In this document: positions 1-64,000 of the stretch, in pieces
Position numbering within the stretch: the stretch's first letter is position 1
Layout of the letters: every line of letters starts with the position of its first letter
Origin: Arthrobacter sp. B1805
GTDB taxonomy: Bacteria; Actinomycetota; Actinomycetes; Actinomycetales; Micrococcaceae
Assembly: GCF_002929745.1 (NCBI RefSeq)
Contig: NZ_PJIQ01000001.1
Span: forward strand, 174,850 to 238,849
Reading direction: 5' to 3'
DNA length: 64,000 nucleotides
Position numbers and translations under genes: made by a program
Notes under the pieces: generated by a model
What the model was told of the DNA's origin: nothing
Databases searched by the model: none
Seen by the model: only the letters and a program-made list of their open reading frames with translations

Positions 1-176
1 TCGACGCGCAGGGCACCCCGGGCGAGCTCACGGCCGGGGCCTATCAGCCCGCGCTGCTCACCATGGTGGGACTGCTGATCGTGGGGTTCATCGCTAACCT
101 GCTCGTCAAGCCGGTCGATCCGCGCTTCCACGAACCGGCCAAGGGCGCCCCGAGACAATTCGCGAAGGAGGCCTGA
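1..176 (+). CDS. OFA-type MFS transporter, C-terminal end (partial)
   Basis: Only the last 57 residues lie in the window; the reading frame is open at the left edge and stops at 174-176. The visible part holds one hydrophobic helix (LLTMVGLLIVGFIANLLV) followed by a short charged cytoplasmic tail (PVDPRFHEP...). This tail and the tiny membrane protein that follows directly are typical of actinobacterial oxalate/formate-antiporter-family (OFA) MFS carriers, which move small carboxylates. The substrate cannot be told from the fragment. The family assignment is inference from the tail and the neighbour; that it is the end of a multi-helix membrane protein is fairly secure. Confidence 0.6.
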   Translation, partial: DAQGTPGELTAGAYQPALLTMVGLLIVGFIANLLVKPVDPRFHEPAKGAPRQFAKEA

Positions 177-177
177 C

Positions 178-282
178 ATGGCCGGAGCACGCATCGCCGC
201 AGTGTGGGCACTCGTCGGAGTGCCCCTCGCCTACGGCGTCTTCCAGACCCTGACGCGCGTCGCCGCCCTCTTTGGCGGCTGA
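178..282 (+). CDS. MFS transporter small subunit-like protein (34 aa)
   Basis: This 34-residue protein starts one base after the stop of the transporter. The ribosome binding site (GAAGGAGG, 164-171) lies inside the upstream gene. It is almost entirely one transmembrane helix (IAAVWALVGVPLAYGVFQTL) followed by a short VAALFGG tail. Such one-helix proteins are found immediately downstream of OFA-family MFS carriers in actinobacteria and are thought to be accessory subunits. Translational coupling with the preceding gene is likely from the 1-bp gap. It is very easy to miss because of its size. No mechanism is established from the sequence. Confidence 0.7.
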   Translation: MAGARIAAVWALVGVPLAYGVFQTLTRVAALFGG

Positions 283-307
283 CGGGGGATGCCCCACGCG
301 CCCGCCG

Positions 308-835
308 ATGGACAGTGCTGGCAGCTCGGTACTGTTCATCGGCGGGCGTTCGGGCGTCGGCAAGACGACGGTGGGGCTGGCCCTCCACGACCTCCTCGTC
401 GAGCGGGGTGTACGGCACGCCGTCGTCGAGGGTGATGCCCTGGACCTTGCCTACCCCGAGCCCTGGGAGCATCGGCTCGCGGAGCGCAATCTCGCCGCCA
501 TCTGGTCCAACTATCGGGCGCTCGGCTACCGCCGCCTGATCTACACGAACACTGTGTCCGTCCTCGAGACAGGGGCCCTCACCGCTGCCATGGGTGATGC
601 CCCGGCGGTCGTGGCGGTGCTGCTCGAGGCGGATACGACGACGGCGAACACGCGTCTCGCGGGTCGCGAGACCGGCCGGCAGCTGGAGGAGCACCGGCTC
701 CGCAGTGCCCGGGCCGCCGAGCGGCTCGACCGGGAGGCGCCGGACGCCGTCCACCGAATCCGGACGACGGCGCGCTCGCCTGAGGACGTCGCGGCGCAGA
801 TCCTGGCACTGCTTGAATGGGACCAGTCGATCTGA
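308..835 (+). CDS. AAA-family P-loop kinase-like protein
   Basis: A 175-residue cytoplasmic protein with a Walker A motif near the N-terminus (GGRSGVGKTT, residues 12-21), followed by an EGDALD segment like those of small-molecule kinases (adenylylsulfate kinase, gluconate kinase and AAA_33 type). The ATG at 308 puts the P-loop at the usual distance from the N-terminus; a TTG at 272 would add a non-conserved stretch that overlaps the preceding small gene. The C-terminal part is rich in Arg/Glu helices, consistent with a lid. The phosphate acceptor is unknown. The gene lies 8 bp upstream of the metallo-hydrolase and is probably cotranscribed with it. Confidence 0.7.
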   Translation: MDSAGSSVLFIGGRSGVGKTTVGLALHDLLVERGVRHAVVEGDALDLAYPEPWEHRLAERNLAAIWSNYRALGYRRLIYTNTVSVLETGALTAAMGDAPAVVAVLLEADTTTANTRLAGRETGRQLEEHRLRSARAAERLDREAPDAVHRIRTTARSPEDVAAQILALLEWDQSI

Positions 836-843
836 GGGGAACC

Positions 844-1866
844 GTGGACAGCACCAGCAGGCAGCAGGAGGAGGCGCTCGAGCGCGGTGACCTACCGCCG
901 CTGGAGCAGGTGCGCGACGACGTCTGGGCCCTCGCGCAACCGATGCCCGGCGACCACCTCGCCTACTCCTTCACCTACCTGCTGCGGGATACCGACGGTG
1001 GCGTCCTCGTCGTCGACCCGGGCTGGGACTCCGACGAGAACTGGCAGCGGCTGACCGATGCGCTGCACCAGCTCGTCCCGGGGTGTTCAGGGGCGGATGT
1101 CGTGACGGGCATCATCGGCACGCACCTGCACCCGGACCACGTGGGAATGGCCGGTCGCTTGCGTGACGCGTCGGGAGCCACGCTCGGGATGCATGTCCTC
1201 GAGCGTGAGGCGCTCGAACGGCACTGCGCCCGGGCAGTCGGTGATGTGCCGGCGGACGATCGGCTGGAGACGTGGGGTGTACCGTCCGAGCGGAGGGCGG
1301 AACTCGCCCAGTACGTGGATCGCTCGCCCGAGGGGCTCGTCCTGGCGGTCGATCGGGAGCTCGCCGACGGCGACGTCCTCTCCGTCCCGGGATTCCGGCT
1401 CGAGGTCATGGCGACCCCCGGGCACACAGCCGGCCACCTCTGCCTGCGTGACGACGCCCGCGGCCTCCTCCTGACGGGTGACCACGTGCTGCCGACTGTC
1501 TTTCCCGGTCTCGGGCTGGGTGGAGAAACACCGTCCAACCCGCTTGCCGATTACTTGGCATCGATCGACGCCGTGTGCCGGTATCCGGACCACGAGGCGC
1601 TGCCGGGACACGGTTACCGGTTCTGCGGCGTTGCCGAGAGGGCCCGGGAATGCGCGGACCACCATCTGAAGCGAGCGCGGGAGGTCGCCGAGGTCGTGGC
1701 GGCCGGGGGCGGACGGCCAGGAGAGCCCAGGATCTGGGACATCGCCTCGCTCGTCACCTGGACCGCGGGCTGGAAGGGGCTGCACGGGTTCCAGCTGTTG
1801 TCCGCCCTCCACCAGACGCAGATGCACCTGGACTTCATCCGGAGCGGCGGACTTGCCCTTCGCTGA
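844..1866 (+). CDS. MBL-fold metallo-hydrolase
   Basis: A 340-residue metallo-beta-lactamase-superfamily hydrolase. The metal ligands are visible: H94-x-H96-x-D98-H99 (THLHPDHVG), H194 in the ATPGHTAGH motif, and D213-H214 in LLTGDHVLP. A C-terminal helical extension (about residues 260-340) resembles the extra domain of glyoxalase-II-like or LACTB2-like members. I chose the GTG at 844 because AGGGGAA lies just upstream; an ATG at 817 would overlap the kinase gene by 19 bp. The substrate is not evident (thioester, lactone or phosphodiester are all possible). It probably belongs to the same operon as the P-loop kinase. Confidence 0.85.
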   Translation: MDSTSRQQEEALERGDLPPLEQVRDDVWALAQPMPGDHLAYSFTYLLRDTDGGVLVVDPGWDSDENWQRLTDALHQLVPGCSGADVVTGIIGTHLHPDHVGMAGRLRDASGATLGMHVLEREALERHCARAVGDVPADDRLETWGVPSERRAELAQYVDRSPEGLVLAVDRELADGDVLSVPGFRLEVMATPGHTAGHLCLRDDARGLLLTGDHVLPTVFPGLGLGGETPSNPLADYLASIDAVCRYPDHEALPGHGYRFCGVAERARECADHHLKRAREVAEVVAAGGGRPGEPRIWDIASLVTWTAGWKGLHGFQLLSALHQTQMHLDFIRSGGLALR

Positions 1867-1928
1867 AATCTTCGGACTTTTCCGTGGAAGGTGGCGCTCG
1901 TTCCTACGGGCATCTATACGCTTCCTCC

Positions 1929-2402
1929 ATGGAGATTGCGGAGGGGCCCGACGGCAGGGAGTTCGATCGCGCTATCGAGGTGCTGGAGGAGCAGACGAGC
2001 GTGCTGTGGCGCCGCGAGCGGACGACATCGCATTCGCTTGCGAAGACCGTCCATCCCGAGATGGAACCGGCAGCCTACGGGATCCTGACCCTGCTGCAGC
2101 GCGAGGGATCGCTGAGGGCGACGGACATCGCCAACAGCATCGGCGTCGGCAAACCGTCCGTGAGCCGGCAGCTCGCGGGGCTCGAGCGACTGGGCCTCGT
2201 CAGCCGGCAGCTCGATCCGGATGACGCCCGGTCCCAGCGGGTCGTGCTGACGCCGCTCGGGAAGCAGCAGCTCACCACCGCACAGACCGGACGGCGCAAT
2301 GCCTTCAACGACCTCATGCGCAGCTGGAAGCCGGAGGACGTGGCGAGCCTCGGCTCGCTGATCGCACGCCTGAACAGCACCTACACGAAGGACACCTGGT
2401 AA
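1929..2402 (+). CDS. MarR-family transcriptional regulator
   Basis: A 157-residue winged-helix regulator. The helix-turn-helix spans about residues 62-85 (LRATDIANSIGVGKPSVSRQ) and is followed by the wing containing DPDDARSQRVVLT, the classic MarR D-x-R-S/R signature. Flanking helices form the dimer interface. There is no Shine-Dalgarno sequence before the ATG. A -10-like TATACG at 1915-1920 lies 8 nt upstream, so the mRNA may be leaderless. It sits 62 bp after the metallo-hydrolase and may regulate that operon. The ligand is unknown. Confidence 0.85.
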   Translation: MEIAEGPDGREFDRAIEVLEEQTSVLWRRERTTSHSLAKTVHPEMEPAAYGILTLLQREGSLRATDIANSIGVGKPSVSRQLAGLERLGLVSRQLDPDDARSQRVVLTPLGKQQLTTAQTGRRNAFNDLMRSWKPEDVASLGSLIARLNSTYTKDTW

Positions 2403-2406
2403 CGGG

Positions 2407-2721
2407 TCAGTCCCCGCTCCAGCCCGATCCCTCACGGAAGCTTCCTACGCGCCGGCCCGCTCCGGCCTCGAGGGAGTCCTCCGAGTCCTCGAAGAGCTCG
2501 CCCGCGTCGGCCTTGCTGTGGAGGAGGAGCTGCTCCGCTTCGGCACGAGCCTCGTCCAGCGTGCCCGCCAGAATGCGGCTGCGGGCGGGCAGGGCGTCCA
2601 TGTGGATCACGCGCTCGGCCGTCTCGCCGACGGGAACCGTGAAGCCGTCAATGGCGTCGTCGACGGGCACCTCCGCGCCGTCATTCTCCGCGGGGACGAG
2701 GTATTCGAGGAAGTAGGCCAT
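2407..2721 (-). CDS. Conserved hypothetical acidic protein (104 aa)
   Basis: A 104-residue acidic cytoplasmic protein (starts MAYFLEYLVPAEND) without signal peptide or membrane segment. It has a core that could be a small alpha/beta fold (PVGETAERVIHMDALPARSRILAGTLDEARAEAEQLL) and a variable low-complexity tail. I do not recognise a family. It is convergent with the MarR gene, with only 4 bp between the stop codons, so there is no room for a separate terminator. Coding is supported by length, composition and third-position GC bias. Confidence 0.6.
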   Translation of the reverse strand: MAYFLEYLVPAENDGAEVPVDDAIDGFTVPVGETAERVIHMDALPARSRILAGTLDEARAEAEQLLLHSKADAGELFEDSEDSLEAGAGRRVGSFREGSGWSGD

Positions 2722-2901
2722 GCTTCACAGTTGCACCGGGAGGGGAACCGTCGCCACCCGGACGGTGGAGCGCCGGAAGCTTGTCCGGCGCGCGGTGGGC
2801 TGCTAGCGGGGCCGGATCCGGCCGGGTAGCGGGAGCCGGAAGTGCCGCGTCAAATCAGGGGGAAGGTACCGGGCCGGATGCGCAGCCTGCTGATCGACGC
2901 C

Positions 2902-2907
2902 TAGATT
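2902..2907 (+). promoter_or_regulatory. -10 box for leaderless malQ transcript
   Basis: TAGATT followed by exactly 6 nt (GGTGGA) and the ATG of malQ. With the usual 6-7 nt from -10 to transcription start, the mRNA would begin at the ATG. The GGTGGA is too close to the ATG to act as a Shine-Dalgarno site. Confidence 0.6.
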
Positions 2908-2913
2908 GGTGGA

Positions 2914-5085
2914 ATGGCAGACACGACGCAGCAAGAAGAAGCCCCCCGGAAGACCCCGACTCCCCTCGAGCAGCTTGCGGAGGCCCACCGCGTCGGCACC
3001 ACCTTCAAGGGATGGGACGGCGAGCCGGCGCGCGTGGCGCCGGACACGCTCGTGGCGGTGCTCGCCGCGCTCGGTGTCGACGCGTCCTCCGACGCGGCGA
3101 TCACCCATGCCCTGGAAGCCGTCGACGCCGGGCCGTGGCGCTCCGTGCTGCCCGCCGTCGTCGTCGTGCGCGAGAGCGACGACGACCCCGTGACGATCCA
3201 CGCGCCCGCGGGCGCCGGGGTGGACCTGTGGGTCGTCGACGAGGACGGCACCCGCTTCACCGGAACGGTGGAAGAGGCGACGGTGACCCGGTCCATCGAT
3301 GGGCAGGACATCGAGCGGAGGAATGGCACCTTGCCGCCTTCGCTGCCCCTCGGCTGGCACACGCTGCACGCGAGCGTCGACGGACAGGAGTCCTCCTGCA
3401 CCCTCGTGGTGACGCCTGACCGGTTGAGCACGACGGCGTCGCTCATGGACCGACGCACCTGGGGACTGATGGCCCAGCTGTACTCCGTCCGCTCATCGCG
3501 GTCGTGGGGCATCGGAGATCTCGCCGACCTCGGTCAGATCGCCGTCGCCGCCGCGGCGCACGGCGGCGACTTCGTGCTGGTGAACCCGTTGCACGCCGCG
3601 GAGCCCGTACCTCCCGTGGAGCCGTCGCCCTATCTCCCGACGACGCGGCGCTACTTCCATCCCCTGTACCTGCGCATCGAGGACATCCCTGAGTACTCGC
3701 GGCTGGGTGATCCCGCGCAGGCGCGGGTGCAGGAGCTCGCTGCCGGCTTCCGAGCCGCCAACACGACCGCGGACCTGCTGGACCGGGACTCGTCCTACGC
3801 GGCGAAGCTCGAAGCGCTCGAACTCGTCTTCGCCGTCGAGCGGCCCGAACAGCGTCAGCGGGATTTCGACTCCTACCGATCCCATCAGGGCCAGGGCCTC
3901 GCCGACTTCGCGCTGTGGTCCGCGCTCGCCGAGACCCTCCCCCCGGGCGCGCCGGAATGGAACGACGTCGGGCGCCCCGGCTCGGCGGGCGCCCGCGAGT
4001 TCGCGGAGCGGCACGCGGCACGGATCGAATTCCATGAGTGGCTGCAGTGGCTTGTGGACGAGCAGTTGCAGGAAGCCCAGCTGGAAGCCACCGGTGCCGG
4101 CATGTCCATCGGCGTGGTGCACGACCTCGCTGTGGGCGTGCACCCGAGCGGAGCCGACGCGTGGGCGCTGCAGGACGTCCTTGCGACCGGAATCAGCGTG
4201 GGGGCTCCGCCGGACATGTTCAACCAGCACGGCCAGGACTGGAGCCAGCCGCCGTGGCATCCGGAACGGCTCGCCGAGTCGGGCTACGCGGCCTTCAGGG
4301 ACATGCTCCGGAACATACTGCGTCACGCCGGTGGGATCCGGGTGGACCATATCCTCGGCCTGTTCCGCCTATGGTGGATCCCGCAGGGCAAGGCGCCGGG
4401 CGCGGGAGCGTACGTGTACTACGACCACGAGGCCCTGATCGGCATCCTCGCGCTCGAGGCGGAGCGTGCCGGTGCGATCGTCGTCGGCGAGGACCTCGGC
4501 GTCTTCGAGCCGGGCGTGCAGGAGTACCTGGGGGAGCGCGGCATCTTCGGAACCTCGATCCTGTGGTTCGAACAGGACGAGGATGGGCCCCTGCCCCCGG
4601 AGTCGTATCGCAAGGGCTGCCTGACGACGGTCACCGTCCACGACCTTCCGCCCAGCGCCGGCTACCTCGCGGGCGAGCACGTGACCCTGCGCGAGAAGCT
4701 CGGGCTGCTGAGCCGCCCCGTCGAGGAGGAACGCGCCGAGGACCGTGCCACCCAGGAGAAGTTCCTGGCGCTCCTCCGGGAGCGCGGTCTTCTCCCGAGC
4801 GGGACGGCGACCGTCCAGGAGACAGTCGAGGCATTGCACGGCTTCATCGCGCAGACGCCGTCCGTGCTGCTCGGAGTCGCGTTGGCCGACGCCGTCGGCG
4901 AACGCCGTACCCAGAACCAGCCGGGCACGAACGACGAGTACCCCAACTGGCAGATCCCGCTCGCCGATGCCGACGGCACCGCCGTCCTCGTGGAGGACAT
5001 CGCCGGGAACCAGCGGTTCTCGTCGCTCGTCGCGGCACTGGGTCTACCGTCCGCAGACGGGGCGGAAACGGGGCCCGCCGCCTGA
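2914..5085 (+). CDS. malQ: 4-alpha-glucanotransferase (amylomaltase, GH77)
   Basis: A 723-residue GH77 enzyme that transfers alpha-1,4-glucan segments between malto-oligosaccharides during maltodextrin/glycogen turnover in the cytoplasm. Catalytic residues fit the family: nucleophile D478 (GIRVDHILGLF), acid/base E526 (VVGEDLGVF) and D577 in TVHDLP. The 250s region LVNPLHA...SPYLPTTRRYFHPLYL is characteristic. An N-terminal extension of about 170 residues is typical of actinobacterial MalQ. The length is normal. The gene stands alone, 11 nt downstream of a -10-like TAGATT, and appears leaderless. Confidence 0.95.
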   Translation: MADTTQQEEAPRKTPTPLEQLAEAHRVGTTFKGWDGEPARVAPDTLVAVLAALGVDASSDAAITHALEAVDAGPWRSVLPAVVVVRESDDDPVTIHAPAGAGVDLWVVDEDGTRFTGTVEEATVTRSIDGQDIERRNGTLPPSLPLGWHTLHASVDGQESSCTLVVTPDRLSTTASLMDRRTWGLMAQLYSVRSSRSWGIGDLADLGQIAVAAAAHGGDFVLVNPLHAAEPVPPVEPSPYLPTTRRYFHPLYLRIEDIPEYSRLGDPAQARVQELAAGFRAANTTADLLDRDSSYAAKLEALELVFAVERPEQRQRDFDSYRSHQGQGLADFALWSALAETLPPGAPEWNDVGRPGSAGAREFAERHAARIEFHEWLQWLVDEQLQEAQLEATGAGMSIGVVHDLAVGVHPSGADAWALQDVLATGISVGAPPDMFNQHGQDWSQPPWHPERLAESGYAAFRDMLRNILRHAGGIRVDHILGLFRLWWIPQGKAPGAGAYVYYDHEALIGILALEAERAGAIVVGEDLGVFEPGVQEYLGERGIFGTSILWFEQDEDGPLPPESYRKGCLTTVTVHDLPPSAGYLAGEHVTLREKLGLLSRPVEEERAEDRATQEKFLALLRERGLLPSGTATVQETVEALHGFIAQTPSVLLGVALADAVGERRTQNQPGTNDEYPNWQIPLADADGTAVLVEDIAGNQRFSSLVAALGLPSADGAETGPAA

Positions 5086-5140
5086 TCGCAAGCAGAATCT
5101 GCTGCCGCGCGGGGTCGACGGTGCGTGGTCGGATAGAGGA

Positions 5141-6106
5141 ATGAACAAGCAGGAGAAATTCGACGTCGTCATCGTCGGCGGTGGAGTTGCGGGACTGAGC
5201 ACCGCACTCGTCCTCGGCCGGGCCAGGCGGAACATCGTCGTCATCGATGCCGGAACACCGCGCAACGCCCCGGCGGAAGCCGCCTACGGCTTCATCACAC
5301 GCGACGGCACCGCGCCGGAGCAGCTGCTCTCGCTCGCCCGTGAGGATCTGGAGCCATACGCGGTGCAGTTCCTCGAGGGCAGTGCGGAACGTGCGGCCCG
5401 GACGACGACCGGCTGGTCCATCCGCGCCGAGGACGGGACGACCGTGCAGGGGCGCCAACTGGTTCTCGCTTCCGGCCTGCGTGACATCCTCCCCGAGGTG
5501 GGCGGTGCGCGTGAGGCGTGGGGGCGGGGACTGCTCCAGTGCCCGTACTGCCACGGCTGGGAGGTGCGGGACCAGGCACTCGGCGTACTCGGTTCAGCCG
5601 AGACCTCCATCCATCAGGCGATCCTGCTCCGGCAATGGTCTGACGACGTGACCTTCTTCCCCCATCTCCTCGGGCCGCTCTCCGACGAGGACGAGCGACG
5701 GCTCCGTAACCGCGGGGTCCGGGTGGTCGAAGGGACGGTGGAGGGCTTCGCCCTCGGACAGGCCGACGGCGGCGGACCGCGTTCCATCCGTGGTGTTCGG
5801 CTGGAGGACGGGTCGCTCGTCCCGTGCGCCGCCATTTTCTGCGAACCGGGTGCCGATGCCGGCACGCCGCTGCTCTCCGACCTGGGCTGCGAGATGCGCG
5901 ACGACGGCTGTGTGGTGACCGACGATATCGGGCGCACGACCGTGGAGCGCGTGTGGGCCGTCGGCAATGCCGCTGATCCCGCGGCGCAGCTCGTGCCGGC
6001 GGCGGGAGACGCCTACCGCGCCGCTGTCGCCATCAATGCGATGCTCGTCGAGGAGGACTGCGAGCTGTGTGTGGACGCGGAGGAGACCGTCAGCGGAAGC
6101 GTCTGA
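5141..6106 (+). CDS. Thioredoxin-reductase-like FAD/NAD(P) oxidoreductase
   Basis: A 321-residue two-dinucleotide-fold flavoprotein. The FAD-binding GGGVAGLS motif is near the N-terminus (about residues 13-20). The redox dithiol C134-P-Y-C137 (CPYCHGWE) sits in the NADPH domain at the place expected for thioredoxin reductase. The C-terminal FAD motif (VWAVGNAADP) is degenerate relative to GD. The CPYCHG variant is seen in a large actinobacterial/cyanobacterial TrxR-like group whose electron acceptor is often unknown, so I do not call it trxB. The C-terminus carries an extra CELC pair. The AGAGGA upstream of the ATG leaves no spacing; start chosen by homology of the GG motif. Confidence 0.85.
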   Translation: MNKQEKFDVVIVGGGVAGLSTALVLGRARRNIVVIDAGTPRNAPAEAAYGFITRDGTAPEQLLSLAREDLEPYAVQFLEGSAERAARTTTGWSIRAEDGTTVQGRQLVLASGLRDILPEVGGAREAWGRGLLQCPYCHGWEVRDQALGVLGSAETSIHQAILLRQWSDDVTFFPHLLGPLSDEDERRLRNRGVRVVEGTVEGFALGQADGGGPRSIRGVRLEDGSLVPCAAIFCEPGADAGTPLLSDLGCEMRDDGCVVTDDIGRTTVERVWAVGNAADPAAQLVPAAGDAYRAAVAINAMLVEEDCELCVDAEETVSGSV

Positions 6107-6201
6107 TTCGCATCCCTTCGGCGTTCCGAGGCGGCCCCATCGCCCGAGTGAGCATGCTTCCAGCCCCGCGGTAGGGGTGCGCCGGACGTGGATCCGCGAT
6201 G

Positions 6202-6242
6202 GACGCAGGAGGGCCCGGGCACGACCCGGGCCCTCCTGCGTC
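6202..6242. terminator. Bidirectional terminator hairpin
   Basis: Perfect 18-bp inverted repeat (6202-6219 and 6225-6242, arm GACGCAGGAGGGCCCGGG) with a 5-nt loop. It lies between the convergent flavoprotein gene and the YtxH-like gene, so it can serve both. Confidence 0.8.
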
Positions 6243-6265
6243 GTCCATTCGCGGTGGGTTCGGTC

Positions 6266-6694
6266 CTACCTCTGGGGGTCCGGGCGGGTTGCCTCGTCCT
6301 GCGCCTCGAACGGTGTGTCCGCGATGTGGCTGGGATCCCCGCCGCTGGGGCCCGTGTCCGTGGGGGCTCCCGTGTCCATGGCAGTCACGACCGGTGGCAC
6401 GTCCAGGGGGAGATCGCCGCTCGCGCCGATGTCCTTCCCTGGATCCTGCGGCGCCTTGGCGCCGTCGTTCGATCCCGAGCCGCCTCTCTTCAGCACGCCC
6501 TTGAGGGAGTCCTGCACTTCCGGCGCCTTGCTCTTGAGGGTGCCGGTCGTCGAGGCAACAGTCTCCTGCACTCTCGGACTGTTCCAGAGCTGCTGCGCCT
6601 TCGTCTTGAGCTGCTCGTAGCCCTGGCGTCCTGCCCGCGTGCCGAGGACATAACCGGCCGCCATTCCTGCGCCGAAAACGAGTTTGTTCTTCAT
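6266..6694 (-). CDS. YtxH-like membrane-anchored protein
   Basis: A 142-residue protein with an N-terminal hydrophobic segment containing glycine motifs (LVFGAGMAAGYVLGTRAGRQGYEQL, within residues 5-30), as in YtxH/DUF general-stress proteins. An amphipathic helix and a long disordered Pro/Gly/Asp-rich tail follow. A good ribosome binding site (AGGAG) precedes the ATG. A TAGATT hexamer on the minus strand around 6730-6735 could be its -10. Function unknown; the fold suggests a membrane-tethered stress or envelope protein. It faces the flavoprotein gene across a perfect terminator. Confidence 0.65.
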   Translation of the reverse strand: MKNKLVFGAGMAAGYVLGTRAGRQGYEQLKTKAQQLWNSPRVQETVASTTGTLKSKAPEVQDSLKGVLKRGGSGSNDGAKAPQDPGKDIGASGDLPLDVPPVVTAMDTGAPTDTGPSGGDPSHIADTPFEAQDEATRPDPQR

Positions 6695-6874
6695 GCCGTT
6701 CTCCTATCGGTGGACTGCGTTGCCCTCGAATCTAGACCACGCTGCCGAGCGGAGCGAGGGAACTTTCCCGGAACCGGCAGCCTGTACAAGAGACGCAGAG
6801 GTTCCGTCGGGACTACCAGTGGTTGATCCGATGCGGAAGGATAGACCGGAAAGCGCTATCCAGCCGAGGAGATC

Positions 6875-8134
6875 ATGACCGTTCCGCAGCACACCCTTCG
6901 AGACCGCCGTCACGGGTCTGGCCAGGCTCCCCGGCGCGTCCTGCTCCTCGTGGCTGCCCTCGCGATGCTGCAGGTGATCTGGCCGCTGACCATGGACCTG
7001 TACCTGCCGTCCTTCCCGGCCATCCGACGGGAGTTCGGCGCCGACGAGAGCGGGGTGCAGCTGACCCTGACCGCGGCCTTCATCGGCATGGGGATCGGCC
7101 AACTGGCATCCGGTCCGGTCTCGGACGCCGTCGGTCGTGCTCGCCCACTGGCGGTGATGATCGTGCTGTACTGCCTCGCAACGGCGTCGTGCGCCCTCGC
7201 CCCTTCAATGGGGTGGCTCGTGGCGAGCAGGGCTTTTCAGGGCATGGGCTCCGCGGCGTGCGCGGTCATAGCACTCGCCGTCGTCCGCGACCTCTACAGC
7301 GGGAAGCAGCTACTGGTGTTCCTTGCGCGCCTCTCCATCGCGTCGGGCGTGTTCGTGGTCGCCTCACCCGCGCTCGGTGCGCAACTCCTGCAGATCGTGG
7401 GGTGGCGAGGCCTGTTCTGGGTTCTCCTCGGCTATGGCCTCGTACTGCTCTGCGTCGCCGGATCGATCCTGCTGCGGAACGAGACCCATCCGCCGGACCG
7501 CCGGTCACTCCGCAAGGGCGTGAGCCTGCGCGACGATTACCGCAACCTCCTCGGCGACGCGCAGTTCCGTTCCGTGGCTCTTGCCGGCGGACTGCTCTTC
7601 GCGGCGATGATGTCCTTCATGGCAGGGAGTGCATTCCTCCTGCAGGAGGTCTACGGCCTCACGCCGACGGGGTACGCGCTGCTGTTCGGGGCGCAGGGCG
7701 CGCTCATGGTCGTCGGTGCGCAAGTCGGCGGGCTGGTGGCCAGGCGAGCCTCCCCGGCACTCGCAGTTCGCGTCGGCGCCGTGGCGCTGGTGGTTTCTGC
7801 CGTCGTCCTGCTGCTGAGCGTGAGTCTTGCCCCGCAACTCGGCGTGTGGGGACTGATGGTGCCCATCATGGGGTTCACGACGTCGTTCGGGCTCGTGAAC
7901 CCGGCTCTGCAGGCCACGGCCCTGGAGCATCACGGTCTCCGCGCCGGAACCGCTGCCTCCCTGCTGGGGGCGTCGAACATGGCCGGTGCGGCTGTGCTGG
8001 CGCCGGTCACAGGCGCGTTCGGACTGTCCTCACCCGTCCCCACCGCCATCGTGATGCTGAGCTGCGCCATCGTTGCCGCTGCGCTCCTGATGGGCGTCCT
8101 GAAGCCCGCCACGGGGTCCCGGGTTGCTGCATGA
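6875..8134 (+). CDS. Bcr/CflA-family multidrug efflux MFS transporter
   Basis: A 419-residue carrier with about 12 transmembrane helices. The first helix carries the DLYLPSFPAI motif typical of the Bcr/CflA (DHA1) drug:H+ antiporters. The loop after helix 2 has the MFS motif A variant GPVSDAVGRARPL, and helix 4-5 has RAFQGMGSAACAVIALAVVRDLY. It would export drugs or sulfonamide/bicyclomycin-type compounds; the true substrate is unknown. The ATG at 6875 has GAGGAG 5 nt upstream. The gene diverges from the YtxH-like gene. Confidence 0.85.
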   Translation: MTVPQHTLRDRRHGSGQAPRRVLLLVAALAMLQVIWPLTMDLYLPSFPAIRREFGADESGVQLTLTAAFIGMGIGQLASGPVSDAVGRARPLAVMIVLYCLATASCALAPSMGWLVASRAFQGMGSAACAVIALAVVRDLYSGKQLLVFLARLSIASGVFVVASPALGAQLLQIVGWRGLFWVLLGYGLVLLCVAGSILLRNETHPPDRRSLRKGVSLRDDYRNLLGDAQFRSVALAGGLLFAAMMSFMAGSAFLLQEVYGLTPTGYALLFGAQGALMVVGAQVGGLVARRASPALAVRVGAVALVVSAVVLLLSVSLAPQLGVWGLMVPIMGFTTSFGLVNPALQATALEHHGLRAGTAASLLGASNMAGAAVLAPVTGAFGLSSPVPTAIVMLSCAIVAAALLMGVLKPATGSRVAA

Positions 8135-8181
8135 GTCGGGACGGCGCGGCGCGTGCGCAGCACTGCTCGCCGCGTGCCGAA

Positions 8182-8290
8182 GATCGGGTGGGCCGACGCC
8201 CGTAACGGCGCGTGCGGCGGACCGGGTGGCCGACGCCCGCGGCGGTTCATGAGGCGGGATCGGACCGGCCGACGCCTGCGGCGCCGACCT
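8182..8290 (+). repeat. Degenerate 38-bp tandem repeat, about 3 copies
   Basis: Three direct copies beginning at 8182, 8220 and 8258 share the core GGCCGACGCC(C/T)G inside a GAYCGG...GGCG frame, with an exact 38-nt period. They fill the gap between the MFS gene and the convergent 83-aa gene and do not code for a recognisable protein. Confidence 0.55.
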
Positions 8291-8291
8291 G

Positions 8292-8543
8292 TCAGGAAGA
8301 GCGGCGCGTCGATTCGACGGCGTCGGGCAGTGCCGGAGTGGACTCCGGCTGCTGGTCGCGGCGGTCGAGTTCCTCCGTCAGTTCCTCGTGGCGGATCTCG
8401 GTCTCCATGGACGGCTCGCCGTCATTCGCATACTCGTAGTCGAGCTCGCGGTGGATCCTGCTGTTGAGAACCTCGACCTCGGGCAATGCGAGTGCGGTGA
8501 GATCTTCCGGAAAGTCTTCGGACGGCGTCAGTCTGGTGCTCAT
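8292..8543 (-). CDS. Hypothetical protein (83 aa)
   Basis: An 83-residue charged, acidic protein without hydrophobic segments. The central part (ALPEVEVLNSRIHRELDYEY...EELTEELDRRDQQ) is predicted helical and could be a coiled coil or a regulatory partner protein. I do not recognise a family. The ATG is preceded by GAACAGGCCCCC, with no strong Shine-Dalgarno sequence. Coding is supported by third-position GC bias and absence of a better reading frame, but functional assignment is not possible. Confidence 0.5.
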   Translation of the reverse strand: MSTRLTPSEDFPEDLTALALPEVEVLNSRIHRELDYEYANDGEPSMETEIRHEELTEELDRRDQQPESTPALPDAVESTRRSS

Positions 8544-8950
8544 GGGGGCCTGTTCGGTGAGACGACGGGGACACGTAACCGGGCCCGCTTCTAGACCGCG
8601 CTCTGCCGGGTGAGAGTCCGGCAGTGATAAATAGTATCGGTCCCCTACCGATAACGAAAGCAGCCGCTTCCTCCGTGGACGCGCTCTTCGGCTCCCAGTC
8701 CCTCTGGTCGTCGACGGTGGCGGGGACGGCGCCCATGGGCCAGAAGGCGCGTGCCACTGTGGTCAGCAGGAGGGCGAGGGTGTCCCTGGGGGTCCTGCTC
8801 TTCTCGACCGTGCTGGGTGCAGAACCTCAGGGACTGAGCGATGCCGAACGGGTACGCAACCGACCGTCAACAGGAGCTGGCACCTGGCCCAGACTGTCGG
8901 TGGCGGGCGCTAATCTGTCGCGGAGCGGCGGGAACGGTCAGGGAGGCAGC
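8544..8950. other. Gene-poor intergenic stretch
   Basis: About 400 bp between the divergent 83-aa gene and the DNA glycosylase. It contains two small inverted repeats (8603-8624 and 8635-8653) in an unusually A/T-rich patch around 8624-8640. The frame open on the plus strand upstream of the glycosylase is not supported because the family begins at MPEGD. On the minus strand a short open frame reads into the 83-aa gene without a plausible start. I see no convincing gene. Confidence 0.5.
8635..8653. promoter_or_regulatory. Operator-like inverted repeat
   Basis: TATCGGT-CCCCT-ACCGATA, perfect 7-bp arms around a 5-nt spacer, in an A/T-rich patch 92 bp upstream of the minus-strand 83-aa gene. It could be a regulator binding site or a remnant; nothing in the sequence decides this. 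Confidence 0.35.
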
Positions 8951-9760
8951 ATGCCGGAGGGTGACAGCGTCTTCCGCCTTGCCATCAAATTGCGGGCGGC
9001 GCTCGACGGCCGCAGGCTCGCGCGCGGGGATCTGCGCGTCCCCGCACATGCAACCGATGCCCTGGACGGGATGAAGGTGCTCGAGCACGCGACCTACGGC
9101 AAACACCTGCTCACCCGGCTCGATGCGGGTCTCACGCTGCACACGCATCTGCGGATGCAGGGTTCCTGGACGATCACGGCTCCGGGCAGAACGCTGCCGC
9201 GCGCGGTGCTGCCGGACGCGCGGGTGATCCTCGGAGTGGAGAACGGCCCCACCGCGTACGGGCTCGGCATCCCCGTCGTCGATCTGCTGCCTACGCGCGC
9301 GGAGGTCGATGTCGTCGGGCACCTCGGGCCGGACCCGTTGCGGGACGACTGGTCCGCCGATGAGGCGGTGCGCCGCCTCCGCCGCGATCCCGGTGAGCGC
9401 ATCATCGCGGCCCTGCTCGATCAACACAAGGTCGCCGGGTTCGGCAACCTTTGGGCGAACGAGCTGTGCTTCCTGCGCGGCGTGCATCCCGACACGGCGA
9501 CGGCTGACGTCGACATCCCCGCCCTGGTGGCTCTCGGCGCGAGATGCCTTCGTTTCTCCGCCACGCAGCCCGGTGCCTATCAGGTCACCACAGGGAACAC
9601 GCGCAAGGGGCAGCAGCATTGGGTTGCGGGCCGGGCCGGGAAGCCGTGCCTGCGATGCGGGACGACCGTACGCGTTCGAGCCGAAGTGCCGGGTGACGCG
9701 GGCCGTCGTCGGACATGGTGGTGTCCCCGCTGCCAGCCGCTGGTGGAATCTCCCGGATGA
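8951..9760 (+). CDS. nei: Fpg/Nei-family DNA glycosylase (endonuclease VIII-like)
   Basis: A 269-residue base-excision-repair enzyme. It has the catalytic N-terminus MPEGD (P2 forms the Schiff base, E3 follows), the H2TH region (LLDQHKVAGFGNLWANELCF) and a C-terminal zinc finger with two CxxC pairs (CLRC and CPRC). The N-terminal PEGD rather than PELPE points to the Nei/Nei2 branch that removes oxidised pyrimidines. Start chosen at the ATG with GGGAGGCAGC just upstream, since processing to expose Pro2 is essential. Cytoplasmic, acts on DNA. Confidence 0.9.
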   Translation: MPEGDSVFRLAIKLRAALDGRRLARGDLRVPAHATDALDGMKVLEHATYGKHLLTRLDAGLTLHTHLRMQGSWTITAPGRTLPRAVLPDARVILGVENGPTAYGLGIPVVDLLPTRAEVDVVGHLGPDPLRDDWSADEAVRRLRRDPGERIIAALLDQHKVAGFGNLWANELCFLRGVHPDTATADVDIPALVALGARCLRFSATQPGAYQVTTGNTRKGQQHWVAGRAGKPCLRCGTTVRVRAEVPGDAGRRRTWWCPRCQPLVESPG

Positions 9761-9874
9761 CGGGCCCGCCCGGACCCCACATGCGGCGATCCGGTCCCGT
9801 TTGCGGGCAGCATGCAGCACCGACGGCGATGAGCCGGTACGACGAATGGCCCGGTCAAGCACTGACCCGGTGGG

Positions 9875-11131
9875 TCAGCGGCGGCTCGCGAGGCCGGCCC
9901 TGAACGCATCAGCCGAGGCCGTGGTGCTGTTGATGCGCCAGTCGGTTTCCTTGTTGATGTGGAACCAGACGAGCCCCATGACATCCTGCTGCGCCGAGAG
10001 ATAGCCGAACAGGTTGGTGATCCACTGGGCCTTCGATCCGCCGCTCTCGGCCGAGGCGGTTTCCCCGATCATGATCGGGACGCCGGGAGCGAGCGTGCGG
10101 AGCTGGGCCAGGCCTTCGCCGAACAGCGCCTCGGGTTCCTGCCAGCCGCTCCAGGACTGCGACGTGCCCCAGTTGTATCCGTCCAATGCCACGACGTCCG
10201 CATACCCCTGGCCCGGGTACAGCGCCTCGAGCGGGGTCGAGCCCCAGTAGGGGACGTTCGGGCTCCAGACCCAGCTGATGTTGCTGGCCCCGGTCGATGC
10301 GACGACGTCGTGTACATGGCGGTAGGCCGCGATGTAGTCACCTGGGCCATTGCCGTTGACGCCTTCGGCCCACGGGTACCAGTCGCCGTTCATCTCGTGA
10401 GCGAACCGCAGGTACACGGGGTGACCCCATGTCGCGAGAGTGGTGCCCCATTCGCGCAGGTAGGCGTCGTAGTCCCCGGCGGCTATCCGGTCGAGGGAGT
10501 AGGCGGGCTGCGAGGTGCCGCCTCCCCAGGTCCAGGGCTCCCAGGTCAGGAGGGTCTCCGCTCCGCGGGCGCGCGCTGCGTCGAGCTCCGCGATCGGCGC
10601 CGGCTGGTTGAAGTCCTTGTAGGAGAGCACGATCGAGGGCGCCTCTCCCGCGAGGGCGGCCACCTCGTCCAGCTCGCCGCCGGCCGAGGGCCCGCCGTTG
10701 GTGCCGATCCCGAACCGGAGGGACTTGGGGGAGTCGTTCACGGGTGCGGGTTCGACGACGGTGAAGGCAGCTGTCGCGACGGCGGCACCGACCGTAGCCG
10801 TGACCGTGACCTGACCCGGCTGGGCAGGCATCATGATCGACGTCTGGAAATAGCCTGTGGACGTCGTCGTGATGGCCACCTTGGCGCTGCCGGCAACCAC
10901 TGTTCCCTTGCTCCGCTTGGGAAATCCTGCTCCCGTCACGGCCACCGGCGTACCCGGCTCTCCGGAGGTGCTGCTGAGCGTGATCCTTGCCGGCTGGGCC
11001 GGGGCCGCCTGGGCGGGCGGAGGAGCCAGCCCGACCATGAGGGTGGCGATCGCCGTGGCGAGGAGGAGGAGCCGGAAGGCTGTTCCGCGGACGGGGCCAA
11101 CGGATGATGGGGTAGCGGTGGCTGGAAGCAT
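9875..11131 (-). CDS. Secreted GH26 glycoside hydrolase with Ig-like domain
   Basis: A 418-residue secreted enzyme. Signal peptide at about residues 14-42, ending near AQAAPAQ. An IPT/Ig-like domain follows (about 47-125, SGEPGTPVAVTGAGFPKRS). The catalytic (beta/alpha)8 barrel shows the acid/base E246 in RFAHEMNGDWYPW and the nucleophile E357 in IGETAS. GH26 includes beta-1,4-mannanases and beta-1,3/1,4-glucanases; the FAHEMNGDWYPW type is closer to the glucanase/mixed-specificity branch than to the second GH26 here. The ATG at 11131 is used because AGGTAGG lies 8 nt upstream; a GTG at 11140 is less likely. Translation is probably controlled by the riboswitch directly upstream. Confidence 0.85.
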   Translation of the reverse strand: MLPATATPSSVGPVRGTAFRLLLLATAIATLMVGLAPPPAQAAPAQPARITLSSTSGEPGTPVAVTGAGFPKRSKGTVVAGSAKVAITTTSTGYFQTSIMMPAQPGQVTVTATVGAAVATAAFTVVEPAPVNDSPKSLRFGIGTNGGPSAGGELDEVAALAGEAPSIVLSYKDFNQPAPIAELDAARARGAETLLTWEPWTWGGGTSQPAYSLDRIAAGDYDAYLREWGTTLATWGHPVYLRFAHEMNGDWYPWAEGVNGNGPGDYIAAYRHVHDVVASTGASNISWVWSPNVPYWGSTPLEALYPGQGYADVVALDGYNWGTSQSWSGWQEPEALFGEGLAQLRTLAPGVPIMIGETASAESGGSKAQWITNLFGYLSAQQDVMGLVWFHINKETDWRINSTTASADAFRAGLASRR

Positions 11132-11219
11132 GATCGGCACCTACCTGGTCGGTAGCCCGGCTGACCGCGTGGGTCCCGTGGCTTTGCGTCCCCGGCTCGC
11201 GCCGGGTTTGCCCTCGACG
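11132..11219 (-). ncRNA. Cyclic-di-GMP class I (GEMM-I) riboswitch and SD hairpin
   Basis: Read on the minus strand, the leader contains in order GGGCAAACC, a 6-bp stem capped by a GCGA (GNRA) tetraloop, the highly conserved GACGCAAAGCC (11/11 match to the Vc2 aptamer core), a short second stem (GACC/GGTC) and the 3' motif CAGCCGGGCTACCGA. These are the hallmarks of the GEMM-I aptamer. The 3' CTACC can instead pair with GGTAG of the Shine-Dalgarno region of the GH26 gene (CTACC-GACCA-GGTAG), giving a simple translational switch. The aptamer core is about 11148-11216. Identification is by motif reading; no covariance search was run. Confidence 0.85.
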
Positions 11220-11415
11220 CCGGGCGGGTGCCCGAGCGCCGTGTTCCACCCTGGCGGCGGAACGTCTCCCATTGTCCCCGGAAGCCCTGTCCTGTGGGCC
11301 GCTGCGAGCCCAAGGATGACGAAGGATTCCTGCAGTTCTCGCGCAGGACGGAGGGCTCGCCCGGTTCCCGGTTCCCGTCTTCCCCGGTAGGCGTCATCGT
11401 CCGGCGCGGGTCGGA

Positions 11416-12630
11416 TCAGGCGAAGGACACCGACCGCAGGGTGCGCGGGGACAATCGGTCCTGCAGGACCAGGGTTGCGGCCCCGAGGGCCGCCGCGTCG
11501 TTCCCGTTGACCGACAGGCGGACCTCCACGGGATGAATGGCCCGTGCCATGGCCCGGTGCGACAGGGCCTCCGAAATGATGTCCACATAGAAGCCGCCGG
11601 CGGTCGAGAAGGCGCTGCCGGCGAGCACGATGAGTTGCAGGTCGAGGAGGTTCACCATTGAGATCACCGCGCTCGCCACGTACTCGGCAGACTCGTGCAT
11701 CAGTCGCAGGGCGGTCTCGTCACCGTTCGTCGCGGCCGTCCCCACGGCAGCGAAGTCTTCGGAGATCACTCCCGTGAGCGGGATGTCGAGGTCGCCCCGG
11801 GCAGCAGCTTCGGCTGCCTGCGCGACGACGATCCTCGGGCTCGCATACAGCTCGAGGCAGCCGATGTTGCCGCAGGGACACTGCAGTCCCCTCGCATCCA
11901 CCGTGACATGCCCGATCTCGCCGACATTCGAGCTAACGCCCTGGTAGATGGTGCCGTCCATGACGATGCCCGAGCCGATGCCGGACCCCATGTAGACGGA
12001 GGCGTAGTTCGCGTAGCCCTCGGTGGCACCGAGCCAGTACTCGCCGATGGCCGCTGCCGTCGCGTCATTGTCGAACTCGCAGTGGAAGCCGGTGGTAGAG
12101 GACAGGGCGCGCCGGATGGGGAAGTCGCTCCAGATCTCGAGGGACGGAGCGTTTCGGACCGTACCTGCAGCGCGGTCCAGCGGGCCCGGAGTCGCGATGC
12201 CCATCCCCACGATGCTGTTGCGGTCCACACCGGACTCGAGGATGAGTGCGTCGATATCCCTGGTCATCCGGCTGACCACCGTCAGGGGAGAGGTGTCCCC
12301 AGGGCCGTCGACGCGTCGCCTGCCGATGACGTGGCCGCGCAGGTCCGCGATGATGTAGGTGATGTAGTCCTGGCCGATGTGTACTCCGACTCCGAGCCGG
12401 GATGCCGGGTTGAGTTCCAGGAACATGCGTGGTTTGCCGCCCGTGGATTCCCCACGGCCCGATTCGACGATGATGTCCTCCGTCAGGAGGGTCCGGACCA
12501 GCGTGGAGATGGTGGCCTGTGTCAGTCCGGTCTTCTCGGCGAGTTCCACACGGCTGATGGGTCCGCTGGAGCGGATCAGATCGATGACCTTGCCCCGGGA
12601 GGACTCGCGGCGGCGGGTCTTTTCGATCAC
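11416..12630 (-). CDS. ROK-family transcriptional repressor
   Basis: A 404-residue NagC/XylR-type regulator. N-terminal winged helix (residues about 15-65, ISRVELAEKTGLTQATISTLVRTL). C-terminal ROK domain with the EIGHVTVDARGLQCPCGNIGCLE signature, including the zinc cysteines. It lies between the two GH26 genes of the mannan locus and most likely represses them and the ABC operon in the absence of a mannose-type inducer. Start: a promoter (12636-12664) has its -10 overlapping the TTG at 12636, so the GTG at 12630, 5 nt after the -10, is preferred and the transcript would be leaderless. Confidence 0.85.
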   Translation of the reverse strand: MIEKTRRRESSRGKVIDLIRSSGPISRVELAEKTGLTQATISTLVRTLLTEDIIVESGRGESTGGKPRMFLELNPASRLGVGVHIGQDYITYIIADLRGHVIGRRRVDGPGDTSPLTVVSRMTRDIDALILESGVDRNSIVGMGIATPGPLDRAAGTVRNAPSLEIWSDFPIRRALSSTTGFHCEFDNDATAAAIGEYWLGATEGYANYASVYMGSGIGSGIVMDGTIYQGVSSNVGEIGHVTVDARGLQCPCGNIGCLELYASPRIVVAQAAEAAARGDLDIPLTGVISEDFAAVGTAATNGDETALRLMHESAEYVASAVISMVNLLDLQLIVLAGSAFSTAGGFYVDIISEALSHRAMARAIHPVEVRLSVNGNDAAALGAATLVLQDRLSPRTLRSVSFA

Positions 12631-12635
12631 GGTCA

Positions 12636-12664
12636 ATGATAGCGCAGGGCTTAATAAAGTTGAA
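12636..12664 (-). promoter_or_regulatory. Promoter of the ROK repressor gene
   Basis: Minus strand: TTCAAC (12659-12664), 17-bp spacer, TATCAT (12636-12641). The GTG at 12630 follows after 5 nt, consistent with a leaderless message. Confidence 0.55.
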
Positions 12665-12675
12665 GGAGAAACTTT
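12656..12675. promoter_or_regulatory. Inverted repeat over the ROK promoter -35 (putative autoregulatory operator)
   Basis: AAAGTT-GAAGGAGA-AACTTT, with 6-bp arms, covers the -35 of the repressor gene. The left part TAATAAAGTT resembles ATAATAAAGTGA in the promoter region at 15551-15562 of the mannanase/ABC operon, so both may be sites for the same repressor. Confidence 0.45.
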
Positions 12676-12779
12676 CGAGCCTACCGCGCAGCAGTAGAAA
12701 GCAGCACGAGTTTCGGCGCCTGCGCAGGTGAGGCTCGCTCGGTTTGCTACTCCCGCATCGTGGGGTAAGCGACGGGCGA

Positions 12780-13253
12780 TCAGGAGGTGATGTCCCCGAC
12801 GACGGCCTGGAGCGAGTCCAGGAGCGGGTCGGCGTCGGTGAACAGGAGGAAGTCCGAGGACCCGGAGCCCATGCCGATCCGACGCCCCCGAATCCGCTCG
12901 TCGGCATACACCGGAAGGACGCTCGCGCTGCCCAGTGGGGTAATGGTTCCGGACGCGTAGCCCGTTGCCTCCAGCGCCGCTTCCGGCGTCACGAGGGCGG
13001 CTTTGTTGACGGCCAGCAGAGACCGCAGCTTCACCCAGTCCAGGCGCCGGGTCCCAGGGATGAGCACGAAGACAGTCTCATTTCCGCTGACCTTGACCAC
13101 CATCGTCTTCACGCCGTCGTCCGGCGTCAGGCCCTGCCCGGTCGCGGCAGCGTCGAATGCACCGTCGTCGCCCCTGGGTACAAGCGTGAGGCCGAGGCCC
13201 CGGGCCTCGGCATCACGTTCAGCGGGCAGGGGGCGGGTATCGGCGCTGCGCAT
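12780..13253 (-). CDS. YbaK/EbsC-family aminoacyl-tRNA deacylase
   Basis: A 157-residue YbaK-domain protein. Members of this family (YbaK, ProX, EbsC) hydrolyse mischarged aminoacyl-tRNAs in trans. The conserved core is visible: VKTMVVKVSGNETVFVLIPGTRRLDWVKL, with the catalytic-region lysine in KTMVVKV, and the GYASGTITPLG segment that marks YbaK proteins. Length is normal. It is cytoplasmic and unrelated to the mannan genes around it. Substrate specificity (Cys-tRNAPro or Ala-tRNAPro) cannot be read from the sequence. Confidence 0.8.
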   Translation of the reverse strand: MRSADTRPLPAERDAEARGLGLTLVPRGDDGAFDAAATGQGLTPDDGVKTMVVKVSGNETVFVLIPGTRRLDWVKLRSLLAVNKAALVTPEAALEATGYASGTITPLGSASVLPVYADERIRGRRIGMGSGSSDFLLFTDADPLLDSLQAVVGDITS

Positions 13254-13331
13254 CTGCCCATCGTAGGCCTCGCGCCATCGGGCTGGGACGGACCAGCAGG
13301 GTCGGGTCGTACTACCAACAGCAACACCCCA

Positions 13332-13364
13332 CCGACGACGACGGCACGAAGCCGTCGTCGTCGG
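13332..13364 (-). terminator. Terminator hairpin after the mannanase gene
   Basis: Perfect 14-bp inverted repeat (CCGACGACGACGGC / GCCGTCGTCGTCGG) with loop ACGAA, 34 bp downstream of the mannanase stop codon on the minus strand. Confidence 0.75.
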
Positions 13365-13397
13365 GCGAGAGGCATCCGCCGGCAGGAATGCGCGGTA

Positions 13398-15479
13398 CTA
13401 CCTCGCGATGATGTCGTCGACGTAGACGGTGCCGCTGGTGACGCCGGCACCACCCTGGCCCAGGTAGAGGCTGAACTGCGTGACCTTCGCGAGCTTCGCC
13501 GCATCGAGGACGGCACCGGCGTGTGCCGTGTCCCACGACGCCGGCGCGAACTCCGAGAACGGCGCTGATAGCTGCAGCGGCGCGGTGCCGGACAGCGGCA
13601 CGTTGTACTCGAAGTAGATCCCGTCGGCCACGACCTGCAAAGTCGCGCCGGTACCGGAATCGTCCGGAAGCATCCAGGCGTCGAGGGTCGTGAAACCGGA
13701 CCAGTCCTGATCCACCGTCCGGCCGATGCCCGTGTAGCTCTGCGACGTGAAGTCGTAGCTGTAGGACAGACCGTAACTGCCGGATGCCCTGTTCTCGGTC
13801 GAATGGGCGATCGAATTGACTCCGGCGCTCGTGTACGTCTCGTCGAGGGTCACATCGTCTCCCGAGTAACCCTCGAAGGTGTCGACCACGCCGGGCACGG
13901 CAACGGGGGCGGGTCCGAGGAGGAGGAGCGCCGAATCCGTGAAAGTGGCCTTCGAACCCCGGCCGTTGCCCTCTGTGACGGTGGCGCGCACGGTCGCCGT
14001 GCGCGCCTCCACGTTGCCGTCCGGAATGGTGTAGGTGCCGGTGTAGTAGCCCTGCTCGTCGAGTGCAAGGGGCTGTGCAGGCCCGCCGTCGACCGTGTAG
14101 GTGGCGCTGGCTTTCCTGACACCGGTCGCGCTGACGCGGATGGTCGCCGTCGTGCCGGTGACGCGCTGGCGATCGGTCGGCGTGACGATGTGGACGCTCG
14201 GCTGCTGCTTGACCGGCGTGGTGCGCCGGTCGAAGACATTCGTCAGGTCGCCCGCGAAATAACTCGCGGGGTCGGCGTGGAACGCACGGAAGTCCTGCAT
14301 GAGTTCGTGCTCCGGCGTCGTCCCGAAGGCGGGGTACGGCACGTAGTGCTGTTCGAGGCCGAAGTTCGCCCAAGTCTGCGCGTACGCGATCCGCGCCGAG
14401 TCGGGATTGCTCCGCAACGCGTCGAGGATGCTGGTGTACCACTGCAGGTCGGGGTTCTGGCCGTTGGGCTTCAGCGCCCCGCTCATGCCGAATTCCGTCA
14501 GAGCGGAGATCTTCCCCTTCTCGTCCGCCAGTCGGGAGATCATGGCGGTGTCCGCGACGAGAGAATCGAGCCACTGCTGGCTGCCGTTCGTCCCGTCGTA
14601 CAGGTCGTATCCCAGGATGTCGACGAAGTCGTCGCCGGGGTAGGTCTTCAGATAGGTCTCATCGGTACCACCGAACGTCCCGTTGGGCGAGTAGGCATAC
14701 AGGAAGTTGTGGACACCCTTCGTGTCGCGAAGATACTCGACCGTATAGCGGAAGATCTCCTGGTACTCGGCACTCGTGGTGTGGCCTGCGCCCCACCAGA
14801 ACCAGCCGCCGTTGTTCTCGTGCCAGGGCCGGAAGATGATCGGGATCTGCCGGCCGGACTCGTCGACGGACTTCGAGGCGACGTCCGCGAAGGCATCCAG
14901 GTAGTCAAGGAATGCGGCGTTGTCCGGCCCGCCGGGCAGGATCTGGCGGACGGCGTTGCCGCCGGTGTCGTTGTAGCGCCCGCCCGCCGCGAAGTTCGGG
15001 AAGTGGGCGCTGATGGTGTTGATTCCACCCAGCGCGTCGGCCTTCTGTATCCCGTCGACGAGCAGTTCGGCGTTCTCCTCCAGGGACGCACCCTGGATGC
15101 CCGGGCGCTCGTCGCCCGTGAGGATCAGGGAGTCCCAGCCGAAGATCGCCGGGAAGTCACCGACTCCGTTCCTCACGTCGGACGCCAGCCCGGCCGGCGC
15201 GGGATCGGTGACGGCGTAATCGGTGGTGTGCTGGTGCCCGAACAGGATGCCGGTGCCGCGCACCGACTGCAGGTAGGCGAAGAGGGAGCGCGTTTCTGCA
15301 GTGGCGCTGCCGTCCACGAGGTCGACGGCGACCGGAGGACCTCCGCGCTGGGCGCCGGGTGCCGGTGGGGCTGCCGAAGCGGGGCCGGCCGATACGAGCG
15401 CAGCAGCGAGCGCGCCGACGACCACGAGCGCCGTCACCGATCGTCTGCGGTACGAGGACCGGGATTCATGACGGAGCAA
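13398..15479 (-). CDS. manB: Secreted GH26 beta-mannanase with C-terminal carbohydrate-binding region
   Basis: A 693-residue secreted enzyme expected to cleave beta-1,4-mannan outside the cell. A Tat/Sec-like signal peptide (RRRSVTALVVVGALAAAL...ASA) precedes the GH26 barrel. Barrel landmarks: GHQHTTDYAV, acid/base E221 in FRPWHENNGGWFWWG and nucleophile E329 in LTEFG, all as in true GH26 mannanases. Residues from about 460 form an Ig-like domain and from about 550 a beta-sandwich that looks like a CBM. The TTG at 15479 has AAGGAGA 7 nt upstream and gives a normal signal peptide; a GTG at 15533 is possible but has no good ribosome site. Divergent from the ABC importer operon. Confidence 0.9.
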   Translation of the reverse strand: MLRHESRSSYRRRSVTALVVVGALAAALVSAGPASAAPPAPGAQRGGPPVAVDLVDGSATAETRSLFAYLQSVRGTGILFGHQHTTDYAVTDPAPAGLASDVRNGVGDFPAIFGWDSLILTGDERPGIQGASLEENAELLVDGIQKADALGGINTISAHFPNFAAGGRYNDTGGNAVRQILPGGPDNAAFLDYLDAFADVASKSVDESGRQIPIIFRPWHENNGGWFWWGAGHTTSAEYQEIFRYTVEYLRDTKGVHNFLYAYSPNGTFGGTDETYLKTYPGDDFVDILGYDLYDGTNGSQQWLDSLVADTAMISRLADEKGKISALTEFGMSGALKPNGQNPDLQWYTSILDALRSNPDSARIAYAQTWANFGLEQHYVPYPAFGTTPEHELMQDFRAFHADPASYFAGDLTNVFDRRTTPVKQQPSVHIVTPTDRQRVTGTTATIRVSATGVRKASATYTVDGGPAQPLALDEQGYYTGTYTIPDGNVEARTATVRATVTEGNGRGSKATFTDSALLLLGPAPVAVPGVVDTFEGYSGDDVTLDETYTSAGVNSIAHSTENRASGSYGLSYSYDFTSQSYTGIGRTVDQDWSGFTTLDAWMLPDDSGTGATLQVVADGIYFEYNVPLSGTAPLQLSAPFSEFAPASWDTAHAGAVLDAAKLAKVTQFSLYLGQGGAGVTSGTVYVDDIIAR

Positions 15480-15541
15480 TGCAGTTCTCCTTCGAAAGGC
15501 ATTCCGGCGGGTCTGGGATGAGACGTAAGCCACTGACTTAC

Positions 15542-15579
15542 TTGACTTAGATAATAAAGTGACCTAAGAAAGTAGTCAA
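15542..15579. promoter_or_regulatory. Overlapping divergent promoters with imperfect palindrome
   Basis: Minus strand: TTGACT (15574-15579), 17-bp spacer, TATTAT (15551-15556), a near-consensus promoter for the mannanase. Plus strand: TTGACT (15542-15547), 17-bp spacer, TAAGAA (15565-15570) for the ABC importer. The interval is itself an imperfect palindrome (CTTAG...CTAAG inside ACTTACTT...AAAGTAGT), a likely repressor target that would control both directions at once. Confidence 0.65.
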
Positions 15580-15646
15580 CGGTTCGTTCACAGGTGGTCG
15601 AACCGGCCGGCGGCACCGTGGCCGCCCACAGATGAAAGGTACAAAG

Positions 15647-17347
15647 ATGTCCTCAACACTCTCGGCCTCCAGGCGACTGGGCCTGGCTGCTGCCGCGATG
15701 CTCAGCGTCGCAACCCTCGCCCTCAGTGGCTGCGCAGGCGGCGGGGGAGCATCGACTCGGGGCGGCGGTTCCGGGGGCTCGTCCGTCACCGTCTTCAATG
15801 GCGCCACAGGAACCATCTCGGAGAACTTCAACCCGTTCTCATCGACCGCGCTGCAGCCCACCCTGGGCGTGATTTTCGAGCCACTGTTCTGGTACAACGC
15901 GGCGTCCGACGAGCCACCCACGCCCCTGCTCGCCGAATCGTTCGAATGGAACGAGGACGGCACCCAGCTGACCATCAAGACACGTGAGGGCGTTCAGTGG
16001 TCCGACGGCGAGCCCTTCACCGCGAAGGACGTCGCCTTCACCTTCAACCTCGTCAACAAGACCCCGGAACTCAACACCACCGGGCTCTCGGCAACGGCGG
16101 AGGCCACGGATGACACCACCGCGGTCCTGACCTTCCAGGAGAACTCCTTCATGCAGGAGCCGAGCGTGCTCGGCAACCGCGGCATCGTGCCCGAACACAT
16201 CTGGAAGGACGTCACGGATCCCATCACGGAAGTCAACTCCAACCCCGTCGGAACCGGCCCCTTCAAGGTCAAGGACTTCACGCCGCAGAGCTACCTCCTC
16301 GAGAAGAACGACCTCTACTGGGAGGAGGGCAAGCCCGCCATCAACGAGGTGCGCTACATCTCGCTCGAGAGCGCCGATGCCGCCACCGGCGCGCTGCTGG
16401 CCGGAGAGGTGGACTGGATGAGCTCCTTCCTGCCCGGCCTCGAACAGATCCTCGCGGACAACGAGAACCTCTCCTACGTGAACACCCCCGCTCTCACGGC
16501 GTCGATCTTCACCTGCTCCAACGAGGAGCTGGGATGCGAGGGACCGCAGACCGACCCCGCGGTGCGCCAGGCCATCTACCAAGGAATCGACCGCGAGCAG
16601 CTCAACGCGCTCGCGGGCGGTGGCTTCGCCGAGACGGCGTCACCCACGCTGGTCATTCCCGAGCGCGACGCCGACTGGATCGCGGACCCCGAGAACCTCG
16701 AGACTCCCGCCAACGCCAACGTCGAGGAAGCGAAGCAGATCCTCGAGGACGCCGGCTGGGTCGAGGGCAGCGACGGCATCCGCGAGAAGGACGGCGAGAG
16801 GCTTTCGCTCGGCATCCAGACCGTGACGGGCTACAGCGACTTCATCTCGCTCAACGACGCCATGTCGCAGCAGCTGCGCGAGGTCGGCATCGAGCTCAAC
16901 CCGACGTCGATCACCTACAACGAGTGGATCAACAACCTCAACATCGGTCAGTACCAGCTCACGCTCGAGTCGATCGGCCTGCAGCCCTCCAACAACCCGT
17001 ACTACTCCTACGAGAAGTGGTACAACTCGGCGAACACGACGCCGGTGGGTGAGTCCGCGCTGAACAACAACACCTCGCGCTACAGCAATCCGAAGGTCGA
17101 CGCGGCACTCGCGGCCGCACGGTCGACGAACGACGAGGCGGTCCAGAAGGAGCAGTACGGCATCATCCAGGAGGAGATCGTCCGGGACATGCCGTACATC
17201 CCGATCTATGTGAACTCACTCCTGAGTGAGTTCAGCACCGAGCGCGCCACCGGCTGGCCCACGAACGAGGACCCCTATGCCCTCGCGGCCACCTGGAAGG
17301 CCTGGGACAACGGCATCGTGCTGAAGAACATCACGCCTGCCGAGTAA
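15647..17347 (+). CDS. ABC transporter substrate-binding lipoprotein (family 5, mannan locus)
   Basis: A 566-residue extracellular solute-binding protein of the peptide/oligosaccharide (SBP_bac_5) family. Lipoprotein signal peptide with lipobox LSGC, Cys29 being the lipidated residue, followed by a Gly/Ser linker. Mature-domain signatures include ENFNPFSSTA, EPLFWYN and VQWSDGEPFTAKDVAFTFNL. It sits first in an operon with two permeases and two ATPases and next to mannan hydrolases, so its ligand is probably a manno-oligosaccharide rather than a peptide; that is inference. The second ATG (15647) is chosen because AAAGG lies 8 nt upstream. Confidence 0.9.
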   Translation: MSSTLSASRRLGLAAAAMLSVATLALSGCAGGGGASTRGGGSGGSSVTVFNGATGTISENFNPFSSTALQPTLGVIFEPLFWYNAASDEPPTPLLAESFEWNEDGTQLTIKTREGVQWSDGEPFTAKDVAFTFNLVNKTPELNTTGLSATAEATDDTTAVLTFQENSFMQEPSVLGNRGIVPEHIWKDVTDPITEVNSNPVGTGPFKVKDFTPQSYLLEKNDLYWEEGKPAINEVRYISLESADAATGALLAGEVDWMSSFLPGLEQILADNENLSYVNTPALTASIFTCSNEELGCEGPQTDPAVRQAIYQGIDREQLNALAGGGFAETASPTLVIPERDADWIADPENLETPANANVEEAKQILEDAGWVEGSDGIREKDGERLSLGIQTVTGYSDFISLNDAMSQQLREVGIELNPTSITYNEWINNLNIGQYQLTLESIGLQPSNNPYYSYEKWYNSANTTPVGESALNNNTSRYSNPKVDAALAAARSTNDEAVQKEQYGIIQEEIVRDMPYIPIYVNSLLSEFSTERATGWPTNEDPYALAATWKAWDNGIVLKNITPAE

Positions 17348-17371
17348 GCAGCCCTCCACCCCGAGCCATGA

Positions 17372-17406
17372 GCGGGGCGAAGCGTCCTCGCGATGCTTCG
17401 CCCCGC
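17372..17406 (+). terminator. Intra-operon attenuator hairpin
   Basis: Perfect 12-bp stem (GCGGGGCGAAGC / GCTTCGCCCCGC) with an 11-nt loop between the binding-protein and permease genes. A stem here commonly keeps the binding protein expressed above the membrane subunits. Confidence 0.65.
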
Positions 17407-17446
17407 CCGTGGCCGCGCCTCGACCAGCTGTGGAAAGTCGATATCC

Positions 17447-18436
17447 ATGAAATACATCCTTCAGAAGCTCGGGTTCTACCTCGTGGCCTTCTGGGCCGCG
17501 CTGACGGTCAATTTCTTCCTTCCGCGGCTCCTCCCGGGGAACCCCGTGGACATCATGCTCGCGAAGCTCGCGCAGCGCGGGCCGGTGACACCCGAGGCGC
17601 GCGAGGCCGTCGAGCTCCTCCTCGGGACCAATACCCAGGCGCCGCTGGTGGTGCAGTACTGGCAGTACCTGGGCAAGCTGTTCACCCTCGACCTCGGGAC
17701 GTCCGTGGCCTTCTTCCCCGCCTCCGTCACCGACATCATCGGGCAGACACTGCCGTGGACCGTCGGCCTCATCGGGATCGCCACCGTCATCTCCTTCGTC
17801 CTCGGCGTCGGGCTCGGCATGCTGGCCGGGTGGAAGCGCGGTTCGTGGCTGGACAACCTGATCCCGGTGACCACCATGCTGCAGTCGGTCCCCTACTTCT
17901 GGCTTGCGCTGATCCTGCTGTTCGTCCTCGGCGGGATGTGGGATCTGTTCCCGCTGAACGGTGGCTACAACGTCTACGAGGTGAGCCCTGGCTGGAACTG
18001 GGCCTTCATCGGCAGCGTGATCTACTACGGCACCCTCCCAGCCCTGACCATCGTGATCTCCTCCGTCGGCGGCTGGATGCTCGGTATGCGCAACATGATG
18101 GTCTCCACGCTCTCGGACGACTACATCCTGACGGCGGAGGCAAAGGGACTGCGGCCCATGAGGATCATGACCACCTACGCCGCACGCAACGCGGTCCTCC
18201 CCTCGGTCGCCGGTTTCGCCATCTCGCTCGGCTTCGTGGTGGCGGGCTCGATCGTCACCGAAGCGGTGTTCTCCTACCCCGGCATCGGCTCGGCCCTCCT
18301 CAACGCGGTGGGCAGCAACGACTACTCGCTCATGCAGGGACTCTTCCTGGTGATCACGCTCTCCGTCCTCGGCGCGAACCTGCTCGTCGACCTCCTCTAC
18401 TCGATCATCGATCCCCGCACCCGGGCCCGAAACTAG
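17447..18436 (+). CDS. ABC transporter permease (DppB type)
   Basis: A 329-residue inner-membrane permease with about six helices. The N-terminus KYILQKLGFYLVAFWAAL and the motif ARNAVLPSVAGFAISLGFVVAGSIVTE (EAA loop and following helix) place it in the DppB/OppB family. In mannan and beta-glucan loci of actinobacteria this family moves oligosaccharides. It is the second gene of the importer operon and pairs with the DppC-type permease 8 bp downstream. Confidence 0.9.
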   Translation: MKYILQKLGFYLVAFWAALTVNFFLPRLLPGNPVDIMLAKLAQRGPVTPEAREAVELLLGTNTQAPLVVQYWQYLGKLFTLDLGTSVAFFPASVTDIIGQTLPWTVGLIGIATVISFVLGVGLGMLAGWKRGSWLDNLIPVTTMLQSVPYFWLALILLFVLGGMWDLFPLNGGYNVYEVSPGWNWAFIGSVIYYGTLPALTIVISSVGGWMLGMRNMMVSTLSDDYILTAEAKGLRPMRIMTTYAARNAVLPSVAGFAISLGFVVAGSIVTEAVFSYPGIGSALLNAVGSNDYSLMQGLFLVITLSVLGANLLVDLLYSIIDPRTRARN

Positions 18437-18444
18437 GATCCGCC

Positions 18445-19404
18445 ATGACCACCACCACCCAGGACCCGGGAATCGCCGCCGCGAGTGCGCGCTCCTCCCG
18501 GCCCAAGCGCTCCCTGCCGCCCATGACCCCGAAGCTCGCAACGGGACTCCTGATCGCGGGCGGCATCACCCTCTTCGGGATCATCGCACCGTTCTTCGTC
18601 GGGGATCCGTCCCAGGTCAACAACGTCGGCCTCGCCGGCCCCGCTGACGGATTCATCCTCGGTACCACGCAGACCGGCCAGGACGTCTTCGCGCAACTGG
18701 CCTACGCGACGAGGGGATCGCTGACCGTCGGCCTGATCGTCGGAGTGCTGACCCTGTTCCTGTCCGCGTTCTTCGGCATCATCGGCGCCTACTTCGGCGG
18801 TTGGCTCGACGAGTCCTTCTCCCTGTTCACCAACGTGATGCTGGTGATACCGGGCCTTCCACTGGTCATCATCATCTCCAGCTACGTGCCCGAGAAGAGC
18901 ATCCTCCTGGTGTCGGTGGTGCTGGCGATCACCGGCTGGGCGGGCTCTGCGCGCGTGCTGCGCGGCTTCACCCTCAGCGTGCGCAACCGCGACTACGTCG
19001 CTGCGGCCCGGGTGTCGGGAGAGAAGCCCTGGCGCATCCTCGGCGTCGAGATCCTGCCGAACCTCATCCCGCTCCTGGCCTCGCAGGTGGTGTTCGCCGT
19101 GATCTTCGCGATCCTCGGTGAGGCGGGCCTGTCCTTCCTCGGCCTCGGCGCCGCGGATTCCTTCACCTGGGGCACCATGCTCTACTTCGCCCAGAACGGG
19201 CTCGCCCTGCGGCTCGGCGCCTGGTGGTGGTTCGTCCCACCGGGACTGCTCATCGCACTGTTCGGCGCGGCGCTGGCACTCATCAACTTCTCCATCGACG
19301 AGATCATCAACCCCAAGCTGCGCTCGCAGACGCGCGCCACCCGCCGCTCCTGGAAGCTCTCGAAGGCCGAACTGCGCGCAGCCACCAAGGAGGACGTCCT
19401 GTGA
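18445..19404 (+). CDS. ABC transporter permease (DppC type)
   Basis: A 319-residue permease with an N-terminal hydrophilic lead, one helix, then the five-helix permease core. Typical DppC features are GTTQTGQDVFAQLAYATRGSL and the EAA motif around RVSGEKPWRILGVEILPNLIP. It is the partner of the preceding DppB-type subunit. The stop codon overlaps the GTG of the first ATPase gene (GTGA), showing translational coupling. Confidence 0.9.
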   Translation: MTTTTQDPGIAAASARSSRPKRSLPPMTPKLATGLLIAGGITLFGIIAPFFVGDPSQVNNVGLAGPADGFILGTTQTGQDVFAQLAYATRGSLTVGLIVGVLTLFLSAFFGIIGAYFGGWLDESFSLFTNVMLVIPGLPLVIIISSYVPEKSILLVSVVLAITGWAGSARVLRGFTLSVRNRDYVAAARVSGEKPWRILGVEILPNLIPLLASQVVFAVIFAILGEAGLSFLGLGAADSFTWGTMLYFAQNGLALRLGAWWWFVPPGLLIALFGAALALINFSIDEIINPKLRSQTRATRRSWKLSKAELRAATKEDVL

Positions 19405-20378
19405 GCAGCATCAACCAGGAATCAGGTGCCGTCGGCGTCAGTATCACCGACCTCGGCGATCGCGGGGCGCCGGCGGCCCGGCCGGGACGGGAGCGCCGCA
19501 GCGAGCGTGCGGCCGAGGCCCGCGAGCACCCCGTCCTGACGATGGACGACTTCAGCATCGAGTACAAGGGCGACCGCGTCGTGAGGGCAGTGAAGAACGT
19601 GACACTGTCCCTCGGCCGAGGGGAGATCCTCGGACTGGCGGGTGAGAGCGGCTGCGGGAAGTCGACCCTCGCCTACGGCATCAACCGGCTCCTGAAGCCT
19701 CCGGCGGTCATCACCGGCGGCAGCGCCCACTTCCACTCCCGCGAGGGCTACGTGATCGACCTCAACGAGCTCAGCGGGGAAGAGCTCCGGGCATTCCGCT
19801 GGGACAAGATCGCGATGGTCTTCCAGGGTGCGATGAACTCGCTGAACCCCGTGATCACCATCCAGCGGCAGATGGAGGACATCTTCTCCACGCACCGCCC
19901 GGACATGTCGAAGAAGGACCGACGCGCTGTGTGCGGGGACCTTCTCGAGCGCGTGGGCGTGGACCGGGACCGGCTGCGTTCCTACCCCCATGAGCTCTCC
20001 GGCGGCATGCGGCAGCGCGTCATGATCGCGATGGCGATGGCCCTCGATCCACAGGTCATGATCATGGACGAGCCCACCACGGCGCTCGACGTCGTCGTGC
20101 AGCGTGAGATCCTCCGTGAGATCACGCGGCTCCGTGCGGAACTGGGGTTCGCGGTCATCTTCATCACCCACGACCTCCCGCTGCTGCTGGAGATCAGCGA
20201 CCGCATCGCGGTCATGCGCGAGGGCGAGATCGTGGAGCTGGGCGACGCGGTCGACCTGTACACGAACCCGCAGCATGCTTACACGAAGAAGTTGCTCGCA
20301 TCCTTCCCCAGCCTCACCGGTGAGCGCGGCGACTTCATCCGCGGCGGATCGCGAATCCAGAACGGAGACCACGCATGA
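19401..20378 (+). CDS. ABC transporter ATP-binding protein (DppD type)
   Basis: A 325-residue ATPase. Walker A GESGCGKST, signature LSGGMRQRV, Walker B VMIMDEPTTALD and the switch histidine in ITHDL are all intact. An unusual charged N-terminal extension of about 45 residues (rich in Arg/Glu/Ala) precedes the ABC domain. The C-terminus has the DppD-like PQHAYTKKLLASFPSLTG segment. It starts at GTG overlapping the permease stop by 4 bp and ends overlapping the next ATPase start by 4 bp (ATGA). Confidence 0.9.
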   Translation: MSSINQESGAVGVSITDLGDRGAPAARPGRERRSERAAEAREHPVLTMDDFSIEYKGDRVVRAVKNVTLSLGRGEILGLAGESGCGKSTLAYGINRLLKPPAVITGGSAHFHSREGYVIDLNELSGEELRAFRWDKIAMVFQGAMNSLNPVITIQRQMEDIFSTHRPDMSKKDRRAVCGDLLERVGVDRDRLRSYPHELSGGMRQRVMIAMAMALDPQVMIMDEPTTALDVVVQREILREITRLRAELGFAVIFITHDLPLLLEISDRIAVMREGEIVELGDAVDLYTNPQHAYTKKLLASFPSLTGERGDFIRGGSRIQNGDHA

Positions 20379-21166
20379 GCGCCCTCGAGGTGAAGGATCT
20401 CGTCAAGGAGTACAGGCTGCGCAACGGCCGGCACTCGAGCGCCCTGAAAGCCGTCAACGGCGTCAGCTTCTCGATCGACAGCGGCCGGACCGTTGCGCTC
20501 GTCGGCCAGAGCGGCAGCGGAAAATCCACGCTCGCCAAGCTGCTCATGCAGCTCGAGCGCCCGACCTCGGGAAGCATCACGCTCGACGGCGAGCCCGTCA
20601 GCAGGCGCGGTGCCGGCCTCCGGCAATACCGCAGCGACGTGCAGATGGTGTTCCAGGACCCCTTCGCGTCGTTGAATCCCTACCATACGATCGCTCATCA
20701 CATCGGGCGCCCGCTCATCCTGCACGGCAAGGCGAAAGGCCGCGACGAGGTCATGGCCGGCGTCACCAAGCTACTCGAACGCGTGCGGCTGGACCCGGAC
20801 ATGGCGGAACGCAAACCGCATGAGCTCTCGGGCGGCCAGCGTCAGCGCATCGCTATCGCCCGTGCGCTCGCGCCCGAGCCGAAGATCCTGGTCGCGGACG
20901 AGCCGGTGTCCATGCTGGACGTCTCGATCCGCCTGGGCGTCCTGAACCTGCTGGCCGACCTGCAGCGGGAGGAGAATCTCGGGGTGTTCTACATCACGCA
21001 CGACCTCGCGACCGCCCGTCACTTCTCCGACGACATCCTGGTGATGTTCAAGGGCGAGATCGTGGAGCGCGGGCCGGCCGACGACGTGATCCTGAACCCG
21101 CAGCACGAGTACACGCAGCTCCTCGCGGAAGCGGCCCCCAACCCGGAAAAACGCATCAGCGCCTGA
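20375..21166 (+). CDS. ABC transporter ATP-binding protein (DppF type)
   Basis: A 263-residue ATPase with Walker A GQSGSGKST, signature LSGGQRQRI, Walker B ILVADEPVSMLDVS and the switch histidine in ITHDLATAR. Together with the DppD-type subunit it powers the importer. The start overlaps the upstream stop codon (ATGA). The gene is followed 60 bp later by the beta-mannosidase, with AGTAAG upstream of that start, so the operon probably continues. Confidence 0.9.
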   Translation: MSALEVKDLVKEYRLRNGRHSSALKAVNGVSFSIDSGRTVALVGQSGSGKSTLAKLLMQLERPTSGSITLDGEPVSRRGAGLRQYRSDVQMVFQDPFASLNPYHTIAHHIGRPLILHGKAKGRDEVMAGVTKLLERVRLDPDMAERKPHELSGGQRQRIAIARALAPEPKILVADEPVSMLDVSIRLGVLNLLADLQREENLGVFYITHDLATARHFSDDILVMFKGEIVERGPADDVILNPQHEYTQLLAEAAPNPEKRISA

Positions 21167-21226
21167 TTACAGGCCCCCGAACCGCAGGCGCAAGAGCCCC
21201 TGCACACCGACCACTGGAGTAAGTGC

Positions 21227-23815
21227 ATGAACCTCACGACCATCGCCCCACAGATCCTGGACCTGGGCGGCGCCTGGAACCTGACCTGGACCGCAGGGCC
21301 GGACGACGCCCCGTCCTACGCGACGGCCGGTGCGCCGATCCCGGCCACCGTGCCGGGGCAGGTCCACACCGACCTGCTGGCCGCCGGCCTGCTCGAGGAC
21401 CCGGACGTCGGCTTGCGGGAAGCGGACCAGATGTGGATTGGGCACTCGCAGTGGACGTACTCGCGGCGCTTCGAGTGGAACGCCGATCTGTCGGGAGACC
21501 GCATCGAGCTCGTCGCCGACGGCCTCGACACCTTCGCCACCGTCCGGCTGAACGGTCACGAGATCGCGGTGACCGCGGACCAGCACATCGGGTATCGCTG
21601 GAACGTCGCCCACCTCCTCGTGTCCGGTGATAACCTCCTCGACATCACGTTCGGGTCCGCCTGGGACGCGGCCCACGAGTGCGAGGCCAAGCTCGGCGAG
21701 CTGCCCCGCCCCTATGACGAGCCCTACCCCTATGTGCGCAAGAGCGCGTGCAACTTCGGCTGGGACTGGGGGCCACACTATGTCACCGCCGGCATCTGGC
21801 AGCCGATCCGGCTCGAGGCGTGGTCACGCGCCCGGATCGATTCGATCCGACCCGACGTGGTGTTGGAGGCGGGCGCGGCACGCGTCAGCGTGAGTGTGGG
21901 TGTCGAACACCAGGGGCCGACGTCGGGCCTGTCGGTCGACGCTGTCCTCACCGCCCCGGACGGCACCGAGTCCGCGCGAGTGAGTGTCCCGGCGGACGGG
22001 AGCGACGTCGTCCTCGGGCTGGACGTCGCCGATCCACAGCTGTGGTGGCCCGTCGGACTCGGTGGGCAACCGCTGTACGGACTGTCCGTCGAGGTGCGGG
22101 ACGAGCACGGGACGTTGTCGTCCGCCGAGCGGCGCATCGGTCTGCGCACCGTGGTCGTCGAGGAGAAGCCCGACGCCGTCGGGACCACGTGGGCGCTGGT
22201 GGTCAACGGCCGCCGTGTCCGGGTGCGTGGCTACAACTGGATCCCCGACGACCCCTTCATCGCGGAGGTCACGGAGGAACGGCTGGGACAGCGTCTGGAC
22301 CAGGCGGTCGACGGCGGAGCCAACCTGCTGCGCGTGTGGGGCGGAGGCTACTTCTCCACCGAGGAGTTCATGGCAGGCTGTGACGAGCGCGGGCTCATGG
22401 TCTGGCACGACTTCCTCTTCGCCTGCGCCGCGTACGACGAGTCGGCCGCCATGATCGACGCAGTGACCACGGAGGCCGAGCAGGCCGTTGCGCGGCTGTC
22501 CTCCCACCCGAGCCTCATGATCTGGTGTGGTGGCAACGAGTGCGTCTGGGGCATGTACGACTGGGGGTGGTCCGAAATCCTCGACGGGCGCCCCTACGGA
22601 GCAGCCTTCTACACCGAGGTGCTCCCGGGTGTCCTCGGCAGGCTCGATCCGTCCCGTCCCTACGTGCCCAACAGTCCGTGGTCAGGCTCACTCGACAAGC
22701 ACCCGAATGACCGCGACTCCGGGCCCGTGCACATCTGGGAGGTGTGGAACAACGTCGACTTCGTGCACTACCGGGACGTCGACCCGCCCTTCGTCTCCGA
22801 GATGGGATGGTGCGCGCCGCCCGCCTGGTCGACACTGCAGCGTGTCGTGACAGAAGGCGAGCTCGTCCCGGGCAACCCGCAGGTGGCACACCACATGCGG
22901 GCCGCCGAGGGCATGGAGAAACTGGCGAGGGGACTGGCGCCGTACTTCGGCGAGCCGGAGGCGGCCGAGGACTGGCATTACCTCACGCAGATGGTGCAGG
23001 CCCGCTCCCAGGTCGCGGGCGCCGAGTGGTTGCGTACCCGCGAACGGTGCGCGGGCGTGGTCATCTGGCAGCTGAACGACTGCTGGCCCGTGCTGAGCTG
23101 GTCCGCCGTCGACGGCGACGGGATCGAGAAGCCCGTCTGGTATGCGCTCCGGCGCTCCTTCGCCGAACGGCTTCTGGCAATCGTGCCGGTCACTGCCGGC
23201 GGGACCGATGACCCGACGGGCCCGGACGGGCTCGAGGTGGTCGTCGTCAACGACGGCCTGAGCGACTGGACGGCCGACGTCGTCGTGCGCCGGCTCGGGC
23301 TCGACGGTGCGGAGATCGCCCGGGAACAGGTCAGCCTGACAGCCGCGGCGGACGGCACGTCCCGTTCGCTCCTGCCCGCCGCGCTGGTCGCACCGAGCGA
23401 GCGCGAGTTCCTCGTCGCCGACGCCGGCGGCTTCCGCTCCACCTGGTTCTTCAGGCCCGATGCGGCACTCACGCCCGTGGAGCCGCGGTTCTCGGCCCGT
23501 GCTGTCATCGAGGAGGGTGCACTCCGTGTCACCGTCGAGGCGCAGTCGCTGCTGCGCGACCTGTGCCTGTTCGCGGACCGTCTCGCGGATCAGCTCGGAG
23601 TATCGGCGCCGGACCTGACCGTCGACGACATGATGCTGACCCTCCTGCCGGGGGAATCCGCGGTCTTCACCGTCAGCAGGCGGGACGGCGCTCCCCTCGA
23701 TGTGCAGGCGGACCTCTCGGCGGCCGAACTGTTCCCCGTCATCCGCTGCATCGGTGACGGCGCGGCCCTGGTGCCGGCCTACTCCGACGAGTCTGCAGGG
23801 GACATCGCACGATGA
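21227..23815 (+). CDS. GH2 beta-mannosidase
   Basis: An 862-residue cytoplasmic GH2 enzyme that removes terminal beta-mannose from imported manno-oligosaccharides. Domains in order: N-terminal jelly roll (about 10-190, with KSACNFGWDWGPHYVTAGIW, a beta-mannosidase signature), Ig-like domain (about 190-300), TIM barrel (about 300-610) with acid/base E438 in CGGNECVWG and nucleophile E525 in FVSEMGW, and C-terminal beta domains. No signal peptide. Directly downstream of the ABC importer and overlapping the sugar kinase by 4 bp (ATGA), which strongly supports a manno-oligosaccharide role. Confidence 0.93.
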   Translation: MNLTTIAPQILDLGGAWNLTWTAGPDDAPSYATAGAPIPATVPGQVHTDLLAAGLLEDPDVGLREADQMWIGHSQWTYSRRFEWNADLSGDRIELVADGLDTFATVRLNGHEIAVTADQHIGYRWNVAHLLVSGDNLLDITFGSAWDAAHECEAKLGELPRPYDEPYPYVRKSACNFGWDWGPHYVTAGIWQPIRLEAWSRARIDSIRPDVVLEAGAARVSVSVGVEHQGPTSGLSVDAVLTAPDGTESARVSVPADGSDVVLGLDVADPQLWWPVGLGGQPLYGLSVEVRDEHGTLSSAERRIGLRTVVVEEKPDAVGTTWALVVNGRRVRVRGYNWIPDDPFIAEVTEERLGQRLDQAVDGGANLLRVWGGGYFSTEEFMAGCDERGLMVWHDFLFACAAYDESAAMIDAVTTEAEQAVARLSSHPSLMIWCGGNECVWGMYDWGWSEILDGRPYGAAFYTEVLPGVLGRLDPSRPYVPNSPWSGSLDKHPNDRDSGPVHIWEVWNNVDFVHYRDVDPPFVSEMGWCAPPAWSTLQRVVTEGELVPGNPQVAHHMRAAEGMEKLARGLAPYFGEPEAAEDWHYLTQMVQARSQVAGAEWLRTRERCAGVVIWQLNDCWPVLSWSAVDGDGIEKPVWYALRRSFAERLLAIVPVTAGGTDDPTGPDGLEVVVVNDGLSDWTADVVVRRLGLDGAEIAREQVSLTAAADGTSRSLLPAALVAPSEREFLVADAGGFRSTWFFRPDAALTPVEPRFSARAVIEEGALRVTVEAQSLLRDLCLFADRLADQLGVSAPDLTVDDMMLTLLPGESAVFTVSRRDGAPLDVQADLSAAELFPVIRCIGDGAALVPAYSDESAGDIAR

Positions 23816-24729
23816 TCGCGGGCATCGAGACCGGTGGCACCAAGGTGATCTGTGCGGTCGCCGATCCCCGGGATCCGGGGACACTGGTGGACCACGCCCG
23901 CATCGACACGACGACACCGGAGCGGACGCTGGGAGCCATCCGCGGCTTCCTCGCCCCGCACGCGGTGGAGGGACGGTTCGACGCCGTCGGGATCGCGTCG
24001 TTCGGACCGGTGGACGTCGACGCCGCGTCACCCCGCTTCGGCTGGATCACCTCCACCCCTAAACCGGGATGGCGCGACACGGACCTCATCACGCACCTCG
24101 CGCTGGCCCCGGGAACGCCGGTGCGTCTCGTGACCGACGTGACCGGCGCAGCGCTCGGTGAGCATCGTTTCGGTGCCGGACGGGGTGTCGACGACGTCGC
24201 CTACGTGACCGTTGGTACCGGCATCGGCGTGGGTATCGTCGTGAACGGCGCGCCCTTCACGCTGCGCAGCCATCCCGAACTGGGGCATCTCGTCATCAGG
24301 AGGCACCCACGGGATTCCTTCGCCGGGGTCTGCCCCTTCCACGGCGACTGCCTGGAAGGGCTCGCATCCGGGCCTTCGATCGAGGCGCGCTGGGGCAGGC
24401 CGGGGATGAATCTCGGATCGTTGCGGGAGGACGCCGTCGCGCTCTCCTCCTATTACATCGCCCAGTTGCTCGCCACGGTCACCTACGCGGCGGCACCGCA
24501 GCGGATCGTCGTGGGCGGGGGCGTGCTGAAGACGCCCGGCCTGCTCGCCGCCGTCCGGGAGCAGCTCGCGAAGCTGGTGGGCGGCGCGCTGGCCGGTCAC
24601 CCGCTCCTCGACCCGGGCAGCGGGTACGTGGTCCGGCCGGAGTTAGGGGACGAGTCCGGGGTACGGGGCGCCCTTTCCCTCGCCGGCGACACCCGCTCCC
24701 GCGGAGCCGCGCTTGCGCTGATGGGTTAG
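23812..24729 (+). CDS. ROK-family sugar kinase (fructokinase/mannokinase type)
   Basis: A 305-residue ROK kinase with the N-terminal phosphate motif GIETGGTK and the zinc/HPxD signature HPRDSFAGVCPFHGDCLEGLASGPSI that marks ROK fructokinases. Enzymes of this branch often phosphorylate mannose as well (the glucomannan operon of Bacillus subtilis has such a kinase). Here, coupled by a 4-bp overlap to beta-mannosidase, it most likely converts free mannose to mannose-6-phosphate. No mannose-6-phosphate isomerase is in the window. Confidence 0.85.
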   Translation: MIAGIETGGTKVICAVADPRDPGTLVDHARIDTTTPERTLGAIRGFLAPHAVEGRFDAVGIASFGPVDVDAASPRFGWITSTPKPGWRDTDLITHLALAPGTPVRLVTDVTGAALGEHRFGAGRGVDDVAYVTVGTGIGVGIVVNGAPFTLRSHPELGHLVIRRHPRDSFAGVCPFHGDCLEGLASGPSIEARWGRPGMNLGSLREDAVALSSYYIAQLLATVTYAAAPQRIVVGGGVLKTPGLLAAVREQLAKLVGGALAGHPLLDPGSGYVVRPELGDESGVRGALSLAGDTRSRGAALALMG

Positions 24730-24886
24730 CGCGGACACGCAGGGCCGGCAGAAGAAAATGCTGTTGCTGCGGACGGTCTTCGGGTAATCATTGAGGTGCA
24801 GCCAGCGACGCAAGGACCCGTGGGGGCGGTTTCGACGACCAGTCTGCAGACACATGGTCGCACCAGAGGAAGAGGGTTCCGTAGCA

Positions 24887-25141
24887 ATGTCAGAAGCAGA
24901 TCTCCACAGGCTCGCCGTTGCCGCAGCAGACAAGGAAACTGCAGCGTTCGAGCTCGATCACGCGGAGTTGAACCTGAAGGAAGCCGTCGTCGTGGCGCTC
25001 GAGCACGGAACCGATCCGAAAGTCATCGCCCAGGTCGTGGACCTCGAGCCGGAGGAAGTACTGGAGTTGACCGGCGCCCCGGACGAGCCGGCACTGCTGA
25101 CCCTGGACGAAGCGATTCCAAGCGCTTCCGACCTCCCCTGA
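24887..25141 (+). CDS. Small helical protein of unknown function (84 aa)
   Basis: An 84-residue acidic protein. The first half (AAADKETAAFELDHAELNLKEAVVVALEHG) is a long amphipathic helix and the middle (DPKVIAQVVDLEPEEVLELTG) resembles a helix-turn-helix-like trihelical segment seen in small actinobacterial DNA-binding or adaptor proteins. No family recognised. The ATG at 24887 is preferred over an in-frame ATG at 24854 because the latter has no ribosome site. It stands alone between the mannan operon and a terminator. Confidence 0.6.
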   Translation: MSEADLHRLAVAAADKETAAFELDHAELNLKEAVVVALEHGTDPKVIAQVVDLEPEEVLELTGAPDEPALLTLDEAIPSASDLP

Positions 25142-25157
25142 ATCATCGACCGTAGCT

Positions 25158-25185
25158 GCGGGACCGCCCAGCGGGGCGGTCCCGC
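25158..25185. terminator. Bidirectional terminator hairpin
   Basis: Perfect 12-bp stem GCGGGACCGCCC / GGGCGGTCCCGC with loop AGCG, between the 84-aa gene and the convergent LacI gene. Confidence 0.75.
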
Positions 25186-25266
25186 CTCACGACGCGTGTC
25201 GTGCGGCCCCGGGAACCGCGGGTCCTCGATGTCGGGCGAGTACTGGCAGGAGCACTGCCGCCGGCC

Positions 25267-26289
25267 CTAGGTGGGCGAGGTGCTCGACCTCACGACGAGT
25301 TCACTGCCCGGCATGGAGCGCGTCTGGACCTCTCCGGTGTCGAGCAGTGACAGCAGCAGTTCGGCGGCAACCCGTCCCTGCATCCCCGGGTTGCGGGACA
25401 GGGCGGTGACGGACGGCGAGGCGAGCTGGCAGTGCAGGGAGTCGTCCCAGCTGATGATCGCCACGTCGTCGGGACAGCGCAGGCCGAGGTCCCGAAGGGC
25501 CAGCAGCCCGCCCATGGACATGAGGTCGTTGCCGAAGACCACCGCCGTCGGGGGTCCGGCCGAGCCGGCAGTGATCAGGTGCGTCATCGCCTTCCTCCCC
25601 GATTCCAGTGCGTAGTCGGCTTCGTAGTGCTCCACGCGGATTCCGTGGCGCGCTGCGCACTCCCGCACGCCCCTGATCCGCTCTTCCTCGTGCAGGAACG
25701 TCTGTGGTCCAGAGACGTGCGCGATCCTCCGGTGCCCGCCGGCGTCGAGATGGTGGACGATCGTCGCGGAATCCGCGCCGTGGTCGGCGGTCGTACCCGA
25801 TAAAGCGGGCGGCGAGCCGGTGTCCGGAGCGCCGTGCAGCACGAAGGGGAGGCCGAGCCGCTCCAGCAGGGCCGGGCGGGGGTCGTCGTGCAGGTGGTCG
25901 AACACGAGGACGCCGTCCACCTTCCGCTCGCCGGCCCACCGCTCGTAGGTAGCCCGTTCCTGCGCCGGATCCTTGGCGACCATCCTCAGCAACAGGGCCA
26001 TGTCCCCCTCTGCGAGGGCTGTCTCTATGCCAGCCAGGAGGCCCATGTAGTAGGGCTCCGTGCCGATCAGCAGCGGATCGGCGGACAGCACCATTCCCAC
26101 GGCGCCGGCGCGCGAGCGCGAGAGGGCCCGCGCGGACGAGCTGGGGTACCACTCGAGCTCCTCCGCGAGGTCCAGTACCCGGCGCCGGGTCAGCTCGCTG
26201 ACACCCGGCTGGCCATTGAGGGCGTAGGACACGGATGCCTTCGAAATACCCAGCCGCTTCGCCAGACCGGCAATGGTTTCCTTGGCCAT
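25267..26289 (-). CDS. LacI-family transcriptional regulator
   Basis: A 340-residue LacI/GalR repressor. N-terminal HTH and hinge (AGLAKRLGISKASVSYALNG, then RALSRSRAGAVGMV) followed by the periplasmic-binding-protein-like effector domain with the VAIISWDDSLHCQLASPSVTAL signature. It is divergent from the sugar isomerase operon and a perfect 14-bp LacI-type palindrome lies between them, so it almost certainly controls that operon. A TATTGT hexamer 7 nt before the ATG suggests a leaderless transcript. Confidence 0.9.
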   Translation of the reverse strand: MAKETIAGLAKRLGISKASVSYALNGQPGVSELTRRRVLDLAEELEWYPSSSARALSRSRAGAVGMVLSADPLLIGTEPYYMGLLAGIETALAEGDMALLLRMVAKDPAQERATYERWAGERKVDGVLVFDHLHDDPRPALLERLGLPFVLHGAPDTGSPPALSGTTADHGADSATIVHHLDAGGHRRIAHVSGPQTFLHEEERIRGVRECAARHGIRVEHYEADYALESGRKAMTHLITAGSAGPPTAVVFGNDLMSMGGLLALRDLGLRCPDDVAIISWDDSLHCQLASPSVTALSRNPGMQGRVAAELLLSLLDTGEVQTRSMPGSELVVRSSTSPT

Positions 26290-26316
26290 GGCTTACACAA
26301 TAGCCCCACGATTTGC

Positions 26317-26345
26317 TTGACCGACCCCGGTATATCCCTTAGGTT
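26317..26345 (+). promoter_or_regulatory. Promoter of the isomerase/dehydrogenase operon
   Basis: TTGACC (26317-26322), 17-bp spacer, TAGGTT (26340-26345). The predicted transcription start near 26352 lies just before the LacI-type palindrome. Confidence 0.65.
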
Positions 26346-26356
26346 CGTCGTATTAC

Positions 26357-26370
26357 CTGAACCGGTTCAG
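26357..26370. promoter_or_regulatory. LacI-type operator, perfect palindrome
   Basis: CTGAACCGGTTCAG, fully symmetric around a central CG as is typical of LacI/GalR sites. It sits at about +5 to +18 of the operon promoter, a position that blocks transcription. Confidence 0.75.
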
Positions 26371-26402
26371 TAGTCCCACTTTCTCAGCGAGGAGAATCTT
26401 CC

Positions 26403-27137
26403 GTGACGTATTCACTCCAGCTCTACACACTACGGACAGCGATAGGGGAGGACCTGCCGGGCACCATCAAACGCGTCGCCGGGCTGGGCTACACCGCCGT
26501 GGAGCCGTACAACTTCGTTGCGACGGCGGATGAGCTGGCAGAGGCCCTCAGCGCCAACGACCTCACCGCGCCGTCCGGGCACGCGCCGCTCCTCCGCGCC
26601 GATCAGGACGAGATCTTCGAGGCAGCCCGCAAGCTCGGCATCGGCACGGTCATCGACCCCCACGTGGAACGGTCCCACTGGACCTCGGACGAGGACATCA
26701 AGGCCACTGCGGACGCCCTCAATGCCGCAGCCAAGAAGGGCGCGGAGTACGGCATCAGGGTCGGCTACCACAACCACGAGTTCGAGCTCGAGGAGCGCAT
26801 CGACGGCACCTCGGGGCTCGAGGTCCTGGCCCGTTACCTCGACCCCGAGGTGGTGCTCGAGGTGGATACCTACTGGGCAGCCGTAGGCGGCGAAGACCCG
26901 GCGGAGCTGCTCCGCCGCCTCGGTGACCGGGTGCGCTTCGTCCACATCAAGGATGGTCCGCTGACGAAGAACGACAAGGAGCAGGTTGCGGTCGGATCGG
27001 GCAAGATGCGCGTGTGGGACGTGCTCGACGCCGTTCCCGGCCTCGAGGCCGCCGTCGTGGAACTCGACGACTTCGACGGCGACATCTTCACCGCCGTCGC
27101 CGACAGCCTGGCCTACCTGAACGAGGGGAAGAAATGA
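26403..27137 (+). CDS. Sugar phosphate isomerase/epimerase (AP-endonuclease-2 fold)
   Basis: A 244-residue TIM-barrel protein of the xylose-isomerase-like family. Likely metal ligands fall in GYHNHEFE, VVLEVDTYW, RFVHIKDG and the final VVELDDFDGD. It begins with GTG preceded by GAGGAGAA and overlaps the next gene by 4 bp (ATGA). Together with the Gfo/Idh/MocA dehydrogenase it forms a common pair for oxidation and isomerisation of unusual sugars (inositols, hexuronates or 3-keto-glycosides). The substrate is unknown. Confidence 0.8.
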   Translation: MTYSLQLYTLRTAIGEDLPGTIKRVAGLGYTAVEPYNFVATADELAEALSANDLTAPSGHAPLLRADQDEIFEAARKLGIGTVIDPHVERSHWTSDEDIKATADALNAAAKKGAEYGIRVGYHNHEFELEERIDGTSGLEVLARYLDPEVVLEVDTYWAAVGGEDPAELLRRLGDRVRFVHIKDGPLTKNDKEQVAVGSGKMRVWDVLDAVPGLEAAVVELDDFDGDIFTAVADSLAYLNEGKK

Positions 27138-28255
27138 GCACCGGAGCAGTGCGCACGGGCCCCGTCGGAGTCGCCATCATCGGTGCAGGGGTCATCAGCA
27201 AGGAATACCTGACGAACCTCACGAGCTTCCCGGACGTGAAGGTGCACATCGTCGCGGACATGTTCGAGGAGGTCGCCGCAGCGCGGGCAGCGGAATTCGG
27301 CGTCGCGTCGTCCGGTGGCGTGCAGGATGCCCTGAACCACCCCGACGTCGAGATCGTCGTGAACCTGACGATCCCCGCCGCGCACGTCGAAGTGGCCACG
27401 GCCGCGGTCAACGCCGGCAAGCACGTCTGGAGCGAGAAGCCGTTCTCCCTGGACCGAGAGAGCGGCGAGGGCCTCCTGAAGGCGGCTGATGCCGCGGGGC
27501 TCCGCCTCGGATGCGCCCCTGATACCTTCCTCGGCGCAGGCCTGCAGACAGCGCTGCGCCTCGTGGCACGCGGCGACATCGGCGTACCCCTGACGGCCCT
27601 GACCCTGATGCAGTCACCGGGTCCGGAGTCCTGGCACCCGAACCCCGCATTCCTCTTCCAGGAAGGCGCCGGACCGCTCTTCGACATCGGTCCCTACTAT
27701 TTGACGACGCTCGTGCAGACGTTCGGCGCGATCACCAAGGTGGCGGGATTCGGCTCGAAGTCACGCGAGACCCGGACCATCGGGTCGGGCCCGAAGGCCG
27801 GCGAGGTCTTCGACGTGACCGTACCCTCCCACGTCAGCGCGATCGCCCAGTTCGCGAACGGGGAGTCCTCGCAGAGCATCTTCAGCTTCGATTCGCCGCT
27901 CAAGCGCGCCGGCTTCGTCGAGGTCACCGGTTCAGAGGGAACGCTCGCGTTCCCCGACCCGAACAACTTCACGGGCGACCTGATGCTCACGCGCCGCGGA
28001 GCCGACGAGCCCGAAGTTATTCCGGCAGTCGGAGCCACCTCCACGCGCGGCAGTGGGGTGCTCGAGATGGCGCGCGCCCTGCGTGAGGGCCGCCCGCACC
28101 GCGCGCAGGGCGAGATGGCCTACCATGTGCTCGATGCCATGGTCTCCATCTCCGAGAGCATCGAGACGGGCCAGTTCGTCTCGCTCTCGAGTACCGCGAC
28201 GGCCGCCGAGCCACTGCCCGAGGACTGGGACCCGTACGCCTCCACCCTCTCCTGA
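27134..28255 (+). CDS. Gfo/Idh/MocA-family oxidoreductase
   Basis: A 373-residue NAD(P)-dependent sugar dehydrogenase. N-terminal Rossmann motif GAGVISKEY, the EKP motif in VWSEKPFSLD (lysine expected to be catalytic), and the substrate-domain segment PLFDIGPYYLTTLVQTFG. It is translationally coupled to the isomerase and under the LacI promoter. A strong terminator follows at 28260-28294. Substrate unknown. Confidence 0.87.
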   Translation: MSTGAVRTGPVGVAIIGAGVISKEYLTNLTSFPDVKVHIVADMFEEVAAARAAEFGVASSGGVQDALNHPDVEIVVNLTIPAAHVEVATAAVNAGKHVWSEKPFSLDRESGEGLLKAADAAGLRLGCAPDTFLGAGLQTALRLVARGDIGVPLTALTLMQSPGPESWHPNPAFLFQEGAGPLFDIGPYYLTTLVQTFGAITKVAGFGSKSRETRTIGSGPKAGEVFDVTVPSHVSAIAQFANGESSQSIFSFDSPLKRAGFVEVTGSEGTLAFPDPNNFTGDLMLTRRGADEPEVIPAVGATSTRGSGVLEMARALREGRPHRAQGEMAYHVLDAMVSISESIETGQFVSLSSTATAAEPLPEDWDPYASTLS

Positions 28256-28259
28256 TCCC

Positions 28260-28294
28260 GGAGGGTGCCGCGGGTAGTCCCCGCGGCACCCTCC
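28260..28294 (+). terminator. Terminator hairpin after the dehydrogenase
   Basis: Perfect 15-bp stem (GGAGGGTGCCGCGGG / CCCGCGGCACCCTCC) with a 5-nt loop, 4 bp after the stop codon. It separates the isomerase/dehydrogenase pair from the aldo/keto reductase. Confidence 0.8.
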
Positions 28295-28377
28295 GTCCAC
28301 CTCGGCGGCACATGCTTCTGCCTCCGCCCGGACCACCGACCGGTCCGGTCACTGTGACACCACGAACGGAATCCACC

Positions 28378-29424
28378 ATGACGTACCACCCTGCTGATGA
28401 CCGCTATGAGACGATGCCGTACCGCCGGGTGGGGAGGAGCGGGTTGCTGCTTCCGGCCGTCTCGCTGGGCCTGTGGCACAACTTCGGCGACGACAAGCCG
28501 TTCGGGACGCAGCGTGACATTCTTCGCCGGGCGTTCGACCTCGGTGTCACCCATTTCGACCTCGCCAACAACTACGGTCCAGCGGCGGGTAGTGCCGAGA
28601 CCAATTTCGGCCGGCACCTGAAGGACGATTTCAGACCGTTCCGCGATGAGCTCGTGATCTCCACGAAGGCCGGGTACGGCATGTGGGCGGGCCCCTACGG
28701 CGAGTGGGGGTCGCGGAAGTATCTGTTGGCGAGCCTGGACCAGTCCCTGGAGCGTATGGGCCTGGAATATGTGGACATCTTCTACAGCCACCGCCCTGAT
28801 CCTGACACTCCGTTGGAGGAGACGATGGGTGCGTTGGACACCGCGGTGCGGTCGGGGCGGGCCCTGTACGCGGGTATCTCGTCGTACTCGCCGGAACGTA
28901 CGCTCGAGGCGGCCGCGATCCTTGCGGATCTGGGGACGCCGTTGCTGATCCATCAGCCCTCCTACTCGATGCTGAATCGGTGGACCGAGAACGGGACACC
29001 GAACCTGTATGAGGCGTTGGAGCAGTCGGGGGCCGGCTCGATCGCTTTCTCGCCGTTGGCGCAGGGCCTTCTGACGAGCCGTTACCTCGACGGTGTTCCG
29101 GAGGACTCGCGGGCGGCGTCCAACAAGTCCCTCGATGCGGGTCAGTTGAGCGAGGAGAACCTGCGCCGTATCCGTGGTCTGAACGGTATCGCGGAGGGTC
29201 GCGGTCAGACTCTCGCGCAGATGGCCATCGCCTGGGTGCTTCGGGACCAGGTCAAGGGCACCCCGGTCACGTCGGCGCTGATCGGGGCCTCGAGCGTGCA
29301 TCAGCTCGAGGACAGCCTTGCTGCGGTGCGGAACCTCGACTTCACGTCCGAGGAACTGCAGGCGATCGACGAGTTCGCGGTCGACTCCGACATCAACCTC
29401 TGGGCCAAAGCCCTCGAGGCGTAG
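28378..29424 (+). CDS. Aldo/keto reductase (L-glyceraldehyde-3-phosphate reductase type)
   Basis: A 348-residue NADPH-dependent reductase of the YghZ/GprA (AKR14) type, judged by GRSGLLLPAVSLGLWHNFGD near the N-terminus and WAGPYGEWGSRKYLLASLDQSL. Catalytic tetrad visible: Asp and Tyr in FDLANNYG, Lys in VISTKAGYG, His in FYSHRPDPDTP. Length is normal. It lies after a terminator, so it may have its own weak promoter or rely on read-through, and is followed by the propeller protein. Role in detoxifying aldehydes or in sugar catabolism is inference. Confidence 0.88.
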   Translation: MTYHPADDRYETMPYRRVGRSGLLLPAVSLGLWHNFGDDKPFGTQRDILRRAFDLGVTHFDLANNYGPAAGSAETNFGRHLKDDFRPFRDELVISTKAGYGMWAGPYGEWGSRKYLLASLDQSLERMGLEYVDIFYSHRPDPDTPLEETMGALDTAVRSGRALYAGISSYSPERTLEAAAILADLGTPLLIHQPSYSMLNRWTENGTPNLYEALEQSGAGSIAFSPLAQGLLTSRYLDGVPEDSRAASNKSLDAGQLSEENLRRIRGLNGIAEGRGQTLAQMAIAWVLRDQVKGTPVTSALIGASSVHQLEDSLAAVRNLDFTSEELQAIDEFAVDSDINLWAKALEA

Positions 29425-29513
29425 CCGCAGCGATGACGGTACCGCTGAGGACCGTACCGCGGGCGGTGCGGTCCCGCGCGGCACAGACCAGGGCAACACG
29501 CGGAAGGACCACC

Positions 29514-30452
29514 GTGGACGGGCAGACCAGCACGACGGACGACTATCCCGGCCACGCCGCGACGACGTCATGGCGCCAGCTCCTCCCCGGCCAGCGGTCC
29601 CGGCTCATGGTGTTCGACGTCGTCGCCCGCTCCGCGACGTGTGTCTTCGAGACCGAGGACTTCGTCATCGAGGCGCCGAACTGGACGCCGGACGGGGAGC
29701 GGCTCGTCGTCAACTGCGACGGGCTCCTGTACGGCACGGCCCCGGAGGAGGACAGCCAGCCAAGAGTCATCTACACGGGGTCGGTGACGGACTCGAACAA
29801 CGACCACGTCATCTCCGCGGACGGCCGCTTCCTGTACCTCTCCTCGCAGGACGGGCACCTCTACGAGGTACCGATCGGCGGCGGAGAGGCGCGGCGCGTC
29901 ACTAGGCCCGACGACGGCCTCGAAGCGCGCTACCTCCACGGCATCTCACCCGACGGCGGAACACTCGTACACATCGGCTGCCGTCGCCTCGGTGGCGTGA
30001 CGACCTACAACATCTACGCCGTCAGCCTGCGGGACGGCGCCACCCGCAGGCTGACCGATTCCGAGCGCCCGCACGACGGCGTCGAGTACAGCCCGGACGG
30101 GCGCTGGCTCTACTTCAACTCCGAGCGCTGCTCGGAGCGCGCAGGGCATTCCCAGGTGTTCCGCATGCGCCCCGACGGCACCGGGGTGGAGCAGCTGACC
30201 TTCGACCCCCGCGTCAACTGGTTCCCGCACCTCTCGCCCGACGGCGCCGTCCTCGTGTACCTCAGCTACTCGACGGGAGTGCAGGGCCACCCGGCCAACG
30301 AGCCCGTGCTGCTGCGCGTCGCGGACAGCGATGCACGGAACGCCTGGGACGCCGTCGAGGTGTTCGGCGGCCAGGGCACGATCAACGTCAACAGCTGGGC
30401 GCCGGACAGTCGCCGCTTCGCGTATGTCGACTACCCCCTGGAGGACGCATGA
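29514..30452 (+). CDS. TolB/PD40-type beta-propeller protein
   Basis: A 312-residue protein made of repeated PD40/WD40-like units, each with a (S/T)PDG(x)xLxx pattern: [60 protein letters not shown] and [12 protein letters not shown]. This gives a six-bladed propeller without signal peptide, so it is cytoplasmic. The family includes oligogalacturonide-lyase-like and TolB-like proteins, but no lyase motif is recognised. GTG at 29514 has GGAAGGA upstream; an ATG at 29433 would add a basic, unconserved stretch. It overlaps the dehydratase gene by 4 bp (ATGA). Confidence 0.75.
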
Positions 30453-31678
30453 GGATCATCGCTGCGGACGTCATCGTGACGAGCCCGAGCCGAAATTTCG
30501 TGACGCTGAAGATCACGACCGACGAGGGACTGACGGGGCTGGGCGACGCCACCTTGAACGGGCGCGAACTCGCGGTGGCGTCCTACCTGACGGACCACGT
30601 CACGCAACTGCTCATCGGCCGGGACCCTCACCGTATCGAGGACACCTGGCAGTTCCTCTACCGCAGCGCCTACTGGCGCCGTGGCCCCGTCACGATGGCC
30701 GCGATAGCCGCAGTGGACATGGCGCTCTGGGACATCAAGGGCAAGGCGGCAGGCATGCCCGTCTACCAACTGCTGGGCGGGGCCTCGCGCACGGCCCTGC
30801 GCACCTACGGGCATGCCTCCGGCCGGGACATCCCGGAACTCTTCGACTCCATCCGGCACCACCTCGAGGAGGGTTACAAGTCCATCCGGGTGCAGACCTC
30901 CGTGCCGGGCATCACCGCGCTCTATGGAGTCGCGGCTCAAGCCCAGGCCACGGGGGAGCGGTACGACTTCGAGCCCGCGGGCCGCGGAGCCCAGCCGACG
31001 GAAGAGGACTGGGACACCCGGGCGTACCTGCGGCACGTGCCCACCGTGTTCGAGGCCGTCCGCAACGAGTTCGGCCCGGAGATCCCGCTGCTGCACGACG
31101 GCCACCACCGGATGACCCCCATTCAGGCGGCGAAGCTCGGCAAGTCGCTGGAGCCCTACGACCTCTTCTGGTTGGAGGACGTGACGCCGGCCGAGAACCA
31201 GGAGGCGTTCCGGCTGATCCGCCAGCACACCACCACGCCGCTGGCCGTCGGCGAGATCTTCAACACCGTCTTCGACTTCCAGACGCTCATCAAGGAGCAG
31301 CTGATCGACTACGTGCGGGCGGCATCGACGCACTTCGGAGGGATCTCACCGCTGAAGAAGGTCATGGACTATGCGGCGCAGTACCAGATCAAATCCGGGT
31401 TCCACGGCCCCACCGATGTATCACCGGTCGGCCTGGCGGCGCAGACCCATGTAGGGCTGGCGATCCACAATTTCGGGATTCAGGAGTACATGGAGCACAG
31501 CGCGAAGACCAATACCGTCTTCGAGCAGTCCATGACCTTCACGGACGGCTACCTGCACCCCGGAGATACTCCCGGGCTAGGTGTCGAACTCAACGAGGAG
31601 GCCGCCGCATCCTTCCCGTACCAGCAGGCATACCTGCCCTACAATCGCCTCTCGGACGGCACGGTTCACGACTGGTAG
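30449..31678 (+). CDS. manD: Enolase-superfamily D-mannonate dehydratase (ManD)
   Basis: A 409-residue enzyme of the mannonate/gluconate dehydratase subgroup that makes 2-keto-3-deoxygluconate. Residues match the ManD pattern with near-constant offset from characterised members: D217 and H219 (HDGHH), E243 (WLEDVTP), E269 (VGEIFN), H319 ([10 protein letters not shown]) with D323, and the C-terminal [11 protein letters not shown] with the final Trp. These point to mannonate or gluconate rather than galactonate. It is coupled to the propeller gene. No KDG kinase or aldolase is nearby. Confidence 0.87.
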
Positions 31679-31774
31679 GCGCCCCCGCTCGGGGAATCCG
31701 CCGGGTACTGGCGTAGGCTGGAATCCTGCGGACACGTTCGCGCCACCTCTGGCGCCGTCCGCGAGGAGGCGGAA

Positions 31775-32419
31775 TTGGTACAGCGTATGTCAGACCCCAC
31801 GTATCGGGCCCAGCAGTGGGAACAACGTTACGATCCGCAGATCGAGGATGTGAACCGGTTGTGCGACACGCTGGCCGAGTCCAAGCCAGGGTCGGCGGTT
31901 CCCTACATCGACCCGATCCACGACGTCGACGGTTGCAAGATCGTCAGTCTCTTCTCCAACCCGGGATCATCATTGCCTTCGGGTTTCGTCTCGTTCGAGA
32001 ACGATGACCCCGCATCCATCCGGATGGCAGGCATCTACGAGGCCGTCGGTCTGCGCCCGGATGCCTTCATGCCCTGGAACGCGCACCCCTGGTACCTCCC
32101 GGAGGGCAAGGAACGCGCATTGACCATGGATCAGATCACGGACGGCGTCAAACCGCTCCTGACGTTCCTCCAGCAGGTTCCCCGAGCCTCGGCGCTCGTT
32201 GCGCACGGAGCCGACGCGCACAAGGCTGCGCGCCGCCTGATGAAGCTCGAGAATCGCGCCATCGCGAAGCGCGGGTTCAAGATCTACGAGGTACGGTCCC
32301 CCGGAGAACGGGCCTTCAAGGGCACCCCGGCCAACCAGGAGTTGTGGCTCAAGGACATCCAGTCGGCCTACGCCGACGCGATGGGCAGGGCCGGCATCCG
32401 CGCGCGCCAGTCCATCTAG
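31775..32419 (+). CDS. Uracil-DNA-glycosylase-superfamily protein
   Basis: A 214-residue protein (210 from the second start) with a UDG-like alpha/beta core: VSLFSNPGSSLPSGF resembles the first active-site loop, FMPWNAHPWYLPEGKE follows, and SALVAHGADAHKAARRLM could be the second conserved loop. The substitutions from GQDPYH and HPSP mean activity on uracil is not assured. The TTG at 31775 has GAGGAGG with 5-nt spacing; ATG at 31787 is the alternative. A TAGGCT at 31712-31717 may be its -10. Confidence 0.65.
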   Translation: MVQRMSDPTYRAQQWEQRYDPQIEDVNRLCDTLAESKPGSAVPYIDPIHDVDGCKIVSLFSNPGSSLPSGFVSFENDDPASIRMAGIYEAVGLRPDAFMPWNAHPWYLPEGKERALTMDQITDGVKPLLTFLQQVPRASALVAHGADAHKAARRLMKLENRAIAKRGFKIYEVRSPGERAFKGTPANQELWLKDIQSAYADAMGRAGIRARQSI

Positions 32420-32479
32420 CACTGCAGACGGGCAGGGCGAAGGGGGCCTCCCGGACGCAGTCGGCGGACCGGCCGGGGG

Positions 32480-32692
32480 CTACTCGTCCCGCTTCGTGGT
32501 GAGGTACGTGGAGCCGTCCGGATTCCGAACGACCCGCCACTGCTGGAGTTCCTCCTGGCGGGCGCGCTGGGCGTCATCGTCGCGATACACCACAGGGCCC
32601 GACGTCGTACCGCGCGCCGCAGGCCCGAAGAACATCCGCAGCTTGCCGGTCGCGCTCATGAAACGTGCCGACATCGGCTCCTTCTTGCTCAT
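32480..32692 (-). CDS. Hypothetical protein (70 aa)
   Basis: A 70-residue basic cytoplasmic protein (starts MSKKEPMSARFMSATGKL), without membrane segment. The C-terminal half (RQEELQQWRVVRNPDGSTYLTTKRDE) ends in a short sequence that looks like two beta strands. I do not recognise a family. It lies downstream of the MarR gene on the same strand with a 46-bp gap and could be cotranscribed. Confidence 0.55.
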   Translation of the reverse strand: MSKKEPMSARFMSATGKLRMFFGPAARGTTSGPVVYRDDDAQRARQEELQQWRVVRNPDGSTYLTTKRDE

Positions 32693-32738
32693 CTGCCAGT
32701 TCCTTCCTCGTGGCTGATCGTGCTGGTGTGATCGCGTG

Positions 32739-33242
32739 TCACGTGGTGTTGCCGGTGCTTCCAGCGCTTCCGGTGCGGGGGGAGGGGGGCAGGTCGGTCC
32801 CGGTCGCGCGGATGATCGCGTGCATGGCTTCGTTGAGCGTCTCCACTTCTGCCCGGGTCAGGCCGAGCCGCTCCATCATCGTCTGCGGGACCGAGAGGGC
32901 CTTCGTCCGGAGTTCGCGCCCCGCAGTCGTCAGTTCGACGGCGAGTGCCCTCTCGTTTCCGGGTGCCCTGGTCCGGGTGAGCAGGTCCAGCGCCTCGAGC
33001 CTCTTGAGCATGGGGGAGAGGGTGGCGGACTCCATCGCGAGTGCCTGTCCAAGGCTCCGCACCGTCCTGGGGCTCTCCTCCCACAGTGCGAGCATCACCA
33101 GGTACTGCGGATGCGTCAGTCGCAGCTCCTCGAGAACCGGACGGTACGCACCGACCACGCTCCGGGCCGCCACGGAGAGCGCGAAGCAGAGCTGGCGCTC
33201 GAGCAGCAGATCCTCATCCGTCGGGGTGGACGTGGTGGACAT
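32739..33242 (-). CDS. MarR-family regulator (OhrR-like)
   Basis: A 167-residue winged-helix regulator. A cysteine lies near the N-terminus in ERQLCFALSVAAR, at the position of the redox-sensing cysteine of OhrR proteins, and LTHPQYLVMLALWE is also typical of that branch. HTH is about residues 60-85 (VRSLGQALAMESATLSPMLKRLE). It may therefore sense organic peroxides, although no ohr gene is in the window. ATG at 33242 has AGGAGG upstream. An operator-like dyad lies at 33281-33294. Confidence 0.83.
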   Translation of the reverse strand: MSTTSTPTDEDLLLERQLCFALSVAARSVVGAYRPVLEELRLTHPQYLVMLALWEESPRTVRSLGQALAMESATLSPMLKRLEALDLLTRTRAPGNERALAVELTTAGRELRTKALSVPQTMMERLGLTRAEVETLNEAMHAIIRATGTDLPPSPRTGSAGSTGNTT

Positions 33243-33280
33243 GCTGCCTCCTGCACTGTCGACGGTTATTCGGGGCCTGA

Positions 33281-33294
33281 TAGTTAGTGTACTA
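33281..33294. promoter_or_regulatory. Operator-like dyad upstream of the MarR gene
   Basis: TAGT-TAGT-GT-ACTA: the last ten bases TAGTGTACTA form 4-bp arms around GT, with an extra TAGT half-site. It is A/T-rich against the background and 40-50 bp upstream of the start codon, where autoregulatory MarR/OhrR sites usually lie. Confidence 0.45.
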
Positions 33295-33921
33295 CTGGTC
33301 GAGTCCCACAAGGGACCGCGGCACGGCGGGATCGTGCGGGTGCGGATGTGGGCGGTCCTCGTACCGAACGATCGTGCCGTCCACCGCGCGCTCGCCGATC
33401 AGCGTCAGACCACCGGGGCGCATCTCGTACGCGTACGTCTCCCCCGTGCCGAGGACGGGCAGCTGGCGCTGTAGCGGTTTGGGACTACCTGTTCCGGGTT
33501 CGGGCACAGGCCGGCAGAGGGACACCGTGCCGTCCTGGTAGGCCAGCCCGCCGACGACCGTGCTGCGGCTCGTCGGTTCGATGAATGCGAAGTAGCCGCT
33601 GGCACGGGCGGGCAGCACGGTCGGTCTGGAGGGGAGCCCGCCGGTCTGGTTCGCGAAGGAGACGGCCTCGCAGACGCTGAGTGCCCTGTCCTGTGCCTGC
33701 ACGCCCCTTTCGGGCCGAGGTGGCCCCTCCCCGCGGGAAGCAATGTTCGCAGCGAGGACCAGCAGCGCAGCGGCCAACCCGACGAGGTAGACGGTACGAC
33801 GACGGCGCGGCAGGGCGGGTGGGGACGTCTCGGGCGCGTCGGAACGGGTCGCGTCATGGTCCCCGAGGTCGACGATGCCGACCCGGTCAGGGGTGTCGCC
33901 GCCCGTGGGACCGTGAGCCAT
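33292..33921 (-). CDS. Single-pass membrane protein of unknown function
   Basis: A 209-residue protein. A Pro/Asp-rich cytoplasmic N-terminus ending in PRRRRTVY precedes one helix (about residues 43-60, LVGLAAALLVLAANIAS). The external domain of about 140 residues carries two cysteines and segments SGYFAFIEPTSRSTVVGGLAY and YAYEMRPGGLTLIGERAVDG, suggesting a small beta-rich fold. The C-terminus is His/Pro-rich (RPHPHPHDP). No family recognised. It lies just upstream of the MarR gene on the same strand; its stop codon overlaps the dyad there. Confidence 0.6.
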   Translation of the reverse strand: MAHGPTGGDTPDRVGIVDLGDHDATRSDAPETSPPALPRRRRTVYLVGLAAALLVLAANIASRGEGPPRPERGVQAQDRALSVCEAVSFANQTGGLPSRPTVLPARASGYFAFIEPTSRSTVVGGLAYQDGTVSLCRPVPEPGTGSPKPLQRQLPVLGTGETYAYEMRPGGLTLIGERAVDGTIVRYEDRPHPHPHDPAVPRSLVGLDQ

Positions 33922-34009
33922 GCGACCAGCGTAGGCCTCCCCGGAGGGACCGGGAAATGTCGGTGGCGAGCGATACCGTGGAGGCAAAGCCGACACGTCG
34001 AAGGGTCCA

Positions 34010-35077
34010 ATGCTCCAGGCCAACAAGTTGCTCCAGGTCAGTCGTATCTATGTCGAGCCCGCGGCGGCAGAACTGCCCCGGGGCAAGGAGATTCTCGCGC
34101 GATGGCCCGAGGCCGACGTCGTGGAGGTGGCGAGTCACTGGCGTATCCCCGAGCTCAGCGGCGACGAGGCGAACGTGCGGCGCTGGGTCCGGATCAAGAC
34201 CGAAGCGCTCGTCATCGGCATCAAGAAGACCCTCACGGCCAAGCCCAACGGCAGGTCGGCCGACTTCATCGCGCCCTCGACCGCCAACGGCTGCGCCATG
34301 GCCTGTGCCTATTGCTACGTGCCCCGCCACAAGGGCTACAGCAACCCGATCACGGTGTTCGCCAATATCGAGCAGATCAGCGGATACCTCGAGCGGCACG
34401 TGGCCCGCCAGGGCATGAAGCTCGAGCCGAATCAATGCGACGACCACGCCTGGGTGTACGACATCGGCGAGAACAGCGACTGCTCCGTGGACGCCCTCGT
34501 CAGCGACAACGTGCGCGATCTCGTGGAGCTCTACCGGGATCTGCCCACGGCGAAGCTGTCCTTCGCCACGAAGTACGTCAATCGGGACATGCTGACCTGG
34601 GACCCGCAGGAGCGCACGCGTATCCGCTTCTCGCTCATGCCGGAGAAGCTGGCCCGTGTGGTCGATGTACGCACGGCGCCCGTCGCGGAACGGATAGCGG
34701 CCATCAACGACTTCGTGGATGCAGGCTACGAGGTGCACGTGAATTTCTCCCCCGTGATCGTGACGCCGGGATGGCAGGAGGACTGGCGCGAGCTCTTCGG
34801 GCAGCTCGACGCCGCTCTCTCACCGGCAGCGAAGCAGCAGCTCGCCGCCGAGGTCATCTTCCTCACGCACAACCAGCAACTGCACGAGGTCAACCTGGGC
34901 TGGCATCCGCAGGCGGAGGAGATCCTGTGGCGACCGGACCTCCAGGAGACCAAGCGCTCCCAGAACGGTTTCACGAATGTGCGGTACATGGCCTATGACA
35001 AGCGCGGCTACCTCGACGAATTCCTCCGGCTCGCGAAGACCGGTCTGCCCTACTGCCGCATCCGCTATGCGTTCTGA
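34010..35077 (+). CDS. Spore photoproduct lyase-family radical SAM protein
   Basis: A 355-residue radical SAM protein with the cluster motif C95-x3-C99-x2-C102 (NGCAMACAYCYVPRH), the spacing of spore photoproduct lyase. Further family segments are CDDHAWVYDIGENSDCSVD, LSFATKYVN and HVNFSPVIVTPGW. SPL repairs spore photoproduct with SAM, but this organism type does not sporulate; non-sporulating actinobacteria carry such homologues of unknown role. The ATG has GAAGGG upstream. Divergent from the membrane protein gene, with a possible -10 TACCGT near 33976-33981. Confidence 0.85.
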   Translation: MLQANKLLQVSRIYVEPAAAELPRGKEILARWPEADVVEVASHWRIPELSGDEANVRRWVRIKTEALVIGIKKTLTAKPNGRSADFIAPSTANGCAMACAYCYVPRHKGYSNPITVFANIEQISGYLERHVARQGMKLEPNQCDDHAWVYDIGENSDCSVDALVSDNVRDLVELYRDLPTAKLSFATKYVNRDMLTWDPQERTRIRFSLMPEKLARVVDVRTAPVAERIAAINDFVDAGYEVHVNFSPVIVTPGWQEDWRELFGQLDAALSPAAKQQLAAEVIFLTHNQQLHEVNLGWHPQAEEILWRPDLQETKRSQNGFTNVRYMAYDKRGYLDEFLRLAKTGLPYCRIRYAF

Positions 35078-35132
35078 TCCGGGCCCGAACCGGCTCCTTC
35101 GTGGCCGGCCGTCGACCGGGCGCTCGAACCGG

Positions 35133-35138
35133 TAGGTT
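35133..35138 (+). promoter_or_regulatory. -10 box for leaderless GH26 lipoprotein transcript
   Basis: TAGGTT followed by 6 nt (GGTCGG) and the GTG start. Same layout as before malQ. Confidence 0.55.
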
Positions 35139-35144
35139 GGTCGG

Positions 35145-36308
35145 GTGGTCTCACATCTCGCACGCGTACTCACCGCGTTGCTCCTCCTCGTGCTGTGTGC
35201 GTGCAACATCAACCCGGCCGCCGTGGCGTGCGAGGACATCGATGGGCAGAACCTCGCCCCGGCCGACGGAACGCTGATGGGCGTGAACCTCGAATGGGGC
35301 AGGGAGACGCTCGCGGAGTACTCGGAGAGGCTCGGCGAGCGGCCCGCGGTGGCGGTCACCTTCGCGGACTTCCCCTTCGAGGAGGGCGAACCCGACCTCA
35401 TCGCGTCGGCAGCCGAGCAGGTGCGTCAGCAGGGCGGAATGCTCCTGCTGACACTCGAGCCCCAGCAGGGCCTCGCGGCCGTAACCGATGAACGGGCCGA
35501 TGAGCTCGCAGCGATGCTCGCGCACTTCAATACCAATGGTGTCCCTGTCATCGTCCGCTTCGCGCACGAGATGAACGGTTCCTGGTATCCCTGGGGACAG
35601 CAAGCCGACGAGTACGTCGCTGCATTCCGGCGCGTCGCCGACGCCGTGCACCGGGCCGCTCCGGGGTCGGCCATGATGTGGGCGCCGAACTATGCGGGCG
35701 GGTATCCCTTCTCGGGTGGATCCTACGAATCCCTGCCCGGAACCTCCGGCTTCCCTGAACTCGACACGGATGCCGACGGCACCCTGACCCCCTTCGATGA
35801 TCCCTATGCCCCCTACTACCCCGGCGACGACGCCGTGGACTGGGTGGGCATGTCCCTCTACCACTGGGGCAGCACCTACCCCTGGGGGGAGAGCGAGATA
35901 CCGGAGGAGGGCAAGTTCGTCGATCAGCTGACCGGCACGTACAACGGGAAGAACGGCGACGATTCGATGCTGCCGGACTTCCATGCGGAGTACGGCGTGG
36001 GCCACGACAAGCCCGTCGCCATCCCGGAGACCGCGGCGCTCGTCGTCGAGGGTATCGGTGACCTTCGGGCACTCAACATCAAGCGTGCCTGGTGGGAGCA
36101 GGTCTTCGACCCGGCGGTACACGAGCGGTTGCCCCAGCTGCGGATGGTGAACTGGTTCGAGTGGAACAAGGTGGAGCCCGAGGTGGGTGCCGCCGTGGAC
36201 TGGACGGTGCTGGAGAATCCCGAGACCCGATCCGAGTTCACGGAGGCCCTCCCGGAGTGGTATCGCTTCGCGGAGGAGCCCGACGACTGCGGGGAGCAGC
36301 TGGCGTGA
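35145..36308 (+). CDS. GH26-like lipoprotein glycoside hydrolase
   Basis: A 387-residue putative cell-surface hydrolase. Lipoprotein signal peptide with lipobox LLCAC (second Cys lipidated, about residue 20). The barrel has acid/base E142 in RFAHEMNGSWYPWG and a plausible nucleophile E295 in IPETAAL. The HEMNGSWYPWG motif is shared with the first GH26 in the window and differs from HENNGGWFWWG of the mannanase, so specificity may be for another beta-glycan. It overlaps the DUF2071 gene by 4 bp (GTGA). Confidence 0.8.
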   Translation: MVSHLARVLTALLLLVLCACNINPAAVACEDIDGQNLAPADGTLMGVNLEWGRETLAEYSERLGERPAVAVTFADFPFEEGEPDLIASAAEQVRQQGGMLLLTLEPQQGLAAVTDERADELAAMLAHFNTNGVPVIVRFAHEMNGSWYPWGQQADEYVAAFRRVADAVHRAAPGSAMMWAPNYAGGYPFSGGSYESLPGTSGFPELDTDADGTLTPFDDPYAPYYPGDDAVDWVGMSLYHWGSTYPWGESEIPEEGKFVDQLTGTYNGKNGDDSMLPDFHAEYGVGHDKPVAIPETAALVVEGIGDLRALNIKRAWWEQVFDPAVHERLPQLRMVNWFEWNKVEPEVGAAVDWTVLENPETRSEFTEALPEWYRFAEEPDDCGEQLA

Positions 36309-37054
36309 CCACGCATCGCGAGCAGGACCCGGACCGGCACCTCGCGCCGACTCTGCCGCGGCCCGTCATCATGGATCAGTTCTGGGCGGACGCCGTGTTC
36401 CTGCACTGGCGGATCGGTGCTGAAGCCGTCGCGCGCTACATGCCCGCCGGCGTCGTCCCCGACGTGGTGGACGGTTCCTCCTGGGTCGGGTTGATCGGGT
36501 TTCGTATGGTCGGCGCCGGTCTGGGCCGGGGGTTTCCCGTGCCGTACTTCGGGAGTTTCAGCGAGATCAACGTCCGGCTGTATTCACGTGGCCCCGACGG
36601 CACGCGAGGGGTGGTGTTCGTGACCCTTGATGCCTCGCGCCTGGCCGTGGTTCTCGCCGCACGTGCCGGTGGGATCCCCTACGTGTGGTCGAAGTGCTCG
36701 CCTCTGACGCGCGGCGCCGAAGCCGAGCGGGAGTACGGGTACGACGTCGTCCGGTACCGCAGGCAGGCCACGTCCCGCTTCCTGGTCCTGCCGGAGATGG
36801 ATCGGACGGCCGACGACGCGCTGTCGCTCGAGCTCACCGCCCGCTTCGGCCTGCACAGCACCCTCGCCGGCCGAACGCTCTACATCCCGAACACCCACAG
36901 CTCCTGGCCGCTCCACCATGCCGTCCTCACGGAGCTCGACGACGGGTTGCTGGGTGCCGCCGGGCTGCGCGTCGAGGGGCCACCGGAGTCGGTGCTGTTC
37001 TCACCGGGCGTGCAGACGCAGTTCGGGAAACCCAGCGTGGTGCGCCCCGGCTGA
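36305..37054 (+). CDS. DUF2071 family protein (YqjF-like)
   Basis: A 249-residue protein of the DUF2071/acetoacetate-decarboxylase-like family. Typical segments are MDQFWADAVFLHWRIGAEAVARYMP at the N-terminus, SWVGLIGFRM, and FSEINVRLYSRGPDGTRGVVFVTLDA. The function of the family is unknown. The GTG start overlaps the stop of the GH26 lipoprotein gene, so the two are translationally coupled, an association I have no explanation for. Confidence 0.8.
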   Translation: MTTHREQDPDRHLAPTLPRPVIMDQFWADAVFLHWRIGAEAVARYMPAGVVPDVVDGSSWVGLIGFRMVGAGLGRGFPVPYFGSFSEINVRLYSRGPDGTRGVVFVTLDASRLAVVLAARAGGIPYVWSKCSPLTRGAEAEREYGYDVVRYRRQATSRFLVLPEMDRTADDALSLELTARFGLHSTLAGRTLYIPNTHSSWPLHHAVLTELDDGLLGAAGLRVEGPPESVLFSPGVQTQFGKPSVVRPG

Positions 37055-37107
37055 CTGCCTCGCCATGCCGACGCCGGCCGCTCCTGCGTCCTACCGTGCG
37101 ATCCTGA

Positions 37108-37806
37108 TCACCCGAGGGTCATGCCCGAGGGTCGGATGCTGAGGGACTCCACGGTCGCATCCCTCGTCGCGTCGACGGCGAGGCGCACAGCCCTTGCCAC
37201 CTGATCCGGCTGGATCCACGCCTCGGGCCGGTAGTCCTTGCCCTCCCACGCATGCAGTTCCTCCTGCATGTCGGTGGCGACCCGGCCGGGGTGGATCGAG
37301 CTGACCCTGACTCCGTGCGGCCGTTCCTCCTCGCGTAACGCGTCGGTGAAGGCGCGCAGCGCGAACTTGGTGCCGCTGTACACGGCCGAGCCCGCACCGG
37401 AACTGTAGCCCGAGCCGCTGTTGATCGCGATGACCTGGCCTCCGGCCGAGCGGAGTGCGGGTAGGAGCACCCGGGTCAGGGATGCGACGGCGAACACGTT
37501 GACCTCGAAGCTCTCGCGCCAGGCGTCGTCGGACAGTTCCGCGACCGCGCCCATCCGCAGGACGCCCGCCGAATGGATCAGGACGTCGAGCCGGGGTATG
37601 CCGGCGACGGCGGCGGCGACCTGCGCGGCGTCTCGCAGTTCCGCGGCGAAGGGTTCCGCCGAACGGAACGACGACGACAGTTCCGCAAGCGCATGCAGAT
37701 CGCGACCGCCGAGCAGCAGGTGGTGCGTCGGAGCGAGGTTTTCGGCGATGGCACGGCCGATGCCGCGGGAAGCTCCCGTGACGAGGGCGACAGGTGTGGT
37801 GGACAC
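37108..37806 (-). CDS. Short-chain dehydrogenase/reductase
   Basis: A 232-residue classical SDR. Cofactor motif TGASRGIG at residues 10-17, HSAG for NAG-like motif, catalytic Ser in INSGSGYSSGAG and the Y-x3-K motif in AVYSGTKFALRAF. No membrane or signal segment. The GTG start is preceded by TAGGGT-GAGGGG, giving a leaderless layout or a very close Shine-Dalgarno sequence. Substrate unknown. It diverges from the NTF2/permease/cyclase operon. Confidence 0.85.
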   Translation of the reverse strand: MSTTPVALVTGASRGIGRAIAENLAPTHHLLLGGRDLHALAELSSSFRSAEPFAAELRDAAQVAAAVAGIPRLDVLIHSAGVLRMGAVAELSDDAWRESFEVNVFAVASLTRVLLPALRSAGGQVIAINSGSGYSSGAGSAVYSGTKFALRAFTDALREEERPHGVRVSSIHPGRVATDMQEELHAWEGKDYRPEAWIQPDQVARAVRLAVDATRDATVESLSIRPSGMTLG

Positions 37807-37883
37807 CCCCTCACCCTAGCAAGGCGGCATGCCGGAGCCACGTCGCACGGGCACCTACGGACGCAAGGAGCTGCTGCCGCCCG

Positions 37884-37912
37884 TTGACAATGCGGTCCGC
37901 GTCACACAAGAT
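37884..37912 (+). promoter_or_regulatory. Promoter of the NTF2/NCS1/cyclase operon
   Basis: Consensus -35 TTGACA (37884-37889), 17-bp spacer, -10 CAAGAT (37907-37912). A small dyad ACAA-CAT-TTGT follows directly at about the transcription start (37919-37929) and may bind a GntR-type regulator. Confidence 0.6.
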
Positions 37913-37963
37913 CGCTAGACAACATTTGTTCACTGGGGGGCAACTCAATTGAGAGAGGGCATT

Positions 37964-38410
37964 GTGCCTGTACACGACCCACCCGCTGCACACCTCACGG
38001 AGGCTGAGGTCCTCGCGGCTGCGAGTTCGCTCGTCGCTGCCTTCCGCGCCACGGACACCCGCGCCTATTTCGACTCCTTCGCCGAGGACGCCACCTTCGT
38101 GTTCCACACCGAGCAACGCCGGCTCGCGAGCAGGGCGGAATACGAGGAGTTGTGGGGCGCATGGCTCGCCGACGGATGGCGGGTCGAGGAGTGCCTCAGC
38201 AGCAGCCCTCTGGTCCAGATGCTGGGCGCGACGGCGGTGTTCACGCATGACGTCCGTACGACGACCACGATCGTGGGCACCACCGAGACCACCCGCGAGC
38301 GGGAGACGATCGTGTTCCACCGATCGGGTACTCCGAACAGATCCATCCTCGCCGTCCACGAGCACCTGAGCCCCATCCCCGCCAGCGCCACGGAAGAAAG
38401 CACGCCATGA
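37964..38410 (+). CDS. NTF2-like (SnoaL-fold) protein
   Basis: A 148-residue protein with the NTF2/SnoaL cone fold: helix LTEAEVLAAASSLVAAFRATD, then YFDSFAEDATFVFHTEQRRLASRAEYEELW and a beta-rich C-terminus ending ILAVHEHLSPIP. The VHEHLS ending is common in the DUF4440/SnoaL-3 group. It may be an enzyme or a small-molecule-binding accessory protein. The GTG at 37964 has GAGAGGG upstream. It is the first gene of a tightly coupled operon (ATGA overlap) with the permease and cyclase. Confidence 0.75.
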   Translation: MPVHDPPAAHLTEAEVLAAASSLVAAFRATDTRAYFDSFAEDATFVFHTEQRRLASRAEYEELWGAWLADGWRVEECLSSSPLVQMLGATAVFTHDVRTTTTIVGTTETTRERETIVFHRSGTPNRSILAVHEHLSPIPASATEESTP

Positions 38411-39822
38411 TGAAACCCGGATCCACCTCCGCATTCCGGCGCCTGTCGGACCACCTCGACAAGAACTCCGACGGCTATGGACCGCTCCGGGGTACGCTCG
38501 GCACCGCCCGCATGGGCATGATCTGGCTGGCAGCAAACCTGGTGGTGACCACGCTGCTGACCGGCACGCTCTTCGTCCCCGGTCTGGACGTCGGCGTAGC
38601 GGTCGGCATGATCGTCCTCGGAACACTGATCGGCGGGTCCGTCCTGGTGCTCGTCGGAAACATGGGGACGCGGACGGGTCTGCCCACGATGTCCCTGACC
38701 AAGGCGTCCTTCGGGCTCCGCGGTTCCTTCCTGCCGGTGGTCGCGAACGTGCTGATCCTGATGGGCTGGAGCTGGGTGCAGGCGATGCTCGCAGGAGTCA
38801 CCGTGAATTTCCTGGTCGAGCAGGCCACCGGGTTCTCGAGCCCGGTCCTGTTCTCCGTGCTGTGCCAGCTGCTCGTGGTCTGCCTCGCGATCTTCGGCCA
38901 CGCAGGTATCGCGCGCGTGGAGCCATGGCTCGCCCTCGTGATCCTCGCGTTCATGGCCTACATCTTCACGGCGGCCTTCCTCGCCTTCAGCCCTGCTGAG
39001 TTCGCGTCGATCCCGCAGGATGTCGCAGCCGGCTGGACTCCCGTCGCGGCCCTCGACGTCGTGATCGCGACCGCTGTCTCGTGGACCGTCCTGTCCGCGG
39101 AGTTCAACCGGCTCGCGCGGACGCAGTCCGCCGGCATGATCGGCTCCGGCATCGGGTACACACTGTCGACCGTGCTCTCGATGACCCTCGGCGCCGTGGC
39201 CATCGGGTACGTGGTGCTCGACGGCGGTGAACCCGTGCCGTTCGATCCCACCGTGATCGTCGCCTCCTTCGGCGCGCCGCTCGCCGTCGTGATCTTCCTG
39301 TCCGTCATGGCCACCAACACCATGGTGGTGTACGGGATGGTCGCGTCCGTGGTGAATATGGCGCCGTCCCGCCGGGTCACGTTCCTGCCGACGGCGATCG
39401 TCCTCGGCGTCATCTCGATCCTCGGGTCCACGTGGCTGGCGCTCTTGAACCAGTTCACGGCCTTCCTCGTGGTGATCGGAGCGTTGTTCATCCCGGTCTT
39501 CGCCATCATGATCGTCGACTACTACGTGGTGCGGGCGCGCCACTACGGCCGGGACATCCTCCGGGCCGACGGAGGCGAGTACTGGTACAGCGGTGGGGTC
39601 AATATCGCCGCAGTGCTGGTCTGGCTCATCGGGGCCGGCGCCTCCCTGCTCCTGACCTACGTGGTGCCAAGCCCGATCGGGGCGACCATCCCCACATTCG
39701 TGCTCTCGGCCCTGCTGTACCTGGCCTGGGCGGCGGCCACCGGACGCATCGACCGGACGAACCGCGCACACGCCCACCTCCTGGACCTCCCTGAGACCGA
39801 CCGGGCGCATGCGGGTCGTTGA
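38407..39822 (+). CDS. NCS1-family nucleobase/hydantoin-type permease
   Basis: A 471-residue membrane protein with about 12 helices. Features of the nucleobase:cation symporter-1 (cytosine/purine/hydantoin) family: GTARMGMIWLAANLVVTTLLTG in helix 1, SLTKASFGLRGSFLPVVANVLILMGW around helix 3, and IVDYYVVRARHY in the C-terminal half. NCS1 members import cytosine, uracil, allantoin, hydantoins or thiamine-like compounds. Overlaps the NTF2-like gene by 4 bp and the cyclase gene by 14 bp, so all three are coexpressed. The imported compound is unknown. Confidence 0.85.
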   Translation: MMKPGSTSAFRRLSDHLDKNSDGYGPLRGTLGTARMGMIWLAANLVVTTLLTGTLFVPGLDVGVAVGMIVLGTLIGGSVLVLVGNMGTRTGLPTMSLTKASFGLRGSFLPVVANVLILMGWSWVQAMLAGVTVNFLVEQATGFSSPVLFSVLCQLLVVCLAIFGHAGIARVEPWLALVILAFMAYIFTAAFLAFSPAEFASIPQDVAAGWTPVAALDVVIATAVSWTVLSAEFNRLARTQSAGMIGSGIGYTLSTVLSMTLGAVAIGYVVLDGGEPVPFDPTVIVASFGAPLAVVIFLSVMATNTMVVYGMVASVVNMAPSRRVTFLPTAIVLGVISILGSTWLALLNQFTAFLVVIGALFIPVFAIMIVDYYVVRARHYGRDILRADGGEYWYSGGVNIAAVLVWLIGAGASLLLTYVVPSPIGATIPTFVLSALLYLAWAAATGRIDRTNRAHAHLLDLPETDRAHAGR

Positions 39823-40465
39823 CCTCTCCCAGCCGATCCACACGGGGATGCAGGTCTACCCGGGCGATCCCGACGTCACCCTGACGACCGTGGCGACGGT
39901 CACCGAGGACGGCTACCAGGTCGCGTCCCTCCATGCCGGATCCCACACGGGGACCCATCTCGACGCGCCGCTCCACTCGATTCCGGGCGGCGGGTCGGTG
40001 GATGACATCGATCTCGCCCGGTTGATCGGGCCGGCGCGGATCGTCCGGTGTACCGGTCTGGCGCCGAACGAGGTGGTGACGTGGCCCTCGGTCGCCGATC
40101 AGCTGGGGAATCTCGACGGACTCGCCATGGTGATGTTCCGGACGGGGTGGTCCGAGTACTTCGGGGAGGACCGTTACCTCGAGCACCCCGTCCTGGCTCC
40201 CGAGGTGGCACATCGACTCCTGGCGGCCGGGATCGATGTCGTCGGGGTTGACACCCTCAATCCGGATCCGACTCTAGACAACGAAGGACGATTGCCGTTC
40301 CATACCGCGTTCCTCGGCGCGGGCGGAGTGATCATCGAGAATCTCACGAACCTGGTCGAGGTCACCTGGGACCGGCCGGTGGTGTCCGTGCTCCCTCTGG
40401 CACTCGCAGGCGCGGACGGTGCTCCTGTCCGCGCCGTCGCGCTCGATGCGGATGGTCGCCGCTAG
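39809..40465 (+). CDS. Metal-dependent cyclase/amidohydrolase (kynurenine-formamidase-like)
   Basis: A 218-residue protein of the cyclase family (Pfam Cyclase) with the zinc/manganese motif H46-T-G-T-H50-x-D52-A-P (SHTGTHLDAPLH) and N-terminal LSQPIHTGMQVYPGDP. Relatives include kynurenine formamidase, isatin hydrolase and other ring-opening or formyl-cleaving hydrolases. Following an NCS1 permease, a cyclic amide or N-formyl compound is the most reasonable substrate. It starts 14 bp inside the permease gene and is followed by a strong terminator. Confidence 0.83.
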   Translation: MRVVDLSQPIHTGMQVYPGDPDVTLTTVATVTEDGYQVASLHAGSHTGTHLDAPLHSIPGGGSVDDIDLARLIGPARIVRCTGLAPNEVVTWPSVADQLGNLDGLAMVMFRTGWSEYFGEDRYLEHPVLAPEVAHRLLAAGIDVVGVDTLNPDPTLDNEGRLPFHTAFLGAGGVIIENLTNLVEVTWDRPVVSVLPLALAGADGAPVRAVALDADGRR

Positions 40466-40502
40466 GCGTCCATCCGTCGCGGCGTCCAAGGGCCCGAGCA
40501 TG

Positions 40503-40543
40503 GACGGACGTCCGCGCTCCGGGAAGGAGTGCGGACGTCCGTC
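40503..40543. terminator. Bidirectional terminator hairpin
   Basis: 18-bp stem with one G-U pair (40503-40520 and 40526-40543; core GACGGACGTCCGC) and a 5-nt GGGAA loop, between the cyclase gene and the convergent aldo/keto reductase. Confidence 0.8.
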
Positions 40544-40569
40544 GCAGGTGATGCGGCGCCGGCAGTGCG

Positions 40570-41433
40570 CTATTCGGTGCGCGAGAGCGTCTCGACCTCG
40601 TCCGCCGAGAGCACGAGCTCCGAGGCCTGGGCCGAGTCCTGGATGCTCTCCGGCCGTGATGCCCCGGGGATCGGGATGACCGTCGGCGCGAGGGCCAGTT
40701 CCCACGCCAGGCACACCTGCTGGGGGCTGACTCCGTGCTTGTCGGCGATCTCCTGGAACGGCGTGTACTGCTCGCCGAGGCCGCCTGCTTTCTTGATGCC
40801 GCCGAGCGGGCTCCATGGCAGGAAGGCGATGTTGTTCTCCCCGCAGTACCTGAGTTCGTCCTCGCTGGAACGGAAGGCGGGGGAGAACTGGTTCTGCACG
40901 GACACCAGCTTGCCGCCGAGGATCTCGTTGGCCTTCATGATCTGGTGCACGGTGGCATTGGAGATGCCCGCCATACGGATGACGCCCTCGTCGAGCAGCT
41001 CCTTCAGCGCACCGATCGAGTCCTCGTACGGAACCTCGGGGTCCGGCCGGTGGTACTGGTACAGATCGATCGCGTCGCCGCCGAGTCGCTTGAGGGACGC
41101 CTTCGCCGCTTCCTTCAGGTATTCCGGACGGCCGTTTTGCGTCCACGAGCCGTCACCGGGGCGCAGGTGCCCGCCCTTGGTCGCCACGAGGACGCCGGAG
41201 CTGTCGGAGCCGTAGCTCGCGAGGGCCTTCGCGATGAGGGATTCGTTGTGGCCTACCTCGTCCGCGTCGCGGTGGTACGCGTCCGCAGTGTCTATCAGGG
41301 TGACGCCGGCATCGAGCGCGGCGTGGATAGTGCGAACGGAACGGTCCTCGTCGGGACGTCCCTCGATGGACATGGGCATTCCGCCCAGGCCGAGGGCGCT
41401 GACCGGGGTACCGCCGAGCGAGCGTTGCTGCAT
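40570..41433 (-). CDS. Aldo/keto reductase
   Basis: A 287-residue NADPH-dependent aldo/keto reductase. Tetrad residues visible: Asp and Tyr in LIDTADAYH, Lys in VLVATKGG, His in LYQYHRPDPEVPYE. The C-terminal IPGASRPESIQDSAQASEL segment binds NADPH. AAAGGAGA lies ahead of the ATG. It is a single-gene unit converging with the cyclase operon. Substrate unknown. Confidence 0.87.
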   Translation of the reverse strand: MQQRSLGGTPVSALGLGGMPMSIEGRPDEDRSVRTIHAALDAGVTLIDTADAYHRDADEVGHNESLIAKALASYGSDSSGVLVATKGGHLRPGDGSWTQNGRPEYLKEAAKASLKRLGGDAIDLYQYHRPDPEVPYEDSIGALKELLDEGVIRMAGISNATVHQIMKANEILGGKLVSVQNQFSPAFRSSEDELRYCGENNIAFLPWSPLGGIKKAGGLGEQYTPFQEIADKHGVSPQQVCLAWELALAPTVIPIPGASRPESIQDSAQASELVLSADEVETLSRTE

Positions 41434-41492
41434 AGTCGTTCTCCTTTGGATAGACGTGCCACTGACATCGTAAGCATGCTTCGGACCTACAC

Positions 41493-41530
41493 GCGAGCGG
41501 ACCGCGACGCGAGCGGACCGCGACGCGAGC
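41493..41530 (+). repeat. 16-bp tandem repeat, 2.4 copies
   Basis: GCGAGCGGACCGCGAC at 41493-41508 and 41509-41524, plus a partial third copy, in the divergent gap between the aldo/keto reductase and the phosphatase. No function evident. Confidence 0.6.
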
Positions 41531-41580
41531 TGAAGCGAAGAACCTCGCCGTTGCGCGGCACCGGGGCGGCCTGGGCACCG

Positions 41581-41586
41581 TAGGGT
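41581..41586 (+). promoter_or_regulatory. -10 box for leaderless phosphatase transcript
   Basis: TAGGGT, then 6 nt (CGGTCC), then the ATG. No ribosome binding site is present. Confidence 0.55.
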
Positions 41587-41592
41587 CGGTCC

Positions 41593-42252
41593 ATGAGATT
41601 GCTGCTGATCCGCCATGGCCAGACGCCGAACAATGCCGCGCGTTCGCTGGATACGGCATTCCCTGGAGCCGGTCTGACCCGCCTCGGAGAACAGCAGGCC
41701 GAAGCAGTGCCGGTGGCGCTGAAGGACCAGCAGATTACAGCCGTCTACGCCTCACCCCTCATCCGTACGCAGCTGACCGCACGTCCGCTGGCATCGTCGC
41801 TCGGCCTGGACATCCGCATCGTCCCGGGCCTGGAGGAGGTGGGCGCAGGCGCGCTGGAGATGCTCAACGACGCCGAGTCGGTTGCAGCTTACGCGGAGTG
41901 CGTGGTCGGGTGGATGGAGGGCGACCTCGACAGGCGCATGCCCGGAGGCGCGACCGGGCGCGAGTTCCTCGATCGCTACGACCGCGCTGTCCAGCAGATT
42001 GCGGGTAACCACGGCCCGGGCGATCGTGTGGCGGTGTTCTCACACGGTGCGGCGATCAGGACGTACACGGCCGTCTCGACGGGGATGGATCCGACCGCCG
42101 TGCGGAACCTGACCATCCAGAACACCGGGATGAGCGTCCTGGCAGAGGATGCGTGGTCCCGGTGGACGCTGGAGTGCTGGCATGCCGAGCCGCTGGGTGG
42201 ATCGGGACTCTCGTCCGTCCTGCAGAATGATGGCACGGGAGTGGCGCCGTGA
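41593..42252 (+). CDS. Histidine phosphatase family protein
   Basis: A 219-residue member of the phosphoglycerate-mutase-like superfamily. The phosphoacceptor motif R7-H8-G9 (LLLIRHGQTPNN) is at the N-terminus; YASPLIRTQLTARPLA and the second catalytic histidine in VAVFSHGAAIRTY complete the active site. Such proteins dephosphorylate small metabolites; the specific substrate is unknown. Apparently leaderless. It is a single gene upstream of the FMN oxidase. Confidence 0.87.
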   Translation: MRLLLIRHGQTPNNAARSLDTAFPGAGLTRLGEQQAEAVPVALKDQQITAVYASPLIRTQLTARPLASSLGLDIRIVPGLEEVGAGALEMLNDAESVAAYAECVVGWMEGDLDRRMPGGATGREFLDRYDRAVQQIAGNHGPGDRVAVFSHGAAIRTYTAVSTGMDPTAVRNLTIQNTGMSVLAEDAWSRWTLECWHAEPLGGSGLSSVLQNDGTGVAP

Positions 42253-42295
42253 GCGCGCGACCGGGGCTGCGGATGTAGCCTGCGGGGAATTCTTA

Positions 42296-42307
42296 TGAAA
42301 CGATTCA
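42296..42307. promoter_or_regulatory. LacI-type operator-like site
   Basis: TGAAACGATTCA: a near-palindrome around a central CG, 46 bp upstream of the FMN oxidase gene. It resembles LacI-family sites, though no regulator gene is adjacent. Confidence 0.4.
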
Positions 42308-42352
42308 AGCTGTGCAGTGCCGCACCCATCGTGAGATTGAAAGGACGTTTCA

Positions 42353-43618
42353 GTGACCAAGCGCCAACTTCCCGTTCCGGCGGAGATGCTCGAGCTGATG
42401 CAGTTCAAGAAGTTCGAGTTCAATGGCAAGAAACGTCGGCTGGACTCGGCGCTCACGATCGCGGACCTGCGGACGATCGCCAAGCGCCGGACCCCCAAGG
42501 CTGCCTTCGACTACACGGACGGCGCAGCGGAAGGAGAACTGTCCCTGACGCGCGCCCGCCAGGCGTTCGAGGACATAGAGTTCCACCCATCGATCCTCCG
42601 GCCGGCCGAGCACGTCGACACATCGGTCGAGATCCTCGGTGGGCCCAGTGCCCTTCCCTTCGGCATTGCTCCGACCGGGTTCACCCGGCTCATGCAGACC
42701 GAGGGTGAGACGGCCGGCGCGTCCGCGGCCGCTGCCGCGGGCATCCCGTTCACTCTGTCCACCCTCGGCACGACCTCGATCGAGGGCGTGAAAGCTGCGA
42801 ATCCGACCGGGAGAAACTGGTTCCAGCTCTACGTGATGCGGCAGCGGGAGATTTCCTACGAACTCGTCAAGCGTGCCGGCGAAGCCGGATTCGACACCCT
42901 CATGTTCACCGTCGACACCCCCGTAGCTGGCGCCCGCCTGCGCGACAAGCGCAACGGCTTCTCCATCCCGCCGCAGCTGTCGATCGGCACGATCCTCAAT
43001 GCCGTCCCGCGGCCCTGGTGGTGGGTCGACTTCCTCACCACACCGAAGCTGGAGTTCGCGTCCCTGACCGACACCGGCGGAACCGTCGGCGACCTGCTGA
43101 ACGCCGCGATGGACCCGACGATCAGCTATGACGACCTCGCCGTCATCCGCGACCTGTGGCCCGGCAAGATCGTGATCAAGGGGGTGCAGAACGTCGAGGA
43201 CTCCGTTCGTCTCGTCGACATGGGCGTCGACGGCATCATCCTGTCCAACCATGGCGGCCGTCAGCTCGACCGCGCGCCCATCCCCTTCCACCTCCTGCCG
43301 CAGGTCATCCGCGAGGTCGGCTCGGACGCGACGATCATGGTCGATACGGGGATCATGAACGGCGCGGACATCGTCGCCTGCATGGCCCTCGGCGCGAAGT
43401 TCACCCTCATCGGCCGCGCCTACCTCTACGGGCTCATGGCCGGCGGACGCGAAGGCGTCGATAAGACCATAGCCATCCTGCGCGACGAGATCGAGCGCAC
43501 CATGCGCCTGCTCGGCGTCTCCCACCTCGGTGAGCTCGAGCCCAGGCACGTCACGCAACTCACCCGCCTCGTACCAGTGGCCCAGTCTCAGGACGGAGTC
43601 CCCGCCCACGCAGGGTGA
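42353..43618 (+). CDS. FMN-dependent alpha-hydroxy-acid oxidase/dehydrogenase (L-lactate type)
   Basis: A 421-residue flavoenzyme of the LldD/lactate monooxygenase/glycolate oxidase family. Features: [13 protein letters not shown] (substrate Tyr), [18 protein letters not shown] (FMN loop), NWFQLYV, catalytic H300 in [12 protein letters not shown] and the phosphate-binding GRAYLYGL. The N-terminus is about 30 residues longer than in E. coli LldD, as in actinobacterial lactate 2-monooxygenase-like proteins. It most likely oxidises L-lactate or a similar 2-hydroxy acid; acceptor (quinone or oxygen) not decidable. GTG start with AAAGGA upstream. Confidence 0.85.
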
Positions 43619-43774
43619 TGGGAACGAGGCCCGAACCACGGTGTGACCCTGCCGGGATGCAGCACGGGAACCATTGCGGTGGAGAGCGGGTTGCCCGAGT
43701 GTAGAAGGAGCAGACAACCGAATACCTGAGGACAACGGCACTGCGTCAGCGAGACCCTTGAGGAGACCTGCAGC

Positions 43775-44971
43775 ATGGAGGTACCGCTTTTCGTCTGGAT
43801 CGCCACCGTGGTCGGCATCGTCGGACTGCTGGTGTTCGACTTCTTCTTCCATGTCCGCAAGGCGCACACTCCCAGCCTCCGCGAGTCCGCCGTCTGGTCC
43901 TCGATCTACGTCGGCATCGCGCTGCTGTTCGGCGTCGGAGTGCTGGTCGCCGGAGGGCCGACCATGGGCACCGAGTACTTCGCCGGCTACATCACCGAGA
44001 AGGCGCTCTCGGTCGACAACCTCTTCGTGTTCCTCATCATCATGTCCAGCTTCAGGGTGCCGCGTGCGGACCAGCAGAAAGTGCTCCTGTTCGGCATCGT
44101 CTTCTCGCTCATCGCGCGCACGGGATTCATCTTCCTCGGCGCTGCGCTGATCAACAGCTTCGCCTGGGTGTTCTACATCTTCGGCCTGATCCTCCTCATC
44201 ACCGCCGGGAACCTGCTCAAGCCCGGCGGTCATGACGATGACAGCGAGAGCCTTGTCATCCGCCTGGCGAAGCGTTTCCTTCCGGCATCGGAGCACTACG
44301 ACGGCGACAAGCTCTTCACCGTCGAGAACGGCAAGCGGGTCCTCACCCCGATGCTGCTCGTCATGGTGGCCATCGGTGCCACGGACATCCTGTTCGCCCT
44401 CGACTCGATCCCGGCCATTTTCGGCCTGACCCAGAACACGTTCATCGTGTTCACCGCGACGGCGTTCTCGCTCATGGGCCTGCGTCAGCTGTTCTTCCTG
44501 ATCGACGGGCTGCTGGACCGTCTGATCTACCTCTCCTACGGCCTGGCCGTGATCCTCGGCTTCATCGGCGTGAAGCTGATCCTGCACGCCCTGCACGAGA
44601 ACAACCTGCCCTTCATCAACGACGGCGAACACGTGAAAGTGGTCGAGATCAGCACCGGGCTATCGCTGACCGTCATCCTCGGTGTGCTCGTAGTGACCGT
44701 CCTGGCCTCGGTCCTGAGTCCGAAGGGCAAGGCGAAGAATGCCATCTCCGGGGCCAAGCGCCACGCCGCGGAGTACCTGGACCTGAACTACGAGACCGAC
44801 ATCACGGAGCGCGAGAAGATCTTCGCGAAGCTCTGCGCCGAGGAGGCGGATCTCAGGACGCTCCCCGAGAAGTACAAGCGGCTGATCCGCAACGAGACGG
44901 AGTTCATGGAGATGATCCGGAAGGCGCACGCCGAGCACGACCAGGCACTCGAGCGGGAGCCCGGGCGCTAG
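43775..44971 (+). CDS. TerC-family integral membrane protein
   Basis: A 398-residue TerC/Alx protein with about nine helices. Metal-site acidic motifs appear in two related helices: ITEKALSVDNLFVF and GATDILFALDSIPAIFGLT. The C-terminal 70 residues are a charged cytoplasmic helix (EREKIFAKLCAEEADLRTLPEKYKRL). TerC proteins export manganese or metallate secretory enzymes. GAGGAGACC precedes the ATG. Its stop codon shares a CTAG with the convergent gene. Confidence 0.88.
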   Translation: MEVPLFVWIATVVGIVGLLVFDFFFHVRKAHTPSLRESAVWSSIYVGIALLFGVGVLVAGGPTMGTEYFAGYITEKALSVDNLFVFLIIMSSFRVPRADQQKVLLFGIVFSLIARTGFIFLGAALINSFAWVFYIFGLILLITAGNLLKPGGHDDDSESLVIRLAKRFLPASEHYDGDKLFTVENGKRVLTPMLLVMVAIGATDILFALDSIPAIFGLTQNTFIVFTATAFSLMGLRQLFFLIDGLLDRLIYLSYGLAVILGFIGVKLILHALHENNLPFINDGEHVKVVEISTGLSLTVILGVLVVTVLASVLSPKGKAKNAISGAKRHAAEYLDLNYETDITEREKIFAKLCAEEADLRTLPEKYKRLIRNETEFMEMIRKAHAEHDQALEREPGR

Positions 44972-45489
44972 CGCTGGTTCCGCTCGCCCGAGAACATGCG
45001 CCCGATGATCCCGCTGTCGAGAATCTCACCCAGGAGCTCCGCGTGGGCTCCCGGGGGGAGCGGTACGCCGGGTCGGCCGGCCAGGGCGCGGACATCCAGT
45101 TCGGAGAGGAAGCGTGAGCCGAACGTCCCCGCCCCGTGGGGTTCGACGAGGTCTTCGGCCGGGATCCGGACCGGCCGGGCCCCGTTGAAACCCTCCTGGC
45201 CGTTGCCGGCTTCGTGGTCCGTGCCGAACGATCCGGCCCGTTCCTCTGTCCAGGAGTAGGGCGCACGGCAGAACATCGCGTCCTCGGAGGTGCACAGGTC
45301 ATCGATGAGTTCGTTGACTGCCTGTGAAACGAGGTCGGCGTCCTCGGGGTCGAGCCCGTAGAGGCCGCACAGGTAGGCATCGAGTTCGAAATAGTCGGTG
45401 AGGCCGCCCATGTTGCAATAGTGCATCCATGTCTCGTAGGCCGTCAGTCCGGCGAATTCCATCGCCGTCCGGGTCTCGTCGTACTGCAT
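44968..45489 (-). CDS. Hypothetical acidic protein (173 aa)
   Basis: A 173-residue acidic soluble protein, start MQYDETRTAMEFAGLTAYE. The helical N-terminal half has YETWMHYCNMGGLTDYFELDAYLCGLYGLDPEDADLVSQAVNELID, in which two cysteines and aromatic residues stand out. The C-terminal half is Gly/Pro-rich. No family recognised. The ATG has GAGGAG 10 nt upstream. Convergent with terC with a 4-bp overlap of stop codons. Confidence 0.6.
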   Translation of the reverse strand: MQYDETRTAMEFAGLTAYETWMHYCNMGGLTDYFELDAYLCGLYGLDPEDADLVSQAVNELIDDLCTSEDAMFCRAPYSWTEERAGSFGTDHEAGNGQEGFNGARPVRIPAEDLVEPHGAGTFGSRFLSELDVRALAGRPGVPLPPGAHAELLGEILDSGIIGRMFSGERNQR

Positions 45490-45607
45490 TGTGCCCAACT
45501 CCTCGTCGCGGCCCCCAACTGGGCCTCCCTCAATACTCGCGAACGCACCTCAACTGAACGGCCTGTGCACGCTCAGTTTTGGCGCAAGGTCGCCGAACAT
45601 CCTCAAC

Positions 45608-45635
45608 GAGGGGCGAGGGGCGAGGGGCGAGGGGC
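45608..45635 (+). repeat. GAGGGGC x4 tandem repeat; G-quadruplex motif
   Basis: Four perfect 7-bp copies give GGGG-CGA-GGGG-CGA-GGGG-CGA-GGGG at 45610-45634, a textbook intramolecular G-quadruplex sequence on the plus strand. It lies between the SMR exporter stop and the 173-aa gene, both on the minus strand. Confidence 0.75.
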
Positions 45636-45704
45636 GGTCAGGAGCGGGGACGGTCCTGACGCGAGGCTTCGGGAGTACAGAGCCGCGGGAGCAGGAAGCC
45701 GCGG

Positions 45705-46019
45705 TCAGTGAACGAGCTTGAGCCCTATGACGCCGCCTACGATCATGAGCAGGAACAGTATCTTGAGCAGGGACGCAGGCTCGGTGCCGGTCGCCATCGC
45801 GTAGATCACCGTCAGCGACGCGCCGATCCCCACCCAGACGGCGTAGGCCGTTCCGGTGGGCAGTGTTCGCATGGCGTACGCGAGGCCTGCCATGCTGGCG
45901 ATGATCGCAACGGCGAACACCAGGGTCGGCGCCACCTTGCTGAAACCCTCGGACTTGCCGAGCGCTGTCGCCCAGACAGCTTCCAGGACTCCCGAGACAA
46001 CGAGGACTATCCAGGCCAT
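45705..46019 (-). CDS. SMR-family efflux protein (SugE/Gdx type)
   Basis: A 104-residue four-helix small multidrug resistance protein. The key glutamate is in helix 1 (VLVVSGVLEAVWATALGKSEGFS). The WATALGKSEGFSK sequence resembles SugE/Gdx guanidinium exporters more than EmrE. The rest follows the family: AMRTLPTGTAYAVWVGIGASLTV and the final helix GGVIGLKL. It works as a dual-topology dimer. There is no partner SMR gene and no clear guanidine riboswitch upstream, so the substrate stays open (guanidinium or quaternary ammonium). Confidence 0.88.
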   Translation of the reverse strand: MAWIVLVVSGVLEAVWATALGKSEGFSKVAPTLVFAVAIIASMAGLAYAMRTLPTGTAYAVWVGIGASLTVIYAMATGTEPASLLKILFLLMIVGGVIGLKLVH

Positions 46020-46145
46020 GACTCACTCCCATGGGCCGTCTTGTCGCACACCGGGTACGGCACCCCTCGTCCGGGAGACGGATGAATCCGCCTCACATCC
46101 ATGGTTGCACAGGCGGCGGACCGCCCTGCCCGGTGCACCTTTCTC

Positions 46146-47783
46146 CTAGTCGACGACCACCGTTCCGCCGTCCACCTGCCAGCGCGCGTCGAGGCGGACG
46201 TTCTGGAGCAGCCTGCGATCATGCGTGACGAGCAGCAGCGCGCCTGAGTAGGACTCGAGGGCATCCTCGAGTTGCTCGATCGCGGGAAGGTCCAGGTGGT
46301 TGGTCGGCTCGTCGAGCACGAGGAGGTTCACGCCACGCGCCTGGAGGAGCGCGAGCCCCGCCCTGGTCCGCTCGCCGGGGGACAGTGCACCGACTGCGGC
46401 CCGCACCTGGTCGGCCTTCAACCCGAACTTCGCGAGCAGCGTACGCACCTCCCCCTGTGTCATATCCGGCACGAGGGCCTCGAAGGCGGCACCGAGCGGA
46501 CTGGCGTCGTCCAGTTGACCACGCGCCTGGTCGATCTCGCCGACCGCGACGCTCGATCCGAGGGCGGCGGCGCCGTCGTCCGGTTGCTGGTGACCCAGCA
46601 GGAGGCGCAGGAGCGTCGACTTGCCGGCCCCGTTGGGGCCGGTGATCCCGATGCGCTCGCCCGCGTTGACCTGCAGCGAGACCGGCCCGAGGGTGAAGCT
46701 GCCCTGGGTGACCGATGCATTGTTCAGGGTGGCGACGACGGAACTGGATCGCGGTGCCGACCCGATGGTGAACTGGAGCTGCCATTCCTTGCGCGGTTCC
46801 TCCACCTCGTCCAGCCGCGCGATGCGGGACTCCATCTGGCGCACCTTCTGGGCCTGTTTCTCCGATGACTCCATGCTCGCCCTGCGCCGGATCTTGTCGT
46901 TGTCCGGGCTCTTCTTCATCGCGTTGCGCACGCCTTGGGAGCTCCACTCGCGTTGTGTCCGGGCCCGCCCCACGAGATCCTGCTTCTTCTCCGCGTACTC
47001 CTCGTAGGCCTCGCGCGCATGCCGGCGCGCCACGGCGCGTTCTTCCAGGTACGCGTCGTAGCCGCCGTCGTACACGGCCACCTTGTTCTGGGCGAGGTCC
47101 AGTTCGACGACGGTGGTGACGCACCGCGCGAGGAACTCCCGATCATGGGATACGAGGACGACGCCGCCGCGCAGGTTCTGGATGAACGATTCGAGGCGCT
47201 CGAGCCCGGCGAGGTCGAGGTCGTTGGTCGGTTCGTCCAGGAGCACGACGTCGAACCGGCTCAACAGCAGTGCGGCGAGCGCGACCCGCGCGAGTTGTCC
47301 GCCCGAGAGGGCAGTCGTCGGGGTCGCCGGGTCGATCGCGCCCGCGACGTCGGCCAGTACTGCCGGCATGCGGTCCTCGAGGTCGACCGCGCCGGACGCC
47401 ATCCAGTGGTCGAGGGCCGCAGCGTAGGCGTCATCGGCACCCTTGGTTCCGCTGCCGAGTGCGGCGGCAGCGGCCTCCATCGCTTCCGTCGCCGCCGCCG
47501 TGCCCGTGCGCCGCCCGATGTAGGTGGAGACCGTCTCACCCTCGACGCGCTCGTGCTCCTGCGGCAACCAGCCCACGAAGGCGTCGGCGGGAGTCGTGCG
47601 CACGGTGCCGGCCAGCGGGGTGTCTGTTCCTGCGAGCAGGCGCAGGAGGGTGGTCTTCCCAGCGCCGTTCGCTCCTACCACCCCGACGACGTCGCCGGGC
47701 GCGACGGTGAGATCGAGCTTCGAGAAGAGGGTGCGGTGGGCGTGGCCCCCGGACAGGTCCTTCGCCACGAGGGTTGCAGTCAT
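46146..47783 (-). CDS. ABC-F family ATP-binding protein
   Basis: A 545-residue soluble protein with two ABC domains. Walker A motifs GANGAGKTT (residues 37-45) and GPNGAGKST, signatures LSGGQLARV and LSPGERTRA, Walker B VVLLDEPTNDLDL and LLVLDEPTNHLDL. Between them lies a charged linker (EEYAEKKQDLVGRARTQREWSSQGVRN...) typical of the P-site tRNA interaction motif of ABC-F proteins. No membrane domain, so it acts on ribosomes (translation factor or antibiotic resistance), not transport. TAGACT-GGAGGA-ATG suggests a leaderless start. Confidence 0.88.
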   Translation of the reverse strand: MTATLVAKDLSGGHAHRTLFSKLDLTVAPGDVVGVVGANGAGKTTLLRLLAGTDTPLAGTVRTTPADAFVGWLPQEHERVEGETVSTYIGRRTGTAAATEAMEAAAAALGSGTKGADDAYAAALDHWMASGAVDLEDRMPAVLADVAGAIDPATPTTALSGGQLARVALAALLLSRFDVVLLDEPTNDLDLAGLERLESFIQNLRGGVVLVSHDREFLARCVTTVVELDLAQNKVAVYDGGYDAYLEERAVARRHAREAYEEYAEKKQDLVGRARTQREWSSQGVRNAMKKSPDNDKIRRRASMESSEKQAQKVRQMESRIARLDEVEEPRKEWQLQFTIGSAPRSSSVVATLNNASVTQGSFTLGPVSLQVNAGERIGITGPNGAGKSTLLRLLLGHQQPDDGAAALGSSVAVGEIDQARGQLDDASPLGAAFEALVPDMTQGEVRTLLAKFGLKADQVRAAVGALSPGERTRAGLALLQARGVNLLVLDEPTNHLDLPAIEQLEDALESYSGALLLVTHDRRLLQNVRLDARWQVDGGTVVVD

Positions 47784-47789
47784 TCCTCC

Positions 47790-47795
47790 AGTCTA
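47790..47795 (-). promoter_or_regulatory. -10 box for ABC-F gene (leaderless layout)
   Basis: Minus strand TAGACT, then GGAGGA (6 nt), then ATG. GGAGGA directly abuts the ATG and is too close for normal Shine-Dalgarno pairing. Confidence 0.5.
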
Positions 47796-47822
47796 GAAGG
47801 GGCCCGGCTCCGCCGGTCCGGC

Positions 47823-48044
47823 TCAGGCGCTGATCTGCCAGATGCTGTATTCGTCGAGGTGCAGGATGGCCCGGTGCCCGGCCATATCGTCACGGACCCA
47901 GACGACGCCGAGCCCGGGAGCGGTGTCCTCGACGCAGCCGCGGTAGTGCACCTCGTTCTTGCGTCGTGCTTCCACGACTGTTCCGGCGCTGAGGGTGCCC
48001 AGGTCGAGCACACGGGCGGTGCTGGGGACTGCGATGGTGGTCAT
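47823..48044 (-). CDS. Small hypothetical protein (73 aa)
   Basis: A 73-residue protein, probably an all-beta SH3-like or single-strand-binding-like barrel from its pattern of short strands (LGTLSAGTVVEARRKNEVHYRGCVEDTAPGLGVVWVRDD...AILHLDEYSIWQIS). No membrane segment. The ATG at 48044 has AGGAG 6 nt upstream; a GTG at 48065 is less likely. It precedes the ABC-F gene on the same strand, 39 bp away. Function unknown. Confidence 0.55.
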   Translation of the reverse strand: MTTIAVPSTARVLDLGTLSAGTVVEARRKNEVHYRGCVEDTAPGLGVVWVRDDMAGHRAILHLDEYSIWQISA

Positions 48045-48215
48045 GGGGTGCTCCTGAATCTTCACGGTCCGTCCCGGTGCGGGTGAGGGGCGGCTGTCTC
48101 CATGATTCAGAAGCGGTATTGCCGGGGTATTTCCGGCAGGTTATCTTTCCGGGACCCGAGGCGCAGTGTTACCCAGCATGTACGTGAGGGACTGCCCAGC
48201 CTGCTGATCGTTGCC

Positions 48216-48221
48216 TAAGCT
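48216..48221 (+). promoter_or_regulatory. -10 box for leaderless amidohydrolase transcript
   Basis: TAAGCT, then 6 nt (ACTCGA), then ATG; no ribosome binding site. Confidence 0.55.
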
Positions 48222-48227
48222 ACTCGA

Positions 48228-49547
48228 ATGAGCCAACCCACCGAGCCGGACCGGGCGTATCTCCAGTCGATCGATGCGCTGACGAGAAGGCTCCTCGCCG
48301 AGTCCGTTCCGGATCCTTCGCCGTTCGACGGCGCGCCGACCGCCGTGTCGGAGGAGGTGGAACAGGGCATCGACGCCGTCGCGGAGCAACTGCGGCACGT
48401 GGTCCAGCAGTTGCACGCCCACCCGGAGACCGCGTTCCAGGAGCACCGCAGCGCAATGCTCCTGCACCAGGAGATCGCGCGCCACGGCATCGACGCACGG
48501 CTCGGCGGGTACGGCGTCGGAACGTCGGTCCGCGCGGAGGTGGGCAGTGGGGACCGGGGTCCGACCATCGCGATCCTCGCCGAGTACGACGCCCTGCCCG
48601 AGATCGGCCACGCCTGCGGCCACAACGTCATCGCCGCAGCAGCCCTCGGCGCGTTCCTGGCCCTCGCCGGGGTGGCTGACCGCCTGCCCGGTCGCGTCGT
48701 CCTCCTCGGTACGCCCGCCGAAGAAGGACACTCCGGCAAGGAGGTCATGGCCCGCCACGGGGCTTTCGACGACGTCGACTCCGCCATCATGGTGCACCCC
48801 TACGGCTACGACCTCGCCGATCAGGTCTGGCTCGGTCGGCGGTTGCTGACCATCACGTTCACCGGCGTGGAGGCACACGCCTCGGCGCAACCCTTCATGG
48901 GCCGTAACGCGCTCGATGCCGCAAATCTCGCCTACCAGGCCATCGGCCTGCTGCGCCAGCAGTTACCGCCGTCGGACCGGGTGCACACGAACATCACGGA
49001 GGGTGGGCAGAGCCCGAACATCATCCCGGGCCGCGCGGTCCTGAAGCTCTACGCGCGCTCGCAGCAGCCTGCCACCCTCAAGGACCTCAGCAGGCGCCTC
49101 GAGGACGTGGCCCGGGGGGCGGCCCTGATGACGGGAACGGGCGTGGAGCTGCAGTGGGACGAGCATCCGCCGTCGCTCCCTATCCGCACGAACAACGCGT
49201 TGACCGGTCGCTGGGTCGCCGCCCAGCAACGGCGCGGACGCTCTCCGCTTCCGCTCGGCGTCGTCTCCGAGACCCTCGCCGCGTCCACCGACTTCGGGAA
49301 CGTCAGCTACCGCGTCCCGGGGATCCACCCGCTCATCCGCATCGCCGAACCCTCGACGGCGCTGCACACGCGCGGTTTCGCGGAGGCAGCAGCCAGCGTG
49401 GCAGCCGAGCAGGGCGCGCTGGACGGCGCCGTCGGGCTGGCCCTGACTGCGCTCGACTACCTGTTCGACGCGTCCCTGCGCGCCGCGGTGCACGCGGAGT
49501 TCGAGGAGCAGGGCGGCGCCATCGACGTGCCGTCCTACTTCGACTGA
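48228..49547 (+). CDS. M20-family amidohydrolase (AbgB-like)
   Basis: A 439-residue M20D peptidase/amidohydrolase. Metal-site region LAEYDALPEIGHACGHNVIAAAA, catalytic Glu in GTPAEEGHSGKEVM, and the dimerisation-domain segment VEAHASAQPFMGRNALDAANLAY. The SQPTEPDR... N-terminus is cytoplasmic. Directly followed by an AbgT-type transporter, which matches the p-aminobenzoyl-glutamate (folate breakdown product) utilisation pair abgB/abgT; other N-acyl amino acids remain possible. The gene appears leaderless. Confidence 0.85.
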   Translation: MSQPTEPDRAYLQSIDALTRRLLAESVPDPSPFDGAPTAVSEEVEQGIDAVAEQLRHVVQQLHAHPETAFQEHRSAMLLHQEIARHGIDARLGGYGVGTSVRAEVGSGDRGPTIAILAEYDALPEIGHACGHNVIAAAALGAFLALAGVADRLPGRVVLLGTPAEEGHSGKEVMARHGAFDDVDSAIMVHPYGYDLADQVWLGRRLLTITFTGVEAHASAQPFMGRNALDAANLAYQAIGLLRQQLPPSDRVHTNITEGGQSPNIIPGRAVLKLYARSQQPATLKDLSRRLEDVARGAALMTGTGVELQWDEHPPSLPIRTNNALTGRWVAAQQRRGRSPLPLGVVSETLAASTDFGNVSYRVPGIHPLIRIAEPSTALHTRGFAEAAASVAAEQGALDGAVGLALTALDYLFDASLRAAVHAEFEEQGGAIDVPSYFD

Positions 49548-49615
49548 TCCGGCGGTCGCCACCGGTTGTTCCGACCGGGCGCAGCGCCCGCACCACCGAC
49601 AGCCAAGGAGAAAGC

Positions 49616-51187
49616 ATGTCATCCACCGCAGCGACCCGACCGGGACTGACCGACCGGTTCCTCACGGGCGTGGAAAGGGTCGGCAACAAGCTGCCCGATC
49701 CGTTCATGCTCTTCCTGATCCTCTTCGGCATCACGGCCGTGGTCACCACGGGGATGGCGCTCGCCGGGGTGACGGTGCAGGTGCCGGGAGCGGAGGAGAT
49801 GACGGTCATCAAGGGCCTGTTCACCGGGGAGGGCATGACCTGGCTGACCGCCAACATCGGCGCGAACTATCTCGGGTTCCCGCCCCTTGCCACAGTGCTG
49901 CCGATCCTGCTCGCGGTCGGAGTGGCGGAGAAGTCGGGTCTGCTCGGTGCCCTCATCCGGCGCGTCTTCGGATCCGCCCCGCGCTGGGCACTGCCGTACG
50001 CCGTCGGTTTCGTGGGTGTCGTCGGATCGGTGATGTCCGACTCCGCCTTCGTCATCATCCCGCCGCTCGCGGCGCTCGTGTTCAAGGCTGCCGGACGCCA
50101 CCCGGTCGCCGGACTGCTCGGCGGCTTCGCGGCGGCCGGGGCCGGCTATTCGACGAATCTCCTCGTCACGAGTCTCGATGCCCTGTTCGCCGGGATCACG
50201 ACGGCGGTCACGGAGAACCTTCCCAATGCCGGCGCCCCTGTCACTCCGCTGTCCAACTACTACTTCAACATCGCGTCCTCGGTGGTGCTGATCCTGATCG
50301 CCGGATTCATCATCGATCGGGTGCTCGAACCCCGCCTCGCCCGGCAGAACGTCCCGGTCGACGAGATCGTTGAGGACGGCGATCACGCGGCGGCGCCCGT
50401 GGTGCTGAAGGCCGAGCTTGAGCCCCGGGAGGCGAGAGGGCTGAAGTGGTCGATGATCGTCGGCGCGGTCGTCGCGCTGGTGATCCTCGTCGCGGTGATC
50501 GTGCCGGATTCGCCCTGGCGGAACGAGACCGGTGGTTTCCTGCCGCGCTCGCCGCTGCTGAGCTCGATCGTGTTCATCGTGTTCCTGCTCTTCACCATTC
50601 CCGGGCTGGTGTACGGGCGGATCGTCGGGACCATCACCACCGGCCGCGATGTCCCCCGTGTCATGGGCGAGGCGATCAAGGACATGGCGGGATTCCTCGT
50701 GCTCGCGTTCATCCTCGGCCAGTTCATCGCCCTCTTCAACTGGTCCGGGATCGGGTCGTGGATCGCCGTGGCAGGGGCGTCGGGGCTCAGCGCCATCGGG
50801 CTGACGGGATATCCGGCCGTCATCGCCTTCATCCTCCTCGCATCGGTGCTGAACCTGTTCATCATCTCGGGCTCTTCGATGTGGACTCTCATGGCGTCGG
50901 TCTTCGTACCGTTGTTCGCGCTCCTCGGCTACGAGCCGGCCTTCATCCAGGGCGCCTTCCGAGTGGGGGACTCCGCCACGCAGGTCATCACGCCGCTGAA
51001 CCCGTACATGATCGTGCTGCTGACGATGCTGCGGAAGTACGAGCCGGAGGCGGGCCTCGGCACGCTCATGGCGCGCATGCTGCCGTTCGTGGTGCCCTTC
51101 TGGCTGGCCTGGGTCGCGATCCTGACGGTGTTCTTCTACCTCGACCTGCCGATGGGCCCGGGCAACGACATCTTCATACAGGACTGA
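49616..51187 (+). CDS. AbgT-family transporter
   Basis: A 523-residue membrane protein with about 12 helices and the AbgT family signatures NKLPDPFMLFLILFGITAV at the N-terminus, VGSVMSDSAFVIIPPLAALVF and FRVGDSATQVITPLNPYMIV. Family members import p-aminobenzoyl-glutamate or export sulfonamides. AAGGAG precedes the ATG. It lies 68 bp after the M20 amidohydrolase and likely forms one operon with it; the imported amide would be hydrolysed by that enzyme. Confidence 0.9.
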   Translation: MSSTAATRPGLTDRFLTGVERVGNKLPDPFMLFLILFGITAVVTTGMALAGVTVQVPGAEEMTVIKGLFTGEGMTWLTANIGANYLGFPPLATVLPILLAVGVAEKSGLLGALIRRVFGSAPRWALPYAVGFVGVVGSVMSDSAFVIIPPLAALVFKAAGRHPVAGLLGGFAAAGAGYSTNLLVTSLDALFAGITTAVTENLPNAGAPVTPLSNYYFNIASSVVLILIAGFIIDRVLEPRLARQNVPVDEIVEDGDHAAAPVVLKAELEPREARGLKWSMIVGAVVALVILVAVIVPDSPWRNETGGFLPRSPLLSSIVFIVFLLFTIPGLVYGRIVGTITTGRDVPRVMGEAIKDMAGFLVLAFILGQFIALFNWSGIGSWIAVAGASGLSAIGLTGYPAVIAFILLASVLNLFIISGSSMWTLMASVFVPLFALLGYEPAFIQGAFRVGDSATQVITPLNPYMIVLLTMLRKYEPEAGLGTLMARMLPFVVPFWLAWVAILTVFFYLDLPMGPGNDIFIQD

Positions 51188-51299
51188 CCGGCACGGGGGA
51201 GGGGCCGGCAGAGCGTCGGATGTCCCGGACGGAGGGGCGCAGGGCCATGAGAAGTGGGATCTCGTGGGTTGAAGGCCAGGTCCGACAGGAGGAGGGGCA

Positions 51300-51548
51300 G
51301 TGGAGGACGACGCGCACGACGATCAGGGCATCCCGCGGCACCTCCTGGCGGAAGCTGCAGGGCGCCGATGGTTGCTGAAGCTGATCCGTGTGTTCGCGAT
51401 CGCCGTTTTCGCCCTGTCGATGGCCTTCGTCCTCGTGTACGGCACGAGCCTGCCCTGGCTGCCGGCCCTGTTCATCAGCGGAGTGCTCGCGGCCGCTCAG
51501 GTCTACGCCCTGCTGCGCACTCTGTTCCGGGGTGACGGGAGAACCTGA
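51300..51548 (+). CDS. Small two-helix membrane protein (82 aa)
   Basis: An 82-residue protein. An acidic N-terminal 20 residues is followed by two predicted helices, LIRVFAIAVFALSMAFVLVYG and LPALFISGVLAAAQVYALLR. GTG start with GGAGGAGGGGCA upstream. It is on the same strand as the AbgT gene, 112 bp downstream, and may be an accessory membrane protein or unrelated. No family recognised. Confidence 0.6.
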   Translation: MEDDAHDDQGIPRHLLAEAAGRRWLLKLIRVFAIAVFALSMAFVLVYGTSLPWLPALFISGVLAAAQVYALLRTLFRGDGRT

Positions 51549-51644
51549 CGGATGGACAGCTGATCGGGGAGATGCGGACGGAATAGGTGCCCGGGTACAC
51601 GGGTTATCCCAGAAGCCCCTGCTCCCTGACGGAAGGATCTATCC

Positions 51645-52592
51645 GTGACGACGGTCTACGCCCTGCACGAGAACCCCGAGTGGTTTCCTCCGTTCGCCCG
51701 TGCCTTCGAGGCGGAAGGCGTGGAGGTGGTCGAGTGGCTGCTCACGGACGGCGTATTGGACCTCGATTCGGTCCCGCCGGAAGGCGTCTTCTGGTCACGC
51801 ATCAGCGCCTCGGCCCACACGCGGGACCACGGACTCTCCAAGGACTACGCACGATCGGTGCTGTCCTGGCTCGAAGCCCATGGACGCCGTACCGTCAACG
51901 GACGCCGCGTCCTCGAGCTCGAGATGAGCAAGGTGGACCAGCTCACCGCCCTGCGTGCGGCGGGTATCGAAACCCCGCGCACCGTTGCCGCCGTCGGGCG
52001 GAACCGCATCCTCGAAGCGGCCCAGGGCTTCGACGTGCCGCTCATCCTGAAGCACAACCAGGGCGGGAAAGGTCTCGGCGTGCGCAAGTTAGACTCGCAC
52101 CAGGAGCTCGCGGAGTACGTGGCGTCGAGTGAGTTCGAGGAGCCGGCGGACGGCATCACGCTCGTGCAGGAATTCATCCAGGCTGCGGAACCCTTCATCA
52201 CCCGGGCGGAGCTCGTGGGCGGGCGCTTCGTCTATGCCATCAAGGCCGACACCGCGCGTGGCGGCTTCCAGCTGTGCCCGGCGGATGCGTGCGCGATCGA
52301 CCCGGAGACGGGGAGGCCGATCATGCCGCCGGGCGCCACCATCCCGCCCGAGCCTGACCAGCAGCTCTTCAGCCTCCGCGAGGGATTCGACCACCCGGTC
52401 ATCGCCCGGTTCGAGGAGTTCGCCCGGCGCAACGACCTGGAGGTCTGCGGCATCGAGTTCATCGAGACGGCGGACGGCAGGGTGCTGACCTACGACGTCA
52501 ATACCAACACCAACTACAACGCCGCCGTCGAGGCCGTGGCCCCGACGTCCGCCCCCAGGGAGCTGGTCCGGTACCTGAAGACCCTCGGCTGA
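51645..52592 (+). CDS. ATP-grasp ligase (RimK-like)
   Basis: A 315-residue ATP-grasp enzyme. Landmarks: KHNQGGKGLGVRKL (nucleotide-binding lysine and glycine loop), LVQEFIQAAEPFITRAELVGGRFVYAIKAD, and the metal-binding VCGIEFIETADGRVLTYDVNTNTNYN. This is close to the RimK/LysX group, which joins amino acids to carboxylates in proteins, peptides or coenzymes. No partner carrier protein (LysW) is visible nearby. GTG start with GGAAGG upstream. The substrate is unknown. Confidence 0.83.
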   Translation: MTTVYALHENPEWFPPFARAFEAEGVEVVEWLLTDGVLDLDSVPPEGVFWSRISASAHTRDHGLSKDYARSVLSWLEAHGRRTVNGRRVLELEMSKVDQLTALRAAGIETPRTVAAVGRNRILEAAQGFDVPLILKHNQGGKGLGVRKLDSHQELAEYVASSEFEEPADGITLVQEFIQAAEPFITRAELVGGRFVYAIKADTARGGFQLCPADACAIDPETGRPIMPPGATIPPEPDQQLFSLREGFDHPVIARFEEFARRNDLEVCGIEFIETADGRVLTYDVNTNTNYNAAVEAVAPTSAPRELVRYLKTLG

Positions 52593-52701
52593 CGCGGCGG
52601 GACCGGCGGTGCTGTTCATCGGAGGGTCAACCGCCGTCGGTCTGCTGATCACCTCCGCTTCCTAGCGTGGGTGCGTCCACGCACCCGAAGGAAGTTGAGC
52701 C

Positions 52702-53552
52702 ATGACCCTCGCACGTCCCATCGCCGTCCTGCTCGCGGGCTCCGCACTCGCGATCTCCACGGCCCTGCCGGCAGCTGCCGCTCCGTACGGGACGACGTCG
52801 TCCTCGGCGAGCCGCACGCGGCGGCCCACGCGCACAACGACTACGAGCACGACCGACCGCTGTACGACGCCCTCGAGCACGGCTTCACAAGTGTCGAGGC
52901 CGACGTGTGGCTCGTGGACGGCGAGCTCCTGGTGGCCCACGACCTCGAGGACGTGGTGCCGGGGGTGACGCTCGAGAGTCTCTACCTCGATCCGCTCGAT
53001 GATCTCGTCCGTGGCCGGGGAGGCAGCGTCTACCCGGGGTGGAGCGGCGAGTTCCAGCTCCTCGTGGATATCAAGGGTGACGCCGAGCAGACCTGGTCCG
53101 CCATCGAGAGCGAGCTGGGCGAGCACCGCCCCATGCTCAGCCGCTTCAGCAATGGCAAGGTCAAGCAGGGCGCCGTGAGCGTGGTCATCAGTGGCAACCG
53201 CCCCCTCGCCACCATGGCTGCCGCCCAGCAGCGGCTCAGCTTCTACGACGGCCGTGCCACCGATCTCGGTTCCCCGCTCCCGTCGAGCCTCATGCCCCTG
53301 ATCAGCAACAACTGGACCCAGCTCTTCTCCTGGCAGGGCGTCGGGGAGATGCCGGCGGGGGAGCGTGCGAAGCTGCGGGCCTATGTCGCCACTGCGCATG
53401 AGCAGGGCGCCCGCGTCCGTTTCTGGGCTACGCCGGATCGTCCGGGAGCGGCCCGCGACGCCGTCTGGACCGAACTGGCCGACGCCGGGGTGGACCACAT
53501 CAACACGGACGATCTGCCGGCGCTCGAGGCATTTCTCTCCGCCCGCGGCTGA
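52702..53552 (+). pseudogene. Secreted GDPD-like phosphodiesterase, frameshifted after the signal peptide
   Basis: The ATG at 52702 with GAAGGAAG upstream encodes a perfect signal peptide (ARPIAVLLAGSALAISTALPA-AAA, about residues 4-27). At the GGG of 52789-52791 the frame breaks: the secreted domain continues in the next frame (DDVVLGEPHAAAHAHNDYEHDRPLYDALEHG and VEADVWLVDGELLVAHD), which has no start of its own. One missing G (GGGG to GGG) would restore a 284-residue protein. HAHNDYEHDRPL and VEADVW are typical of glycerophosphodiester/phosphatidylinositol phosphodiesterases. Either a real inactivating mutation or a homopolymer sequencing error; the intact 240-residue domain favours recent loss or error. 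Confidence 0.8.
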
Positions 53553-53623
53553 CAGCTACGCGGTAGCGTGCTGGTACAGGCCGGCCCGTGTGGCGGGCTC
53601 GAGTTCTCCGAGAGGATGCAGGG

Positions 53624-54046
53624 ATGTCCCGTTTCACGAAGGACGGCAAGGTCAAGCCGGACGCGCTACCGAGCACGCTGCAGCGCTCCGACGAGAAGGC
53701 TCAGGACACTTTCGCGGCGACGCTCGACGCCGCCGAGGAGCAGTACGGCGACGGCGAGCGGGCGCGGCGCACTGCCTTCGCGTCGCTGAAGCACGGTTTC
53801 GAGAAGGTGGGCGACCACTGGGAGCCGAAGGAGAAGAAGGGGCCCTCGGACGAGCAGGCCGCACGAGACAGCGCGGAAGCGCGGCCGACAGCGGGTGGGG
53901 TGGATGCCAATGCCTCGAAGCAGCACCTCTACGACCTCGCGAAGAAACTCGACGTCAAGGGCCGCTCCGGCATGTCCAAGGACGAGCTGGTCGACGCACT
54001 GCAGAAGGCGAACGAGCGGGAGACGCGCAGGGCACGCAAGCAGTAG
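53624..54046 (+). CDS. ChaB/Rho-N domain protein
   Basis: A 140-residue basic protein. The N-terminal part (VKPDALPSTLQRSDEKAQDTFAATLDAAEEQYGDGERARRTAFASLKHGFEKVGDHWEPK, residues about 10-68) is a ChaB domain. The C-terminal part (KQHLYDLAKKLDVKGRSGMSKDELVDALQKA, about 100-130) matches the Rho termination factor N-terminal (SAP-like) helix-extended-loop-helix, which binds nucleic acid. This fused arrangement is common in actinobacteria. Role unknown; a cation-antiporter regulator (ChaB) activity is doubtful because no ChaA is nearby. A TAGCGT at 53563-53568 may be its -10. Confidence 0.78.
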   Translation: MSRFTKDGKVKPDALPSTLQRSDEKAQDTFAATLDAAEEQYGDGERARRTAFASLKHGFEKVGDHWEPKEKKGPSDEQAARDSAEARPTAGGVDANASKQHLYDLAKKLDVKGRSGMSKDELVDALQKANERETRRARKQ

Positions 54047-54055
54047 CTATTACGC

Positions 54056-54072
54056 TACGAAAGTATTTCGTA
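54056..54072. promoter_or_regulatory. Perfect dyad TACGAAA-GTA-TTTCGTA
   Basis: Seven-base arms around a 3-nt spacer in an A/T-rich patch, enclosed by a second pair of arms (GCTATTACG at 54046-54054 and CGTAATAGC at 54069-54077). It lies between the ChaB gene stop and the iron box of the binding protein gene. It could be a second operator or a weak terminator. Confidence 0.45.
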
Positions 54073-54084
54073 ATAGCCGGCGGC

Positions 54085-54103
54085 TTAGGCTAGCCTTACT
54101 TCT
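54085..54103 (+). promoter_or_regulatory. DtxR/IdeR iron box
   Basis: TTAGGCTAGCCTTACTTCT matches 14 of 19 positions of the DtxR/IdeR consensus (TTAGGTTAGCCTAACCTAA), 47 bp upstream of the siderophore-binding lipoprotein start. It implies repression by iron. Confidence 0.8.
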
Positions 54104-54149
54104 ACCCCGTCCACGGCCTCCTGGGAGGCCACAGAAGCCAAGGAGCCTC

Positions 54150-55205
54150 ATGGCCCCCTCACGCCTGCGCAGCTTGATCGCCGCTGCCGCCGTCGCCGTT
54201 CTGTCCCTCTCCGCGTGCTCCACCGGCCCTGCCGGCAGCGGCGCCGAGTCCACGAGCGGTAGCAGCGCCTCCGCCGATGCCGGGGCTTTCCCCGTGACGA
54301 TCGGGCACGCCTTCGGTGAGACCACCCTCACCGAGAAGCCGGAGCGAGTGGCAACGGTCTCGTGGGTCAATGCAGATGTGTCCCTCGCCCTCGGCGTCGT
54401 GCCCGTCGGCATGCCGGCCGACAGCTATGGCGGCAACGAGAACCAGTCGACCCCCTGGAAGGACGCGAAGCTCGAGGAGCTGGGCGCCGCCATCGGGACC
54501 GAGAATGCACCCGTGCAGTACTCCGAGACCGACGGCATCGCGTTCGACGACATCGCCGCCACGGATCCCGATGTCATCCTCGCCGCGTACTCGGGGCTGT
54601 CGCAGGAGGACTACGACACACTGAGCAAGATCGCCCCGGTCGTCGCCTATCCTGAGGTCGCCTACGGCACCGCCTGGCAGGACTCCACCCGCATCATCGG
54701 TGAGGCCCTGGGTCTGTCCGACGACGCCGAACAGCTCGTCACCGAGACCGAGCAGGCGATCGCCGACGCAGCCGCCGAGTACCCGCAACTCGAAGACAAG
54801 ACCTTCATCTACGGCAACCTCGAACCGGCCAGTGCCGAAGGCGTGAGCGTCTACACGGCCAACGACAACCGTCCCCGGTTCCTGACCGAGCTCGGCATGG
54901 TGCAGGCCGACGTCGTCACCGAGAACACGAAGGGCTCGGAAGAGTTCTTCATTCCGTGGTCGGCCGAGCGCGCCAACGAGCTCGACTCCGACATCTTCGT
55001 CACCTGGGTTCCGGATGCGGGCACCAAGGAGGCCATCGCCGGTGATCCGCTGCTCAGCCAGATCCCGGCCGTCAAGAGCGGCGCACTCGTCGCGGACAGC
55101 GACAACACCCTGACGCTCTCCATCTCCGCGGCCAACCCGTTGAGCCTGGTCTGGGCGCTGGACCGCTTCCTGCCGATGCTCGGTGAGGCCGCGGACAAGG
55201 CCTGA
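54150..55205 (+). CDS. Iron-siderophore ABC transporter substrate-binding lipoprotein
   Basis: A 351-residue type III (FecB/FhuD-like) binding protein. Lipoprotein signal with lipobox SLSAC, Cys23 lipidated, then a Ser/Ala/Gly linker. Signatures: HAFGETTLTEKPERVATVSWVNADVSLALGVVPVG and DIAATDPDVILAAYSGLSQEDYDTLSKIAPVVAYPE. It captures ferric siderophore for import. No permease or ATPase genes accompany it, so it must use components encoded elsewhere. An iron box upstream indicates induction under iron limitation. AAGGAG before the ATG. Confidence 0.9.
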   Translation: MAPSRLRSLIAAAAVAVLSLSACSTGPAGSGAESTSGSSASADAGAFPVTIGHAFGETTLTEKPERVATVSWVNADVSLALGVVPVGMPADSYGGNENQSTPWKDAKLEELGAAIGTENAPVQYSETDGIAFDDIAATDPDVILAAYSGLSQEDYDTLSKIAPVVAYPEVAYGTAWQDSTRIIGEALGLSDDAEQLVTETEQAIADAAAEYPQLEDKTFIYGNLEPASAEGVSVYTANDNRPRFLTELGMVQADVVTENTKGSEEFFIPWSAERANELDSDIFVTWVPDAGTKEAIAGDPLLSQIPAVKSGALVADSDNTLTLSISAANPLSLVWALDRFLPMLGEAADKA

Positions 55206-55280
55206 CGAACAGCTGCCGATTGCCCTTCGACCGTATCTCGGTTGGAATGGTGGAAGAACCGACTCGTGAAGGGAACCTCG

Positions 55281-55607
55281 ATGGTCCAGGCGGAAATTAA
55301 CAAGCTCCAGGATGCAACGGCCTGGGACAGCAAGGGCAAGAAGCTCGGCGACGTCAATGACGTACACCTCGAGAAGGAGTCCGGCGTCCCTGCGTGGGTG
55401 ACTGTGTCACTCGGGCTGCTGAACTCCCGCAAGCACTACGTGCCGCTGGCGAATTCGCGCTTCGAGGGTGACGCTCTCTACCTCGCATGGACGAAGGACC
55501 AGATCGTCGGTGCGCCGAGCGCCGCCAGCAGCGTGGAACTCTCTCCGGAGGAGGAGTCCGCGCTGGTCGACTACTACAGCCTGCGGGATGACGCAGTGTC
55601 GTCCTAG
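55281..55607 (+). CDS. PRC-barrel-like domain protein
   Basis: A 108-residue soluble protein with a PRC-barrel-like pattern: WDSKGKKLGDVNDVHLEKESGVPAWVTVSLGLLNSRKHYVPL, followed by an acidic helical tail (SVELSPEEESALVDYYSL). PRC barrels bind RNA or protein partners; in actinobacteria such proteins are often stress related. ATG at 55281 with AAGGGA upstream. It is followed by a strong terminator. Precise function unknown. Confidence 0.75.
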   Translation: MVQAEINKLQDATAWDSKGKKLGDVNDVHLEKESGVPAWVTVSLGLLNSRKHYVPLANSRFEGDALYLAWTKDQIVGAPSAASSVELSPEEESALVDYYSLRDDAVSS

Positions 55608-55620
55608 CCGGCACGCAGGT

Positions 55621-55667
55621 ACAGGAAGAGCCCCCACCCGCCGACGGCGGATGGGGGCTCTTCCTGT
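55621..55667. terminator. Bidirectional terminator hairpin
   Basis: 22-bp stem with one mismatch (55621-55642 with 55646-55667; core GGAAGAGCCCCCA) and a 3-nt loop, between the convergent PRC-barrel and DUF6480 genes. Confidence 0.85.
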
Positions 55668-55677
55668 CGGCCTGCGC

Positions 55678-55944
55678 CTAGAACAGATCGATGATGCCGA
55701 CGATGTAGCCGACGATGTAGAGCAGTACCAGCAGGACGACGATGCCGATGATCGTGATCCACAGGGCCTGACGTCCCTTCGACGGGGTCTCCTCGTCCGC
55801 ATGGCCCTGCTGCTGCCAGGCGGTGCTGGACTCGGCAGGCGGAGTCTCGCCCGGGGGCACTCCGCCGCCGGGCTCGAGGCCGGTGATGTGGCTCTCGACA
55901 GGATCAGGATTCCCTGCGTTCAAGGGGTCCGGGCGTTCACTCAT
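55678..55944 (-). CDS. DUF6480-like small membrane protein
   Basis: An 88-residue protein with a hydrophilic N-terminus containing the conserved GLEPGGGVPPGETPPAE block and one C-terminal helix (WITIIGIVVLLVLLYIVGYIVG). The block identifies a small actinobacterial family (DUF6480) of unknown role. The start ATG at 55944 has GGAGGA upstream; an in-frame ATG at 55956 is less likely. C-terminal anchoring would leave the GETPP part in the cytoplasm. Confidence 0.7.
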   Translation of the reverse strand: MSERPDPLNAGNPDPVESHITGLEPGGGVPPGETPPAESSTAWQQQGHADEETPSKGRQALWITIIGIVVLLVLLYIVGYIVGIIDLF

Positions 55945-56045
55945 GCTGTCCTCCACGGGTTGACCGACGGTTCGGTCTCACCCTACCCCGCACAAGGTAA
56001 GCGTGCTTACTTATCCTTCCTCCGGGTGGGGGTTGCGCCTCGGGT

Positions 56046-56402
56046 CTACTGGCCCACGCCCGCAGTGCTTCCGCCTGTCGGGTCGAACCGTTGACCTGCC
56101 GTGCTGTGCGACAGCCCGCCCTTGTCCGGTTCGGAGCCTTCCTGATCGGCACCGTCCGTCAATGCGCCCTGTTCTCGCGGCGTCCAGGACATCGTGATGT
56201 TGACGCCGTGTTCCGTGTCCTCCACGAAGAGGTGGAGGTCCTCACCGATGAGCGCCTCATGGTGGACGGTATCGCCTGCCTCTCTCGCCATGTCCGTGAG
56301 CCGGCAGATGGCAACCGCCATCGCCCGGCCCCAATCGTGCGGATGCTTGCTCGTCGACTCCTCGGTAGCGGTGAACTTCTTGTCGGTCGTCGCCATCGTC
56401 AT
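56046..56402 (-). CDS. Hypothetical protein (118 aa)
   Basis: A 118-residue acidic soluble protein. The conserved-looking core is HDWGRAMAVAICRLTDMAREAGDTVHHEALIGEDLHLFVEDTEHGVNITMSW (residues about 22-74), an alpha/beta pattern, followed by a low-complexity Gly/Asp/Ser tail. No signal or membrane segment; no family recognised. The first ATG (56402) has AGGGCAGG upstream. Confidence 0.55.
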   Translation of the reverse strand: MTMATTDKKFTATEESTSKHPHDWGRAMAVAICRLTDMAREAGDTVHHEALIGEDLHLFVEDTEHGVNITMSWTPREQGALTDGADQEGSEPDKGGLSHSTAGQRFDPTGGSTAGVGQ

Positions 56403-56498
56403 ACCTGCCCTTGAAGAGGAACTAAGTACCCTTGCCTTTCGGGTGACTGCAATGGTAGCAGTGGGTCATATCCGGGAGCAGGTGGTATTGGGTTAACG

Positions 56499-57482
56499 AT
56501 GAGCACACAGAATCACCGCCCCCGGACCGCAGAAGAGCGCAGTGCGAGGATCGCGGTGACCCTGTTCCCGCTCCTGATCCTCGCCGGGGGAGTCGCGGCG
56601 GTCCTCACACCCGGCACCTTCACGGGACTCGGAGCGCTGGTCAACCCCCTGCTGGGCGTCATCATGTTCGGGATGGGACTGACGCTCACGCCAGTGGACT
56701 TCGCCTTGATCGGGAAGCGACCGATTCCGGTGGTCATCGGGGTCGTGGCCCAGTACATGATCATGCCGCTACTGGGGTGGGGTGTCTCGACGGCCCTCGG
56801 ACTTCCGCCGGCGCTCGCGGCGGGGGTGATCCTCGTCGGGTGCTGTCCGGGTGGGACCGCCTCCAACGTGGTTTCTTACCTTGCCCGGGGAGATGTGGCA
56901 CTTTCCGTGGCCATGACGTCGGTGTCCACGATCCTCGCGCCCTTCCTGACGCCACTGCTCACCCTGTGGCTCGCGGGCCGGTACATGCCCGTCGATGCCG
57001 CTGCCATCGGCCTGTCGATCCTCCAGATCGTCCTGATCCCGGTCCTCGTCGGCCTTGCCGTCCGGTACTTCCTGCCTCGCCTGGTGGAGCGGCTGCTGCC
57101 CGCGCTGCCGTGGATCTCGGTGGCCGCGATCACGGTGGTGGTGATCGCCGTGGTCTCCGGCAGCGCCGGCATCATCTTCTCGGCCGGGCTGCTGGTGTTC
57201 GCGGCCGTGGTCCTGCACAACGGATTGGGCTACGCGCTCGGCTATGGGGCCGCGCGCCTGTTCGGTCTGCCTACTGCGGCCAGGAGGACGACGGCGATCG
57301 AGGTGGGCATGCAGAACTCCGGTCTCGCGGCCGGACTCGCCCGTACGTACCTGACTCCCGAGGCGGCGCTGCCGGGCGCGATCTTCTCTGTCTGGCACAA
57401 CCTGTCCGGAGCCGCGATCGCCGCCTATTGGCGCCGTCGCGACGATCGTGCGGTTGTTTCCGAGGAGCTGGGCCGGCGCTGA
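56499..57482 (+). CDS. Bile acid:sodium symporter (BASS) family protein
   Basis: A 327-residue membrane protein with about ten helices. Family signatures: LGVIMFGMGLTLTPVDFALIGKRP, GVILVGCCPGGTASNVVSYLARGDVALSVAMTSVSTILAPFLTP (the sodium-binding crossover helix with CPGG-SN), and EVGMQNSGLAAGLAR (second crossover region). It belongs to the SBF/YocS branch whose substrates include pantothenate, pyruvate and organic anions rather than bile acids. Substrate not determinable. Confidence 0.9.
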   Translation: MSTQNHRPRTAEERSARIAVTLFPLLILAGGVAAVLTPGTFTGLGALVNPLLGVIMFGMGLTLTPVDFALIGKRPIPVVIGVVAQYMIMPLLGWGVSTALGLPPALAAGVILVGCCPGGTASNVVSYLARGDVALSVAMTSVSTILAPFLTPLLTLWLAGRYMPVDAAAIGLSILQIVLIPVLVGLAVRYFLPRLVERLLPALPWISVAAITVVVIAVVSGSAGIIFSAGLLVFAAVVLHNGLGYALGYGAARLFGLPTAARRTTAIEVGMQNSGLAAGLARTYLTPEAALPGAIFSVWHNLSGAAIAAYWRRRDDRAVVSEELGRR

Positions 57483-57527
57483 CGAGGATCGCTGTTCCTG
57501 CAGCGGACGGACGGCGGACTGCGCCCG

Positions 57528-57848
57528 TCAACCCTCCACGGGGCGGACGCTGAGCAGGCGCCATTCCTCACGCCGGGTGTCGAAGGCGATCCTGAACTCC
57601 AGGACGGGCGAGACGGGACCGGTCTGTGCCGTGAACAGCCAGGCGGACGGCGTCGTGCCCGGCGCGTGGGCGGCCTCCGTCCAGGCTCCGGGGCCACCCG
57701 GTGACGGAACGGATTCTCCGAAGGCCTGCCAGATGCTGCCGTGCCAGCGGAGGGCGAGGGGCCTCCCGGACGGCGTGAAACGGATTGTGGCAGGTTCGTC
57801 GAGGAGCCGGCGCCCTGCATGATCTGCATCGGTGGCCTGTACTGTCAT
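57528..57848 (-). CDS. Hypothetical protein (106 aa)
   Basis: A 106-residue soluble protein with alternating strands (PATIRFTPSGRPLALRWHGSIWQAFGESVP ... SAWLFTAQTGPVSPVLEFRIAFDTRREEWRLLSVRPVEG), like small beta-sheet proteins such as DUF6504-type actinobacterial proteins that share the WxxxW pattern; the family name is not certain. GGGCAG precedes the ATG. Divergent from the nitroreductase gene with an operator-like dyad between. Confidence 0.6.
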   Translation of the reverse strand: MTVQATDADHAGRRLLDEPATIRFTPSGRPLALRWHGSIWQAFGESVPSPGGPGAWTEAAHAPGTTPSAWLFTAQTGPVSPVLEFRIAFDTRREEWRLLSVRPVEG

Positions 57849-57887
57849 GCCCGCTGCCCTTCCCTCCGATTGCTGCTCACCACCAAC

Positions 57888-57907
57888 AATAGAACATAGT
57901 TCCTATT
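57888..57907. promoter_or_regulatory. Operator-like dyad in nitroreductase upstream region
   Basis: AATAGAACATAGTTCCTATT: GAAC-ATA-GTTC flanked by AATA/TATT with one unpaired C. It lies in a clearly A/T-rich patch between the 106-aa gene and the nitroreductase and resembles MarR/HxlR sites. Confidence 0.5.
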
Positions 57908-58045
57908 AGTGGGCGTACGGATGCATCCGATGGACTGGGCCTGGATGCCGAGTGCTCCTCGGGAATGGCCCTGCGGATTCTGTTGTTGCAGGCACCGAGG
58001 CTCAACGGTGCGCCGAGTATCCGCATCGAGCACAGGAGTATTCCC

Positions 58046-58642
58046 ATGTCACTCATTCCTTCCATGACGACCACCCGCAGTGCGGAGACCCGCGTGCCGA
58101 TCATGCCCGAGCTGGCCGATCGCTGGAGCCCGCGGTCCTTCGATCCCGAGGCGACGATCACCGACGACCAGCTCGATGCACTGCTGGAAGCTGCGCGCTG
58201 GGCGCCGTCCGCCATCAACCTCCAGCCCCGCCGGTTCATCGTCGCCCGTCGCGGTACCCGCGAGTTCGACACGATCGTCGCGGCCCTCGTGGGGTTCAAC
58301 GCGGCCTGGGCCCACAACGCCTCGGCCCTGATCGTCGGGATCGCCGAGACGTCCTCCGTCGAAGGTGACGTGCGCCCCTACGCGGAGTACGACCTCGGCC
58401 AGGCCGTGGCCCACCTGACCATCCAGGCGGAGGCGGAGGGCTTGGCGACGCACCAGATGGCGGGTGTCGAATGGGGCGAGATCGTGGCCGCGTTCGACCT
58501 CGACGAGAACCTCAAGCCCCTGACGATCACCGCGGTGGGCACCGCCGATGAGGCCGACAAGCTTCCCGAGGCCCTGGCCGAGCGGGAGACCGCGCCGCGT
58601 ACGCGTCTTCCGCTGGAAGAACTGGTGCTGGTCCGCAGCTGA
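58046..58642 (+). CDS. Nitroreductase-family flavoprotein
   Basis: A 198-residue FMN-dependent oxidoreductase. N-terminal RWSPRSFDPEATITDDQLDALLEAARWAPSAINLQPRRFIV is the FMN-binding nitroreductase signature (RxSxRxF, then APSxxNxQP). DLGQAVAHLTIQAEAEGLATHQMAG is the second conserved block. Works as a dimer in the cytoplasm, reducing nitro, quinone or other acceptors; physiological substrate unknown. ATG at 58046 with AGGAG upstream. Confidence 0.87.
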   Translation: MSLIPSMTTTRSAETRVPIMPELADRWSPRSFDPEATITDDQLDALLEAARWAPSAINLQPRRFIVARRGTREFDTIVAALVGFNAAWAHNASALIVGIAETSSVEGDVRPYAEYDLGQAVAHLTIQAEAEGLATHQMAGVEWGEIVAAFDLDENLKPLTITAVGTADEADKLPEALAERETAPRTRLPLEELVLVRS

Positions 58643-58645
58643 GCC

Positions 58646-60016
58646 CTAGCTGCGGAGGGCGGCGCGGGCGGCGTGTCCGATGACAGCGCTGTAGGTGGGG
58701 TAGGCGAACTTCACGCGCGCGAGGGTCGCGAGGTCCGTCCCCGCCGCCATGGCCGACGCGACGGCCGTGACCACCTCGACGGCGTTCTCGCCGACAGCGT
58801 GGGCTCCGAGGATCAGTTCGCGACGCCGGTCGATCACGAGTTTCAGGAAGCCCTGCTCGCGGTCGTCGATGATCGGACGCTCGACGGCCGCGTAGGGCAC
58901 CGTGACCGCATGGCACTCGGCGTCGCGCTCCCGGGCCTTGGCCTCGGTCAGTCCGACGCCGGCATAGTCCGGATCCGTGAAGCCGCCCTCGGGCAGGAGA
59001 TGGTGCGGGGTGGTGCGTGTGGCTCCCAGCACCGCGTTCTCGGCGGCGGTCTCGCCCTCGAAGACGGCTGCCTGTACCAGCATGCTGCTGCCGTTGGCGT
59101 CACCTGCCACGAAGATGTGCGGCACGTTCGACCTCAGGTACTCGTCCACCGGGATGAAGGACCTCGCCGCCTGGACGCCCGCCGCATCCAGCCCCAGGCC
59201 GGCGAGGTTGGCGGGCCACCCCGCGGCCATGATGACGGCGTCAACCCGCCGCGACCGGGGTTCGCCGTCACGCGTCCACGCCAGCGCGAGCCCCTCACCG
59301 TCCCTGCGGATGGCCTCGATGCCGCCGATGGCGGTCTCCACCTGGACGCCCTTGCCGGTGAAGCTGGCCGTGACGGCGGCAGCGACGTCGTCGTCCTCGG
59401 TCATCAGGATGCGTGGGGCGAGGTCGAGCAGCAGGACCTCGGACCCCAGCGCGTCGAAGATCGTGGTCATCTGGGCGCCTGTGTGCCCGCCGCCGATAAT
59501 CGCCACCGTGCCCGGCAGACTCTCGAGGCCCAGGACCTCGTGGGGTAGCACGGCGTGCTCGGCGCCCTCGATGGGGAGGCGCCGCCCGCTGCCACCGATG
59601 CAGAGGATGATGGTCGCCGCCGTGATCTCGCTCCCGTCCACGACGACGGTGTGCTCGCCCGTGAGCTCGGCGTCGCCCTCGATCAGTTCGATGTCGAGGC
59701 GCTCCATGGTGGGTCCGTACCCCTTCGCGTCGAGGACGCGCGCCACCGTCGCCCGGACACGCTGCACCGTCTTGTTCCAGTCCACCGAGGGCTCGTCCAC
59801 CACGATGCCGTAGTCATAGGCGGTGCGGACCTCGCGGAAGAGGCGCGCGGTCTTCGCCAGCACGCGGGTGGGAACGCACCCCGAGTTCACGCAGGTCCCG
59901 CCGAGTGCTGAGCGTTCGACGACAGCCGTGCGTGCGCCGAGCTCGGCTGCGCGCGTGGCAGCGGCCATGCCGGCGGGTCCGCCACCGATGACGAGGACGT
60001 CGAACGCGTAGTCCAT
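58646..60016 (-). CDS. Pyridine nucleotide-disulfide oxidoreductase (mercuric reductase/LpdA-like)
   Basis: A 456-residue class I flavin disulfide reductase. FAD motif GGGPAGMAAA, redox pair in GGTCVNSGCVPTR (Cys41 and Cys46 approximately), NAD motif IIGGGHTGAQM, second FAD motif FVAGDAN and dimerisation domain with HAVGENAVEVV. The last domain lacks the HPxxSE active-site motif of dihydrolipoamide dehydrogenase and the C-terminal cysteine pair of mercuric reductase, so it belongs to the undefined reductase group. Converges with the nitroreductase, 3 bp between stops. Confidence 0.85.
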   Translation of the reverse strand: MDYAFDVLVIGGGPAGMAAATRAAELGARTAVVERSALGGTCVNSGCVPTRVLAKTARLFREVRTAYDYGIVVDEPSVDWNKTVQRVRATVARVLDAKGYGPTMERLDIELIEGDAELTGEHTVVVDGSEITAATIILCIGGSGRRLPIEGAEHAVLPHEVLGLESLPGTVAIIGGGHTGAQMTTIFDALGSEVLLLDLAPRILMTEDDDVAAAVTASFTGKGVQVETAIGGIEAIRRDGEGLALAWTRDGEPRSRRVDAVIMAAGWPANLAGLGLDAAGVQAARSFIPVDEYLRSNVPHIFVAGDANGSSMLVQAAVFEGETAAENAVLGATRTTPHHLLPEGGFTDPDYAGVGLTEAKARERDAECHAVTVPYAAVERPIIDDREQGFLKLVIDRRRELILGAHAVGENAVEVVTAVASAMAAGTDLATLARVKFAYPTYSAVIGHAARAALRS

Positions 60017-60171
60017 GGGGAAGCTCCTTCTATCTGTCCGGGGTGGCGCTTCCCATCCTCCACCCCGTACGGGTGGGCCACAATGCGCCCGTGTACAGGG
60101 AGTGCCCGCGCTGTCGCGCGGGAGCTCCTGCGCCTAGGATCGGATCCAGGCTCACGAGGAACGGGATCGAC

Positions 60172-60969
60172 ATGACCGGGGAACTGGGGGAACAGCCTCG
60201 TTACACGCTCACGGACGACGGCGCTTTCCTCCGCCTCGAGTGGGCAGCGCGGGTGACCATCGGGGCCGAGGACGTCCTCTCCACGATGGCAGCGGTGACG
60301 GCGGCGTCGCACGGGTGCAAACGACCGCTCCTGGTGGACATCGGACTGGTCGAGGCGATCACGCTTGAAGCGCGGCACCTGCTCATCGAGGACACCTGTT
60401 CGTCCCGGACCGGCGTCGTGGGAGCTGATGAGGTCAGCAAGGTGCTGACCGCCTTCAACTACCGGTCGGTGACGCCCAGCCGGTACTTCTCCACCGAGGC
60501 CGAGGCCATCGAATGGTTGACCGGGCGGGCGGACGGCGGCGAGTCGACGAGCCGGGAAGCGGCACGGAAACCCTTCAGGGCGTGGCTGGAGGACGGCCTG
60601 GTGATGGTCGAGTGGGACGCCGGTATGAGTGTGAACGCTGCCGTCGCCGAAGCGCTGGTGGCGGCCGTGGCTGCCCTGACTCCTGCAGACCGCCGGCCCA
60701 TGCTCGCACTGAACAACGACATGGTCTCGCTCACGCAGGAAGCGCTCGAGGTCTTCGCCGCCCGGCTGGATGTCTCCGCCCTGGCGATCGTCGGTGCGGA
60801 GGGCGACCGCGTCATCGCCTCCTACTACAAGCAGCTCCACAGCCCGCCCTACCCGACGAGATACTTCGAGACCGCTCGCCGGGCACGGCAGTGGCTCGAT
60901 CTCGCGCGGCCGACGGGGGTACCAGCAGAACCTCCCACGCCTGCCCGATCCGACCTACCGTTGGACTAG
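60172..60969 (+). CDS. Tandem-duplicated STAS/SpoIIAA-like protein
   Basis: A 265-residue protein made of two related halves (about residues 10-125 and 140-250). Both follow the same pattern: a short strand ([11 protein letters not shown] vs [11 protein letters not shown]), a helix, RP(L/M)L(V/A)(D/L) strand, T(L/Q)EAR/EALE helix, then TRYF-like PS(T)RYF(S/E)T with a final helix (EAIEWL vs RARQWL). This is a STAS-like fold used in anti-sigma antagonists and signalling. Start ATG at 60172 with GAGGA upstream. A TAGGAT at 60134-60139 may be the -10. Role unknown. Confidence 0.7.
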
Positions 60970-61018
60970 TGAACCTGCAGGCCCAGTTCGCGTCCCCGAT
61001 GTTCCGAGGAGGAACCGC

Positions 61019-62062
61019 ATGAAGACAGTGAAGGCGTACGCCGCCACGTCGCCCACCGACCCGCTCATCCCCACGACCATCGAACGTCGCGACGTCGGGG
61101 CGAAGGACGTGCTGATCAAGATCGCCTTCGCAGGAATATGCCATTCCGACATCCACACCGTGCGGGGCGAGTGGGGACCGCAGCACTATCCGCTCACCGT
61201 GGGCCACGAGATCGTCGGAGTCGTCGAGGAGACGGGCGAGGAGGTCACCCGGCACAAGGTCGGCGACCGGGTCGGCGTCGGCTGCATGGTGAACTCGTGC
61301 AGGGAGTGCGCGAACTGCAAGCAGGGAGAGGAGCAGTACTGCCTGAACGGGAACACCGGCACCTACGCCGGCGTCGACCGGGACGGGTCCATCACGCAGG
61401 GCGGCTACTCGACGCACATCGTGGTCGTCGAGGATTTCGTACTGTCGGTACCCGAGAGCATCCCCTACGAGGCCGCTGCGCCCCTGCTGTGCGCGGGCAT
61501 CACCACCTACTCGCCCCTCGCTCACTGGAAAGCCGGACCGGGCAAGAAGGTAGCCGTCGTCGGGCTCGGTGGACTCGGCCACATGGCAGTGAAGATCGCG
61601 CACGCGATGGGTGCCGAGGTCACCGTGCTGTCACAGACCCTGAGCAAGCAGGAGGACGGCAGGCGTTTCGGGGCCGAGCACTACTACGCCACCAGCGACC
61701 CCGACACGTTCAAGCAGCTCGCCAACGCCTTCGACCTGATCATCAATACGGTGAGCGCGAAGATCGACCTGGATGCGTACCTCTCGCTCCTGGGACTCAA
61801 CGGGACCATGGTCAACGTGGGTGCCCCGGCGGATGCCCTTCCCCTGCACGTGTTCACGCTGTTCAACCAGCGGCGTTCCTTCGCGGGGTCGGGGATCGGT
61901 AGCATCCGTGAGACGCAGGAGATGCTCGACTTCTGTGCCGAGCACGGCATCGCGCCGGAGATCGAGCTCATCCCGGCGGACGGCATCAACGACGCCTACG
62001 AGCGAGTGCTCTCCTCCGACGTGCGCTATCGCTTCGTGATCGATACCGCCACGCTCGGCTAG
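61019..62062 (+). CDS. Zinc-dependent NAD(P) alcohol dehydrogenase (YahK/CAD type)
   Basis: A 347-residue medium-chain dehydrogenase. Catalytic zinc ligands: Cys in GICHSDIHT, His in VGHEIVG and Cys in [10 protein letters not shown]. Structural zinc: four Cys in [17 protein letters not shown]. Cofactor motif [15 protein letters not shown]. The [15 protein letters not shown] and GGYSTH motifs place it with the cinnamyl-alcohol-dehydrogenase/YahK aldehyde reductase branch (NADPH). GAGGAGG before the ATG. Probably reduces a range of aldehydes. Confidence 0.9.
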
Positions 62063-62083
62063 GCGCGGACGGGGTCGCACAGG

Positions 62084-62323
62084 GTGCGCCTGGCCGACTC
62101 CACTCCCCGCCCAGCGGCGGTGTCCGCAGCGCCTTTCGTGGAATTCGCCACACGGGCCCTGTGCAGGCCCTGTGAATTCACCGTGTCAGAGCCCCTTTGC
62201 TGGAAGCCCGCCGACGGGCTCGTCGTCGGCGGGCCTGAGGTGCGGTTCTACGCCGGACACCCACTGTCCACTGCCGACGTGAAAGCTGTCCTGGACCTTC
62301 ACACCGAGCATGAACCGGGTTGA
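62084..62323 (+). CDS. Possible small protein (79 aa)
   Basis: A weakly supported open frame downstream of the alcohol dehydrogenase. The second half (KPADGLVVGGPEVRFYAGHPLSTADVKAVLDLHTEHEPG) looks protein-like, whereas the first half is low-complexity. There is no clear ribosome site before the GTG. A 10-bp hairpin (62206-62215 with 62225-62234) lies inside the frame and could instead be a terminator for the alcohol dehydrogenase. Either the frame is a real small gene or the stretch 62063-62444 holds no gene. Confidence 0.3.
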   Translation: MRLADSTPRPAAVSAAPFVEFATRALCRPCEFTVSEPLCWKPADGLVVGGPEVRFYAGHPLSTADVKAVLDLHTEHEPG

Positions 62324-62444
62324 GCAACCGTGGCACTAGTTTCGGCCATCGTCCATTAGGCCAGTGGAATCGCGGGGAGCTTGGGTAGCCTGACGGGCGG
62401 GATCAAACTTCTCATCCCAGTGCGTGTTCAGCGTTGGTGGATGA

Positions 62445-63650
62445 TCATGTCGTGGTGCCGGATGCCGGTAGTTGGGGTATTTCTCCATCGGGCAGGGTGC
62501 TGACGCCGTGGCCGGTCTCATCGAGGAGTGTTTCGTATTCGGCCTGTTCGATGGAGCCGGCACTGATCTGGTCGTCGTCGTGTTCGTTCCACGCCTTGAT
62601 GGCCGCCCACACCACTGCTGTCAGAGGTACGGAGAGGATGGCGCCGATGATGCCTGCGAGGATCGTGCCGGCGGTGAGGGCGATCAGGATGACGAGGGCA
62701 TGCACGCTCAGGGTGCGCCCCATGACGACCGGCTGCAGGAAGTTGCCCTCGAGCTGGTTCACCACGAAGACGATGATGATGACGATCAGGGCCGTGACGG
62801 GACCGTTGGCTACGAGGGCGATCAGCGCAGCAAGAACACCTGCGAGGGTGGCACCCACTAGGGGGATGAAGGCGCCTACGAAGACGACGGCGGTCAGGGG
62901 TAGGGCCAAGGGCACGTCGAGGATGATCAGTGCAAGACCGATGAACACCGAATCCACCAGCGCCACGATCGCCGTGCCGCGGACGTAACCACCGAGCACC
63001 GCGAGGCTGTCATGGCCGACGAGCCGGGCCTTGACCAGCCGGGGACCCTTGAAAGCCCGAAGGATGAACGCCCAGATCTTCTCGCCGTCCTTGAGGAAGA
63101 AGAACAGGATCACGGCCATCAGGAGTGCGCCGGTGAGGAAGTTCCCGATGACGCTGATGCCGGTGACCGCACTTGCGCCGGCCGTGCTGCTCGTGGCGAA
63201 ATCCACAGCCGTGGTGCGCACCTGCTGGATTCGTGCATCATCGATGGGCAGGGGCCCGTTTTGCAGATAGGCGTACACCTGGTCAAAGCCCTCGATGGCC
63301 TGCCTGACCAGTTCACCGGCCTGCCCGATGACCGCGATCACGATCGCGGTGACGAGTCCGGTGAAGGCGGACAGGAGCAGGAAAAAGGAGAACCCGGTTG
63401 CGGCGGCACTGGGCCAACCTTTTTTGCGCAGCCAGATAACGAGTGGACCGACGGCCGCGGCGAGGATGAGAGCCAGCAGCAGCGGAATGATGACCAGTTG
63501 CACCTGTGCCAGCGCGCGTACTACCACCAGCGCCAGGGCCAGCAGCACCAGTACCTGGATAGCTCGGATGCTGCTGCGTCCGAGGGAATCGGTCCAGGGA
63601 CCCCTCGGCGCCGCTGGAAGGGCAGTCGTCCTCGTGGTGGCATGGCTCAT
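62445..63650 (-). CDS. AI-2E family transporter (PerM/TqsA-like)
   Basis: A 401-residue permease with about eight helices. Family marks: N-terminal two-helix block (ALAQVQLVIIPLLLALILAAAVGPLVIWL), then the long amphipathic segment and a C-terminal helical bundle with FIPLVGATLAGVLAALIAL and NQLEGNFLQPVVMGRTLSVHAL (the NxLExxxLxPxxxG signature). Members export small molecules or autoinducer-2, or act as Na+/H+ antiporters; the role here is open. Two ATGs are possible: 63650 (AAGGA upstream) preferred over 63671. A G11 tract lies 50 bp upstream of the latter. Confidence 0.85.
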   Translation of the reverse strand: MSHATTRTTALPAAPRGPWTDSLGRSSIRAIQVLVLLALALVVVRALAQVQLVIIPLLLALILAAAVGPLVIWLRKKGWPSAAATGFSFFLLLSAFTGLVTAIVIAVIGQAGELVRQAIEGFDQVYAYLQNGPLPIDDARIQQVRTTAVDFATSSTAGASAVTGISVIGNFLTGALLMAVILFFFLKDGEKIWAFILRAFKGPRLVKARLVGHDSLAVLGGYVRGTAIVALVDSVFIGLALIILDVPLALPLTAVVFVGAFIPLVGATLAGVLAALIALVANGPVTALIVIIIVFVVNQLEGNFLQPVVMGRTLSVHALVILIALTAGTILAGIIGAILSVPLTAVVWAAIKAWNEHDDDQISAGSIEQAEYETLLDETGHGVSTLPDGEIPQLPASGTTT

Positions 63651-63719
63651 GGTGTTGGGTTTCCTTGTCATTCAAGCTTTACTGGGCCACAGTGCGTCAC
63701 ACTCCTGTTATCGGCCAGT

Positions 63720-63730
63720 GGGGGGGGGGG
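63720..63730 (+). repeat. G homopolymer of 11
   Basis: Eleven consecutive G on the plus strand between the AI-2E gene and the kinase-like gene (11 C on the coding strand of the AI-2E gene, about 50-70 bp upstream). Length is prone to slippage and to sequencing error. Confidence 0.8.
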
Positions 63731-63779
63731 CATGGAAATGCCCCATGTGTTGTTAGTGGATGTATCGCATGGCGGGTGG

Positions 63780-64000
63780 TCAGCCCAGAATGGACAGTGC
63801 CCGGGGAACGCTCTCGATGGTGATGTCCGTGGCGGCTTCGACGGACTTCACTTCGCCGTCGAGCTGGTAGGGCATGGGCTTGAGGGTGGAAAACCGGTAC
63901 TGGGCGTAGCTCGGCTGATCGCCCAGTCCCTTGGTCGTGGCGCGCAGCGCGGTGAGCAGGATCCGCCACTTGGCCATGTGCGGGAACGTGATGACCTCGA
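63780..64000 (-). CDS. Diacylglycerol/lipid kinase family protein, C-terminal end (partial)
   Basis: Only the last 73 residues are in the window, running off the right edge; the visible part reads through ITFPHMAKWRILLTAL and ends PYQLDGEVKSVEAATDITIESVPRALSILG. The YQLDGE motif followed by the two-strand end is typical of the C-terminal beta-sandwich of YegS/DgkB-type lipid kinases. An internal ATG at 63977 is not the start because the frame remains open and conserved upstream. The substrate class is inferred from family. Confidence 0.7.
   Translation of the reverse strand, partial: EVITFPHMAKWRILLTALRATTKGLGDQPSYAQYRFSTLKPMPYQLDGEVKSVEAATDITIESVPRALSILG

Follow-up and report, generated by a model that had tools for sequence, protein, structure and literature searches.

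A predicted canonical class-I c-di-GMP riboswitch before a secreted GH26 hydrolase gene in Arthrobacter, and its putative extracellular regulon

The leader of a gene for a secreted glycoside hydrolase of family 26 (GH26) in Arthrobacter sp. B1805 very probably carries a canonical class-I cyclic-di-GMP (GEMM-I) riboswitch, in which ligand binding would alter ribosome access and which, judging from sequence comparison, would belong to a small extracellular regulon. The leader lies in a 64-kb stretch of DNA, analysed as a whole and hereafter called the window. Intact ligand-contact residues, a close and conserved start-codon spacing, and a conserved pairing of aptamer and gene in the genus were all observed in the sequences. 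The GH26 riboswitch itself belongs to a known class; the points of interest are the conserved putative regulon, a proposed relay through an upstream open reading frame (ORF), and an added 5' hairpin, P0. No c-di-GMP riboswitch regulon in Arthrobacter was described in the literature searched, which also contained nothing on topic for a c-di-GMP riboswitch with a glycoside hydrolase in Arthrobacter or Actinobacteria, or in Cellulomonas; accounts of actinobacterial GEMM-I RNAs may exist elsewhere.

Identity of the aptamer and of its target gene

The original prediction, made from the DNA alone, had placed a GEMM-I aptamer on the minus strand before a secreted GH26 gene and named its core elements as GGGCAAACC, a GNRA-capped P2 stem, GACGCAAAGCC and CAGCCGGGCTACCGA. 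All are present, the P2 loop being the GNRA tetraloop GCGA flanked by CCGGC and GCCGG, and the assignment is upheld by covariance scores, canonical contact residues and a PF02156 match in the downstream product (Table 1). The proposed search with Rfam model RF01051 returned a significant match (56.8 bits, cut-off 35), while cmscan of the whole window returned RF03167 at 11221-11147 (-) with 61.3 bits (cut-off 59, E 4.8e-12), a score that was unchanged when a 501-base stretch was searched. The RF03167 alignment puts G11212, A11185 and C11152 at the ligand-contact positions G20, A47 and C92 of Vc2. Together with the RF01051 score, the GNRA loop on P2 and a location on the sense strand of a coding-gene leader, directly 5' of the GH26 ATG, these contacts identify the element as a member of RF01051. 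The distance from aptamer to start codon, given in the original prediction as 20 nt, is 19 nt when taken from the inner 3' P1 base G11150 to the first base of the ATG (11131). The window element shares with RF01051 and Vc2 the core, the GNRA-capped P2, P3 and the three contacts (roles as given in the available text of PMC3764141), and differs in a P1 that is very short, with 2-3 pairs in the model alignment, the extra 5' hairpin P0, and its actinobacterial GH26 and response-regulator targets.

Table 1. Features of the GH26 leader and gene, in window coordinates
Feature	Position	Strand	Basis or detail
Secreted GH26 hydrolase with TIG/Ig-like region, 418 aa (P0001)	9875..11131	-	PF02156
Shine-Dalgarno region AGGTAGG	11140..11146	-	Sequence
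Possible CTACC:GGTAG hairpin (original prediction)	11141..11155	-	-5.5 kcal/mol; includes ligand-contact C11152
Class-I c-di-GMP (GEMM-I) aptamer	11147..11221	-	RF03167 61.3 bits; RF01051 56.8 bits
P0 hairpin abutting the aptamer	11218..11238	-	Folding; 11234-11230 pairs with 11225-11221
Further 5' leader hairpin, 8 bp	11243..11263	-	Folding; 11263-11256 with 11250-11243
Possible -10 element GACAAT	11271..11276	-	By eye

The variant of GEMM-I that senses 3',3'-cGAMP has A at position 20, where the window has G11212 and all 49 genus loci described below have G. Another ligand, or c-di-GMP bound in a different manner, would be conceivable if the element belonged to the c-di-GMP-I-GGC variant family, into which its best Rfam score would file it, since RF03167 outscores RF01051. 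Although the score exceeds the RF03167 cut-off, the consensus of that model has G at the A47-equivalent position (to which, in our reading, the middle G of the name "GGC" refers), whereas the window and 48 of the 49 genus loci have A; the higher score must therefore stem from other parts of the sequence. The available text of PMC3764141 names G20, A47 and C92, plus A48, as key ligand-recognition nucleotides of Vc2, and that of PMC9049102 describes stacking of A47 in c-di-GMP recognition. Because G11212, A11185 and C11152 occupy these positions as in canonical binders, we rejected the GGC filing, which we regard as very unlikely. It is likewise very unlikely that the aptamer is a relic no longer functional in this species: decay does occur in the genus, with a remnant in genome G130 (L238) and a degenerate copy in G271 (L243), but the window copy retains all three contact residues and exceeds both cut-offs. 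On this sequence evidence, we take the window element to be a canonical class-I aptamer that is predicted to bind c-di-GMP.

A second GEMM-I aptamer was found by either model elsewhere in the same genome (3.80 Mb, 79 contigs), at C27:354103-354177, with 150 of 597 candidates scored in the RF03167 run and all 112 in the RF01051 run. A domain search of this genome gave three GGDEF and two EAL matches, so enzymes of c-di-GMP metabolism are encoded.

The product of the GH26 gene, P0001, matches PF02156 at 43.3 bits (cut-off 20.2), with a TIG match under its own cut-off and a signal peptide read by eye from the N-terminus. Its nearest solved sequences are chains of Endoglucanase H (2bv9; E 1.8e-49), mannanases being far weaker matches (7.4e-10 and worse). 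Membership of GH26 is evident from the PF02156 score together with HEMNGDWYPW and IGETASAE, which align with HEANGDWYPW and AEFASAE of Endoglucanase H and which we take to hold the catalytic glutamates; Endoglucanase H is presumably a lichenase. While both glutamate motifs are conserved between the two proteins, P0001 has an added TIG/Ig-like N-terminal region. Further genes in the window encode a second GH26 protein at 13398-15533 (nearest to the mannanase 2bvt, E 2.1e-141), a beta-mannosidase-like GH2 protein at 21227-23815, a solute-binding protein, ABC transporter parts and ROK proteins, and the locus looks, from its gene content, like one for mannan use. A reading of P0001 as a mannanase on these grounds was set aside given the much closer match to Endoglucanase H. 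Because the genes further on in the locus point to mannan and P0001 itself is Endoglucanase H-like, its putative substrate is left between mixed-linkage beta-glucan and mannan, with beta-glucan favoured. Elsewhere in the window, a Guanidine-III riboswitch at 46030-46097 (-) (RF01763, 66 bits) lies just before 45705-46019, which encodes a small multidrug resistance protein (PF00893; closest NCBIfam SugE, under cut-off), the pairing expected for guanidine export.

Distribution of aptamers and targets

A family-wide search with RF03167, using filters that lose weak matches, gave matches in 25 of the 295 genomes, which fall into 6 of the 32 genera. Within the genus (the Arthrobacter group, 38 genomes) RF01051 gave 48 matches across 32 genomes, that of B1805 included. 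These, with one degenerate copy, make up 49 classed loci, comprising 20 before GH26 genes (counting the degenerate L229 and also L206, where Ns mask the gene), 22 before OmpR-type regulator genes and seven before genes for other secreted proteins. The contact residues are G in 49/49, A in 48/49 and C in 49/49. The sole locus with G at the A47 position (L225; genome G299, contig 37) precedes the same response regulator, and its GGC-type pocket offers a natural test of the A47 change.

The seven other targets are one GH5 cellulase (L217, PF00150) and six secreted proteins of a single unnamed family, two of which have FG-GAP repeats. No hydrolase family was found for members L227, L197, L215, L184 and L009 in Pfam at E up to 10, for L192 in Pfam at E 0.01, or for L227 against PDB sequences; L210, one of the six family members, was left out of the Pfam scans. 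An ExDxxE motif is invariant in this family and is, we assume, a hint of GH16.

Orthologues of the GH26 gene occur in 23 of the 38 genomes, at 24 orthologous places with identity of at least 59%. An over-threshold aptamer stands in front of 18 of these places, one has a degenerate aptamer (G271) and one is obscured by Ns (G295); no aptamer was recognised at the remaining four (G278, G301, the second G079 copy and G130, whose leader holds the decayed remnant). Six of the 38 genomes lack the aptamer, five of which also lack a GH26 orthologue; aptamer-less genomes G301 and G306 are 68% and 83% complete. A search of the fetched stretches (one of them short and one with Ns) found no counterpart of the window's ROK or Nei neighbour gene at 11 of the 20 GH26 loci, so the aptamer and GH26 gene seem, from their sequences, to be retained in the genus as one unit.

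The P0 hairpin is a second conserved feature of these leaders. A P0-like stem of at least 4 bp is found in 41 of the 49 genus leaders, while the control rates are 9% for upstream windows and 6% for the 112 GEMM-I places taken from beyond the genus, any of four stem registers being accepted in leaders and controls alike and six loci taken as the same genus being removed from the outside-genus controls. Inspection by eye also shows it in two further genera of the family (loci L253 and L254), so it is not limited to the genus. In the window its outer stem joins 11238-11236 with 11220-11218; as these outer pairs take P1 bases, P0 and P1 may compete. By eye, some GH26 leaders of relatives contain stems resembling the further 5' hairpin.

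GEMM-I pattern matches listed for other actinobacteria include Cellulomonas, Actinotalea, Kineococcus, Rubrobacter and other Arthrobacter, so the window aptamer is not isolated in this group. In Cellulomonas, GEMM-I aptamers (L065, L069, L088, L090 and L100) lie about 60 nt before short BldC-like helix-turn-helix genes; L069 and L088, the two of these five that were scanned, match BldC NF033787 over cut-off. Such targets would tie c-di-GMP to a developmental regulator family through RNA. One genome from another genus of the family (G078) has four aptamers (L019 and L250-L252), whose targets by eye are a TIG plus GH26-like gene, a Flp-type pilin gene cut by a contig end, and two unknown ORFs. 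Two further aptamers (L113 and L025) precede genes for very similar small secreted-looking proteins (MRKSAKIITALS...), with no Pfam family found for either and no NCBIfam family for L113.

Leader organisation and direction of the switch

Binding of c-di-GMP by the aptamer, with G20, A47 and C92 intact, would change how readily ribosomes reach the start region, which lies about 20 nt further 3', and translation of GH26 would then track c-di-GMP. No terminator-like site was found in the window leader (11080-11420). The purine-rich Shine-Dalgarno (SD) region recurs in relatives with similar spacing. A consensus scan found no promoter in the window leader, and ACAATGG, which overlaps the possible -10 element, recurs by eye in the nearest relatives only. 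At the regulator loci an extended -10 element (TGnTAnnWT) stands at one fixed upstream distance in 18 of 22 cases, compared with 0 of 1723 control windows, the pattern having been picked after the sequences were inspected; from its position, the transcript would begin at about P0.

How binding would be conveyed to the ribosome was examined by conservation, complementarity and folding. In the original prediction, CTACC (11155-11151) pairs in the free RNA with GGTAG (11145-11141) of the SD region, and ligand, by holding CTACC, frees the SD to give an ON switch. The 5-bp hairpin can indeed form, at -5.5 kcal/mol, and CTACC includes the ligand-contact C, but its use as a switch found no support: of the 49 leaders, only that of the window has the five Watson-Crick pairs, SD complementarity of the segment shows no general excess (z about 0 over all classes, with the GH26 subset leaning towards it at -0.55), and the pairing is absent from the predicted free fold. 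We therefore rejected it as a general mechanism and consider it improbable. The best anti-SD segment was instead the 5' strand of P3 (mean z -0.78, n = 49; -1.42 in regulator loci), which barely fits the window, where the longest match is 3.

With the aptamer modelled as bound, the start region became easier to open in 17 of 19 leaders in the GH26 class, 12 of 22 in the regulator class and 5 of 7 in the remaining class (L206 omitted because of Ns). The mean bound-minus-free differences, each set against controls with shuffled downstream sequence, were -1.62 vs -1.24 kcal/mol for GH26, -0.56 vs -0.50 for regulator and -1.38 vs -0.62 for other leaders. In the window leader the cost of opening hardly moves (7.82 to 7.10 kcal/mol); the regulator leader of the same genome becomes harder to open (5.66 to 7.07 kcal/mol). 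This modelling, in which opening was hardly better than in the shuffled controls, thus demonstrates no expression platform and does not decide between ON and OFF; we lean slightly to ON. An OFF switch, in which ribosome landing is prevented either by the ligand-bound aptamer together with P0 and P1 or by P1/P0 extended as far as the SD, is possible but somewhat doubtful. It would suit direct targets whose start codon is only about 20 nt past the aptamer. In the window, the 5' flank and the SD spacer share a 7-bp match (CGGCGCT with GGTGCCG, two G-U), and in one Cellulomonas-type relative (L038) an 11-bp match covers the SD. Yet the longest such 5' flank match is 4-5 bp in 41 of the 49 genus leaders and 4-6 bp in the other eight Cellulomonas-type loci examined, and the modelled opening tends in the opposite direction for 17 of the 19 GH26 leaders, a tendency that the shuffled controls share. 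The 7-bp match itself could serve either sign of switch.

The regulator branch and the proposed regulon

Start codons of direct targets lie 55-64 nt 3' of the GACGC core, the spacing being 57-64 nt in 26 of the 27 GH26 and other loci, with the 27th obscured by Ns. At 20 of the 22 regulator loci an upstream ORF of about 32-54 codons starts where the start codon of direct targets sits, and in the other two (L183 and L205) the regulator's own start occupies this position. The stop of the upstream ORF overlaps the regulator start by 4 or 8 nt (mostly 8) in 20/20 loci, taking the overlapping ATG in the nine that have another in-frame regulator start codon. This overlap suggests translational control with a coupling relay. 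A frame-preserving shuffle gave 10.44 of 20 overlaps expected against 20 observed, a modest result given that the loci are related; a stronger argument for the relay is that the 20 loci have ten different spacings, each in the frame that fits its own overlap motif. There is no sign of codon-position bias in the peptide that the upstream ORF encodes (412/393/421). We interpret the upstream ORF as what looks like translational control passed on by coupling. In the B1805 genome, a histidine kinase gene (L245:9776-11524 (+); PF02518 and PF00512) is found close to the response regulator gene that carries the riboswitch, in convergent orientation, and its product is a possible partner of that regulator.

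Two described systems invite comparison. In the available text of PMC12548384, a c-di-GMP riboswitch precedes the OmpR-family response regulators of Clostridioides difficile cmrRST, as here, and is reported to act on transcription, whereas the ORF overlapping the regulator start in the genus loci suggests translation. The Mycobacterium tuberculosis ppe2 B12 riboswitch with uPPE2 is reported, in the available text of PMC11260477, to exert translation control relayed by coupling; it differs from the genus element in its ligand, B12 rather than predicted c-di-GMP, in that the upstream ORF here is found only at regulator loci with none before the window GH26 gene, and in the overlap, which at the genus loci is mostly 8 nt.

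As further copies of the aptamer stand before genes for the OmpR-type regulator (where it would act mostly via the upstream ORF), the GH5 cellulase and the secreted-protein family, a small extracellular regulon would come under a single second messenger. We tentatively propose an RNA-based c-di-GMP regulon, in which a P0-bearing aptamer would control translation of secreted GH26, GH5 and other proteins directly and that of the OmpR-type regulator by a termination-reinitiation relay over a short ORF, whose translation rather than peptide would matter, and which would couple surface life to beta-glucan remodelling or harvesting. The regulator branch provides natural replicates (20 loci, ten spacings) of a riboswitch possibly acting via an upstream ORF. 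If the proposal is true, the compact two-branch regulon of secreted hydrolases and a response regulator would be a simple system for studying the role of c-di-GMP in a soil actinobacterium.
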